From assembly GCA_029964075.1 (NCBI GenBank), contig CM057130.1, positions 2,418,001 through 2,482,000 of the forward strand: a stretch of 64,000 nt of DNA, read 5' to 3'. Both the position numbers and the translations under genes were made by a program. The notes under the pieces are model-generated. The model was not told the DNA's origin. It made no database searches and was given only the letters and a program-made list of their open reading frames with translations. This stretch comes from Patiria pectinifera. Its lineage: Eukaryota > Echinodermata > Asteroidea > Valvatida > Asterinidae. This document shows positions 1-64,000 of this stretch, piece by piece. Positions within the stretch are counted from its first letter, which is position 1. Each line of letters opens with the position of its first letter.

Positions 1-1400
1 TTTATATATGTGTAACCGTGAAAAATGACACACTTGGGGGAACTCGCGAAAACTAATACTCAATGGGGATAAACTAACAAAACTAAACTAAACTCAGGAT
101 CTTTGAAGGGAAAAGTCGCGAGGAAATTGAATTAATAGAGACCAGAGACGAATTCTAGATTTCGAACAAAAAAAGGACCAAAAAGAATTTATTCACAAGA
201 ACCTTAAACCAAAAACCAAGAAATTGAGACTTAAACCCTAAAATCTAAAATCAACACAGTGTGAATAGTGGATCTTTCAAAAAGCAGGAATAAAATCTGT
301 AAACAAGAAAATACAAAAAGACAAAACATATAAGGAAATGATCTAATGAATATTTAATAAACAATAAACAAGCTGTAAGATCCCAAGGAAGTGGGAGACA
401 CTAATCCCCAAAGTGAAGGATTAGCACATCATAAAATAAGGCTAGTGGCACCATCCTATACACAGGCCATGTGAGTTAAATGAGAACAAATAAAAGGCAA
501 TGAAAAGCTAAAGTACATATTGAAGAATTTAAGAAAATCTCTAAATCTAATACTAAGAAAATGTACAAGAAAAAACATGAAAATCTAGAATGCAAATGAA
601 CTTTCAACCTTTCTTAGTAATAAAACAAGACCAAAAAAATGTATCCTTAAGAAGAACCAAGGTTGAAAATAAACAGAACTAAGAAACTTTTCTCAAAAGA
701 ACTCAAAAAGAGACCGGTTTCATTGAAAAGACTAAAGCTTCCTTATTACAGTAGGAACAAATCAATCATCATGAAAAGAAGTAAAAAACACTAGTGTATT
801 AAGTAAAATAATCAATGGAAACAAAAGTAAATCCAAAAGTTGTAAAAGAAAACTTCAAACTGGAGCTTCCTCAAAGATCTAATAAACTGACCAGAGTCAA
901 TTCAAAGCTAACAAACTTTCAAAAGAAAACTGAACTATATTTCTAATAATAATTATACATCAAAAATTAATGTGGCCTGACGTTGCGAACTTAGCAAGTT
1001 CTTCTTCAGAGGCTAAAACAGAAATGACAGAGGTACATACATTAACATGGGGGTGCACACAAACATGCAGGGCTGAAAAAGATAATTATACATGATAAAT
1101 GAAAAGTATGTAGACAATATACAAAAGAAAACTCACCAAAGCAAATGACTCGGCAACAGACTAACTTCAAGCAGAATGGGCACTCCAGTTAGGAGGAAAA
1201 TATATGCATGTATGTCTATTGTCTGCTGGTCTGCTGGCTGAACTGAAGTGTGACTTGACCATGTGGCAGCTTTTATAGGGGGAACATGTGGGCTTAAGTA
1301 AACAAACAGGGGGTCACACTACCAACAAAGGGGGGGGGACATCTAAACTTCAACTAAATGATTTTTTGTTTCTAAGGGGAGCTACTCCTATTTAATACAC
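1..1400 (-). mobile_element. Probable retroelement or repeat fragment, promoter-like end
   Basis: No gene is visible. Read on the minus strand, the stretch has a TATAAA box at 1277-1272 and, further along, a GTGAGT donor-like site at about 1136 and a TTTTTCAG acceptor-like site at about 1073. It then runs into a segment (about 1100-960) that is clearly similar to 14830-14680 (-) and 33316-33450 (+): they share ACATGCAGGG, CTCTGTCATTT and CTCTGAAGAAG followed by a small hairpin. The remainder, to base 1, is T-rich on this strand and has no long reading frame. The repeated occurrence makes this a dispersed element. Its class is not settled; a Penelope-like or other retroelement end is one possibility. 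Confidence 0.45.
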
Positions 1401-4400
1401 TATAAAAATACACAAGGAAAACTTGGCACTGCCACATATGCGACACCGTGAGCGTATACGAGGTAATTCATAATTATGCAACGCAGTGTATATGAAGTAA
1501 ACAGTCATATTTATATAGACTGGACATGTGGCCGTTCTAGATCAATGAAATCACAGAATCCAAGACACGATATAACAAATCGGATTGTCACACAGCGTTC
1601 AATTCTATACAGCGCTGAAGGTTTTATTAAATACGTTCCTTCCTGTCCGAGTAATAACGGTAATGGCTAACATTTCCTCATGGAAGTTGGCAACAGTGCA
1701 TTTTGTATTGTCTCTTATGTTAATTCAAATCTATCCGGTGTCTGGTTTCTTTATAGACTGAAAAGGGCATTTCCTCCAAGGACCTATATCCTGCCGTGGT
1801 GCTCTCATCAAAATGGTGTTTAGAGCACTGACCTATAGGTAGCGGCGCTTTAGGTAAGAGTCGGAGAGTTGTATTTTATCATTGTGGTCTATGGCAATTA
1901 ATTTAACGTGACTTTGCCTCGCCCGTTGGGTGAACACCCGGGCGCCAACTCGTAAATGATCAGCTCTTTGGGTGTAGACGTCTTCAACCGTGCACCTCCA
2001 AAGTTTTGTCCTTCAATTGTTTATACCTTGACCTTTTTTTGTTTTGAAAAGCGCCCTCATTGGTCTTGATACTCATATCCCAACCCAACAGTATACGGCT
2101 CCCTTACCTCGGCGTGAAACTTCCTTTATGGTAGGTGGCGCCCTTCTTATATGAAAGTCTGGTTCCCAGACCAAAAGATTATGACTATTTCTGATGAATC
2201 TTAGGTTCGGTAGCCGCCACGGTCACGTGACTTAAACAGGAGGGATTCCTTTCGATTCCGGTTGCCTAGGGGTATTCCAAAACTCGGCTTCGTCTCCATT
2301 TCGGCTTTGACAGCTATCTGGGTCTCTATCTTGAAGATTGGAGCTCAACATCAGTCAATACTAGAAATATCAAACTGTGTGATGAAGGAAGTGATTTGAT
2401 CGGAACAATAAAAGCTTTCACTGATAAAGCCAAACCGGAAACGAAGCCGAGCTTTGAACAAAGGCCGTCATGTTTAATTTTAGCCATGGTGGCTATACCT
2501 GGCCTACAATATCCGCTCCGTTCACAAGTACCCCCTCACCGGCAAAGAAAGTACATTGGGGGTGACCGACCGACGCCATCTTGCCTGACTGGAATTCATT
2601 TGCCGCGAAGCGCGGCCACTGCGTGTACAATGTACGTAGTTCAAATCCCCTGGTGTACGTGCGTCACACACAAGGAACGGTGTGCGTCAACCAGCGAAAT
2701 GTCCCGCTCATGGGACGTCATTGCTAGGTAAAAGGGCGCCCTCTTTCGTCGGCGCACGGAGCCCATAGACGTCAGACTATTCTTATCAGTACCTAACTCA
2801 AAGGTTGCAGACTTCAGTGATTATTACGCGCACTTCCCAAAATTATCAAAAAAATACTCACAACTCTCCAAGGTGTTCGAGACACCCAACTTTCATTTTC
2901 TGTTCATTTTTTTTAGGGGGGGGGGTTAACAAATGACTTTTCGATCCAAAGATGATCACCCCTAAAAGTAGTCCTGAAGGCCATCGGCATTTTGAAAGGG
3001 GTACCTATCGTGATTTGGGGCCTATTTACTAGCTTGCACCCCAAGGTATTGGATGACTCTCGGTTTTCAAGTCAACAAGTTTGTTGAGAAAATATACCGA
3101 AAAGTACACGTGTAAAGCGCAGTCCGAGTAACATGGATTTATATCGCTGTTTGGTTTAATTGCGTCTTTTACAGAGTCACGCTAAGACATAATGAGATTT
3201 GCAAGGTTACGATTCTGCAGTGATTAAAAGTGATTGTACCGTAACAAAAAAAACATAAAAGGAAAATCATGGTAAACAGTAAACGAAGGTCCGCCCCATG
3301 ACTGATTACAAGTTGTATGTGTGAGAAATCCTATAATAGGGGAAAACGCGACGAGTGGTCGTCGAGTTGGTCTTCCATCTGCTTATGCAAACGCGATTTT
3401 AATTAGTGGTCCCTAGACTTTTCTGATACATTTTGATATTCAAACAAGGTAATGTCTCTACGACGGAGGAAATGAAAATCAATGAAAGGAAACATAACCA
3501 AATCGCCCGAGGGTGCCACCCGTTGCCGTGCTATGGGAGAACGATGCAAATTACCGTTAAAAACCTCCATGTCAGCTAATTAACTCCGAGTTGCTGGTGG
3601 TTCGGATCAATGAAATCGCCGCTAATCGACAGAATATACGACAAGACATTTTGCTTGAGACCAAAGACTCGAGTCTAGGGGGTTGCCATTAGCTGTCTTG
3701 AGATTCTTTTGACCGACCAACCATCGAGATGAATTCCAACATCCGAACCGTGAGTAGCCTTCATCTTTTTTTTTTCACCAATAACGAGTTTGTATGGAAA
3801 TTTCATCTGTTGGTATATGAGTCGTAAACCTATAAGAAAGTTCCAGTGATCTACCAACAAATGGACTGTTGTCTTATTCAGACCATTTGCGGCTTGAAAG
3901 TCGAGAGACGTATTAAGACATGATTGACAATTTACGTCTTGAACATTATGAAGATTTTTTTTCCAAGCGATTGGTGTTACTAGCCTAAATTCCTTTCGTC
4001 TTAATAATACCTCAAAACCAGTTAAATTTTTACTCATTAACGTGATTCTCACTTCGCAAAGTTGTACACACGTAAAAATCATGTTAAATATTCTAAGGAA
4101 AAAGTTTGCCACCTGCCCTATAATTCTTACACCCACCTTTGTCCCGGGCGAAAACCCCCAACCAACCACCAGTATATTGCCATTGGTCGGTTCCCCAAGG
4201 TTTGGGCGTGTCATATCCTACCGTTGAATTCGACACTGATGCGGTAACCTTTTTGTGTGTATATGCAGATAATACTCCTGATAGAATTGCTTGGACTAGC
4301 TGATAGTGATAGGGTACACTCCACCACACACACGTACGGTAAGAATATAAACCTATTTTGAAGGGAGGTGGGGAGGGGGAGAAGAAATCGGCACTTTGAC

Positions 4401-5518
4401 CCCAAATCGTGTTAGAAAACTCTCCCAGACAGTGACAATTCCTCGGCGAATAGGAACAATGTCTTGCTCAAGGAACCTGTGGCATGTCATCCTCTGATTT
4501 GTTTAATCCCACATTTTCATAGATTTCTCTATTCCTCCTTCAGCCATCGCAATATACCGCGAACGATTTGAAAAAGAGGGGTAACACCCCCCCTCCCAGT
4601 AACCCTACACCCATACACAATTTTGACTATTGTTACTTATCACGTCCCCCTAGATATCACAACAGAATTCTAGAATTTTCGGGAAGAGAATGACCAACAC
4701 AAAAGGGGTCCCTGTATCGCATATCTTGCTTCAATTGTATCGCAAACTGTTGTACTTTTGGTATTTAACTTGTAAATTCAAATCCAGTGGGATTTGTGTT
4801 ATTTGTAGATCAATGAGGTTTCACTTGTCGCACATCAATTATGAAACCACGTGGGTATCTTACCGCTAGTTAGAATATAGCAGCATATCTGGAATTCCCC
4901 TAGTCTTGCACTAATTAAGGATAAGTTTCTGATACACGATATGAATTGAAAACTCCTGAAAGGAAGAAATTTTTTGTTTAAGTACGTGGAAGCACTGACC
5001 ATAATGCAAAGCCCAATGGCCAATACAAACACAAATGTGGCCCATTAATTGCTATTAATAGGAACCAAAAGTTTATTCTTAACAACACGAAGCTTTTGGT
5101 TGTGTTTCGCGTGGTTTTATAATATACTTTGGGAACGGGTTGAAAAATATATATTTATTGCTTTAATTTTCGTCCTTTTTTTCTTCGCAAGCATGCTCAA
5201 AGCCGCAGCATATTTGTATAAAAATTACAGACTCCCAGTCTGCATGACGGACTTTAATATATGAATGGAAGAATTGTTGGACTTGTTAAATTTTATTTTT
5301 AGATTTTTTTAGCCTGAAAAAAAAGAAGAAAAAAAACAATGACAGATATTGCACTGATATCAACGCACATTCACCTTTTGCGTGCATTTGTCATTGTATT
5401 TGCATGAAGCGAGAATTGTCAAATCACTTGGAATGTGTGATTCAGAAAGGAATCAAATTAACTTTTTTTGTGATCAAAACGTCGTTGCATCATCAAGAGC
5501 CTGAGATTTTTCTTCCAG
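1401..5518. other. Non-coding stretch upstream of lectin A
   Basis: I see no convincing exon here. The Met-bearing first exon and leader exon of lectin A should lie here or further upstream but could not be recognised. A 179-codon open frame on the minus strand (3675-4214) matches no family I know. A T-rich hydrophobic frame at 5049-5264 looks like chance translation of pyrimidine-rich DNA. Confidence 0.5.
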
Positions 5519-5685
5519 AGTTTACAGTTTGCCCCAGCGGTTTTCAATCCTTCGAGTCGTCGTGCTACCGTCTGGTTTCCGACTCGCCGACTGATGGGTA
5601 CACAGCACGCACTGAGTGCCAACAGTTGGCAAGTGACAGCCACCTGGCGTTTATCCAGAGCCAGTCTGAAATGACATTCCTCCAG
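5519..5685 (+). CDS. Lectin A exon: first half of CTLD 1
   Basis: The acceptor TTTTTCTTCCAG precedes a phase-1 start, and the donor GTACGA follows FLQ in phase 0. It encodes the N-terminal hairpin and first helix of a long-form CTLD (VCPSGFQSFESSCYRL, then TECQQLASDSHLAFIQS). The 167-bp length equals that of the matching lectin C exon, and the intron just upstream is also recognisably similar between the two genes. Confidence 0.85.
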
Positions 5686-8600
5686 GTACGATATCGTATT
5701 TGTTTCCGTTTCATAACTGGAAACAAGGGAACACAATCGAAAGTAAGCTTAATCAGAAGGATATACCTCTTGTAAAATGCGTCCCCTGCCCGCTAAATAC
5801 CTGTAAATGACTGCGCTTGTCAAACGACCACTGCTAATAGCCTTCCATCTAGAATTCGATTACTTTTTATGTTAATTAACGGTTTTCTGAGCCAGAAAAG
5901 ACGATTCGACAGAAAAAGATATTAAGTAGTTTGGTTTCATTTCCGGATTGTAAATTCTGGTACTTGGGCTCTGTGGCGTTACTGGGATCCAATTCGCAGG
6001 TGGACACTAATTAGTGGGGCCTCGCGTTCCGGAGAGGGGCACTCAGTGCATTGTTTCTGCATTTAAAAACTCATTAGCTTGACATTTCATAAAATAATTT
6101 TGGACTTGTAATTCTTTCCTCTTTCGACTAAACAGGGTCTTGCAAATGGACAAGGGGTGGATGAGGACTATTGGTTCGGTCTGACGCACACCGACGATAC
6201 GGACCATCCTCACTGGCTGGACGGCAGCCCGCTCGGCAACTTCACGGCCTGGGATTATTTCGGGGTCTTCGACGAACACTCGCCCTGCGTCCGGCTCCGG
6301 AGACACAGCGAGTATCTCTGGAACGATAGGTACTGTAGCATCCAGATGGGCTACATCTGCGAGGTCGAGAGTAAGTCCTTTAACACGAGAATATTTCCAT
6401 GAGGCTCTCAGCTCAATTTTTCGTGTAACAGTCCACTTTTAGTCAGAATGACAGTGGTCAGCCACCTGAACCAATCCCCAAATCCACCCGTAGATCGAAC
6501 TCATTCCCGAGATCGACCACCATAGTGTTGTTAACAAGAAAACAGGAATCACGCTGGGAAGACCGGCACATTATCAAAACCGCAAAGTTAATATTTTGCT
6601 GCTATTCTTTGTTGATACAAATGTTGGGTTTTTTTAAGAGTTAACGCACTGTACCGCAAACTAGCAACATTCAGTCACCGTGTGTTTTCAGTGGAGCGTG
6701 CCCATTGCCCCGTGTCTCCCATATGCCACTCCACACGGCGGAAGCGGACGATGACTTGAAGTGCAAATAATCGAAGGTTTTCAGGACTGACAAGAAGCGC
6801 CTCCCCATCCACCCTGTAATAAAGCGATGCCGGGAGACTGTGGGACAAAGCTACGAGCTTATCCTATATTGGAATTAATTGTTTTTTTAAACAGGTGCAA
6901 ATACGCAGTACACGTTTGTGACGGAGCATTTATCTTGGAGCGAGGCGAGGGACGCCTGTGCTTCGGCGGACGGCCACCTAGCCATCATCAACTCGGAGCA
7001 AGAGAGCCTGGGTTTGCAAGCTGCCACCTCCTCACTCTCTATCCCGTCCAGCCGCTACTGGGTCGGACTGGTCACTACCATCGGTGGCACCGTGGCCTGG
7101 CTGGACGGGACGGTGCTGGCTTTTTCACCTGACAACTTTGAAGTCGATGATGACTACGAGTGTTACACCATGAACCTTGGGAGCGGAGATTGGAGAGGGT
7201 GGGATTGTACGAAGACCACGAATTATATTTGTGAAGGTATGTTAACTCGTAGTTAATTGTCGTGAATTGACTGTGTAAGCAGTGGCGGTTCTAGGGGGGG
7301 GGGGGCTGGGGGGCTTTTAAAAAAAAATTGTCTAGCCCCCCCCCAAAAAAAAACATAAAAAATGCACTAGCAAAATTTAAGAATGTGGCGTAAATGCGAA
7401 CTGTCTCCCCCTAAATAAATAGTCGTGAGAAGGGTGCATTTGCACACTTTTATGTGCCTGATTGTAGGATTTTATCAGCGCTCCCCATTCAGTATATGTT
7501 GTGGACCTCCATTAAAAAAACAGAAAAGGTAACAAAAAATCGGACATCCATCTTTTGTTTCCTTAGCGTCATCGAGTACCTTACTGACGGTAACCGTTCA
7601 GAACATGGAAACACTACAGACGTCCGTTACCATGACCGACACACCATGGGGAACGTTCGACCCCACCACCGAGCCAGAGGGCGCTATCGATCCCATCACC
7701 ACATCAGAGGGCATTGTCGACCAAACAACCAAACCAGAGGGCGTGGTCGGCGTTACCACCACACCAGAGGGCGTGGCCGACCCAATCACCACACCTGTGG
7801 ATTCGGTCGACCCCACAACTACACCAGAATACGTGACCACTGACTCCACCACCACACGGGAGGACAATATCAACCCCACCACCACAGTGGAGGGTATGGT
7901 CGACCAAACTAACACACCCAGGATCATGGTCGACCCCAAAAACACAACAGTGGGCGCAGTCAACCCAACTACCAAACCAGAAGACTTTGTCGACCCAACC
8001 ACCAAACCAGAGGGCGTGGTCGACCCAACCACCAAATCAGAGGGCGTGGTCGACATAACCACCACACCAGAGGGCGTGGCCGACCCAACCATCACACCTG
8101 TAGGCTTGGCCGACCCAACATCTACACCAGAAGACGTGGCCACTGACTCCACCACCACACGGGAGGAACATATCAACCCCACCAGTACCACCACACTTGA
8201 GGGTATGAACAACCCAACTAACACACCCGAGATCTTGGTCGACCCTACCAACACACCAGCGGGCGCAGTCGACACCACCAATTCACCAGAGGCCGTAGTC
8301 GACACCACCACCACACCAGATGACGTGATGAATTATTACCCCATAACCACACCCTTTGGTGACTTTGACCCGGACGATATCGACTCTGACGATACACCAG
8401 AAGATCAAACCGTTTTCGCCGGTACTGGCCTCTCTGAAAGTCTGACCACCAATCACTACCGAAGTCTGGCACCGCTCACTACCGAAGGGGATCATAAATT
8501 GACGGCAACGACTCCGGTTGACGAGTGCGCATCCAGTTTCCACACCTGTCGGTATAGGTCCCAGACTTATCACCTTCACGCCAATGCCAAGACGCTGCCA

Positions 8601-8795
8601 GATCACCTTTCTCTGCAGACAGTTAAGGGCATCAGGTCCGATCTCCGTTGCGCAGGCGCGTGTCTCGCACAGGATGGTTGTCGGTGCTTTGTTGTCTTCT
8701 CGAACAACGACTGTTTGCTGTCTGCGGCGGGGACGGACGAAGTCGGATTGTTGTCTCATGATTCTGCTAAAATTTATTGCATGGGGAACAACTAG
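5519..8795 (+). CDS. Lectin A: double C-type lectin domain, mucin-like stalk and PAN-like domain (5' end missing)
   Basis: The five exons I can place are 5519-5685, 6136-6370, 6895-7236 and 7567-8795; the first two together make one CTLD, so four blocks encode about 655 residues. The first CTLD is a six-cysteine long form with WLDGS and WND; the second is a four-cysteine short form with WLDG but no WND. A Thr/Pro/Asp-rich repeat stalk follows, then a cysteine-rich PAN/apple-like C-terminus ending at TAG. Donors are GTACGA, GTAAGT and GTATGT, and the phases (1, 0, 1, 1) all agree. Neither CTLD carries the EPN or QPD sugar motif, so classical mannose or galactose binding is not predicted. A secreted or surface recognition protein is inferred. 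The leader exon was not found, so membrane attachment is unknown. Lectin C is a close inverted paralogue of the first CTLD. Confidence 0.85.
6136..6370 (+). CDS. Lectin A exon: second half of CTLD 1
   Basis: The acceptor is TAAACAG (phase 0) and the donor GTAAGT (phase 1). It holds DYWFGLTHTDD, HWLDGSPLGNFTAWDYF, the calcium-site-like LWND and the closing GYICEVE. NFT is a possible N-glycosylation site. Across roughly 165 bp it differs from the 23755-23521 exon of lectin C at only three bases; the two exons then differ sharply at 6331-6351. Confidence 0.9.
6895..7236 (+). CDS. Lectin A exon: CTLD 2
   Basis: The acceptor TTTTTTTAAACAG and donor GTATGT define a symmetric phase 1-1 exon of 342 bp, a whole-domain module. 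Motifs are HLSWSEARDAC, HLAIINSEQE, RYWVGLV, WLDGTV and NYICE. The WND triplet is replaced by GDWRGWDC, and only four cysteines are present (short form), so canonical calcium-dependent sugar binding is unlikely. Confidence 0.87.
7567..8795 (+). CDS. Lectin A terminal exon: Thr/Pro-rich stalk and PAN-like domain
   Basis: The acceptor TTGTTTCCTTAG gives phase 1, and the frame runs about 408 codons to TAG at 8793-8795. The first roughly 260 codons are degenerate ten-residue units such as TTKPEGVVDP, dense in Thr and Pro and therefore a likely O-glycosylated stalk. The last roughly 95 residues hold a cysteine pattern (CASSFHTC, CAGACLAQDGC, CFVVF, NDCLL, IYC) that fits a PAN/apple-like fold. No C-terminal membrane segment follows, so this end looks soluble. 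Confidence 0.85.
7755..8330 (+). repeat. In-frame two-tier coding repeat
   Basis: Short units of about 30 bp are nested in a longer repeat with a period of exactly 303 bp (101 codons). TTTPEGVADP at 7755 recurs at 8058, and DSTTTRE at about 7841 recurs at about 8144. A small insertion (extra Thr codons near 8185) breaks the register late in the second block. Confidence 0.85.
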
Positions 8796-9115
8796 AAGTG
8801 TAGCTGTAAAATTGATTACAGTACTGTAAGTATTCCGTCCACATGTTTCAATTAACTCCATTCTTGCTCGATGCTAGGGTTCATAGTGAGGGTTATATTC
8901 ATTAAATTCAAGGGACTGTTAATACCAATTCCATAGTTGTAGATCTCAGAAAATACAGCAAATATATTATTTTACATTGATTTTTACACAAAATTAGCTA
9001 CTAATCAACTTGTTGCAGTTGTAAGTCTACATGAAATTGTTTCATATAATATAATTTCAAACAAGATGTTTCTAATCAACTTGAAGTTATTGAAAAATAC
9101 CAATATACGAGCCAC

Positions 9116-9121
9116 AATAAA
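9116..9121 (+). promoter_or_regulatory. Candidate poly(A) signal, lectin A
   Basis: This is the first AATAAA on the plus strand noticed downstream of the lectin A stop, about 320 bp away. No other support. Confidence 0.25.
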
Positions 9122-9857
9122 CCTACAAACTGAAAAACACAGAGAAACATTTTCCAGAGGATTCAGAGGTTCTGAGATTTTTTTTTTTTGCGAACTATTG
9201 GGGATTCTTTTTGAATATCGTTCATTTTTTTGATCGTAGTAAGAAGTGTGCGTTAAAGTAAAAATAATCAATGTAAATTGTAATTGAAATGGGTTAACTA
9301 TTTTGGAAAACTTTTTTGTGTGTAAGCTGTAACAATTTTAAAGAAATGTTAATCATAATGTTGTTGGGATTATCAAAGATTTTAGAATTAGTGAAGTTCC
9401 CAGTGTGTTCGTGAATGAAAGGAAATTTCCGTTTGGCGAGCTGATGTCCATGATTCGTATCCTCTACGTTTTCACTTATTTGCGCGTGATTGGCCAAAGA
9501 AGCATCTCATTTGTGCCAGGGTTCACCCTTCTCGAGGTGTTGTCCTTTATTGCAGCTTTATTGCTCTCTGTTCAAGAAAGCTCTGTAAACACTCTTCTTC
9601 TTTTAAAACCACATGTTTATAACTACCACGTTACATTATTATCCCGTTGTTATATTTCGGTCAATGAGGCGTAATTTTTTTCTCGTTATTTTTCTTCGGG
9701 AAATCAGGGAAAGTGTGACAACTATTTCATAGCTGCGCACTGGCTCCCCCAACATTGTTATACCTGATTACGGCAAATGCTCGAGAAAGCGTCATTCCCC
9801 TCAATATTGGCGCCATTTTTTTCGTTCCTGCCTTGTGACACTTAAAAATTATTAGCC

Positions 9858-10025
9858 TTTGAATGACTAATTGATCGGCACACCGTTGTTCTCTCTATAT
9901 AAACATGTCACTAAAATGCTAATCACAATTGTGTCGTGTCGTTTGAATGACTAATTGATCGGCACACCGTTGTTCTCTCTATATAAACATGTCACTAAAA
10001 TGCTAATCACAATTGTGTCGTGTCA
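9858..10025. repeat. Tandem duplication of an 84-bp unit containing TATATAA
   Basis: Two almost perfect head-to-tail copies (9858-9941 and 9942-10025) share GAATGACTAATTGATCGGCA and CTCTCTATATAAACATG. Each includes a TATA-box-like TATATAAA. A 72-codon open frame starts at the end of the second copy but matches nothing I know. Confidence 0.9.
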
Positions 10026-12604
10026 ATGTACGACATGGACTTTTTATTAAGTATAGCGGCCAAGACGTACTCCTCCGATCCCATGACACGTGGCGTGACA
10101 GCCGACCTATTGCCAGGTTGTAAAATCCGAAAAATCTCACAATTACTTTGCCCATGTCGCTTGTTCGACCATCAATGGGGTCAGTTGGTTATAACAAAAT
10201 TTAATAAGCAATTTGAGACAATATTTACATCACTGTGAACATCATTGATCATGTTGTTTAAGATTTACAAGCTTGTAATTGTAATCGCTTGTACGTCATC
10301 ATGATGTCAGAGTAATATGCACAACTTGGGATCAGGGTCAATATAAATTATGATCAAAGTTACAAGTTCGTGCCATTAATTAACCGTTTAGGAGAAAACC
10401 TGCGGAGAATTATTGTCCGCAAAAAAAGAAACAAATAAGATTAATTCTTACCATTTCGGGTCGTACCCGATCACCCTACAAGTCTAAATGTCGGGCCAGG
10501 ATGCACCAACGACTGTTTTGTTTCTACGATTGTCCGTGCGCGCTAGAGCTTGTAGTCACCGTGCGTCTTGTTTTCCACGAATCAGTCTTTGGTGACAGTT
10601 TTTGATGACGTCATTATTACGTCACATATTTGCCGCTTGTTTGTGCACACATCTATGACATAAACCCATTACAAAAAGGATTTTGAATTTAGCAGTCCTG
10701 CGTTCGTAAGATGTGGCCATAATCTTCAAAACTTCAAAAATCCATATAAAATCACATCGTGACGTCATCAAGATGTCACCTAATGTTTTTACCTATAACA
10801 CGTCCATGTCTAATAACTACCAAGTTAACATCAAATTGGACTTGTAGTTCAGTAGATATAGGAATTATGCACCTTTAAGATGACGTCACCTTAAAGATAA
10901 TAAAATATGCACATCTAAGATGATGTCATGTGACACTTGATGACGTCATCAAACGTCATTCTTCGTTCATCCTCTTTGGTATCTGGTCTTTAATTTGGCC
11001 AAGTTTTATTCAGGCCTAAGCTTTAAAAGTGACTAAAGTGGGTTCAAAAAAACCGTGTGCAACGTCTATGGGATTTGAAATAGAACAAGGGAAAAAATGA
11101 AGACGAAAAACAAAAAGAAAAAAAATTAGCACAAAAACAACGGCTTTTCCGCAAAAAGAAGTAGAAAAAATCTGAACAAAAACAAAGGCTTTTCCGCAAG
11201 CGGAAAGGCCAATGATTTGTTTTATGCTCAGTTAACTTTTGACCTACACATGCAGGTCGTGATTGGGTGTCATGCCGGCGATGAGGTCAGTGCAATTTCG
11301 GTAATTAGCGCGGCATGCATGGTTCATTTGAGGTTCTCTCGGAATCTTTTGCGAGCTCGATTCTGTTCAGCGTTTACCGCTCCATTCCCACTTCATGGTT
11401 TTTACATGGCTGAGACCTGCAGACTCCAGCGAAGTAGACATCCGGGTCATCCGCAGACAGGCAGTATATTAACGACGTGTACGTTTCCATAAATGTCACA
11501 ATTACACGAAAAGCCATCGAAGTTGAGAACATCAGCAATCAGAAGTCATTAGAAACATAGCGGAAATGTGACTAGTCAGACCGCGTAGTCATTCGATCCG
11601 TCCGTCAAAAAATCGATCAACCATGGCAATATAATTGCGATGGAACATCGGGTGCCAAAAGTCAATAAAATATTTTAAGCCCGGTTCATACTTCATGCGA
11701 AAGCGAAAGCGAAGCGAAATTCGTGACGTCAACAATACGTTCGAAGCGCGTCCACCATTGTTGACGACATGAATTTCGCTTCGCACTTGCTTTCGCGTGA
11801 AGTATGAACCGGGCTTAAGAAAGTTGGTACATATTGAAAAGCAAATGGATTTCTCTTGCTCGGGATGAATTTTTTATGCTTGCATTACGCGCGTTCTGCG
11901 TATTAATTTGCATAACAAAGAATCTGCTGGGCGCTCAACTCCCAGCGGCTTGCATCCAATTTGCAACTCGGCTTGCATCGAATTAGCCAACGCGCTTGCA
12001 ATTACGTTCAAAATTAGTGTCGGCAATTAACGATCCTTTTAGGAAAACTCTGTCTTCACTTATTAACAATGCAGTTCAGTATGTGCAGTGTTTCAACCCA
12101 GCTACACTAGTTACCGCTCTTCGGTAGTAAGCTACGACAGGTGGAACAGACAGTATATGCTCCAGTTTGCAACATGCACAACCTCCTTGTAATTGGTTTA
12201 AAGGTAAGATGCACTTTGAAGTTTTAATTTACTTAGGCCCTTACTCCTGTTGACTGTGTAAATGCCAACTGCGGATGTCAACCAAACAGATGTTTGTTTC
12301 CTTTTTACTTTAATTCATTCCTGTCATGAGTGTGCACATGCATCGCAGTATGAAGGTTCCGAGAGAGAGAGCATGCAGACAATGAAACAAAAAGTTTGAA
12401 ATGTGAGAGGAAAATATTGGAATGATATATTTGGGGGAACGGAATTGGGAGAAATATAAAGACCTGTTTCGCTCGTTGGCCTGGATAGGATTTGCACCCA
12501 TGCACATTCGCAGAGTCGTAAGGCGTGAAAAAGTGACACTGTACCAACCGGACTTGCTGAGAAACGGGGATAGATTGACACCGTATTCAATTCTCATTAT
12601 TAAC
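10026..12604. other. Intergenic stretch with CRE-like motifs and one small foldback
   Basis: No gene recognised. Four perfect TGACGTCA palindromes lie at 10606, 10760, 10881 and 10941. A foldback element sits at 11675-11818. Open frames at 12305-12609 are all short and unlike any family I know. Confidence 0.5.
11675..11818. mobile_element. 144-bp foldback MITE with TTAA ends
   Basis: Both ends read TTAAGCCCGGTTCATACTTC when oriented alike, followed by similar AGCGAAAGCGAAG-type sequence, so the element folds nearly end to end. TTAA at both outer edges could be a target duplication of piggyBac type or part of the inverted repeat. Confidence 0.75.
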
Positions 12605-12608
12605 GGCA

Positions 12609-13035
12609 CATAGGCCTACAATGTAATTTGTTTTAATGTTATCCTTGAAAATACACCTTTGTGTCCCATTCAACCTTGTAATTTCAATTTAATTGTGCCT
12701 TTTTGAATTTTATTTTGGTGTATTTTTTTGTTTTTATGCTAATGCAAATGTCCATATTCATGAGCAAAAGTATGATGTCATTTCAGGCAGAAACCCCAAT
12801 GTTACAGCTATTTAAAGCACACCAACAGTTGCCAGAATTTTGGATAATTTTCTTTTCTTTGGTGATTCGTTGTTGTGTCAGTACAGTAAGCCTGTGACCA
12901 AACCTTTCTCACAAATGTTTTTTTTTTTTCAATGAACAAAATTTGGGTTCTCAATTTGAACGGAAAATCCCTAAACTGAAAATTACATCACAGCAACAGC
13001 GCTCTCAGTTTTCCGGAAAAAGCATAAAATATTTA
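12609..13035 (+). repeat. Diverged direct repeat A, copy 1
   Basis: Alignable by eye with 16411-16830: both contain TTTGTGTCCCATT, TTATGCTAATGCA, TGATGTCATT, TTCGTTGTTG and CCCTAAACTGAA in the same order. The function is unknown. Confidence 0.7.
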
Positions 13036-13236
13036 ATATGTTTAAGGGGCCATTCAAAATTGTCAATGTTTTGAAATTTGCATTTTTTTTTCCAAATTTG
13101 TTTGACCAACCCACCCATCCCTATTTTTGATTTTGAAAAATTGATTTGTTATGCAGTATTAAAAATCCAAATACATGTACATGCACTTGCATGCATACTT
13201 TTACTTTTACAAGTGCATGTAAGTCCATGCCCATGT

Positions 13237-13244
13237 GTGTCCAG
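13237..13244. repeat. 8-bp target-site duplication, left
   Basis: GTGTCCAG lies directly outside the left terminus of the hAT-type element and is repeated exactly at 15467-15474. Confidence 0.85.
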
Positions 13245-13255
13245 CAGTGTTGTAG

Positions 13256-13410
13256 GTCTCGAGACCGGTCTCGGTCTCGGTCTCGGTCTCGAGACCACTT
13301 TTTGCCGGTCTCGGTCTCGGTCTCGGGAGCTGTGGTCACGGTCTTGGTCTCGGTCTCGGTCCCCTTTGGTCTCGATATTTTGGCTGGTCTCGAGTCGAGA
13401 CCAGCCAAAA
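13256..13410. repeat. GGTCTC hexamer array
   Basis: Imperfect tandem GGTCTC/GGTCTCGAGACC units, partly self-complementary, lie just inside the left terminus of the hAT-type element. Confidence 0.9.
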
Positions 13411-14078
13411 AGTGAGGGGGGCGAATTCCACCCCCGGCCCTTTTAGGGTTAAGTAAAGAATCAGTTTAGGGCAAATGTGACTGCAGTGTGATGCTAATGG
13501 ACATGTCTCTCTTCACTTTCTAATGAGTGAGGCATAGTCCAATAACCATTGCTCCTCTTCTTATTTCTCGTTTTTATTGTGGGATGATCTGTTGAAACAA
13601 GCACTTTATAGCCATCCTCATTTATTCCAAATACAACTGAGATTTAAATCTTATGAATCAAGACTGAAACATTATTTTTACCGTCAGATTTTGTATTTTG
13701 AATATGAGGAACAAGTCAACTCTTTTTCCCTAGAAATATTGGTGATTTTTTTCTATTTTCTTTTTCAATTTTTCCTTTATTCGTGGAGGCGGGAATACTT
13801 TTTTTTCATTATATGTATTAGGCCTAATGGATATTCATCAATTCGTAGACCGTTAATTTGGTATTAGTGGTGGACAGCTGAGTGTTGTGATCTCTTTATT
13901 AAAATAGACACGATTTGGGAATAGAGTATGCAAATTACGTGAAACGTTCACAGTTACTACTCAATAACATGTTCTTTATCTCAATTATATTTTTTACAAA
14001 ATGGAGCGTGCCATTTTTTTTTATCATACGGTCACTTTCTTTTTGACTCGCCATGTATTCATCTTTTCATCTGTGATA

Positions 14079-14304
14079 ATGCACGTTAAAGAACCCAGTA
14101 ACACTTGTCGCTAAGAGGAGGGGTTTGCCCCGGTGTTTCTGGCAGTGGCAGCAATTATGCGCCGCTGCACCTAGCAAAAAGGTGCTACATAATGGGTCTC
14201 ATATGTTCATATACTTCATTTATCTGTCTTTGGTTGCATTCTCCCCCAGCGCTTTGTATCCTCTGGCAAAAAGCGCTATATAAATACAGTTATTATTATT
14301 ATTA
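14079..14304 (+). mobile_element. SINE with (ATT)n tail, nested in the hAT element
   Basis: It starts near ATGCACGTTAAAGAACCCAG and ends AAAAAGCGCTATATAAATAC followed by (TTA)n, an ending known from several invertebrate SINE families. The second hAT copy lacks exactly this segment (empty site near 33898-33910), which fixes its limits to within a few bases. Confidence 0.8.
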
Positions 14305-15389
14305 TAAACACAAATTGAGCTACTGCCATGGTCACACAAAAATAGAGTCTAATTGCCTGCCTCGTCTTCTTCCTAAATGTCAATTGCATTTGCATGAGTC
14401 GAGAAGAATTGTGTTCAATAATTAATCGCTATATGTTGTTTACGACCAACACAATAAACTATTAATATATTGGCAATATGTCATACTTGTTAATCACTAA
14501 AATATTCAAGTAAATCGCCCGGCAAAGTAGTCGATGTGGGCGATACGCTGGCACGGTACAAAACACAGAGAGGCGTGCGCACTGAGCCATGAATCCTAAA
14601 AGTACATCTCACCCACCACATTCAGTTTCAGGCAAATATGGTTCATCAATCTTCTATAGTATATGTAACGTTATTGACATTAAACAAAAATAAAGTGGCA
14701 TTACATTTCAGCCTTAGCCAGGCCTTATTCAGAGGTAAATGGCAGAGGAACAAGAAACAAACATGTAGGGGACACACAAACATGCAGGGTTGGAAGGAGA
14801 ATCACAAAGAGGGATGGGGGGGGGCAGACCAATCCATATCTGGCTACCATCTCTCAATTGTTTGGTCTACATGTACAAATCTACATTCCATGACTGAAAT
14901 TTAAAAAAATAAATCAATATTTTCTTGCTCCAAATTTTTTTCGAATCAGGTTTACAAGGAGGTCCAATGTAAAATTAAAGTTGCATTTAAATATCCGTTA
15001 GTGGTCATTGCTGAAACCAAGGGGTGGCTGTGGAGTTTAGGGTCCGAGTTCCTATAACAGATGAAACATCCACCTTTAACTTTAAAAAAAAAATTAAAAG
15101 TGGCAAAAATATATGGAGTTCATCAAATAAGGTTTTCCCCTTCTTTAAATTAGGTTGTTTCCAATTTTTTTTAATTGATTGTGACAATAACAAATTCTGT
15201 TGCCATGTTGTAATTTATGGCATGAAGCAAACACGAAGAGCACTCGCATGACACAATTAAGCAGGTACAAGTGATTCCTAACTTTCAATCACCTCCTTCA
15301 CATCCCCATGAACATCAACATCTCAAGGACAGATTGTTCAGCTGTAATTAGTGTCTTGTTGTTTATTTAGATTATTGTTATTTATTATC

Positions 15390-15455
15390 CGCGGTCTCGG
15401 TCTCGGTCTCGAACCATTTCGGTCTCGGTCTCGGTCTCGGAGTATCCGGTCTCGA
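15390..15455. repeat. GGTCTC array, right end of the hAT element
   Basis: Two short runs of GGTCTC separated by GAACCATTTC, next to the right terminus. Confidence 0.9.
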
Positions 15456-15466
15456 CTACAACACTG

Positions 15467-15474
15467 GTGTCCAG
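15467..15474. repeat. 8-bp target-site duplication, right
   Basis: GTGTCCAG, identical to 13237-13244. Confidence 0.85.
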
Positions 15475-15600
15475 TGTACTTTTCAATAAAATTAACCAGA
15501 AAAGGATGTGAAGTAGTTTTCATACATTTAAGAGGAGTGGAAAGTTGCACAAGCTGTGTTCCTAAGAAAAACAAATCACCTCATGGACAAAACGAAACAT
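15475..15600 (+). repeat. Direct repeat B, copy 1
   Basis: It matches 16838-16935 (CTTTTCAATAAAATTAAC, AGTTTTCATACATTTAAGAG, CTGTGTTCCTA). In the second location repeats A and B lie side by side; here the hAT element separates them. Confidence 0.75.
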
Positions 15601-15712
15601 CAGATTTCACATGAATATAATGCCACTTTTATGACTTATAATACTGGTATCCTATAGTTTTGTTTTCAGGACCAATAAATTCCTCTTTTTGTCATATTTT
15701 TTCATATTTCAG

Positions 15713-15761
15713 GTGGTGTTCCTGGTCGTCTTGGGCTTTCATGTTGTCATCTGCCGCGGAG
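15713..15761 (+). CDS. Lectin B leader exon
   Basis: TTTCATATTTCAG precedes and GTAGGT follows. The 49 bp encode 16 mostly hydrophobic residues ending CRG plus one base (phase 0 in, phase 1 out), the same phases as the leader exon of lectin C. The Met must lie in an upstream exon I could not find. Confidence 0.65.
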
Positions 15762-18700
15762 GTAGGTGCAACCTTCGTGAACGCATTTTGAGAATTCCAC
15801 AAAACGCAAAAGTGTGGATTTTAAAACGTTAAAGTTATCTACAGCGTCAGACAGCGCTCAGCTGCTCCCCGTCCGCTTCAAGAATTACCCAAGGAAAGCT
15901 TAAGAAAATGTCAAGATTATTTCCCGATGATGATTAACTAATATTCTCATTAAGAAATTATGTGCCGGTCAGTAACAAGGAAGTAATTAAAAGTTATGTC
16001 CATGGGCGTCGCCAGGATTTTTTCTAGATGGGGGCAAAAAAAAAATTTGCCAAAAAATTCTTGTATTTCTCAACACATTCTCGATTTATCAGTTTTAGAG
16101 GGGGGAAGGGACATTTTGCCCCCCCCCCCCACTCATTAAATGTATACCACTTTGCCTTCGCGCCTCTTTTTCTTTCCTTTTTTTTTTCTTCCTTTTTTTT
16201 GGGGGGGGGGTTTTTCCAGGGGGGGGGGGAAAGTGCCCCCCTTGCCCCCCCCCCCTCGCGACGCCCATGGTTATGTCCTGTAAGAGGAACACTCGAATGG
16301 TTACTTGTTTGATGCTTGGTGGAGTATTTGCTCGTAATAATAATTTGCTGTGCGAGCAGTATGTGAAAATGGTGTCGTTAGGTTCTGAGATCAGTGCTGA
16401 AAGGGTCATGCAATGTAAGTTTTGTTAATGCTATCGTTGAAAATGTGGCCTTTGTGTCCCATTTTAACCTTATTTTCAATTTTCGTTTTGCCATTTCAAG
16501 GGTATTTTGGTGCCTTTTGGTTGTTATGCTAATGCACATTTCTATACTCGTGGCAAGACTGTGATGTCATTCCGGGCACTTGCTAGAATTTGTGATATTT
16601 TCCTGTCATAATTTTTTTCTTTCTTTGGTGTTTCGTTGTTGCGTAAGCACATGGCAGTAACGTAAGCCAATGAGCAGCCCTTATTCAATTAGCACATTTT
16701 GGGCTCACAAATTGAACAGAAAACCCCTAAACTGAACACTCAGTGTCTTCTTGAATGACATCATTGCAACAGCGCCCCTCAGTTGTCTGGAAAAGCATGG
16801 ACAATTTTTAATGTTGAAAAATAAATGTTGAAAAGAAGTGCACTTTTCAATAAAATTAACGAGAAAGGGATGTCAAATAGTTTTCATACATTTAAGAGGA
16901 GTAGAAAGTTACACAAACTGTGTTCCTATATAAGAGAATTTCAGCGCATGGACCTTTCAATTTTTACATCAACGTCTACTATACTGTGCATCATCTACAA
17001 GTATTGAGCCAAGACCCATCCAATAGTTTTGTAAGTAACTTTTTTTGGTCCCCTCAGGGTGCCCAGACGGTTTCACCTACTTCGAGTATTCGTGTTACAA
17101 GATCCACGTTTCGCCTGAGCTGGACTGGCCCGGCGCAAGAGACGCATGCGCAGCCGGCTCCAACGGCAGCCATCTTGTCTACATTCATAGCGAGGCCGAG
17201 CAGTCTTTCCTCCGTGGCCTGGCTCTCGAAGCGTCGGCGGGGAGTGGGGTCCACCTCTGGATCGGTGTGACCGCGGTCGGGAACAGCAGTCTCCAATGGC
17301 TGGACGGTAGCCGCCTGACGTACACGGCGTGGGATGAGGATGGGCCTAGAGCAAACGGCAGGGACTGTGTGCGCCTCAGACCGGATAGGGATTACCTTTG
17401 GAACGACAGGCTCTGCTATATCACGTACGGTTACATATGTGAACAAGCAAGTGAGTTATAAATCAGTGACTTTTCATTAGAATATTCCTTAATTTCTGAC
17501 GTTGTATCAGAAAATTCCTCTGTTTTGAATTGCGAGTTTGCGTATAGACCCGGCTTAGATGTACCCCCTCAACGGTGATAATAAAATGGAGAGAGAGGAA
17601 GAGATTGACGGACACGTAAGCACCATTGCCATGCGAAAATGAGATCTTGCTTACTCTGAGCTTCCAAAGTCAACTTTCCATATTTGCCTTTTCAGTCCTT
17701 CGTTTATTGCACCTGTCGGCCTGTTACACTTATAGGCCTACCTACACAACGGACATTAAAACCATAAAACCGACTAAAATCGTTTATAGGGGGCGGTTTT
17801 CCCACGCGAACCAGCATATCGACATATCCAAAGTTCCAGCTTGGTAAATTTTGAATGGTAGACAAGTTGCATCGATCTGCACTTCTCTCGCGACTATGTG
17901 AACAAAAAATCGAAAGAACTTGTTATGCTGGCAAACAAAATGCCCGGACTGGTGTATTTTGACATCAGCAACAAATGGGAAATCTTCCATTTGCTTCATT
18001 CCGCTGCAGCCTGTGAAAAGTATTATTATAGATGCATAGCCCGTGCTCTTCAACAAATGATTTATTTTTCTCCTAACAAATTTCAATTTGCATGTTAAAT
18101 TTGTCTTAACGAAAAAACTACAGGTAATTTATTTCGATGTTGGGCTTCTGCAAACCCTCTGAAAGAGGGCGTTCACTTTGTGCACAAATGAACCCGCCCT
18201 GCGAAAGCAAAAAAAAAAATTCTGGCAGCCAATAATTCAAATTTTGTGAAGAAATAATGTAATAACTAAACGTCGGTGGATATTTTTTGGTTTATTTATT
18301 CAATTTTTTTACCCAGGGTATGCCCAAACAGTTTAAAACTGGTTTCCATTGGGGCCCTGCATACAATAAATAATGACTACAAACATGTAATGGTTCAATG
18401 TCCCATTCAAGTAACTAACGTTTATATTAAATAATGATATTTATAACCTTTGAAGAACGGAAATATTTTGTTTTAGAAAATGACTTTTATAAAATCAATT
18501 TTATCATAGAATTGTTAGTAATTTCCGCACAATAATAATGCAGTACGGGGGAAGGCTTCTGCCAATGTTACACAGGGTGCCAAAGTAACCCAGGGTGCCA
18601 AAGTGACTCCAGTTTACGGTGCATCCTTAAGTAAAATACCCATTGGAATGAATGAGATAAATGAAGTACAGATTGATTCTTTTCTTGGTTCTCTGTTTGT

Positions 18701-18978
18701 TTGTCAAAGGTTCCTCATGTCATGCAACCTCCACTGATTTCACCAGACCAACGTTGGTCGGTATGGCAGCCACCTCGGATGAGTACCTCATCAGGAGTAC
18801 CATGACGTCATCCCTGTCGCGTTGCTCCCACGTGTGTTCAAAGAACGAAGATTGCAAGAGCTTCAACTACGACGTGGCGTCGGCTCCGGGCAAGCGCACT
18901 TGCGAGTTATTTTCGGCCGTCTTTGAAGACAGCGAGATGGAGGCACGTCCAGGCTTTGCTTATTATAAACCCAATTGA
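15713..18978 (+). CDS. Lectin B: hydrophobic leader, single C-type lectin domain, PAN-like domain
   Basis: Three exons join in frame: 15713-15761 (leader), 17058-17450 (CTLD) and 18710-18978 (PAN-like, TGA stop), giving about 236 residues plus a missing first exon. The leader VVFLVVLGFHVVIC reads as the core of a signal peptide or anchor. The CTLD is encoded in one undivided exon, unlike lectins A and C. It is a six-cysteine form with WLDGS and WND but no EPN or QPD. The C-terminal domain keeps the pattern RCSHVCSKNEDCKSFNY...CEL seen in lectin C. Phases are 0-1, 1-1, then 1. A secreted recognition protein is inferred. The last exon could alternatively be a separate small gene starting at ATG 18661. 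Confidence 0.8.
16001..16269 (+). mobile_element. 269-bp foldback element, ATGGGCGTCGC family
   Basis: Perfect 12-bp termini CATGGGCGTCGC and GCGACGCCCATG are flanked by GTTATGTC on both sides (15993-16000 and 16270-16277), an 8-bp duplication. The interior is long G and C runs with T-rich DNA. It lies in intron 1 of lectin B. The frames across it are artefacts. Confidence 0.8.
16411..16935 (+). repeat. Direct repeats A and B, second copies side by side
   Basis: Copy A (16411-16830) and copy B (16838-16935) match 12609-13035 and 15475-15600. The segment lies within intron 1 of lectin B. Confidence 0.7.
17058..17450 (+). CDS. Lectin B exon: complete CTLD
   Basis: The acceptor is GGTCCCCTCAG and the donor GTGAGT; the exon is 393 bp, phase 1-1. 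It encodes CPDGFTYFEYSCYKI, ARDACAAGSNGSHLVYIHSE, VHLWIGVTAV, LQWLDGSRLTYTAWDED, CVRLRPDRDYLWND and YGYICEQA. NGS and NSS are possible glycosylation sites. The residues after WND (RLCYITY) differ from both lectin A (RYCSIQM) and lectin C (RRCDLMF). Confidence 0.92.
17451..18709 (+). other. Lectin B intron 2
   Basis: Bounded by GTGAGT and a long pyrimidine tract ending CAAAG. It contains a 73-codon frame at 17626-17847 with no recognisable similarity. The element-like phrase ATGATATTTATAACCTT near 18437 recurs near 19627. Confidence 0.6.
18710..18978 (+). CDS. Lectin B terminal exon: PAN-like domain
   Basis: The acceptor TTTGTTTGTCAAAG leads into phase 1, matching the phase-1 donor of the CTLD exon, so the junction reads CEQAS. 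It encodes 88 residues with LIRSTMTSSLSRCSHVC, DCKSFNY and CELF, closing at TGA. An ATG at 18661 in the same frame would add a leader-like MKYRLILFLVLCLFV, but that string is the translated pyrimidine tract of the splice site. Confidence 0.8.
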
Positions 18979-18994
18979 GATTCAGTACAAAAAT

Positions 18995-19010
18995 AATAAA
19001 AATCAATAAA
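18995..19010 (+). promoter_or_regulatory. Poly(A) signals of lectin B
   Basis: Two AATAAA hexamers (18995-19000 and 19005-19010) lie only 17-32 bp after the stop. This implies a very short 3' UTR. Confidence 0.6.
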
Positions 19011-21316
19011 GCTTATCAATATAATTTCTCATTCTTGTGAAACTTTTGTGCAGCTGGATTAGTACAGGGTGGTGCAAAAAGAAGGAAACCCACTTTTGAC
19101 AGGAATTTTAACCTACTTACACATGTACTTAACTTACTTGAACTGGTTTTTTTTTATATTGTAGTGAAGTGAAGCTCTTCCACCATACGTGGTGAAAAAA
19201 AAATCTTTAAAAAAATCGCAAGAATGTTGTTTCTATGCTGATTTGAGTACAAGTTGTCCACGTGTAAGTCTAGTGTAGTGTTTTTGTCTTCAAATCAAGC
19301 TCCGGAGCTCAGTCAAGCGGATAGAATAAAGCTGTCCGCGGACAAACAGGTTTGGCACATGAACATTTTAAACTACGGTCTCAGAGACAAAATATGCATT
19401 TGCAATCATTTTTTCGTCACTTATGTTTAAAGATCAATATTTTAAAACCATTTAATTGAATTTTTGAAATATGCTCAACAAGTAGGTGAAAATTGTAGTT
19501 TCAGGAAAGTTACTATTTTAGGTAGGTGGTGTCCTACGATAAAGATAGCACTATTTTCGGGCTATGACGTTTATAATAATGATATATTTCGAGAAATTGG
19601 AGGAGTCTTGTTTTGCGATATATAATGATATTTATAACCTTGGAAGAACGGAAATGCAGAACAACATGTTCTACATGGTGTATCATAGTCACTATGTTAG
19701 GATGACAATCACACAATGGTAATTAAACTATTCATGCAAATCATGTTATAAATGATTGCGTAATGTCTATTACGGTAGTACTGTGGACTCTATATTGCAG
19801 GCGTTGTTCTACTCAATTGTCATTGATTTCGTATGACTGGTCGTGACATCAGCGCAGCAAGCATTAATGGAGCAATATGAATCTCATACAAAACAACCAC
19901 ATTTAAACTGTGAACAACGCACAATTCCAGTTGCATAATTCAAGCACTTTCAAATACCAGTTGAAAATAATGGTCGTCAAAACGCACAACAAAACATTTA
20001 TTTCTTTAGAACTACGTTACTTCCCTTGTGTACATTTTCAGGAGAAACTGACAGACACTCGTCAGGAAAGTATTCGAAATGTAGGAACACAAACAAAGAA
20101 TACATTTCTCTTCATTTCTGAGGGTTTTTTTTCAGCATAATGTATATTTCTAACGTGTTTCATAATGCCAACACAATCAATGTATCGACCAGCTTTTGTC
20201 GTCAAGATTAATTAAGAGTGCCAGCCAGCTGCTGGTTGGGACGTAGGCCGATACCGGCTCTTATCGAACACTCTCGCTGTTTCATTATTGCGGGTATTCC
20301 TGATGAGGATTTTTCACACCGTGTGTTTGCGCGGGTTTCATTATCACACAGTGGCGGTCAATAAGCCGGTCTGCCGTCAGGGACACTGTCCCCGGTAGAC
20401 CGACTCGGTTACAAAGTCATTGAGATGCCCAAGGAAGATCATGGTTAAAGAAAAAATCGGCAGTTTTGACGATGAACATTTAAAGGGAAACAATGCAATC
20501 TTCCGATGTGAAGTGGTGAACGACGCACACCGTAGGACCATTCACATCGATTACAATCAAGAGAAATTTGTGTAACTCATTTTTATTTCAACATAGCCAC
20601 CGGGAGCCACTGAGCACAATAATTATTTTACCCAGAAAAAAATGCACGAAAAGTAAATCGAGTATTGCAAGAGAAAAACAAGATATTTATGTATAAACCT
20701 TAAAACCCTTAGTTCCATATGCATTGAAGTTACAATTTATACAGACATGGAATAAACTAAGTTGCCAGCTCTCCTAATAAAGGGGGATGATAAAGGTGAA
20801 GTAATTTTGAGCTTTAAAAAAGGCTTTAGGTGCAAGTACCCCTCGAAAGAGAGAGGGACGAATTAATTTTGCAGGATATCTCGTGGTATGCAGAGATTCA
20901 CGTGCCGCGCACGCGAAAAAGCGATGTAAGTAACCCCCACTTCTGGACTGGCTCCCAACCCTTTTTGCGTAATCCAGAATATAGATAGGGCCATGATGTT
21001 ATGCCAACTTTTTCTTTTGCCCATACTCAAAAAGAACAATTTTCCATCCCCCACCCTACCTTTTCTCGCGGAGTCCGCGGGTCTTTTATTTCAGGCTGGC
21101 TGCTCAAGCTTGCAAAGAAAATACGCTGCCTCTCATCTCCGACAATAACAATCTATCTCGCTAGGTTGAAAGCATTAAGAGGAACAGGGACGGGTTCAAA
21201 CTATAAACTTTTTCTCCCCCCCCCCAAAAAAAGAAAATCGACAACCCCACCCAAATCACAAATTTGGCAGATTTTGCATTTAATTCCCCTTCCTGCCTCG
21301 GTCATCCGCATTTAAT
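19011..21316. other. Intergenic stretch between lectins B and C
   Basis: No gene recognised. A single transposon-like terminus (CAGGGTGGTGCAAAAAGAAG at about 19065) has no visible partner. A strong hairpin sits at 20367-20402. The rest is AT-rich, with scattered homopolymers. Confidence 0.5.
20367..20402. other. Strong 36-nt hairpin
   Basis: CGGTCTGCCG pairs with CGGTAGACCG, and inside it GGGAC pairs with GTCCC across a 3-nt loop. It is GC-rich in an AT-rich setting. It resembles no RNA family I can name. Confidence 0.5.
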
Positions 21317-21325
21317 GACCGTTTC

Positions 21326-21553
21326 AATGGGCGTCCAGGGGGGGGGGGCGTTCCCCCTGCATGGAAAAGCATAAACAAAAGGCGGGAGAAAGAAAAAGAG
21401 GCGCGAAATCATATTGCTGTTAATTTAATGGGTGGGGGGAATGACCCTGCCCACCCTCGAAAAAAATGATATCGAGAATATGCTGGAAAAGTACAGGGAT
21501 TTCGGGGGGATGTGCTTTGCCCCCCTCTAGAAAAAAACCCTGGCGACACCCAT
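21326..21553 (-). mobile_element. 228-bp ATGGGCGTC foldback at the lectin C stop codon
   Basis: The ends read AATGGGCGTCC and GGCGACACCCAT, and GACCGTTTC flanks both sides (21317-21325 and 21554-21562). The right-hand duplication includes base 21562, the last base of the lectin C stop codon. The 3' UTR of lectin C therefore begins with this element after a few bases. Confidence 0.75.
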
Positions 21554-21561
21554 GACCGTTT

Positions 21562-21854
21562 CTACACTCGGTAATTTTTGTAACCTCTCCTCTCCACGAG
21601 TTCCTCATCGGAAAACTCCCTGGCCAACAACTCGCAGAACCTGAGCAGCTCACCGACAGCAGCTCCCTGGGACTGGGACTGATCGAGCTGGTAGTTGAAA
21701 CCCGCGCAGGCGTTGTGTTCCAGGCAGTACTGGGCGCAGCGGATCAGGGAGCGGGTCTTGACACTGCGCAGCAGATGGTTGTCAATGGGCGCCGCCATGT
21801 TGGCTGGGCCAGACTTGAATCCAACGGCTTTTACAGTGGGCGTTGGTGGCGCTG
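21562..21854 (-). CDS. Lectin C terminal exon: PAN-like domain
   Basis: The acceptor TTACGTCCTCCAG is followed by another CAG (a NAGNAG site), so one Ala codon may be optional. It starts in phase 1 with a Pro/Thr-rich linker, then LLRSVKTRSLIRCAQYC, HNACAGFNYQL, LRFCELLA and a C-terminus ending GYKNYRV, then TAG. The cysteine pattern aligns with lectin B. Confidence 0.82.
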
Positions 21855-24800
21855 CTGGAGGACGTAACATAAAATGTGTTTTTTAGAGACAAACCACGAC
21901 CAACTCATTTCTTTAAGCAAACTTTATTTATCGGTTGGGTCAAGTTGGTCACAATTACTCTGCCTAGGGAAAATACTTGAAAAGTACCTGTCCGATTTGT
22001 GCTCGTAAATTGTGTAAAATTTACCAAAACAATCGTCTTCCCATGGTGGTCATGATGGTCTGCTCAACACACAAAGTGACGTCACGAACAATTTCTTGGT
22101 CAGGCGTTTTCTCGGTACACTGGAAACATGTTTCACGTCATGACTGTGACGTCAGAAACATGTTCCAGGTCAAAGGCCACCAACACGCGGCACAAGTTAT
22201 TAAGGCTGCATCCGAATCAGTTGTCTAGAGCTAGGTCTAGGTCTGCGCCCATTGAAAATACGCGGGGACGCGCTGACAATAGACGTAGCCGTAGCTCCGG
22301 AAGCCCGTTTCGGACACGGCCTTAGTCTGAGACCAGTTTTACTATGGGCTCCGTGCGCGAACACGAGAGGGCGCTTTTTACCACATTTTGGGGCCCCGTG
22401 GCATAGACTTTATTTACCCTTTTTGGAGGAATTCGACAAGTGGGCAGGCTATAGTCCATCATTTGCAGCCATCCAAAAAGTAACTGGCGTAATTACTAAT
22501 GAAAAACAAACTTGGTTGAAAGATAGTAAGGGAACTAAACTCCCTGTGAAATTATTCTTTCTGGGAAGCTGTCATTTTGAAGTAATCAACGAAAGAAGGC
22601 ATTTCCAACGGTGATTCTTAAGAAGCACCGTAGGAAAATTTAAATTAGTAGTTCGTTTTGTTATTCAGCGCAGCGCGCACAAGTATTGGAACGACGCACA
22701 CGCGCGCGCGGTTGTTATAATTCGTCGGATCAGTGCGCGACGCCGCGTATAGCTGCAATTCAAAACAATTCAAAACATGATTCAGTAACTTTTGATTTGA
22801 AATTGAGATCTTAGAATGCTGTTTTTCTCGGAATGTACAGCTGAAGCTTAGCTGAAACTTCATCAGGTTAGTTGCTCAGAACCCTTCATTACATTTTGAA
22901 CTCTTTTGTTGCTTCAAACGAACAAAATGCACAAAATACAAATGATGGACTGTAGCTTTAAAGCCATTCGCCCATTTCACCTACCGGCCTTTGGAGAAGG
23001 TGTCGTCAGAGGAATGACGGCATCAGAACTCCCTGTTGGCAAAATGAAAAACTTTGAGGTTTTTGAACATTAAAAATGTATGCATAATGCTCGCAAACGT
23101 GGCTTGTGTTACGAACGGAAAAGCAGGCCAAATCGCATATTTTTTTTCAGAAAGTGTTATGAAGGATTAGTTTTCAACCAACTTTCTGGAATTTGGAGTC
23201 GGATTCGAATCAGGAAGTTGACCACAGAGAGCTAGGTTGTCGAGTGGCTGATATTTTGCACAATACTGATACTTCTGGCAATGGATGCTCAGTTTCCAGA
23301 GAGGGGACACAGTATTAATGATTTGGTTATAGTTTAAAACAGTACAAAACAATTTTTCCTTCTCCAACTTTAATTTTGAGGGGGAAGGCACAAAGGGGAG
23401 GGTCGTGTACAGGCCTCGAGGGGGGCGTGCCCAGCACCCCTCCCTCCCGCCCCTAGTTACGCCACTGGTCGCTTCTATTGAAAAATCCTTTAATGGCTAC
23501 TGAAGTATATGAAAACTCACTCTCGACTTCGCAGATGTATCCAAACATCAAGTCACAACGCCTATCGTTCCAGAGATACTCGCTGTGTCTCCGGAGCCGA
23601 ACGCAGGGCGAGTGTTCGTCGAAGGCTCCGAAATAATCCCAGGCCGTGAAGTTGCCGAGCGGGCTGCCGTCCAGCCAGTGAGGATGGTCCGTATCGTCGG
23701 TGTGCGTCAGACCGAACCAATAGTCCTGATCCACTCCTCGTCCTTTTGCCAGTTCCTAAATGGTTGAAATCAAAGTCAGTCCCACATGAAATATGAACTC
23801 CCAAGAAATCTGTTTTCTTTTACTTTATGTGAAACCCCTCACACGTGACCTGCCACTGTCCTAATTATTTTCGCAACCAATATCCGTATTTCATACAGGG
23901 TGAGTAAAAATAAAAACGAAAGCCAAATGTAGGAACTATTGTTTTATTGAAGTTCTGCATGTAGCACTTTCAAAATCTAGGATATGAAAACCCAATTCAT
24001 AAGCGTTGTTTTCGTACAAGAATCATTCAAATCACTAATGTACTTTTCAAGTTACGAATTTTAAACACAACCATCATTTTAAGGTTCTGCCCACGGATCA
24101 CAAAAAAAGTGAACGTTCTTTCAGCAAAACGAAAACAATTCACACACATCCCTATGTGATTTTTTTTTCGTTTTGCTGAAAGAACACTAAACTTTTTTGT
24201 GATCCGTGGACAGAACCTAAAAACGGTGTTTGTATTTAAAGTTCCGTGTTTGTATTTAAAACTTGAAAAGTACATATGTGATTTGAATGATTCTTGTAAT
24301 AAAAGAATGCTTATGAATCGGGGTTTCATATCCTAGATTTTGAAAATGCAACATTTAGAACTTCCCTAACACAATGGTCCCAACATTTGGGTTTCGGGTT
24401 GTTTTTACTCACCCTGTAGAATCCAAAATTCACACTACACCGAAGTGAATTGGTTCTTACTCCGAAGTTATTAGGAGCTAAGAAAACAGCATCATGAGGG
24501 AGTGCAGTTTTACGCAAATTAAGGTTCCGACGTTTTTGTATTAAACTGTTGTTTTTTTGCAATCGGTATATCGTACCAATTCTTATCACGGAAGATTTTG
24601 CGGACATGATCACATTTGCATCTTTAAAAAGATAACTCTGTTTATAAGCCATTTCATTTCTAGTTATATTGTTTGGAGTGATCATCAGAAGAGATCAAAG
24701 CACCCGAAATATTAACAACTAATTCAAACATTCAACAACAAAAACTGAAACGTCAAATAGTAATTGTTGACGTCATACTTGAGCTTTAATTTTCGTTTTT

Positions 24801-25669
24801 CGTCTCGTTTCTGATATTCGATTGTATATGACAGCAATGAAAAGCAAAGCATTATTAACGGAGACTCACGAGTAGAAAATTCATTTCAGACTGGCTCTGG
24901 ATAAAGGCGAGATGACTGTCATTTGCCAACTTTTGGCACTCAGTGCGTGCTGCGTACCCATTAGTCGTTGAGTCGGCAACCAGACGGTAGCACGACGACT
25001 CGAAAGGCTGAAAACTGCCAGGGCAAACTGCAGCCCCTGCTCGAAAACATAAAAGCTTGTGATAACAATGCAACAACTTTTTTATCGCAAAGAATTAAAA
25101 AAATTAATTTGATTTACAACTTTATTTAGAAATTTCTTACAAACACACACCAATGAGGCTCATCACGTGATTCCGAGCAAATTTGACCGAAAGTAAAAAA
25201 AAAATCGAGCGCAAGAAAAAGTCGGAATGTGTTCGTTTCTTTCTGATGTGCTACGCAAACACTACTATGTTCAGGTTGATTAATTAAAAATACACAAGAT
25301 GCAAACAGATGAATTGTTATCCATGTTAACACTTCAATGTGTAGATCTTTCAGTAGGTGTTTCATTTATTTTTGTTTAGAAATGAATTGAAATGCGGCCA
25401 TGCGAGAATAGTAAAACTCTCCGCTCATCTTTAAAACCTTCTGTTGTCAAGGATTGTCTGAAGTTTTAAATTCACAAGAAATATCGGGCCAGGTTTGTTA
25501 TTCCATCAGCAAGCAAATCTTCTAGTTGTAAGAAGGAAACTTATCACCTGGAGGTATTTCTCCTACCTGTCTCTGTTGTCGTCGTAATTTCTTCCTCCGA
25601 GGAACTCCCATGTCCCAGTATGCCACTTAAATGCACGCTGATACAGGCCACAAGACAACATGCGTTAAT
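21562..25669 (-). CDS. Lectin C: hydrophobic leader, single C-type lectin domain, PAN-like domain
   Basis: Four minus-strand exons join in frame: 25669-25567 (leader), 25036-24870 and 23755-23521 (CTLD), and 21854-21562 (PAN-like, TAG stop), giving about 265 residues plus a missing first exon. Phases are 0-1, 1-0, 0-1, then 1, the same grammar as lectins A and B. The leader CCLVACISVHLSGILG is followed by an acidic and Thr-rich linker. The CTLD halves have the same lengths as in lectin A (167 and 235 bp) and match its residues at roughly 80 to 87 percent by eye. WND is present; EPN and QPD are absent. The intron between the CTLD halves carries a 521-bp foldback. A secreted recognition protein is inferred. 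Confidence 0.83.
23521..23755 (-). CDS. Lectin C exon: second half of CTLD
   Basis: The acceptor is CATTTAG (phase 0) and the donor GTGAGT (phase 1). The protein is GVDQDYWFGLTHTDD through LWND to GYICEVE, with 68 of 78 residues shared with lectin A. The differences cluster at the very start and in the block just after WND (23560-23540). Confidence 0.9.
23896..24416. mobile_element. 521-bp TA-flanked foldback MITE
   Basis: The termini CAGGGTGAGTAAAAA and TTTTTACTCACCCTG are inverted and flanked by TA on both sides, as in the Tc1/mariner group. Nearly the whole length is one imperfect inverted repeat about a centre near 24150. It lies in the CTLD-splitting intron of lectin C and is absent from the matching intron of lectin A. 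Confidence 0.85.
24870..25036 (-). CDS. Lectin C exon: first half of CTLD
   Basis: The acceptor TTTTCGAGCAG gives phase 1 and the donor is GTGAGT in phase 0. It encodes AAVCPGSFQPFESSCYRL and TECQKLANDSHLAFIQS. The intron just upstream shares AATCAAATTAA and GTTGCAT phrases with lectin A. Confidence 0.87.
25567..25669 (-). CDS. Lectin C leader exon
   Basis: CTTGTTTCAG precedes and GTAGGA follows; 103 bp, phase 0-1. It encodes INACCLVACISVHLSGILG (leader core), then HGSSSEEEITTTTET. The Met is in an unseen upstream exon. Confidence 0.65.
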
Positions 25670-25963
25670 CTGAAACAAGGAAGACGTGATGCAGAGACAA
25701 ATATAAAAATGTTTCTTTTCTTCAATCAAAAGATACCAAGTTGGATATCGTAGCCATTTATAATGACTTGGAACACTTGCAAAAAAAAAATCTTGAAACC
25801 TACAATAATAATTATTATTGAATGTTCGAAAGTTTTCGGCCTAAGAAAGTCTTCGAAACTAGCCACTCTTCTGGTTTTGTACCCGTTACCATACGATTAC
25901 ACCTCTATGTTCCGACACCCTTACGTCCCGACACCCCAATGTTCCGACTGCACATATTCCTAT

Positions 25964-25995
25964 TCCTAACCCTAACCCTAACCCTGGCCCTAACC
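25964..25995. repeat. Telomere-like CCCTAA run inside a small inverted repeat
   Basis: About four CCCTAA units, one altered to CCCTGGCCCTAA, are flanked by ATGTTCCGACACCC-type sequence on the left and its inverse (GGAACATAGGGGTGTCG) on the right. This is an interstitial repeat, not a telomere. Confidence 0.75.
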
Positions 25996-28775
25996 GGGAG
26001 TAACACAATCTTATGTGCGGGTTATCGGAACATAGGGGTGTCGAATAGAGAAGTCACCTTACCATACCATCTCTTCCGTTTTTAGCTGTGGAATGAGAAC
26101 TAACATTCTTCAGATTAAAAGGGCTTGAAAAGTGATATCTGTGGAGATTTCAAATGTTGACGAAGTAAAATAACTTACCAAATGTTTGTCCATTTTTCAT
26201 GCCTTTGTTTCCTCAGCCTTGTTGACTGCTCCGTTTGCAAGAGCTAGAGAGGCAATGCCACAACGGGTCGAAAGTAACCTTGCTTCGTCATGGACAGTCG
26301 AGAGAAAACAAATCCAAACGTTGAATCACGTACACCACCAGCAGCTCGAAATTACCTTTCTTAAATTTATTTCTCCTTGCTGTATAATTCTTGTTTTCCC
26401 CTAACTACATTCAAAGCCCTCGGGGGCGCTGGTATAACCAATAAAACCAGTCATTAAAAATGGATGCAATCAACGATATGGCGACGCAATTAAAAGGAAT
26501 CAGCGACGGGTCTATTACATTATGACGTGTTTTCGTGGAGGATATGGGATAGCTAAACTAATTACCCGCTGTAGCGTATTCGATATGTCTGCCAAAACAT
26601 ATGACGCTGGCGCTCTTTACTTCTTGAGAAATGTGATTAAAGGTCCAGTCTTTTGCCTGTGTGAGTACCGAAACAGACGCATCATTTCGTTAGTGACACC
26701 ACGAGGCATGACCCTGCCATTGGCGGATGGGGGAGTTAGGTTGCTGAAGCCAAAGGTCTACCACCCGTTTTTGCTTTATTAAACCCTATATAAGACCGTT
26801 ATGTGGTTCCACTATGCCGGCTCGATCAAGTGGACGTCTTCATACCCTAAGCTTAACAAATTTTAGTGCGTCCCGTCTGATTTATGATCCGCCCTATACC
26901 TATATTGCAGGCCTGGGTGTGCAGGCTAGTAAATAGCCCCAAAATTGCCTTCGCGGGCCAAATCACAAATTGTATGCCCTCATTTTTGTGCTATCAGAGC
27001 ATTTTGTGGGCCAAGAACTTGAGGGAAGCCGTGATCAGTACTGCGACATTGTATTTCTGTGAACGTTTGATGAAATTAGGTCTCAGGATTGCTCTTGTTA
27101 GCAATAGAGCGTAGGCATCATTTTTCAAAAAGGCGATGGGCATTCCCCCCATAAGAAATCGTCGCCCCCAAGACGTCCCCCCCTCTCCCACTGGAGATTT
27201 GGCAACCGGAGAAAAGCACTGTCCTATAAGTTACCACGATAAGCGGGTTTAACACCAATTGGTTTTTATGGGGGGGGGGTCTTTTTGACGAAAACCCTGT
27301 TTATCGCGATTGGTGAAAATCGAGTCGCATTGACAGTGATGTCGGTTTTAAACAGCGCCCCCATGGAAAGATGGTGTTCCCATCCCCGGCTACGCCGCTG
27401 GATACATCACTGCAACTTCTGCAAGTTCAAAAGCGATAATATGTATGATATGCGCTTGCACCGTTTCAATGCTTATTCTGAACTATTTAAGCTTGAATTT
27501 GCAGTGGCGTAGCAAAGCCATTTTTATTAGCGGGAGGGGGGAGGGGTGGACGTGAAAAGGGGCACTCGCCCATCCGTGCTAAAAGGTAGACAGGTTTTAA
27601 TTTTTTACCGGTCACCCGGCCTCCGTAAGATACAAAAGCAGAGGGGGGGGGGGGATCTTCCTATGGGGTCGCTGTTGAAACCGGACGTAGATCATGGGCA
27701 CTACCTACAGACATAAATAAACGCATTCATATGTCTTTAGCACTATCAGACAAAAGGTGGCGCTTTTCATGGCGGCACAAATTTTTGGCGACGTTTGCGC
27801 GACGTTCCAAAAACAAAGGTCGCTCGTGAAAAAAAAGGGCACTTGTGAAAAAAAAGGCACTCTTTACAAAATATGTGGGGTCGGTAAATCCCGTTTGCTG
27901 CGCCAATGATTTCTAAAGGGTGCACATGTGCAGGAGAAAAGCTCGACCAACTATATTGTCAAATTATTTTTACCTGGAGAAATAACAAAGAGCAATGGTT
28001 GGTGAATGGGAGGGTTAGAAGCCGTACCTGGATCGAATTATTTAGCCTTCAGAGAGTACTGCCATCCCCGGTCAGTTTTTATCGGGTTTTTTTTCTTTAA
28101 AAAAAAGGAGAAATTACCTATGGCCATAAAACCGCAAGTGAAGCAAGGTGAATCTCGCGTGAAGAGCGATTTGCGCCCATAGATACGCTTTTTTATTCTA
28201 TGGTTTGCGCCGCACGCCGAGAGCGCGTATACAAAAACGCTGGCGCTCTCACGCGCGCATCGCGCAGTTCACTAAGGACGCGCTCAGATTCTTAACAAAA
28301 ATAGCAAAGTTATCACATATGCACTGACACTCTCTAAATTTGATCTTTGTGAAGACCTAACATGATTTCTTTCACGATTAGACGACATCAAGGACCTTCA
28401 AATCGTCTCGGTTGACAAAGGAGTGTAATCGGTATGTCAGATTCTCATGGTTATACAATTTCTATTGTTAAGGTTGGTCATTTAAATAATTTGGATAATT
28501 TAACAAGGGCGTTTGTCTCCGTTTGTTAACTTTTAAGTCGTCTTAGAAAACGGAACATCTTTTAGCAATTGTTTTGTAACCCGAGGGCACTGAGGACAGT
28601 TCTTGTTATTTAAATTAGCCACAATGAATGTAACTGTCAACTCGTACTCATGACTACCACAGAGGAAAAAAAGCCTGCCCTCAAATGTGACGTCGGATGC
28701 AAGGATTCTAGTGCCAATGGGCCTAGACCCAATGCATATAAATCGCTTAAATTAACGGAAAAGCAGCTCCTTAAC

Positions 28776-28833
28776 TAGCCCAGGTTGGACTCCGTTGTCG
28801 TAATGCAATGAAGACTTCGTCCAACCTGGGCTA
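28776..28833. mobile_element. 58-bp hairpin element with 9-bp target duplication
   Basis: The perfect 15-bp inverted ends TAGCCCAGGTTGGAC and GTCCAACCTGGGCTA enclose 28 bp. CTCCTTAAC flanks both sides exactly (28767-28775 and 28834-28842). A 9-bp duplication fits the Mutator group. Confidence 0.75.
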
Positions 28834-29438
28834 CTCCTTAACCTGTGTATCTAACGTTTAATCATTAACGGTTTTGCCAAAGCGTATATTCGTCATTATG
28901 AAAGCGGGCCCTTCGGTTTTGCTTGTTATTTCCTGTAACTCGTCTCTCTGGCATTGTATTAAACATCAATCTATATGAACATATAGCAGTTGCCCAATCG
29001 CTCAGGCTTAATTCACACAGTCACCTGCCGCGTACAGAAAAAAAGCACCTGGAAATCGTAATAAAGTTCCTTTATTGCAACCATGGCAACGTTTACAGTC
29101 CATGCGACATGCTGTGTCGTGGTATAGTGTGCACGTAGTGCTCGGTCCTAAGCCAGAACTGTGTAACATGAGCTTGGATTGCAAATGTTCTCTATAGTCT
29201 ACAAAATGCCCCTAAAATATTGAACAGAAAAGAAGGCTCCGGGGGACATTTCCATTGTTGTCTCCGTCTGACGTGACCGTGACACCAAGGCAATAGACCG
29301 AGGGTGGCCTCAGACGGTTCTTTCGAAACTTGTTGTGTTCTCCCTCAGATAAACTGCGCAACAGGTCCCGTGACGTGTAGTTATTTTTTCACTCATTTCA
29401 GCGATTATAACGGGACCAGGACTCGACGAGATTCGGAT

Positions 29439-29495
29439 ATGGGTCTCGCTGGCTGTTTCAGAGTTTTGCTTTTCATTGAAAACTTCATCTTCTGG
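29439..29495 (+). CDS. Tetraspanin exon 1
   Basis: Starts at ATG and encodes MGLAGCFRVLLFIENFIFW, the N-terminus and first half of TM1; the donor is GTAAGT in phase 0. The frame stays open upstream, but this Met sits where the family starts. Confidence 0.88.
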
Positions 29496-32400
29496 GTAAG
29501 TCATCCTTTGTTGTAATTTTGTTATTTTGAACAGATACAATTTGACTATTTAACTGTTATGTACCCCGTTTTGTTGTTCTTTTTACTTACTCACTTGCCA
29601 TTATTGCCTCTGTATATTAACTGTCAGTCAAAAATACGACTGTCAGTTGGCGTAGAGCGAAATGACGCTATATATAGAATATCCAGAAACTAAACGTGTT
29701 GTAGACACGAAAACCTGGAGAGGGGTGATGAGTTTTATACAGGTTTATTACATTCAACACAGCAATAGATCCGATGGCCCAACCTCCTCCCCCTTGGGGT
29801 GGGGATACTCCTCCCCACCCTCATCCCCATCCCGGATTTTCGCCCAAGGCCACTCTGTCTGTCATTTTCGTTGGTCATTCAAGTGCGCTTTATCATCGTT
29901 TAACCGCTTCAACTGTAGGTTTGTTTGTGGGAATTAAAACAAGAAAAGAAGAAGCCAAAATATCCAGATCTTCCAGTTCCATTTCATTTCATCAGTCTTG
30001 TGTTAAGATAAACATAGATAGATAAACATTTTGGGCGCTTAAAACAGTCTGCTTAAGTGATGTTCATGCAATTTTTTGATGTTTTACCTTCTTGGGTGAA
30101 AAAAAGGTGGAACTAAAGTTACGTATTTTTAAGGTTACAGATAAAAAGAATTGAGAAACTGATCGCAAACTTCGGGACAAAAAATGGCAAACTGACACTT
30201 ATTTCAAGAAACGGCTTTTTTTCTTGGGGAGCCGGGGCGGGGGCTATAGACGGAAATTTAAAATGGGCTTAAACCCCCCCCCCCCCCCCCCCGCCACGGA
30301 GTTGCGTCTGTATGTCTGTTTTAATTAAGAAATACTTCAAAGCAAGGACAGTTTTGTTTATGAAGGAACCAGCTTTTTAGCTGAACGCTAATCACGCGAT
30401 CACAGGGCGATCACGTCGCAATCAATGATAGGTGAATGATTAACACGTGGTTTGACATCGTCCTATACAAGACGAACAGTCGAGGCAAGCATGTCTCCTA
30501 ATTGATGATGCAATTAAATCAAACCGTACTCAATACTCATCGCTTTAATGATCGATGCCTTCCAGGACCTCCTGTACACTTAGATTAATACATTCGTCCT
30601 CGTTAGGCTAAGTTTTAAAAAAAATAGTGTCGCGTAGTCGCGTACGGGCTTTGGGGGACAAACAGGAGGAGGCGGCACTTTTTTTCCAAGATGGCTGATT
30701 TTCCAAAATGGATTCTTCCATTTTTTCTTCACTCTTTTGCTGCTAGCTACTGGTCCAAAGGACCCATCACTCTTCCTATCAGATTCTAAAATTGTAGACA
30801 GCTACAATTTTGCTGGAAGGACTTAAAAGACACAATGTATTGCAAATGTAAAAAATAAAAAAGTCGGTCGGGAAAATAAAAGAACATGGGTTGGGATGAG
30901 AAACTGATTTTTATTTTTTTTTTGTACTTGGCCTTTTTACATGCACACCTGCCAATTATTATGTTTTCTAAGATGTGGTTGATTACTACGATCATTATGC
31001 CGACTAAGTTTAACATTGTGTTTTTGTGAAAAGCGCGTGTACTCATTTCCTCCTTCGGGAACTCGCTACATCCTGCGACATGCTTTTCATGTCCTTTCGT
31101 TTTCATTACAAATTAATGTTGAAGTCGCCACAACGCTGTACATGTATATCCCAGCTACCGGCTCATATCATTATAGCTCATTTTTATGAGACCCAAATTA
31201 TTTATTTAAGAGAATTGGAAGGGTTAGGCTACTGAAGTGTTGCCGATAATGCACATAATTATCATTCACAATTCATGTTTTGCTTTCATAATCATGACGA
31301 AATTCAACATTAACATTTTTGGAAAAGGTAAACTAAACGGTTTACCAAATTTCGAAATATGAAACAGCATTATTTATATACACCAAATTTATGTGGTATT
31401 ATAAGGAAATACAGGGAAATTCTTAAATTTTGAGGGTACACTAATCTTCATCCTCCAGTTGAATTTTATAAACATGAACCTCTTGACATATCATTGCATC
31501 AAAATCCGGGTTCAGTATGTTATACCCCCGACATGAGACGTCAGCAACTCCGTCTTATACCGTACCCCGGAGCCGTCCAACCTTGACCTGCAGGGGGCTA
31601 GGGCAGCCTCGAGTGGGCCGGGTGTACGTTCCGGGATTTCCCCCTAAGGTCCCGACCATGTCGGCACAAGCTGCGCAATGGGGCTCACATTTCAAACAAA
31701 CTTCTCATGAAATTCTGTGGTTGTTTTCCATCGAGAAATTATGGGAGAAAACTGATTTGAAATGCAATTTTTAAGTTGCTTGAATCTTGCGCGCCACGCA
31801 CACCAAGACTATTTTTATACTGTTTTGAGACGGAGCGGAGCGCTCACTATTTAACATTTTAAATAAGGCCTATCTGTGCTATAGTTATATCATGGACCGA
31901 TTTTCTCTATTTTAATACTATAACGTTGAAAAGTTTACAACTTATCTTATGCTTAATAGGTACAAGTCAATTTTAAAAAAAATGCATATTTCGGGGGCAA
32001 CACTAAAAAAAAAAAAAAAAAGCACATCAAGGAAATCAGCTCCATTTTCGTTTTGATCTCTTACAACGACTTTCAACTTGACATAATAATTATGAGCAGT
32101 GAAACAAGAGAAGGCATGGGCGTCGCCGGGATGGGGCAAGGGGGCGCTTTGCCGCCCCCTTCCCCCCAAGAAAAAAAAACTGAAGACGGAAAAAGAGGTG
32201 TGGAGTGCATTGCTATTAATTATTACACAGTTAGCAAAATTGGCGTCTGCAGGGGTGTCAATGTGGGTGGGGTGGGTAAATTGTCCCCAGCCCACCCTCG
32301 AAAAAATGATAAATTGAGAATTATGCTAGAGAAAGTAAAAGGATTTGGGGGGGGGGGAAATGTGCTTTGCCCCCGCCCCGCCCCCGACAAAAACCACGAA

Positions 32401-35400
32401 AGAAGACTTTTGTTATTTTGTTTAATGGTGCATGTACACTGACAAATTGCCTGGGTTAATTTTCCCCAAGAAAGGGTGAAAACTGGAACTACCCAAACTT
32501 AGGTTGTTCTATAACCAATTGTTTGGGTTAGAATTTCTGCTAAATTCAACCAAAACTTGTGGTCATTCAAGACCAAATTTAAGTTGGTCTTGTATGACTA
32601 CAACCTTTGGTTGAATTTAGCAGAAATTCTAACCCGAACAGTTGGTTATAGAACAACCCAAGTTTGGGTAGTTCCAGTTTTCACCCTTTCTTGGGTAAAA
32701 TTAACCCAGGCAATTTTTCAGTTAAGTGAAATATATTCGTAAACACAAACTTGACAGTCGGCGGTGTCGACGTCGTTACATTTTCAAGAGCTGTTTGTCA
32801 AAGCTTTAAGGTCCATTCACGTAAGCCCTAGCTGTCACGAAGTACATAAGGTCAATGAGGATTTCTGTCAACATGAATCATATATTGAGTCTGAGTGATG
32901 ATAAACAAACCAGACCGTAGTTATTACCGATAATGCGAGTAATACTACAATGGCAAGTGAAGTGAAGCACACAACGTGTTGAGCTAATGCAGCCTCAAAG
33001 GTAATAATTGTACAACATTTTGCAAACATCAAAAAACAAAACTATTTTGTCCGAATTGACAATAAGGTCCGATTGTCCGAATCGACAATAAGGTCCGATA
33101 GTCCGAATCAACAGTAAGGTCCGATAGTCCGAAGAGTCAGACTGACGATCCGTATTGCCCATTCGGACTATCGAACCTTATTCTCAATTCGGACTATCGA
33201 ACCTTATCATCTATTCGGACTATCGAACCTTCGGATTAATTAACCTTATTCTATTTTCGGACTAATGGGCCCTTCGGACTATCAAACCTTCGGACAATCG
33301 GACTGTAACCGGTCCCCCCCCCCATCCCTTTTCGTGATTCTCCTTCCAACCCTGCATGTTTATGTGTCCCCTACATGTTTGTTCTTGTTCCTCTGTCATT
33401 TACCTCTGAAGAAGGCCTGGCTAAGGCTGAAATGTAATGCCACTTTATTTTTGTTTAATATCAATACCATTGCAAGATCAGTGAACCATGTTTGCCTGAT
33501 CTATCTTCTGTTAATCTGCCCGCCGTCATCATCGTCATTAGCCTATTTGAGAATATGGCCGACACAATAGAACGGCGCTGTCACAAACTGAATGGGCGAG
33601 ATGTACTTTTAGGATTTATGGCTCAGTGCCCACGCCTCTCTGTGTTTTGTACCGTGCCAGCGTATCGCCCGCATCGGCTACTTTGCCGGGCGATTTACTT
33701 GAATATTTTAGTGATTTACAAGCACGACATATTACCAATTTTTTAATCGTTTATTGTGATTGCCGCAAACAGCATTTAGCGATTAATGGAACAAATGTCT
33801 TCTCGACTCATGCAAACGCAATTGACATTTAGGAAGGAGACGACGCAGGCAATTAGACTCTATTTTTGTGTGACTATGTCAGTAGCTTAATTTGTGTTTA
33901 TCACAGATGAAAAGATGAATACATGGCGAGTCAAAAAGAAAGTGACTGTATAATAAAAAATAAAAAAATGGCACGCTCCATTTTGTAAAAAATATAATTG
34001 GTATAAAGAACATGTTATGGAGTAGTAACTGTGAAAATTTCACGTAATTTGTATACTCTATTCCCAAGTCGTGTCTATTTTAATAAAGAGATCACAAAAT
34101 TCAGCTGTCCACCACTAATAACAAATTTACCGTTCTACAAATTGATGAATATCCATTAATAAATATAATGAAAAAAAAAAAAAACCCGCCTCCACGAGTA
34201 AAGGAAAAATTGAAAAGGAAAGTAGAAAAAAATCACCAATATTTCTGGGGAAAAAGAGTTGAATTGTTCCCCATTATCAAAACACAAAATCTGACGGTAA
34301 TTTAAATCTCAGTTGTATTTGGAATCAATGAGGATGGCTATAAAGTGCTTGTTTCAACAGATCATCCCACAATAAAAACGAGAAATAAGAAGAGGAGCAA
34401 TGGTCATGACTCACTCACTAGAAAGTGAAGAGAGACATGCCCATTAGCATCACACTGCAGTCACATTTGCCCTAAACTGATTCTTTACTTAACCCTCAAA
34501 GGGCCGGGGCGGAATCCGCCCCCCCCCCTCACTTTTTGGCTGGTCTCGACTCGAGCCAGCCAAAATATCGAGACCAAAGGGGACCGAGACTGAGACCAAG
34601 ACCGAGACCACATCCCGAGACCGAGACCGAGACCGAGACCAGCAAAAAGTGGTCTCGAGACCGAGACGGGTCTTGAGACCTACAACACTGTCAATTAATA
34701 GAAAACACCCTGTGAATTCTTTTTGGCCTGTAGACACAGTCATTTCAAATAGGCAATGAAATCGATGCCCAGCGTCATACGATTGCTTTTTGCTGCTACT
34801 TTAGAATTAATAGTCCCAATGTTTTTACTCGTTTTTACTTGCGTCATCAACGCAATCATACATGTTTAAAATATACAAAAGAATTATTTATGAGGCTTTC
34901 TCAAAATTTGGCCAAGCTTGCAGTATCCACTGATCTGAAAAATAAACAGGATTAACTTTTAAACATCCTTCCAATATTGTACACAATCTTTTGTAAGTTT
35001 TGAAAAATTAGGAATAGTTACTAAATTTATATACCTTACCTATCAGCTCAATTTCTGCAACATGTTTTTTAGCAGATTGCAATTTAGAAAGCAGGTCCTA
35101 GTAAATGTTACCGATTTAAAATATTTTTCTTAATGGTCTGAAGTCTCAAAGTTGCACTCCTGTGCCTTTTGTTTGGGTTTAATAAAGAATAAAGAAGTAT
35201 TACTTGCCAAACTCGAATTATCAAGGTGGTTTTTTTCGGAGGGTTGCAGACGCCCAAATAGAAAAGAGATATTTTTAAGTTAATGTAAAACGTAAAATTG
35301 TAACTTCAAAGTGAGGCACCCTAGATAACTTTCACCTTCCCTCCTGCAGTTAAGACATTTTTGAATCGCATACATACGATGTTTTCATCATTAACGCGCG

Positions 35401-38400
35401 CCCGAGTATCACCCGTTACCCACGGAGCCAAGTCTCCTGTATAACGTCTGATATGGCTAAACATGTAGATATATGCAAGCCGCGCACCAGCCAATCGGAG
35501 TCGACTTTACTACATCGTGACGTCATTTCATTCCCAAATCAGGACTAATGGTTCGATTGGTCCATTCGAATGCAGTGTGTTGTAATACAACAACAGCTGG
35601 GCGCATATCACGTAACATGATACAGAGCGCGTGACATCTTTTTTTTTATCCATGTCTATGACGCGCAACGGGTGAATGACCGAAGACCAGATATAGAAAG
35701 CGCCCGCTGATTGGTCAAAATCTAGAGGTCAAGATGCGGTTGTCTTGCATAATTAATCAGCGAATTTGTTCAAATGTAATAGACTAGAGGTTAACCTGCG
35801 TCCATTGAGATTGCTAAATAATGATAGGTTAAATAATCATGTTGTCCTTGTTTCCTGGCAGCTGATTGGTGTAGCCTTGATCACCGTGGGTTCATACATC
35901 CTGGTTGCCCCAAACCTTCCCGCCTTTTTGCGGATTCTGGAGGGCTCGCAGGTGAGGATGAAAGCAATCAGCTCGCAATAGATAATTCAGCCTGTGTCAT
36001 TTAATACACAGAATTCAATGGCGGTCAGTCGTTCAGTTCCTGATCAATAAAACTCAGCTGTTGACAATATAGGCATCGTTATAAAAGAGATTTATAACGG
36101 AAACAAACAAACAAAAGAAACACCTGTCATGAGGCTATGCGGAATTAAACGACAGATCCCCGATAGGCGTGTTTGTAAACACATTTTTGAAAATGCCTCA
36201 TTACACGTATGGGGATGAATATTTATTATCATGTGTATGTGTTGTTTGTATTTTCATTATTGGTGAAGGAGGCACCCAAATTGAACTTAGAAAAAAAAGG
36301 AAGCGTTTATGATAAAATTAGATGTCCAGCGTGACTAATCAGCGCCGTTCATGTAGTGATGGCGTTTATAATGTGAACGAAGTGTTTACACTTGTTTCCC
36401 TGAAAGTTAAATGTTAGTTACAAGCAGCCGCAAAAATTAAACCGGCTGTTTGAGGCATTGGTTTTTTTTACATGGATATCTGCATAATGAATCTGACTCA
36501 TAAATAAAGATAAGTCTTTAACTATAATAAATGGCGTCTATCCCTTTAAACGTGTTACAAACGCTTATAAACTGAACGTGTTAAGAGTCATTTCGTGTAA
36601 ATACTTCATATAAGTGTCCACGCTCAAAAAATCGATTTTTTTTTTAAACTTCGAGGGATGACAGGACTTTGGGAGCAAGTAACTAAAATAGACTTTTTAA
36701 ACCGATATTTTTGCCTGTTGCCATGGTTACGGGCCATTATGTGTTTTGGCAATTTTTGGGCAATTTTGAGGCTGCAAAAATTCATTTTTGCGTTATTTTC
36801 AAAGGTCATCAAGCCAAACTGCGAGGTAGTGTAACAAAAGTAACTATATCACGACAAAGTATCATCCTTACCCTTAAAAGAAAAAAATAGAAACACTTCT
36901 GAATAATCTCCTTTACATTATTTTCAGGCCCTATAATACAGCATGTTTTTACAACTAGCAAAATTGCATTTTTACCCCATTTTTATCCCTCCAAAATGGC
37001 ACTTGCCAGGGCACTCAGAATAACTTCCATTCGGCTTTGGTTAGTTAAGACATTGGTTTTTTCATATTTGGTGAGAACATTTTGGGTTATTGTATATCCT
37101 TTGTGCAGTAGCGCTCCAAAAATGGTTAATTTTACAAAAACCTTAAAAAGTGTATTTTCAGTGTTTTCCTTTGTTTTGAGTAATAACTTGTATAATTGGT
37201 ATTGTTCATGAATCAAGCACATTTTTCGCAAACAGAATCAGACTGTGTATCATTTTTAGACCAGTGGATGAATAGTAGGTCGTGTACTCCCGCCCCCCAC
37301 TCACACCTGGCTAGGCCCCGCCCACTCCCCCCTGTGCCACCGAATTTTGAACTTGTGTGGTGCATAACGAAACAAATGTAAATAAATAATATGCAAGTGA
37401 ACACTTTAGAAATTACATAGACTTCCTTTTCACAGCCTCCCCTTCCCCCACCCTGGGGCCATTGCTTGGGGTTGAGGGTGGGGTGTGACCACCCACCAAT
37501 AACTTGGCTTTGTCGGTAAAATGATCGGGGAAAATATCGGTTTAAAAAGTCTAATTTGGTTACTTGCTCCCAAAGTCCTTTCATTCCACAAAGTACCAAA
37601 AAACACGATTTTTTGAGCGTGGACACTTATATGAAGTATTTACACGAAATGACTCTTAAAAGTCATTTCGTGTAAATACTTCATATAAGTGTAAAAAAAC
37701 AAACGATTTTAAAAAAAAAAAATTTGAGCGTGGACACATATGAAGTATTTACACGAAATGACTCTTAAGAGTCATTTTGTGTAAATACTTCATAAAAGTG
37801 TCCACGCTAAAAAAAAAAAAATCGATTTTTTTTTTTTTTTTTTTTTTAATACTTTGTGGGATGAAAGGACTTTGGGAGCAAGTAACCAAAATAGACTTTT
37901 TAAACCGATATTTTGCCCGTTGCCATGGTTACGGGCCATTATGTGTTTTGGCAATTTTTTGGGCAATTTTGAGGCTGCAAAAATTCATTTACTCAAAACA
38001 AAGGAAAACACTGAAAATACACTTTTTTAAGGTTTTTGTGAAATTTACCATTTTTGGAGCGCTACTGCACAAAGGATATACAATAACCCAATATGTTCTC
38101 ATCAGATATGAAAAGACCAATGTCTGAACTAACCATAGCCGAAGGGACATTATTCTGAGTGCCCTGGCAAGTGCCATTTTAAAGGGATAAAAATTGCAAT
38201 TTTGCTAGTTGTAAAAACATGCTGTATTATAGGGCCTGAAAATAATGTAAAGGAGATTTTTCAGAAGTGTTTCCATTTTTTTCTTGTAAGGGTAAGGATG
38301 ATACTTTGTCATGATATAGTTACTTTTGTGACATTACTTTGCAGTTTGGCTTGATGACCTTTGAAAATAACGCAAGAAATGAATTTTTTGCAGACTCAAA

Positions 38401-41400
38401 ATTGCCCAAAAATGGCCAAAACACATAATGGCCCGTAACCATGGCAACGGGCAAAATAAAAGTTTAAAAAGTCTATTTTGGTTACTTGCCCCCAAAGTCC
38501 TTTCATCCCACGAAGTTTTTAAAAAAATCGATTTTTTTGAGCGTGGACACTTATGAAGTATTTACACGAAATGATTCTTAAAACGTTAATAAACTGTTGC
38601 AAATGTGTTCAGAAATTAAACACTAACTGGATTGTAGAAAGTTGGCACCTGCCCACGTCCCCACCTCCATCGATGGTCTCCGTCTTGAGTCTCTGATGTG
38701 TAATACACATTACGTTATGTTTTGGTTTTCAATCACAGGTTATTTGCTATGTTGCTATTGGACTGGGCGCTTGTCTCTTCATCATCGGTAGGTTGAACTT
38801 TCCTTCTCATGTTGATCTTATCAGGATAGGTAAATCTGAACGTCTTAAGGAAACGATATGCAAAACATCTTGCTACATCGCAAACGTTATGTGTGGTTTT
38901 AAATACATCTCCGACACGCAAATGCTTCGGAACTATAGTTGATATCTTCAAAACTTACTTGAAGTGTGCACGTGCCTGCAAGTCATAACAACGTTTATTC
39001 CAACTTACCGTCTACTTGTTGAAGGAAATGCGTGGATTTGGGGTCAACCACTCAAATTGGTGATAGTCAGTTAATATAATTCTTTTTAATCTTTTTGCAG
39101 CGGGCCTTATTTGATATTAAAGTCCCTGTTGAACATACCCGTTCCCATAATTCGCTATGATGGCGCCTTACCAACAAAAATATTCATTTTTTAGGCGATT
39201 GGTACTACGTGTTCATGCACCAATTCTGCAGTACATGCATGGTTTACAAACTTTTAAAACGTGATTTCGTACATTCCTCTGCAGGATTCTTTGGATGTTG
39301 TGGTGCCTTTAAGAAGAACTCTTGCCTCCTCAAGACAGTGAGTGTCGATTACCAATTCACCCCTAGGCGTAAGGTGGACAATACTGTAGCTTTTCAGACG
39401 CTTGGTGGCAGCACAATATCACATTTTTGTCAGTCGACGAGCATCTCATGAAGGTTTTGCTGGTCCCAGAGTGCCAGCTTCTACGTGTCACTCAATGACT
39501 GAATCACTCACTGTCACTTGTGCGCCGGGAAGTGATATCGTATAGGAGTACGCCGTAAGACCAATGAATAAACTATAAATCAGCCTCATTGTGTAGACCA
39601 CATACATTAAAAGACTTCCTGTAAGATATGAAAAGCCATTTATAGGCTTGCCTGGTCCTGCTAACACGTTTTCGAATTAGATCGCAAGGCATTGTTATAA
39701 AGATGTCCAAATCACAGCTAAGCATCATTGTTCCAGAAGTTGAAATGGAATGTCCGCACTTTAAAGGTAAAATGATCTGATACACCGTGCCCTCTGGAGA
39801 CGTGTGTACAATAGGGAGCACAAGATTGTATACGTCTCCACAGGGCAATATCTACAGATGAATACGTCTCCACACGAAATAGATATATGCATTTTACTCA
39901 AAAACTAGGAATTTCCAGGCTATGTTGATCCGTCGCAAATGGATGAGTTTTAGAAAAGGGATATTAAGTCCAAATTTCAGCCAAGGAAATTAATTTTGGT
40001 TAAAATAAGAGCATTTGGAAACTACACTTTCAAACCCGATGACTTTATAATTAGTATACACGAGAACAAAGGAATGTCTCTACAAGGATATTCCAGTATG
40101 GGTGGACCAGTAGGCAGCGTTTTCAATTTTTCATCCGTGTTTAAGTCATCGATTTGAGCACAATGTTTGAGATACTTGAGAAAGTGAACTTGATACTACA
40201 ATGTAAACCACTGGCGTCTCTTGCTGAGCAAAGTACAATGCATGATCAACATTTCGGGTTCAAATAACAATGTCTTCATTGAAAATAATGTCGTGTGGCG
40301 TACTGTCGATCAGTCTTTATGCCCACACTCTGTGGAACTCGAGATATCGTCTTTCCGTCTCTCTGTTACATTCAAACAAAAGCAAGTGATAAACATAATG
40401 CATGCGGCAGTTGAGATCAAAGATCCTATAGCGCCGCTTCAATGAAAACAAATGAAATTAGTCATAACATTTATTCATGTTTTTACATTAAGAATTGCAG
40501 TGAATATTTCTGCTTTCTGTTATATGGTTTCTCAATCTGCAGTATGCCGGACTACTGATTGTCCTTGTTCTTCTGGAAATCGCTGCTGCCATTCTCATCT
40601 GGCAACTGGAAGAACAGGTTGGTTGGTGTTAAACGAAATATCCGTCCGATCTCTATGAAAAATTACAAAATAGAAACTTGGGCAAAAACGAAAAACAAAT
40701 TGGAAAACTTCATCGTTAAAATCGGGGAAATTGATTGGAACAAACTAAAGAAATAAGCAATTACAGTTAATTCCTCATCAAACACATGCAGTTAATGTGC
40801 CTACGAGTTTCGTTTCATTTGGCATTTGTTGCCGATGTGGCTTGAATAAAGGTCTAATTATTGTTTATTTGTTTGATGTCGGATCTTATTACATAATGTA
40901 ATTTAACATCCTATAAATACATTGTATGTATGTGTTTCCCACGGACAGTTTATATCCGTTCTGGCAATGGGATGGAACTCACTGGATGAGCCCAGCGTAA
41001 ACATCCTACAACAACAGGTATATGGGGTTTGGATTTATTCATCGAGACCGCTTGATATCAGCAAATGATAGTCTGAACAAGTCATAACAAATCATAGCGA
41101 ATCGTAGCAAATCATAGTATACCTGCGAAATCATTCGGATCGATATTGCGATAACAACCGTAAAAATCATGCACCCAGCTCTGAAACAAACTTTGATATT
41201 AAACTTTGACATTACACTATGACACTTGTTCGTTAATCAATATCTATATAATTATGTGTATAATGAATAGCCGTTATTGAGCGCACTAATGGTATGCTTT
41301 CCTTGTTCTTGTCTTAACTGAAACAAACTTAATTGCACAAAATCCCGGCACGTTTTGACCTGGAAACCGATTCGTAATAACCTCATTGTTAGTTGGTCAA

Positions 41401-43823
41401 AACCATACTTTGACCAAGGTTCCCGGGTCAATAAGATCCAGAAAACTACCCTAAAACGCGTCAATTTGGCCCGGAAAGTGTCATTAAAAAGTAAAATTTA
41501 ACCCGGGATCCGTGTGAGTAAAAAAAAAGTTGTTGTTGACATTTTGTTTATCTGCAGTTTGCTTGCTGTGGATTCAGTAGTCCAGGCGAGAGTGTCACCA
41601 CCATGTCTCCCGATACCACCCCAGACTCATCATGCCTTGACGCGTCAGGAGAAGTCTTTGAAGTAGGTCATTCTTTTCATAACACTTTACTCAACAGTAT
41701 TGATTATGCATTTTTATAACGCAGTTGTAATGTTACATGTAGCCTATAATGTATGTTGTAGAACTGGAATGTTTGGCACATTTTCTTTGGACCGGTCGAT
41801 CAGTTTGTTTGACGGTGCAGAACCAATCGAACATGGTTCCTCCTAATGTCCTTTTTGCAAAATGAGTCGAGAAAGTACGTCGGTGAGTTGGGAAGAAATG
41901 AATGTATTATTTAACAAAGTCAAAAGTCTTCTTTTCGGCCAAAACAAAAAGTCTCCGGTTTCTGGTATGGAGCTGGCCCAAAAAGTGGTGCGGCGACGCG
42001 GCTTTTTTTTTTTTTACCTGTTTTTTTTTGCTTCAAATGTCGGCTGATGACTGCAAATGGTGCCCGACTAAACTTAGTGCAAATATTATGGGAGACCAGA
42101 AAAGCCACATAAAGCTTATTCTCGATCATAACCCCATCTAAAAACACCTTAAAATTGTGCAGCAGCAGGATTCCAGTCAAACCAGTGAGTTTGGCGGTTT
42201 TGAGACATCATCTTTCATTGAAAAAAAAATTCATTTTGCCGACGCGCATTGCTACGGCGACGCGCGCGCATACCAGAAACCGGAGACTTTTTTTTTTGGC
42301 CCTAGGAACTGTATACAGAAACATTTTCGTCACTCGAAAAGTGGTCGTATAAAACCCATTGCGCACGTTGATTTCAGTATTTTTTATGCCAGCCACCATC
42401 GATTTTAAAAGTTGTTTACAATCATACGGCCATCAGACAAGACATAGTGAAATAAAACCGCAAATATGATAAAACATAGGAACCCATTTTTTTGCCTTTT
42501 CCAACTCTCCATCAGACCGGTTGTTACGACAAACTGAAGCAGGCCATTCTGGACAACATTGTCATCTCTGCGTCGGTAGCGGGCGGTGTTGCCCTTCTGC
42601 AGGTAAACTTTACATAATTATACAATACACTCAACCAAACAAGAAAGTCCGCCTAACACTTTTTTGTCCAACTCAAAAACTACTGGGCAAATCTCGCTCA
42701 AATAACTATTTATCAGTACAAAAATTCCTTAGCAATCCAGCCATACTCTTTATGTGGTCCAAAACAGTGATAATGTGTACGTAATAATGCAATTTATGAC
42801 AATTAATGATACCGAAAAAAGTTGCACTTTTGTATACGTGCAAGTTAAGTGTGAACATTTTCGTCTCTTTTTTTTTAACGCAATCTTCCAACCATTTTTG
42901 GGGGGCATCATTTTGTCATAAATTGTATACTTTTGTACACATTATCGCGCTATTTTGTGCCAAAAGAGTATGACAGGATTGCTAAGGAATTTCTGTACTG
43001 ATCAGCCGTTATTTGAGCAAAGGTGCTCAGCAGTTTTTGAGTTAGACCAAAAAGTATTAAAGGGGGACTTTCTGTTTTGGTCGAATGTAGCCTATATTAT
43101 GCAATATTTGGCTGCCGAATCAGACACGTGTTACTGCCGGTGTCATATTAGATTTCTGGTATATTTTACCTAATATGTTTGTTTATCCCTCGCACGTGAT
43201 TTGTGACTGTTCTAACTGTCCACTAAGGTATGCGCAATATTTTCATGGAGTCCAGATTTCACACTACACCAATCGTTACTGTAGGCATTTGGACGCAACT
43301 CTATTTTCTTCTGTAGCTAACCATACCCTTTTAATGAAACAATCATACCTGTTAGTGTCAACCTTGTGGTTACATGAATGGTTACTACCAAACACATTTT
43401 GTTGCTTTTCAGTTTGGAGCTAGGGCGTTTTTATTCAAATTGTTTATTCTCAGGCTGTTTAAAAATTCGCACCACTTTGATTCTCACTGCAGATCATCAG
43501 CATCATTGTCTCTTGCCTCCTGGGCAGAGAGGAGAAACAAGTCAGAGTTCGGCAGGCACCAGGTGAGAAATCCTCCATTTCTCTTACTTTTCTCGTACTA
43601 CTTTTATCATGATCAATTATTTTTTTTACTCCTTTGTTCATGTACAATCGGTCACACTCATGGACTCATGCAATGGCGCCTTCTGTTGGCGGACCCTGCG
43701 GGAAGTTTTGATGATTTTGTTTTTAATGTTTACTGTAATTAACTATTCTTTCCTCTGTTTTGTTTTTAATTTTTATTATTCACAGCAGGAAGACAGGCGT
43801 GGGGTACAGGCGGATATGCCTAG
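29439..43823 (+). CDS. Tetraspanin, ten coding exons, complete
   Basis: The exons are 29439-29495, 35862-35951, 38739-38787, 39285-39337, 40543-40617, 40949-41017, 41558-41662, 42516-42602, 43493-43562 and 43786-43823. They join in frame into 230 residues. In order: a short cytoplasmic N-terminus with Cys, TM1 (VLLFIENFIFW into LIGVALITVGSYIL), small loop, TM2 (YVAIGLGACLFII), GFFGCCGA hallmark, TM3 (YAGLLIVLVLLEIAAAIL), large extracellular loop with ACCGF, PDSSC and TGC, TM4 (IVISASVAGGVALLQIISIIV), short basic tail. Proteins of this family organise membrane partner complexes. The start ATG follows CGGAT and is followed by G. The segment from TM3 to CCG is only about 25 residues, shorter than usual. 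The subfamily is not assigned. Confidence 0.93.
30275..30292. repeat. Poly(C) run
   Basis: A run of C of roughly 18 bases in tetraspanin intron 1. The length is likely to be error-prone in sequencing. Confidence 0.8.
32115..32400 (+). mobile_element. ATGGGCGTCGCC foldback, degraded copy
   Basis: It begins GCATGGGCGTCGCCGGG and keeps the G/C runs plus AAAAATGATAAATTGAGAAT, which resembles AAAAAATGATATCGAGAATA in the 21326 copy. The right end is not clean. Confidence 0.6.
32438..32724. mobile_element. About 280-bp near-perfect foldback
   Basis: The left arm (AATTGCCTGGGTTAAT, then AGGGTGAAAACTGGAACTAC) is mirrored by the right arm (GTAGTTCCAGTTTTCACCCT, then ATTAACCCAGGCAATT), centred near 32580. 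No clear target duplication was found. Confidence 0.8.
33049..33305. repeat. GTCCGA minisatellite in two opposed blocks
   Basis: Units of about 30 bp such as AATAAGGTCCGATAGTCCGA run forward to about 33140, then as their complement (TTCGGACTATCGAACCTTA) to about 33305, making one large imperfect palindrome. Confidence 0.85.
33312..34690 (-). mobile_element. hAT-type element, second copy, inverted and truncated
   Basis: The reverse complement follows 13245-14822 closely, including the GGTCTC array (34545-34680), and ends at CTACAACACTG (34690). It lacks the nested SINE, carries about 100 bp of extra sequence near 33500-33580, and stops at its inner end where the GTCCGA repeat begins. It lies in tetraspanin intron 1. 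Confidence 0.8.
35862..35951 (+). CDS. Tetraspanin exon 2
   Basis: The acceptor is TTTCCTGGCAG and the donor GTGAGG; 90 bp in phase 0. It completes TM1 (LIGVALITVGSYIL) and the small extracellular loop, ending RILEGSQ. Confidence 0.92.
36585..37655 (+). mobile_element. TTAA-flanked element, copy 1 (1071 bp)
   Basis: The termini GAGTCATTTCGTGTAAATAC are inverted, with TTAA outside both ends (36581-36584 and 37656-37659). Long subterminal inverted arms contain GACTTTTTAAACCGATATTT and related DNA. No transposase frame was seen. Confidence 0.8.
37660..37764. mobile_element. TTAA-flanked element, 105-bp deletion form
   Basis: Only the two terminal arms remain, joined by an A-rich spacer. It shares its flanking TTAA with the neighbours on each side (37656-37659 and 37765-37768). 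Confidence 0.8.
37769..38577 (-). mobile_element. TTAA-flanked element, copy 3 (809 bp), opposite orientation
   Basis: Its interior is the reverse complement of copy 1 (for example GGAGCGCTACTGCACAAAGG against CCTTTGTGCAGTAGCGCTCC). TTAA lies at 37765-37768 and 38578-38581. All three copies are in tetraspanin intron 2. Confidence 0.8.
38739..38787 (+). CDS. Tetraspanin exon 3
   Basis: The acceptor is TTTTCAATCACAG and the donor GTAGGT; 49 bp, phase 0-1. It encodes VICYVAIGLGACLFII plus the first base of Gly, most of TM2. Confidence 0.9.
39285..39337 (+). CDS. Tetraspanin exon 4
   Basis: The acceptor is TTCCTCTGCAG and the donor GTGAGT; phase 1-0. It encodes FFGCCGAFKKNSCLLKT, the family's intracellular-loop hallmark with juxtamembrane cysteines that may be palmitoylated. 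Confidence 0.95.
40543..40617 (+). CDS. Tetraspanin exon 5
   Basis: The acceptor is TTCTCAATCTGCAG and the donor GTTGGT; 75 bp in phase 0. It encodes TM3 with the typical LLEIAAAIL and then WQLEEQ at the start of the large loop. Confidence 0.93.
40949..41017 (+). CDS. Tetraspanin exon 6
   Basis: The acceptor is CCCACGGACAG and the donor GTATAT; 69 bp in phase 0. It encodes FISVLAMGWNSLDEPSVNIL and QQQ, the helical part of the large loop before CCG. Confidence 0.88.
41558..41662 (+). CDS. Tetraspanin exon 7
   Basis: The acceptor is TTATCTGCAG and the donor GTAGGT; 105 bp in phase 0. It begins FACCGF (the CCG motif), runs through a Ser/Thr/Pro-rich variable part and includes PDSSC. Confidence 0.93.
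41937..42301. mobile_element. Harbinger-like MITE, copy 1 (365 bp)
   Basis: The ends GGCCAAAACAAAAAGTCTCC and GGAGAC(T)nGGCC are inverted, with CGGTTTCTGGTATG inside. Similar throughout to 56393-56764. It lies in tetraspanin intron 7. Its flanks show no clear duplication. Confidence 0.75.
42516..42602 (+). CDS. Tetraspanin exon 8
   Basis: The acceptor is CAACTCTCCATCAG and the donor GTAAAC; 87 bp in phase 0. It starts TGCYDKL (the last conserved loop Cys) and enters TM4 (NIVISASVAGGVALLQ). Confidence 0.92.
42642..43074. mobile_element. Foldback MITE in tetraspanin intron 8 (about 430 bp)
   Basis: The arms match inverted: AGAAAGTCC at the left and GGACTTTCT at the right, with TTCCTTAGCAATCC and its complement, and ACTCAAAAACT and its complement, further in. 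No clean target duplication was seen. Confidence 0.75.
43493..43562 (+). CDS. Tetraspanin exon 9
   Basis: The acceptor is TTCTCACTGCAG and the donor GTGAGA; 70 bp, phase 0-1. It ends TM4 (IISIIVSCLL) and starts the charged tail GREEKQVRVRQAP. Confidence 0.92.
43786..43823 (+). CDS. Tetraspanin exon 10 with tandem acceptor
   Basis: The acceptor region TTTTTATTATTCACAGCAG offers two AGs three bases apart (exon start 43786 or 43789); both keep the frame. The short tail ends GRQAWGTGGYA and TAG. Confidence 0.85.
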
Positions 43824-45330
43824 GTGGAAGCATTCTTAGTTCTGTTTAGACACTAACAAGTGTGAAAGATCTACAAAGAACTACCCCAAAGGATCAAACT
43901 TGTTGGTTTTGTTACAGCTGATTCAAAATCATCATCACCTGGCACTAATTTATAGTTTAGTTACAGTAACAAAACTACTCATCGAAAAGACTTATAATTA
44001 TCAGCTGACCAATTGCATACTTGCCATCATTGTACATTATCTTAAATAGATTATTATTATTATTATTAAGCATATCAGCAAATTTTAAAGCCTTGCGACT
44101 TTGTCAATATTTTCAACTGATTTGGGAAGGTTTGCTTTATTTTGCAGCTGAAAGTAGATATGCAGAATCCGCCTGTTGGCTGCTGGTGCATGGCATTGAT
44201 TCACAGCGTGAAAGCTATGTCACCAATCGTAATCATGGCTTTTGGTTAGCTTGATTCTAACTATATTCTCCTGCCTAATTTAGATTTTTTTTTTAGTGGC
44301 TCTCCCCCTGCTATTTTCGAGTTTAAAGGGAATATACAACATTTGCAAACATCAAAAACAAAACTGCCAAAATATCATAAAATATGTTACTGGACTGTTA
44401 ATGAATGACAGTCTTAAAACATCCTGTAAAATCGTGGCACTTGATGTGCTGACATTTTCAAGAAAAGTGGTATTTTTGTATCATTTTCCAACGCTGGTCG
44501 GCCGACCAGTTGGAAAAATAGTCAGAAAAATAGCCCGCCTTTTCTTTGCAATCGTTTACACACCTTCCTGTGAACGGGTACAATAACAAGCCAGCTAGAC
44601 TGATTCCTTGACCTTACAATTCTCCCGGCACATCTGTACACTGCTACGTTTCATCTTAAGTGGGATCAGGGAACCAGACTACAAGACATGATTGTTTTCT
44701 TGGTCTTTTCCAGCAGTACGCCGAACCCAAAACGTCAAACAAGTCAGTGTAACAATATTTGCTATAAGATTCTAACACTCCCCCCCCCCCCATCCATCCA
44801 TTTCTGAAACTACAGCAAAAACAAATGTTATATGTTCACTTTAAACCCGAAAAATGGATTATGATATTAAATTGCTGTGTTTTTTCCCCTAGCAATACAA
44901 AAGTTATTCAATTTGAATGAGACATCCCACTAACAACAGCAAAATCCCGCCCAATTAATGCTGGAATAATTATCATAATCAAAACGTTAAATTATTTACG
45001 GAGGCGTACCGGTATCTTTTCGTGCGATTTGCATATTCAAAGGCAAAATCAGGGGATTGAAAACGTCTAACAAAAGTAAGAGGGGAACCTTATTTCTGTA
45101 AAAAATACACCACAAATTGAGAATTCGTCAGAAGAACAAAAATCGAATGTGGTGGGAGCACGGGTACAGGTGGAGCACAACGGCACGATGGATTATTGTA
45201 ATCACTTTGTGAATGACGATATAACTTAATGATGCCATTTTTTTGTGTCACTAAATTAACAGGTTGATTGTTGATGAAGAAGCCTATCAATAGTCGTTGG
45301 TTGAACCAGGGGCAAACGTTCGCACTATGA

Positions 45331-45648
45331 AAAAGAGTGAAAAACTCACTCTCCAAAGAGTGAATCTCTTATAAAAACCACTCAATAGTGAAAACCACTC
45401 CAAACAGAATGAAAAATCACTCGGAAAGATTAAGAGTGAAGTTTCCACTCTTCGAGGAGCCATAAAAAAGGACCACTTTTTTTTAAACTGGTCCTTTTTT
45501 TATGGCTCCTCCAAAGAGTGGAAATTTCACTATTTTCGAATGATTTTTAACTATTTTTTGAGTTGTTTTCACTCTTTTGGAGTGGTTTTCATCAGATATT
45601 CTCTTTTTTTTCACCCCATTTTTTGGAGAGTGACTTTTTCACTCTTTT
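45331..45648. mobile_element. Foldback built of CACTCTTT-type units
   Basis: A palindrome of about 318 bp is centred on GGACCACTTTTTTTTAAACTGG. The arms are studded with AAGAGTGA / TCACTCTT repeats, so each arm is also internally repetitive. Target duplication not seen. Confidence 0.75.
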
Positions 45649-45944
45649 ACATTTAGAGAGTTTTTTTTGTACGGTTTTATTGGGGTTTTTTTTTTTTTGG
45701 GGGGGGGGGGTTTAAGTGACTAAAAAAAAAGAAAGAAAACAAATGATATTCAATCACGGTTTTCAAGACATCAGTATAAAGTACGAAGAATGCTAATTTG
45801 ATACTGTAGAATTCGATGCAAATTTAATCACTTTTTTTACTCAGTTGTATGTGCTCAGTTCAGATGTATATCATATTGAGGTGGAAAATGTTTTCATTTG
45901 ACTTGCCCATTGCTAGTAGGTGTGCGATTCTGAATGTAAAAATC

Positions 45945-45950
45945 AATAAA
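45945..45950 (+). promoter_or_regulatory. Candidate distal poly(A) signal of the tetraspanin
   Basis: This AATAAA is about 2.1 kb after the stop. No nearer plus-strand hexamer was noticed, so the 3' UTR may be long. Weak evidence. Confidence 0.2.
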
Positions 45951-46216
45951 ATGACAGAAACGCAAAATTTGTTGAACTTTTTAATGTTTTTTTTTTAAGT
46001 GATTCCCTGAAGTGCTTCAGCATTATGCTCCAACCTTTTCCCGGATGTGAAAGAGACTAAGAATTTGCAGTTCAGCAGTTATACGAAAACTGCAGCGTTT
46101 ATAGTCTTTGCTCGTGGGAAAAAGAAAGAATAATCCAGTCTCAGCATACAGCTAGGCAGGGGCAGTGACGCAACGGGGGAGTTACATCTTTAACCAAGCC
46201 ATCTGTGCAACACTGC

Positions 46217-46217
46217 A

Positions 46218-46250
<33 letters not shown>

Positions 46251-46252
46251 TA
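46217..46252. repeat. (ATT)n microsatellite
   Basis: About twelve ATT units; possibly the tail of an unrecognised SINE to its left. Confidence 0.9.
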
Positions 46253-46940
46253 TTCGGCCAAGATTTGCAACAAACATATGCAGAGAATGTGACAATGTAA
46301 CTCTAGAGGAGACAAGAGTACAAGTATAAGGAAGTCATGAAACAATACAAACAAGTATTGAAAACAGTTAGAGCTATCAACAAAAAGTATAAACTTTTCA
46401 TTACTTTATGTCAGCGAAATTTGGTCCTGCTTCCAGCACTCGGCTAGTCTGAGCAGGAATTTCTCCATGGTCCGAATATCACCCCTATAACGGACCCCTC
46501 TCAGTCTCCGGTCCGTTCGGCAGCCGCACCAGTTTCATTATCGTACCGAAAGGGGGCGTGATCTGCTCAGTTTTCGTTTTACAAGTTTGTTATTTTAAAG
46601 TGTATTTCATGACAGATAAATGGAAGAGAGAACATGGAGAAATATGACCATTTCTCCATGATATAACACACGGAGAGACAGTACCAAAAACGAGCACATA
46701 CATGAACAAGATGAAAACCTTTGTGACGTTTTCAACATTTTAGTTTTTTGAAGCATACTTGAATCAATACAGCGATTTTTGTTTTTGCAAAGGACATTTC
46801 AAATGGCCATGATTTTGGCATCAAAATGCAATTCCACCAACTATACGTTATTAAATAAATCCATCTGGTTTGCATGCATGCGCTTTTTGCACGCACGATT
46901 TGTGCATGTGTTTTGTGTACACAATTTGACACATCGAAAG

Positions 46941-47054
46941 ATGGCGACTGCCGGGCCGTCCAGAGCGAATGCTACCGCACCAAAATTTGATTCCAAAAAC
47001 CTGGAAATAAAGACGAAGTCAATTGAGCAGACATTGGTGCCACTTGTGACACAG
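46941..47054 (+). CDS. CTNNAL1: First coding exon of an alpha-catulin-like gene (vinculin/alpha-catenin superfamily)
   Basis: The ATG follows AAAG and precedes G, a good animal start context. The 38 codons end at CAG before GTAAGG in phase 0. After a low-complexity lead (MATAGPSRANATAP), the segment LEIKTKSIEQTLVPLVTQ matches the start of the alpha-catenin family; the EQTL-PLV spacing is closer to alpha-catulin than to alpha-catenin proper. Family members are helical-bundle adaptor proteins; catulin has been linked to Rho signalling and cytoskeletal scaffolding. The remaining exons must lie far downstream, mostly beyond the window, so intron 1 probably exceeds 10 kb. Alpha-catenin itself is the main alternative. 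Confidence 0.65.
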
Positions 47055-47523
47055 GTAAGGTTTGAATTGCGCCGTGAAAAGTAGGAGAAAACTGCGGTGT
47101 TGTTTGTGTAAAATGTGTAAACTTGTCAAGATAGTCCGTGCTGCATACACTGTGCACTGACTCAATCTGTGCAGGCCCATCGTGAAGGGTAGGCCACTAG
47201 ACCATGTAGACTCTAGCGGTAGCGCATCAAAATTAAAGATCTGACATGTTGTCATCGCTAAATCTTCACATGAACTTCATAAGAAAGGACCAAATTTCAT
47301 ATTGTATATGGTTAAAATAATGTGGGAATATTAAAAATAGGATTAAAGGTCAAAGGGGGAAAAAAATCTATACTGGATCACACACCACTTTACCTGCCGC
47401 CAAACACATCAATTTTTCACCTCACATTGTGATTTCACCCAAGAGGAAGCTGTGTAAATGCGAAAAAAAATTAGGCAAAATGTGTTTTAAGAGCACACGA
47501 GAGTTCAGAAGCAAGAGTTAGGC

Positions 47524-48264
47524 TAGACCCGTGAACGTGGCTTGTAAACTACGCCACGTTCTTGTGTCATTTTGAACCTGGCGAAATTGTCCCTCTGACT
47601 CCCTCCGTTACACACACTGGATGTTATTTTGCCCATGTAATAAGTACTCACATATGAAGCTGTCTTGAAATCCGTTTGCACGTCAAAACTTGCATTTGAC
47701 GAAATTTGAGGAAAATTCTGGCCCCGATTTTCCGGTTTATGAAGTCCTGGTAGCTGCCATTTTCTCCCAAGTGACGCATGCGCATTGCGTTTTATTGTAC
47801 CGTCCTTCGTATAATTATGCGGCCGTTTACTGTCACAGCTAAAAGAGACATCGTTTTAGACAAGTTTCAAGTCCTTTCCTCTCTCACCGCACCGCACGCT
47901 GGCGCACGTGCGCCCACGTGCGTGAGCGCACACGTACACGTCATGAGCCGAACAGCCAATCGGGTGCGGGGTTGTTTTTTTCGGGGTTGCGACATGAAAC
48001 AGCCGTCAATCTGTCCAAGCGACTCCGGGGTCATTTGTTAGGGTCACTTGTGTAAAAATGAAATTTCTGTACACGTTCGTATGGGTCTTTACTGATGGGC
48101 AAATTTCGTCGAAATTACACAGCCTAAACAATCGGACGGGCAAATTTAGATTTCTAGGTGAGTACTCAACACCCATACGGAATTATGTAGCCGGATCGAT
48201 TTTCGCTAGGTTCAAAATGACACAACAACGTGGCGTTGTATACAACGCCACGTTCACGGGTCTA
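47524..48264. mobile_element. Mutator-type non-autonomous element (741 bp)
   Basis: The termini begin TAGACCCGTGAACGTGGC on both strands and stay similar for about 64 bp. GAGTTAGGC flanks both sides exactly (47515-47523 and 48265-48273), a 9-bp duplication diagnostic of Mutator-like elements. Inside the right terminus is a perfect 28-bp palindrome around TGTATACA. No transposase frame. Confidence 0.85.
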
Positions 48265-49821
48265 GAGTTAGGCAATAGGCACAAGCAAGGCGTTCGCAGT
48301 TTAAATGTTTTGGTTACTTGGGCCGTGTTTTCTTTCTTTGAAATGTGCATAAATTTGAAATATCACTCAGCAAACTGGTCAATTTACTGACCTTACCATT
48401 GAGGTTAAACGTTTCGTATATATTTTGATTCTGATGTCCATTACCTTTTACCCATCCCATTTTACCTAATTAATTTGTGGTAAAGCCAACTTGATGCAGA
48501 GTAGTTTGTTGCTTAAATAGTCAGTTTCAAGGTAGACATTTTTTGGGGTTCAATTGTTTCGGTTTTTTTTGGAATTTTTTTGTCAGAGAAATGACATTGA
48601 ACTGACATGCCATCTTTCTAGTAGGCAGCTTGCTTAAGAAATCTTGTAATAAAATACTAATTAAAAAAAAAAGAATAAAAAAAAAAAACTATTCCAAGCA
48701 TACTTTAATAGCAATTCACCGCTCTTAAAGAAGTTTTCTTTAAATTTAAATCCTGTTAATTACTTTATTTTACCAAACTCTGTACTAAATAGCTTTTTTT
48801 TTCACTTGACACGATGACCATGAAAACATTCACCCTCACTTGTGTGGATCGAGAAAAATGACAATGTTTGAATAACTCGAACACAATTTGGGATGAGCTT
48901 CTATGGTGAAATTGGACATCATCTGAAGTAAATTCATTGGCTTGACATTTCATACTACCATGGGATATTGTTCCTTGCTCATTTGGAAAATTCAATAACC
49001 ATTATTTATTGCCAAGCTTGCGCAAGTGATCAGGCAGCGTGATGGCGGTCATTGTAAATTGATGATAACGACGTGCACTCCCAGTCCATGGTACTTTGAA
49101 GGACCGCACAATTATGACAGATTATGCGTCACGCTTCACTTATTACGCAGTAAATTGCCCGTGACGAATATAATACTGTATGACAATACCGCATTGTGGC
49201 ATTTCATCACCCTTTATTTCACCTTTTCAAGGCGGAATGGAAACAATGAGCCGAGAATAATACGAAACAGGCAGAGTTGGCTCTTTTGCATTAATAACAT
49301 GCGTGTGATTAGGTCGCTCATGAATAATTAGGGAGGGACAGTCAATTGTGCGCCAGTGTGTATAATAAATTTGTCATGCAAGTTGGAATTTTCCAACTAG
49401 TCTGTAATACTATGAATGCTAAATTAAAGGTATTACATGTAAAACAATTGACGGAAACTAGACTACCAGTAATTCGGCAATTCAGCAATTTTCTGCGGTG
49501 GCACCAGGCTGGTGCGAGTCGCGCTCCGGTACACGTATTTCATACGCACGCACTCCGGGCTCCATCAACCAATAAGGTTGCCAGAATGCTTGCGCGCCTT
49601 GTCTTGAAGAATACATGCATGTGCAGATGTAGCGCCACGTCAAAAATGGCTTGTAATTTTGTTTGGCGAATTACACTATATATAGCAGGGTTGAGCACTA
49701 AAGAACAAATTGCTTTAAAACTTGTGCACATCTCATGACATTTTGTTAGCTAGCCTTTGTTCTACTTTTAAGCCAAGAAGTTTTGTGCTTTTCTGAGCTT
49801 GCATGTACAGTATGTAGGCCT

Positions 49822-49860
49822 CATGTACATGTACGTGTACATGTACATGTACAAATGTAC
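49822..49860. repeat. ACATGTAC microsatellite
   Basis: Tandem GTACAT units with minor variants. Similar runs recur at about 52370, 52857, 54270, 55951, 58784, 59405, 60784, 62096 and 63957. Confidence 0.9.
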
Positions 49861-50452
49861 TACCTGTAGTATGTATTCACCACTGGCTCTTCGTCAGCAC
49901 TGGATATGCAGAAACCAACATTAGTACTCAAATTTCACCAAGCTCTGTAACTTATCATTTGGCTTGAAGTTGAACTATAGTAAACCCTCCTTCAACAAGT
50001 TTAATATCCACTGAATTTCAATCTGATTTGTGTACCAAGTATTGAAATTAATCACGATATGAGGCCTATTAGCATCACTCATGATTTAAAACCGAAGCTC
50101 AATCCATAATTTCAGCGTGGTGTCCCCTTGTTGACCTTTTATACCGTAGTTTGTGTAGGAGGCTCCTCTGAAAAAAAACACATTGTAAGTACAGATCATG
50201 AAGCATTGTTCAGAGATACCCACTCCATTAATATGATTAAAAAAAATTTCCCCCAGCCAGCTAAAATGGTACACGTACCTGTGCGGTACTGTACTGTACA
50301 TTATGTACCTTAAACTGGATACAGCTGCACTTGCAGTGAGCTACATCTACATGTTGTTAAATGTTAATGTTATCAAACATTTAGGCCGAGAAAAAAAAAT
50401 AAACTACATGTAGTTTCTCGACTCGATTTTGTCTTTATGTTTCCTGCAAAAG

Positions 50453-50485
50453 GTAGCCATGCTTGTTCAAAATCTGGTAGAAAGG
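50453..50485 (+). CDS. Candidate 33-bp second exon of the catulin-like gene
   Basis: TTTCCTGCAAAAG precedes VAMLVQNLVER in phase 0, which matches the phase of exon 1; GTGAAT could serve as donor. The pattern V-x-x-L-V-polar is what family members show right after PLVTQ. It is very short, the donor is weak, and G-run repeat DNA follows closely, so chance is a real possibility. Confidence 0.27.
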
Positions 50486-53400
50486 GTGAATGCTCCTTTG
50501 GACACAAACGGTATCAGCAAAAGAGTTGAGATGAATCCATCTGCCATCTGGGGGGGGGGGGTGGGGAAGGGCCGCCCCCTCTTTTTTTCCAAAAATCCCA
50601 AACCAGAACTACTTGGTTTTTTGGCCTCACCAACATTTTTCAAGTGTAATTTTATGGAAGTAATTTAAGCGATATATGTCAACAATGTGTTGCGACTGTT
50701 TTGTCTCAATGTGTTGTGAGCTTGAGAGTCAATTGTTTTGATGAATTCTGTCACATGAGATCCTCATAATTGTGCCCTCACTGTCACAAATAATGTAATT
50801 TGGCCTTCTCAGCTGAAGGATGTAGAGCCACAGATGTCCTGCTTCACCTGAAAAAATGGAACAGAATTAAAATAAACATTTGTGACAGTGAGTGCAATAA
50901 AAGAAGTCCATGAATAATGGGAGGAGTTACACCTCTTCACCTCAAGACAATAGTTAAATTTTTGGGGAGCGAGCTGATACTTATTATCACCGTTTAGAGT
51001 GGACTAGTTGTACTTGTTTGCAGGTGGATTCTGTACGAATGGGAATGCCAGTGGGCCATGTTGTTGGTAAGGTACCATAGTATATGACGGACTGCAGCTG
51101 CATTGCGCCATCACTGAACTGGACATTTGTTGTGTTTTTTATTGAATGGAAAATCAATATTTAAAGATCAAATTTTAAAACACCGACAATTTTGAATAGC
51201 CCCTAAGCCAACCACTCAGTGCCGATAAATATAATATTCCATCAATAAATCCAATTGGAAATGGTTGTAAGAATTTGTCAACGGAATATTTGTTAAGTGT
51301 GTTTATTGAGTTGGGAAAAAATTATAAGAAGTAAGGGACGACAGGATAAAAGTCCGGTGGGGACACAGCTTATGTTCGCATTGCATGATCAATGTTCATG
51401 TCGAAGGAAAGTGCAGTAGAAATACTAGCGCAGTAATTCAATTAAAATCCTGCAGTACTGGGCCGTGCAGAATGTTTTTAGCTCCAAACCCCAGGTTACT
51501 CGGTGAATAATTGAATTTGTCCCCCTCCCTCCAGATGACGACCGTCCATTTGTTGACACCATGTGGTCCCCATCAGAAGGTCATGTGCGGTGATTTCTCC
51601 CTCGGAGTCCAAGACTCTCCTGGGTCTCAAATCAGTTGTAACATTTGATTCAGTCTGTCGGTCCAATTAGACTTCCATCCCACCTGGGTTTCTGAATGCC
51701 AAAACAAGATGACCCACATTTACAGATGAGGACGATATAAAAAAAAAATCAGACTGACTGATAAGATCAAGGAATGTGAATTTAAAGACAAAATGTGCAA
51801 ATCTTTCGTCTGGCTAATTTGAAATTCAGAGCAGGAGTTGAACAGTCTTGAGCATCCTGAATGCAATACCGTGACCGCCCCGTGCATAGTAATATCAGTA
51901 AGCCCCGTGGCCATGCCCCGTTACTAGCCGAAAAGGAAATTTTCTGCCCCTCTGCACAAAAATGACCTTGTCACATGCATGCCTGAACATCCCTAGCCGT
52001 GTATAATGGCCAATAGTGAAGTGCAATATGAAGGGATGGTAATAGTATGCACACATATTTGTTATGTACCCGTGTATGTATGTACATGTACTTGAAGTTA
52101 GGGTGGGGGGGGGGGGGGCTGTGTCCCCCTTCCCCCAACCCTCGGGGCATGCCAACTGAAGAGATGTTATCAGTGTCACACTAGACGTTGCATTCTAATG
52201 ACAAGATGTGGGAAATGTACATGTACAGTACAGACATAATGTGCATGTTTTTGTGATGTCAATATTTATCACTGCATTAAGAATTTCACTCTGTAATACA
52301 CCCCAGTCATTTTAACAGTACCGGTAAGCATACATTTAGCGCGGTACCAATGACTAGGGTTTAAGAACCGGTACATGTACATGTACATGTATACAGTACA
52401 ACTGCTGCACTAGACCATGGTTATCCAAGCAAGGTTGGATATTTTTTGACAACTTTAATCTTGACGTGCAGTGATGAGGAAGAGTTAGTCATCCACGCTA
52501 CATGTACGTCACATTGTGTCGTGTCTTCAGCCAAGTTGACAAATTATGTAAACATTCATCATGTCGGGGATTGACTTTCACTTTTTGTTTTATTGTGTAT
52601 GAATGCAATATGCATTGCATCGTTTGCTTACCTTGAGCCTACATACCGGTATCTGTATATTTGTTGGCAATCAAATTTTTGCGTTTTGCTTTTTAGTGAT
52701 GTTTAGATTTGCTCATCCTGATATTTGTTCTAGTACAGTACTGTCAATCTTACCATCTCCAGAACTTATTTTGTGTCTGCATGTATCTGTCACTATCTGT
52801 GGTGTTAATTTCATACGCGAGTAATGGCATCCATCAAGCATGCATCAAGATAATATACATGTACATGTACACTACAGATACTCAAATGACCGAAAGTTGG
52901 TTTATAGTAAACACGGTGCACTCAATTTCAGCAGAAAGCTTTCCCCGGATTGCCATTAATATTTCACACACATGTGCCAACAAGGTTCAGTGCCCTTATA
53001 CCATACTGTAGCTGATTCAATTATCCTCAGCAGGCAGGCCTGCACCGACCTGTACCCTGGTCAGGGAAAGGAATCCTACACCAGGTCTAGTGGTAATGAA
53101 TCGCGCCCACACATTTTGCCGGCTATTTTGGGGGGAAACTGGCACGTTCTTTTTGGTTTCTCTGTGGTCAGTTTTGGACTGGTACAGTGTGCCGGAGGGA
53201 GGGCTGAACTACAGCTTGATATACGGATTAATCTGTATGGCTTGGAGGCGCACAGACCGGTACGTGCTGATGAGGAGAAATTGTGGCCACCAAGAATTTC
53301 TGATTGAAAATCACTTTTCCTAAAAATGAAATTCACCAAACCATAAAGCTTAAGGCCAATCGAGGTGTCGGATAATTAAATAAATACCATACATAGAAAT

Positions 53401-55244
53401 TTGAAGTACAATAATTATCAAAAGGAAATAAAGAACCTGTTTCAAGAATGTTTTCTTGATCTGAGCTAAATTTTGTAGAAGTGGGGAAGCAGGATTCTTT
53501 CTGGGAAGAAGTTCCAGTGGTGAGGCAGTACAACAGAAGAAATTTGAGGAATTATTTACTGCATACAATTGATACATGTACATGTAGTCCACACCTTGTA
53601 AGACAAACATCTTACGTATTATGCAATGTGCATTGGAAACAGGAAACAGGAGTCCTCCAAAGTTCTTCCTTGCCTTTAAATTTGCTTTGCACCGACGTTC
53701 CCATGAAGTATTAACTGGCCTTTTTTTATGTACCCGGTATGATTGTACTTGCTTCTGCTTATAAAATGCTAAAGTGCTTTTGCTTTTGCTTTTGCTGTTG
53801 CTTTTTTGTCTTCGTCATCATCTTCGTCCTCGTCTTAGTTTCCTTCTTCTTGTTTTGAGGCTTTGCATGGTGGAGAGTAAAGTATCAAATTTGTACAAAT
53901 GTATGCAGAGCATCATAGATATGTAATACTTAAATCATAAACTCTTTTCATATCTGATCATTTAAATTGTGTATAACATGTACTTTATAGTTCACATGAA
54001 CTTTCCATTAATCTAAGTCTGAGACACAGATTATACAAATTGGATTACAATGTATACATGTACCGGTACATTTGTAATGGTTACAGGGTAGTTGCATGAT
54101 AATCCTTTTGATCATGTACATGTTTGTAGTTTGTTCGTATACACATACATGTACATTTACTTCATATTTGTTCCTCCACATGTGTAAAACAAAAATCAAT
54201 CAATATTTTTCTATGAAGCACCTGAAATCTATTTAAATCCCACCTGCAATTTTGATATACCATACGTTCATGTACATGTACATGTACAGTACATGTACCC
54301 GGTATGCACCGGTACAGTGTACACTATTGCAGTAAATACTGTTCATCTCCTTTGAGTTTCTTTATTCACATTAAAACACAGTTTTCGCACCTCAGTTTTT
54401 GATGAATCAGTCAGGTCTGTGTACCCACAGCCCTCCTGAGCATCTCCTGTGTCTGAGGAATCTGTGTCTTTGCTCTTCCCTCTGATCAGCCTCACGGTGA
54501 TGATGCATCTCATGAGGCTAATCTGCCTTCCCTTCCTGTGCCGATGCATCACCCCTATCCTCATCTCTAGTCCATCCTCCCAGCATCCATTCAGCTGAGA
54601 GACTTGACCGATTAGCTTTGAGTCATCCTGTCCGTGCCTGCATAGATCTGTCGCTGGAGCTCATTTGCTGAATGGAATCGGCTTTCTCGTCACTGGCAGG
54701 GCAGTGGATCTTTTGGCAAACTGATTCAAAGGCTTTCTTTTTATTTTATTTATTTTTTTTTTTTGGAGGAGGGGGGGATGTGGAAATAAGAGACATTGTG
54801 GCTTGCTGATTGCGCTGATATGCATCAATTCTAACCCCTAACCGCTGCAGGGTTTTGTGTAGACACTCATTGAATCTAACAAAATCCAACAAAGAGCTTA
54901 CTGAATCTGGACGGTGTCAGCCGGAATAAAATTCTTCATATCAACATAACCCAACATGTTTTATACCCACTGTACAGAAATGTACACGTACATGTATGTA
55001 AGATACAGGTGTTCACAGAATGACACATTTTTATTCACAGAGTGGACATGCGCACTTCCTGACAACAAATTTAGAAAAACACATCAAATAATAATGTGTA
55101 TTTTATAAAGTGCATAGTGTCCACCATTATTGGTGCTGAAGGCGCTACATCGTTATTACCCCTAAGAGGATTGACCTTTAATTTTGTTTGGTGTGAGCTG
55201 TATTAAAGCCTAAATGTCTACCAGTTGGAGGGGAATTACTACTC

Positions 55245-55470
55245 TAGTCCTTTTCACACTGTCCAAAATCTCTGGGTTGGAACCGGTTCCAACCCCGAGA
55301 TTTTTTTCAACCCTTTTCCCACTTCTAAAATTTCAACCCGGTTCCGACCCGGGTAGCATGCTCTAGCTGGATCGAAATCAACCCTGGGAGGGACCAGGGT
55401 TGAAAATCTCAACCCGGATCGAAATTGCATTTTTCGGCCTGAACGGTGTCGAAAATGATAGTGTGAACCG
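55245..55470. repeat. Probable MITE-like repeat with AACCCGG motifs
   Basis: It runs from TTTTCACACTGTCC to GATAGTGTGAACCGC (outer ends roughly inverted) and contains several AACC(C)GG(T)TCC and CAACCC phrases. The segment 59690-59910 has a similar layout (TCCAAAATCTCC, later GGGTAGAAAATC-type phrases). Confidence 0.45.
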
Positions 55471-55950
55471 CCCCTCTGCTGTATGAGTCTAAGACTGAGT
55501 CCTTGGAGACTTAGACAGACATCTGCAAAAATTGGGTCTTGACACCAATCTCAAGATCAAGACCAGTCTGGAGTACTGTAACACTGCCCTGATATGCTAC
55601 ATTCACCACTAGAATTGATTGGTCATTACCTTCACTGATGCCTCACAGTCTGCCCAGATGGATGCCTTCTATCACATTTTCCCCCAACCGCTCAGATTGT
55701 TATTTTGTTTGCCTGCCACAGGGAGTTGGGGACAGCTGGGTGATACACGATGAATGGGACAATTTACCATAACAATATCAAGGTCAGGTTGAATTGCATC
55801 TGGAGCAGCATGAAAATGTGAGGAGTCAGCATCACCAATAAAGTCCTATTAATTTTGTTGTTTATCAAACGATTGCAGATGGTTACTGGGCTTATTTTAC
55901 TCTATTGTGTAGTTGCTAATTCTCTGAACTACATACAAACTTGTACACAC

Positions 55951-56002
55951 CATGTACATGTACATGTACAGTACATACATGTACATGTACAGCACATGTA
56001 CA
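55951..56002. repeat. ACATGTAC microsatellite
   Basis: An interrupted run of GTACAT units, the longest cluster in the window. Confidence 0.9.
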
Positions 56003-56169
56003 GGTATACAATGCACTGTGTGTCTGTATTGGGACAACGTTCCTTTCGTACCGTCTCACGACTACATGTACATGTACATACTGTAGTCTTTTTTTGAAAA
56101 TCAGGTTTTTATGCCTGTAAACCATACCCTTTTATCTCAATTATTAAACAAATGGTTTGACCCTATTTG

Positions 56170-56385
56170 TGTATTGATACTTTCCTTGCCTTCCACTGCT
56201 GTGACCCGGGTTCGAATCCCGCCAGGGCCAACATGTGGATTGGGTTTTCAGTCCCTGCCTGAGTCCGTGGGTTTCCCCTAGCAGATCATAAACTGGGTAA
56301 TTTCCTTCCACCTCTTGTACCAAGTCTTATCCATTCTTTTTCAGGCGCTTGCACTGTATGATGTTGTCGAAATAAATAAATAGGC
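56170..56385 (+). mobile_element. tRNA-derived SINE
   Basis: It contains a perfect pol III box B, GGTTCGAATCC (56209-56219), followed by a non-tRNA body with GTGGGTTTCCCC and an AAATAAATAAATA tail. The 5' part does not fold as a tRNA, so it is not a tRNA gene. Confidence 0.65.
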
Positions 56386-56392
56386 CTATTAA

Positions 56393-56764
56393 GGCCAAAA
56401 AAAAAAAGTCTCCGGTGTCTGGTATGGAGCTTACCCAAAAAGTGGTGCGGCGACGCGGCTTTTTTTTTTTTTTTTTACCTGATTTTTTTGCTTCAAATGT
56501 TGGCTGATGACTGCAAATGGTGCCCGACTAAACTTAGTGCAAATATATGGGAGTCCAGAGAGGCCACATGAAGCTTATTCTCGACCATTACCCAATCTAA
56601 AAACACGTTAAAATTGTGCAGCAGCAGGATTCCAGTCAAACCAGTGAGTTTGGCGGTTTTGAGACATCATCTTTTATTGAAAAAAAAACTTTTTCATTTT
56701 GCCGACGCGCATGGCTATGGCGACGCGCGCGCATACCAGAAACCGGAGACTTTTTGTTTTGGCC
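56393..56764. mobile_element. Harbinger-like MITE, copy 2 (372 bp)
   Basis: The ends GGCCAAAA and TTTTGGCC are inverted, and TAA flanks both sides (56390-56392 and 56765-56767), the 3-bp duplication typical of PIF/Harbinger. Full-length match to 41937-42301. It is inserted just behind the SINE tail. Confidence 0.8.
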
Positions 56765-59700
56765 TAAAGTAAAATTAATAAAAAAATGGGCCTACTGTAC
56801 TGTGCTTGATACACTTTTTATTGAACAAGGTTTCTGTATAAAGGACCCCCCCCCCATGTATATTTCCTGAATAACATCAAGATTACAAATGGAATTGAAG
56901 CGGGACTGCCATTAATCATGCAGGTAGTCTTTAATGTCAAGTCCATTCCCTCGGTGGTGATTCTCTGTGTGCTGTCAGTGGCATTCAGGGCATTATAGTC
57001 GTCCTGTGCTAACCTCAGGTAACCTCTTCCTCTAAACCGGAGACTGAGACACTGCAGTGCACAATGTGGTTATTATTGCATCCAGCCCCCAAATGCATTT
57101 GCCATGAGTGCTGCAAACTGATTTCCCAGCGGCTTTCAGCATCTGGTTGAATTGGTTTCAATTGCAAGTGGTTCTTCTTTGTCTTGCCCATGAGATCTTC
57201 ATTTTGAAATCTCAGTTGATGTTTGTTGAGTTAAAAATAGGATGATTGAATGGTTTCGAATTTCCGCTATACATGTAGTTCTTGCATGTACAGACATGTG
57301 TTCACATCACATGCCCGTCTAAATATTCACTTGTCTTTGCACTGACAGTCATATTGATCAATTTCTACCTGCTTTCTCGTCTTCAATCCCCAACAGAGCT
57401 CCTTGTTTTGAACCTGGCTGTCCATTACACTGGTTAAAGTCCCCTAGGCCCTCGGACTCAGGTCTTAGCTTGTAATTGCACCACTTTAGTGCAAGCTCAC
57501 CCCCACTGGCTGCGTTCTCACCGGTCACTGATCTGTATATCCATTTTTGGTCAGCTGTTCCAGCAAAACGTTTTGTTGTTGTTTTTGTTTTGTAGTGCTG
57601 TGATGCAACGGTCACAAGATAGATGTACATTTACGTGTAACATGTACATGTACTAGATTGTCTTAATTAATGCCATGTTTTACTATGGCATTGCATTTCT
57701 AGACTATAGACATGACCTCAACACACATACATGTGAGAACGGCAATTACATTGTAACAGCCTCTTGCTTTTGATCATTGGTTGTTCTGCGCCGTGACAAA
57801 TTTTCATACCTGAAGATCTTATTGGTCGACCTTGCAAACACAGGCAGAACGGAGACGTACCGGTAGGCAATACACATTGACACATCTTTTTTTCGATATT
57901 TACATTCGGTTGACCCCTATGTCAATAGGTGAACCTGACAATCAACACACAGACCGGCAGTTACCAACTATATTTTTCAAAAAAACTAGAAAGCGCACTC
58001 GCTATAAGCGAATGTGCTGGCATGGATGTGCGGCCGCAATTTCTTAAGTGGGCAACTTTTCTTTCTTAATATTTATTGTTATTGTTATTACTATTCTGGT
58101 TTATTTTTAAAAAAAAACCACCAAGTCGGCAGCCACTATAATGTGTCTGATGAGACCGGCTTACAATATTATAACATTATTGATAGCTCTTTGTACGCTT
58201 ACATGTACAATACATGTGCAAGCGCATAAGTTTGTATAGCTCCATGGTAAGATCAAGCACTTTGCCCATTGTGTTGACCAGTACACATGTTAAACTAAGT
58301 AAGTTCTCTTTTTTAAAGAGACAACTTACAACACATGTAGAAAATATACTTGTATACCGAGACAACTTACAACACATGTAGAAAATATACTATACTGGTA
58401 CATGTGTCCACACCCCTAAGACATACAGTAGATATGGTGTTGCCATAGTAATTTGTGTGACAGGTAGGTATTAACCTGATAGTGATCTCAAATAGATTGC
58501 TTTTCTCTGTCAACAGATGCCCATCAGCTGCACTTGATGATCTATGGATTGATATGATGACACTCAGACTCTGCTTTAGGCTCTAGGCAGTTAGAGCTAA
58601 AATTTATCATGATAATATCGGACTTTTTTTTTAATGCACAGTTGTCAGTTGCTTTAGCCATGCTTTCATCTTTGTGTACATGTTTGTACCATAACCAAAT
58701 AGGGTTAAGACAAAATCCATTGAAAAAAAGTTGGAAAAATTGCATTTTGTTAACACAACTGCGTTACAGAATAATATATACCGTACATGTACATGTATAC
58801 AATACAGTACATTTTACAACTTGCCTACAAGTCTACAGTACAGCATGTGTTCAGGAGGTGTGCAACTTTTGATATTAAAGAGTTAGATAATTTTCTGGAG
58901 AGTGTTTCTTTCTCGGAAGTTATGTCTTGAAATAGTTTTGTGAAGCAGAATTTCAAATCTCCACATGTTCAATGTAAAAACTGTTGATACCTCAAGATGT
59001 TCATATGAAATAACTTCTTGTCTTCTCAAAAAAACTTTGTCTAAGTTTCTTGGGAGTGTTGCAATGTGGAATGGGATTCACAATCCAGTATTTCACCGAG
59101 CGTTTGCCCCAAGCATTTGCCCTACTTTTCAACTTTACGGTTCATTGCTTGCTGATGTTGTCCGGCAATAAATCATCCATGCTTCATTGTACATGTATGC
59201 ACGTGTTACCACACACAAAGCATTCATCAGAACAGAACCCTTGCCAATCAAAAGTTCAAAACCATTATAAAAAGTGTGCACATCTTCCCCCCCCCCCCCC
59301 CGAAAACAAGTATTAAAGTAGAAACTACCAAGTCCTTGAAAGACCTTGTGAGAAAGGCATTGATAAAGTACATGTACCGGTATCTGGCAAGCAACCTTTT
59401 CCCATGGTACATGTACATGTACATGTACCGTACAGTACCCGGCACATACGTTTACACGTGCACACAAACGTGTGTTCGCTGTCGATCGTGGACGTCCTAT
59501 TGTCCCTCTTTTGTTTGTACTCTAACTTTGTAGGAAGACTCCCATAGGTTTTGTGCACGACCCCAATCGCGGATGTATGCTGAGAATCGTGGACGATATT
59601 GTTCTCTTTGGTTCTCCGGTATTTTTCGTCCACGGTTTGAAAAATGAACACGTACACATGTACATGTACTGGTATGTAAACTCTAAAGGGTTCTTACGCT

Positions 59701-62700
59701 ATCCAAAATCTCCATGATGGACCTTGCATGGTCCAACACGGAGATTTTGAGAATCCCTTTTGTTGAGAATCCAAAAGGGCTCCTGCATGTTTGCAGCACT
59801 CTACACGGGGAAAATCCAACTCCGGTAGGGACTAGCATTATGAGGCTCTACCCAGGTAGAAAATCTAAAATGGAACCCCTTGCTTACCCGTTTTCCATGG
59901 GATAGGGAAGATATTACTTAACCTTCAAAATGTCCTTTTAAACTAATATTTGTACGTCCAACAACAGCTCAAAATTTTGGATAATGGTAAATCCCAAGTA
60001 AAGCCACTGTGATTGGCAAATCCAGGAGCCAGGAAACGTCCTGCACAGTACATGTACATGTGTTAATTCTTTTGCACTTCTGCGGATCTTGAGGATCCAT
60101 CACACTGCATAGGATTTAGGAGACACGGGCAATCCAAGTGCACATCCACAGCAAAAAGTAATTTGTGATTTAGGCCTCAACTGGGAAAGGAAAATCGCCT
60201 TACTTTGGCAGACTTTGAGGTTGGGGGGGGGGTGAAGGCATGAATCTGTCCACCTCAATCAGTCAATCAATCAATGACGGCTTAGTTTGGTGAAATTGCC
60301 TCCGAAGCTTTTTTGAGGGGGAGGGGAGGGGGTGGAGGGTCTGAAAGGGATTTGGTGTTCATTCACACACTCAAGGCACAATTTGGCTGTAGTTTGGTTG
60401 TCCTCTTGTCATGAGATTACATTTAGGCTCGACTTGCCTTATTGGTCCAGTTTTGTCCCCTCGAGGAGTTTGGCAGGCTTCAGGATAGTGTTTCTGGGGA
60501 AAGTGAAGTTAGGTACTCCCTGAAAGAGGAAAGAAGGTATGAAAAAAAACTGGATGTATTAGATCAATGGGAAAATTGAGTCTAATAAGATTAAAGATAA
60601 ATCGAGTCTCAATATTGTGTACCATCTCAGTTTACAATGTAAGTGCTTCGAGTCTGGAATAAGTTTTACGCTGAAACTGTCAAAACTAAATTGCAACATA
60701 TGAAACTGTTTCTGATTGTATTGACTGCTTCGAGTGGTATTAGTAAAACTAGGTGATTCAATCCTTGGAGCATTCTATTTCATACATGTACATGTACACT
60801 GTTCATCGATACTACTTTGTGTTAGACTGTGTATCCCTGAAATTGGAATATTGGACTACAGTTTTGTACTTTGGTTCAGTTAACACAGAAACATTTTGAC
60901 CATGGACTGGGGAATAGAAACATATGCACATTGGTGAAGCCAAAAACTCAAGTCTGTAGTGTTGCATACCGTACATTTAAGGTAAAAAAAAATGATTCTG
61001 ATTCCAGTTACCCGACTTACATGTACCCTATTTTTTCCGCTCCGACCTTTTAGTTTTTATTAGCAAGTTAAAAAAAAAAAAAATTTGGCTTGAAAAAAAA
61101 AGAAAGAAATTTACATTCTGTTTACGAAATGCCTCTTAACAACCTTTTTACCTCAAAATGCTTGCAACGTTCCTGCTGTCCACATTTATTTGTTTGCCTA
61201 CTTACATTAGCTATTTTTGGAAAGAAACCACCATTGTTTATAAGTTCATCCCATCGCGATTCGCTACTGTGTTGATGAAAACGCGTGCCTAAGTAATGCA
61301 TGCTTGCAATGTAATGTACCGTAGCAATGCTGTACTGGTTCCTGCCGCATCGCGCACTAAAAGGGCCAAAGAAGGCACGATGGAAAGGCGGCAACCATCT
61401 TGTTCTGTCTCCTGTCAGAATAATGAAGTTTGTACATTTTTTAGCCTTTTTAAAATTAAAGAAACTTATGAAATTACAAGAATAACGTGAATTCAACTGT
61501 CATCTTTAATGCACATTCCAATGCGCAAGGTAAAGGAACACTCGAGTTCAGAATTCATATATGCCCAAAAGCTCACTTTAAATGTGCGGTCCCTCTCATC
61601 CAAAACACCCAGACTGGCCTTTGAGTCAAAGGTGCACTGTGAACGATCTGAAGTGTTCGGAAATTCCCAGCACGCAGAGAGTAGGCAAATTGGCGGTGCG
61701 CATCCTGTATATTCCAGGAGGCAGCAGCATTACCTTGCTTCAGCCCTCCAACTCTGCCGGGACAGAGAACCTTCTCCAATTTAGGTCAGAGATGGAAAAG
61801 AGGGAAAAAAGAGAGCGAGACAGAGAAAGGCCGCTTGATTGTGGCAAGGCTTGTGACCTGGGGAACGTCGATATGGTGAAACTTGAGCACTCAACGAAAC
61901 TGCAGAATGAAAAGGCAAGGAGCCGGCGATGAAAGAAGAAAGAGGGGGGGGGGGGAAGCAGAAGCGGTCTCCATGGGTGGTTATTTGCTCCCCTCGGATG
62001 ATTTCCGATAATAAAATCCAACGCACCTGCCCATGCTAAACTATCCTCATTTCCAAGTGGAGCTGTTTATAGGTTCTGTACACTGATCACGTACGTACAT
62101 GTACATGGTCGCCTGGTGTTCTTACAATGTACACGTACGGTGTGGTGGCATTGATTGGTTTTTGGAGGAAACATTTTATTGATCTGGTTTACATTTTATG
62201 TGTATCACCTTCTGCAGATAGGCACATGTTCATGTGTACATGAACACCTACATGTACATACTGCTGTCCTTATGTGAGTTGACATTCAAGTTTGACATGT
62301 ACCGATACCATACAGTGTGTCCTGTGAGTTCATACCATTTAGGGATAGCTTCACGAATGTTCACGAATATCAGGCCGACGCTAAGAGCAAACCATTTCGC
62401 GAACTTCGCGGAGCTACTCATCCATGCGTGGTCAAGTTACGTAATGAGGTAGTCGCGAAATTTGCGCCTTTGTTATGGTAATGTTCGTACTGAATAATTC
62501 ACAGCACTTGGACGTCTTATTATAATAACGCGAAGTCAGCGAACATGCGTGCCCAGAATAAATTGAGGTAGCTGAAAATCACACTTGTAATGTATTGATA
62601 TTATTCCTCCAAACTGTACCGGTACCGGTACATGTAATTGCACATGTTAAAAAAAAGTGGTGTACGGTACAGAATACAATGCATTTTCGCTCGTCATATT

Positions 62701-64000
62701 TGCATTAATTTAAAAAAAAGAACACTGCTCAATACATGCATGTAGATCTACATTGTACATGTAAACATTTTGCACATCAGCAACTCATAAACATGTACAT
62801 TGTAGATGTGAACCACTACCGTTACAGGTATATTCATCATGTGTGTACCGGTATGCATGTATTGCAGATGCATGCAGGCCCCCTTGCTTTCCTGTCTGCT
62901 TTGACCATACTCTGATATGCACCCTTGTTCTTAGCCTCTCTAGCTACATGTAGAGCGGGTCTGCTCTTCATTTCACACTGATTTTGATGAGCTGTATGAT
63001 ATTAATGCAAGGCTCAAGTCTGCTGTATCCACAAGTATATATTCCTAGTACTGAGTCCTAGTGTTTGTTGGGGGAAAAAACCCACTCCAGGTACCGGTAC
63101 TAGAGCTGCTCTGGCTTGTTTGCCTTGCTCCTTGTTGTGCAAACAGTATTATACTTCACAAGCAGAAACACACAACGATTGCTTTAGGCTTGCATGAAAA
63201 TTGATAATTATGGACATTCACAAGAAATGAAACGAATCAGCGCTTTCAAATGCGGGGTCGGTACACATTTTCATGTTGATTTCAGGGCTGAGATTTGTCA
63301 GGACTTTTCCTGATTTCAGGAGTTTTTTGTCAGGATTTTCCCTGCTTTGGGGTTTTGGAGAATCCCTTTTGAAATCTGCCATTCTAGAGGTTTATCGTAG
63401 CTTGTATTTGTATCTTTACGGTACGCAATATGTATTCATGTACACCTGTCTTCTTGTACACGCTTTTCAATATGAACACATACTATGTACATGATGTATG
63501 TAGACTTTAATACACATGTACATGATGTGCACAAACATGCATACAGTGTAACCATGCATATCACATGGAGATGCCCATCACATAAATGGATGTTGATCCC
63601 ATGCATGTGCTCAAAATGCATGACCGAGATTTGCATCGTGGGAATGAGCCCCATTACTGTAAGCCATTACGGAGTACGGTGCGAGCAGTAAGGTGTCCGG
63701 TGCTCAGAAGAGGCGACTCCACGAAAATCCTGTTTGCTGGGCACTGCAACATTAAAAGCTTATAGTGCATGCATAATGAATCAGATTAACTTGGTTGGTT
63801 TGGCAGGATTATCCTCTGATGCACACAAATGTAGATCATAAGATGAGTGTAAATTCTGCAAATGTACTCTACTCTTTTCTATTTTGTACTTATTCTATAA
63901 TGTTGTTGAGGCAATCATGTTCTGTACAAAAATACATGTAAAAGCCAAACATGAAGTACATGTACATGTACCAGTACAGGACTACAGGTAAATTTTTTTG

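Follow-up and report, generated by a model that had tools for sequence, protein, structure and literature searches.

A divergent turn beside a near-identical tract in CTLD exons of neighbouring lectin genes of Patiria pectinifera

The window analyzed here, a stretch of 64,000 nucleotides of the Patiria pectinifera genome (C2:2418001-2482000; the genome searched comprises 613.5 Mb in 1020 contigs), holds three lectin genes, A and B on the forward strand and C on the reverse strand. Their features, numbered from the first base of the window, are as follows.

5521..5685, + strand: lectin A, exon 1 of CTLD1 (coding part used), an open frame up to a GT donor
6136..6370, + strand: lectin A, exon 2 of CTLD1 (Pfam Lectin_C, E 5.7e-8)
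6164..6330, + strand: near-identical tract shared with lectin C, a probable gene-conversion tract (3 differences)
6331..6351, + strand: divergent block of lectin A, codons YCSIQMG (12 of 21 bases differ from C)
6894..7235, + strand: lectin A, second CTLD (Pfam Lectin_C, E 3.9e-14)
7657..8327, + strand: lectin A, Thr/Pro-rich stalk, a 60-base tandem repeat (TRF: 11 copies, 64% matches)
8511..8795, + strand: lectin A, PAN-like end (PAN_1 E 0.043, 14.1 bits, below the cut-off of 21.4)
17060..17449, + strand: lectin B, CTLD in a single exon (Pfam Lectin_C, E 1.4e-16)
17411..17431, + strand: lectin B, homologous block LCYITYG, placed by alignment
18712..18978, + strand: lectin B, PAN domain (PAN_1 E 1.3e-8, 35 bits, above the cut-off of 21.4)
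24870..25034, - strand: lectin C, exon 1 of the CTLD (coding part used), from alignment with lectin A
23521..23755, - strand: lectin C, exon 2 of the CTLD (Pfam Lectin_C, E 3.6e-8)
23561..23727, - strand: lectin C, counterpart of the near-identical tract, from the A/C alignment
23540..23560, - strand: lectin C, counterpart of the block, RCDLMFG, from the A/C alignment
21565..21882, - strand: lectin C, PAN-like region (PAN_1 19.7 bits, below the cut-off of 21.4)

All four CTLDs of these genes scored above the curated PF00059 cut-off of 22.6 bits (33.9 for A exon 2, 34.5 for C exon 2, 61.6 for B and 53.7 for the second CTLD of A). Lectin B alone exceeded the curated PAN_1 cut-off; the PAN regions could be aligned between B and C (E 8.7e-16) and between A and C (E 1.6e-4). 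The CTLD of lectin B occupies one exon, and those of A and C are interrupted by an intron at the same place. When the whole genome was searched at the DNA level with exon 2 of lectin A, the matches were A and C only. Lectin C has a likely signal-peptide exon near 25568-25679 (- strand), read by eye, and its first intron holds a 532-base foldback element (23890-24421, ~80% self-complementary). The stalk of lectin A lies in an open frame at 7533-8795, and the opposite strand of its repeat is also open for 244 codons (7598-8332, - strand). Antisense frames are likewise open across exon 2 in lectin A (6043-6438, - strand) and lectin C (23513-23767, + strand), with no evidence of a gene in either. 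Elsewhere in the window are an exact 84-base tandem duplication (9858-10024, 100% matches), a 285-base palindrome (32438-32722, 92.6% self-complementary) and two inverted copies of a dispersed element (13280-14824 and 34667-33315) that match in three pieces of 88-95% identity.

Exon 2 of lectin A (6136-6370, + strand) aligned with that of lectin C (23755-23521, - strand) over 235 bases without a gap and with 23 differences, of which 7 fell in 6136-6165, 3 in 6166-6330, 12 in the block at 6331-6351 and 1 in 6352-6370. The block encodes YCSIQMG in A and RCDLMFG in C, so that five of seven residues are changed and the Cys and Gly are kept; NG86 counting assigned it 10 replacement and 2 silent changes, the A/C block alone offering only 3.8 silent sites, and nearly every one of its codons carries multi-base differences. 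In a scan of exons 1 and 2 (399 sites, 49 differences), 12 differences fell in the densest window of 21 bases (permutation p ~1e-4, 20,000 shuffles), and the clustering persisted once the near-identical tract was removed (234 sites, 46 differences; p = 0.005). Compared directly, the block differs at 12 of 21 bases and the exon sequence outside the tract at 34 of 213 (p=7e-5). A sequence-only reading of the window had reported about 3 differences in the 165 bases ahead of the block, 11 of 21 within it, five of seven residues replaced, LCYITYG in lectin B and a return to near-identity beyond. The alignment reproduced each of these (past the block, 1 of 19 bases differs) apart from the count within the block, where the sharp divergence was confirmed at 12 rather than 11. 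What that reading had left out of account is that near-identity is itself the exception between A and C: 26 of 165 bases differ in exon 1 and 7 of 30 at the start of exon 2.

The near-identical tract is itself unusual within these exons. Between A and C, dS was 0.364 and dN 0.129 in exon 1, and dS was 0.422 in the first 30 bases of exon 2, whereas the 165 bases at 6166-6330 gave a dS of 0.058 and a dN of 0.008; pooling the other exon parts yielded a silent divergence of 0.369 to set against the 0.058 of the tract. Third positions differed at 2 of 55 sites in the tract versus 21 of 78 outside it (p 3.4e-4), and the longest identical run spanned 100 bases (permutation p 1e-4). Beyond the exons the two genes share little: intron 1 could not be aligned credibly (best E 0.20), the 600 bases past exon 2 gave a best match of E 0.02, and the 600 bases ahead of exon 1 gave one weak match (47 bases, 74%, E 5e-5) adjoining low-complexity sequence. 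Silent divergence in the tract thus lies well below that of its flanks, the pattern sought as a sign of gene conversion, and a short conversion tract is probably the simplest and best-fitting account of the near-identity at 6164-6330. From the ratio of silent divergences, the tract would be roughly a sixth as old as the other exon parts. We consider it very improbable that the tract was instead kept by purifying selection on the protein, on splicing or on an antisense gene, with the block as its sole unconstrained part. Most of the CTLD core does lie within the tract, and the antisense frames across exon 2 are open in both genes. However, when lectin B is compared with A or C, most silent sites of this same segment have changed, to near saturation (A-B dS 1.8, C-B dS 2.3; pS 0.69 and 0.71), and A and C themselves show pS of ~0.3 in exon 1 and at the start of exon 2. 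Silent constraint therefore does not account for the near-identity of A and C and was rejected.

The analysis was made from the assembled sequence, and a sequencing or assembly artefact could in principle produce a block of this kind. Such an origin is extremely unlikely, since the reading frame and the block Cys are intact in both A and C, which argues against sequencing error, and since their introns and exon 1 differ throughout, which marks them as distinct loci. A similar pattern also recurs on C22 and C9 (described below), and assembly error was rejected for now on these grounds.

The behavior of the block across the gene family was determined from CTLD exons collected from the same genome with lectin B as the single query, a procedure that scored 150 of 420 candidates and missed most intron-split CTLDs. 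Thirty of the 150 were obtained as loci and 111 of the other 120 were retrieved; the 9 remaining comprised 6 already in the set, 2 with in-frame stops and 1 short match. Setting aside 32 partial hits among 181 domain hits, 130 distinct full domains together with A and C gave an alignment of 132 rows, which superseded an earlier one of 97. Five rows cut at the block were removed to build a 127-row protein tree, made by a fast method that gave no support values, and A and C were removed before pairing. In the 97-CTLD alignment the block columns ranked 1, 4, 11, 12, 19 and 20 of 125 in variability, and the Cys was invariant. Because variability alone could reflect tolerance, replacement was set against silent change within pairs of closely related paralogues joined by non-overlapping paths on the tree, with A and C left out. 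The rates are pairwise NG86 counts from one assembly, which take no account of transition bias and count a multi-base change as one step.

Across 36 tree-disjoint pairs, the block showed a pN of 0.190 and a pS of 0.164, versus 0.072 and 0.124 elsewhere in the domain. Among 121 windows it ranked second for replacement in each of four identity classes, behind the window shifted one residue upstream, and it was individually significant (p<0.01) in 10 of the 36 pairs, the most of any window; the shifted window followed with 9 pairs and three others with 7, the median being 1. The sequence-only reading would have been undermined by an equal rate of change across the whole exon in other paralogues, and these 36 pairs display no such uniformity. 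The excess is present with and without the full set of sugar motifs: in pairs keeping both motifs, 39 of 105 block residues were replaced versus 305 of 1777 elsewhere, and in the other pairs 39 of 147 versus 290 of 2434. A first, greedily chosen set of 33 pairs that were not tree-disjoint gave a stronger result that we do not rely on (97 of 226 versus 798 of 4129 residues, p 4e-15; pN/pS by identity class 1.15, 1.62 and 2.12), the tree-disjoint sets being preferred. Silent change in the block is only slightly raised (0.164 versus 0.124) and replacements are 2.6-fold higher, so a mutational hot spot is not supported as the main cause. As block pS does exceed that of the rest, part of the excess may reflect age, alignment error or exclusion from conversion. 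This pair test also revealed another, weaker hot segment in the loop just before WND (residues 107-115 of lectin A).

Measured against its own silent sites, the block gave a pN/pS of 1.16 (CI 0.79-1.86) in all 36 pairs, 1.49 (CI 0.89-2.86) in the 32 pairs of at least 80% identity, 2.03 (CI 1.17-5.33) in the 26 pairs of at least 87% identity and 1.26 (CI 0.90-1.86) in 19 far pairs, while the rest of the domain ranged from 0.53 to 0.61 over the four classes. Measured against silent change over the domain as a whole, it gave 1.47 (CI 1.13-1.88) in 35 pairs, where the rest of the domain gave 0.57, then 1.45 (CI 1.01-2.00) in 32 pairs and 1.44 (CI 0.80-2.28) in the 25 closest pairs. Over 100 other disjoint sets this second ratio varied from 1.24 to 1.81, and 100 other sets per class had medians of 1.59, 1.70 and 1.86. 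Sign tests placed the block above the rest in 23 of 36 pairs (p=0.13), 19 of 32 and 13 of 26, none of these three classes being significant, and in 19 of 19 far pairs; the excess is hence carried by part of the pairs. The proposal of diversifying selection made from the original reading accordingly draws support from the family-wide excess over domain silent change, but neither from the ratio to the block's own silent sites nor from the sign test when all pairs are taken, and among the closest pairs the outcome depends on the denominator.

These values bear on the main rival, namely that no surface loop of the CTLD is under weaker constraint than this turn, which would simply record old divergence beside the edge of a conversion-homogenized tract. 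We regard this as rather unlikely, although it has points in its favor: its columns belong to the most variable ones of the whole family, the block's ratio to its own silent rate over all pairs is compatible with 1, and a tract edge falling exactly at the block exaggerates the contrast. Under simple tolerance the ratio should nevertheless not exceed 1, in contrast to the 1.47 obtained with domain silent sites, the better measured of the two denominators, and to the 2.03 obtained in pairs of at least 87% identity. The A/C block, moreover, exceeds even the background outside the tract. Diversifying selection on the block is thus favored rather than proven, as several of the intervals include 1. 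Taken together, the data incline us, with some reservation, to a mosaic in which a tract made by conversion adjoins a β4-β5 turn under diversifying selection on a recognition surface. Lectins A and C would be old duplicates with a mosaic exon, in which a fairly recent conversion of ~167 bases (6164-6330) from one gene to the other ended at the block. Between the CTLD paralogues sampled from this genome, the β4-β5 turn, together with its one-residue shift, is the segment most often replaced, at ~1.5 times the silent rate, and the rest of the CTLD is under purifying selection; such a pattern would be expected if the turn helps to determine what each lectin recognizes. Conversion would then refresh the frame and leave the turn distinct, with diversifying selection acting on the recognition surface. 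Of this account, the tract, the block, the excess across the family and the place in the fold were observed; the origin of the tract by conversion, the role of selection over tolerance and the contact of the turn with a ligand are inferred. A loop spared in this way while its exon is homogenized would illustrate how family members can have a common frame and yet stay distinct.

The position of the block in the fold was determined from an AlphaFold2 model of the lectin B CTLD, computed from a 55-sequence alignment of CTLDs of the same genome (mean pLDDT 93.8, pTM 0.89). The model has the double-loop CTLD fold and matched 532 solved chains at E <= 0.001, the best of which are CTLDs. In it, β4 comprises residues 113-117 and β5 residues 123-129, and the block corresponds to residues 118-124. 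By homology to this model of B, the A/C block is predicted to form the β4-β5 turn together with the start of β5. The turn adjoins the ligand-facing upper lobe of the modeled domain, a location that suggests it could contact a ligand. All three lectins carry the WND motif in β4, and in none of the three does the long loop contain EPN or QPD; among the 132 aligned CTLDs, 55 have an [EQ]P[ND] motif and 21 of the 65 that bear WND are without EPN/QPD. With this half of calcium site 2 missing, the ligand of A, B and C need not be a sugar, and canonical calcium-dependent sugar binding by them is doubtful. The placement of the block after a WND calcium-site motif near the ligand face, which had been part of the original argument, is therefore upheld as to the motif and the fold, and weakened by the missing EPN/QPD. 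In the vertebrate lectin langerin, K313 is two residues past the Cys that follows WND, which we take to be within the homologous turn. A review covering DC-SIGN, langerin, mincle and E-selectin describes residues around the canonical site, termed the extended site, that give specificity, among them S360 and V351 of DC-SIGN and K299 and K313 of langerin (PMC7618208). By analogy with that account, the turn appears to sit beside the region of extended ligand contacts in vertebrate CTLDs. These vertebrate glycan-binding domains share the fold and WND with A, B and C, and differ from them in having the EPN or QPD motif (PMC7618208).

Two further sets of paralogues elsewhere in the genome show a block at odds with its surroundings. 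On C22, L089 and L098 differ at 7 of 21 block bases versus 4 of 378 in the remainder of the domain; at six of those seven block positions, L098 is matched by L160 and L161, two CTLDs 89% identical to L089. Because these six are common to L098, L160 and L161, L089 is probably the changed copy, or else L098 acquired its block from a relative like L160 or L161. On C9, L176 agrees with L119 at 9 of 10 informative block sites and with L117 at 23 of 25 outside it (p 7e-6), a pattern consistent with a swap of the block as well as with replacements confined to L117; four-sequence tests with L177 were weak (p 0.08 and 0.02). Both cases raise the prospect that a block is exchanged in a single step, through micro gene conversion from a different CTLD, and not by successive substitutions, with selection optional afterwards. 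We judge such templated import to be unlikely. The C9 and C22 patterns and the multi-base differences in nearly every A/C block codon are what it would produce, but the same two patterns also fit changes private to L117 and L089, the L177 tests add little, and the 132 aligned CTLDs, a set drawn largely from unsplit CTLDs, contain no donor for the block of A or C, the nearest having 9 of 21 mismatches. Patchy gene conversion, as first suggested from the letters of the window, thus describes the tract at 6164-6330 and not the block itself. It is possible, and we put it forward tentatively, that the genome holds a large germline CTLD family on several chromosomes in which conversion homogenizes the frame and the turn after WND and Cys is rewritten repeatedly, either by selection or by short-tract swaps. 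If so, the family would form a repertoire for recognition whose diversity is concentrated at a single defined point of the CTLD fold. A, B and C themselves amount to three genes rather than a large repertoire; the large family consists of the other CTLDs of the genome.

Many invertebrates have large CTLD families, and an immune role is generally assigned to these from expression or homology and nothing more. With one hot loop specified beforehand, that question becomes open to direct test. Among well-characterized systems, the closest in kind is that of the lemur CD94/NKG2 (KLR) receptors, for which codon models provide evidence of diversifying selection at ligand-contacting CTLD sites (PMC2757895). 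That system resembles the present one in its duplicated CTLD genes and in change concentrated in the lectin-like domain, and differs in that its members are vertebrate NK receptors that bind MHC and were studied with likelihood models and population data (PMC2757895), whereas we used pairwise counts from one genome and focused on a seven-residue turn. Since selection at the ligand face of CTLDs is known from the lemur genes, the kind of phenomenon is already known; what is new here is its place, its host family and its occurrence as an island within a homogenized exon. We found no report of this loop as an invertebrate hot spot in the open-licence literature searched, which is weak evidence of absence.

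A parallel in fold only is offered by the variable proteins of diversity-generating retroelements (DGRs; Mtd, TvpA and AvpA), which have the C-type lectin fold and place their variation in strands and turns immediately ahead of an invariant β5, the variable residues of AvpA starting at the end of β4' (PMC5006420). The turn is close to these variable residues in the same fold, and the DGR proteins differ in being prokaryotic and in owing their diversity to mutagenic reverse transcription of a template repeat (PMC5006420). Members of the mannose receptor family (5xtw, 5ao6 and others) were the best PDB sequence matches of the lectin A exon (E 4e-6 to 7e-5); they are multi-CTLD endocytic receptors without a PAN domain. 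The best fold matches of the lectin B model included CEL-I of the sea cucumber Cucumaria echinata (1wmy; E 8.7e-11, TM 0.89 by query), which differs in being, by its structure title, a single C-type lectin. Within the genome itself, three CTLD exons on C21 (L030, L031 and L032), spread over ~130 kb, have identical DNA in the matched domain.
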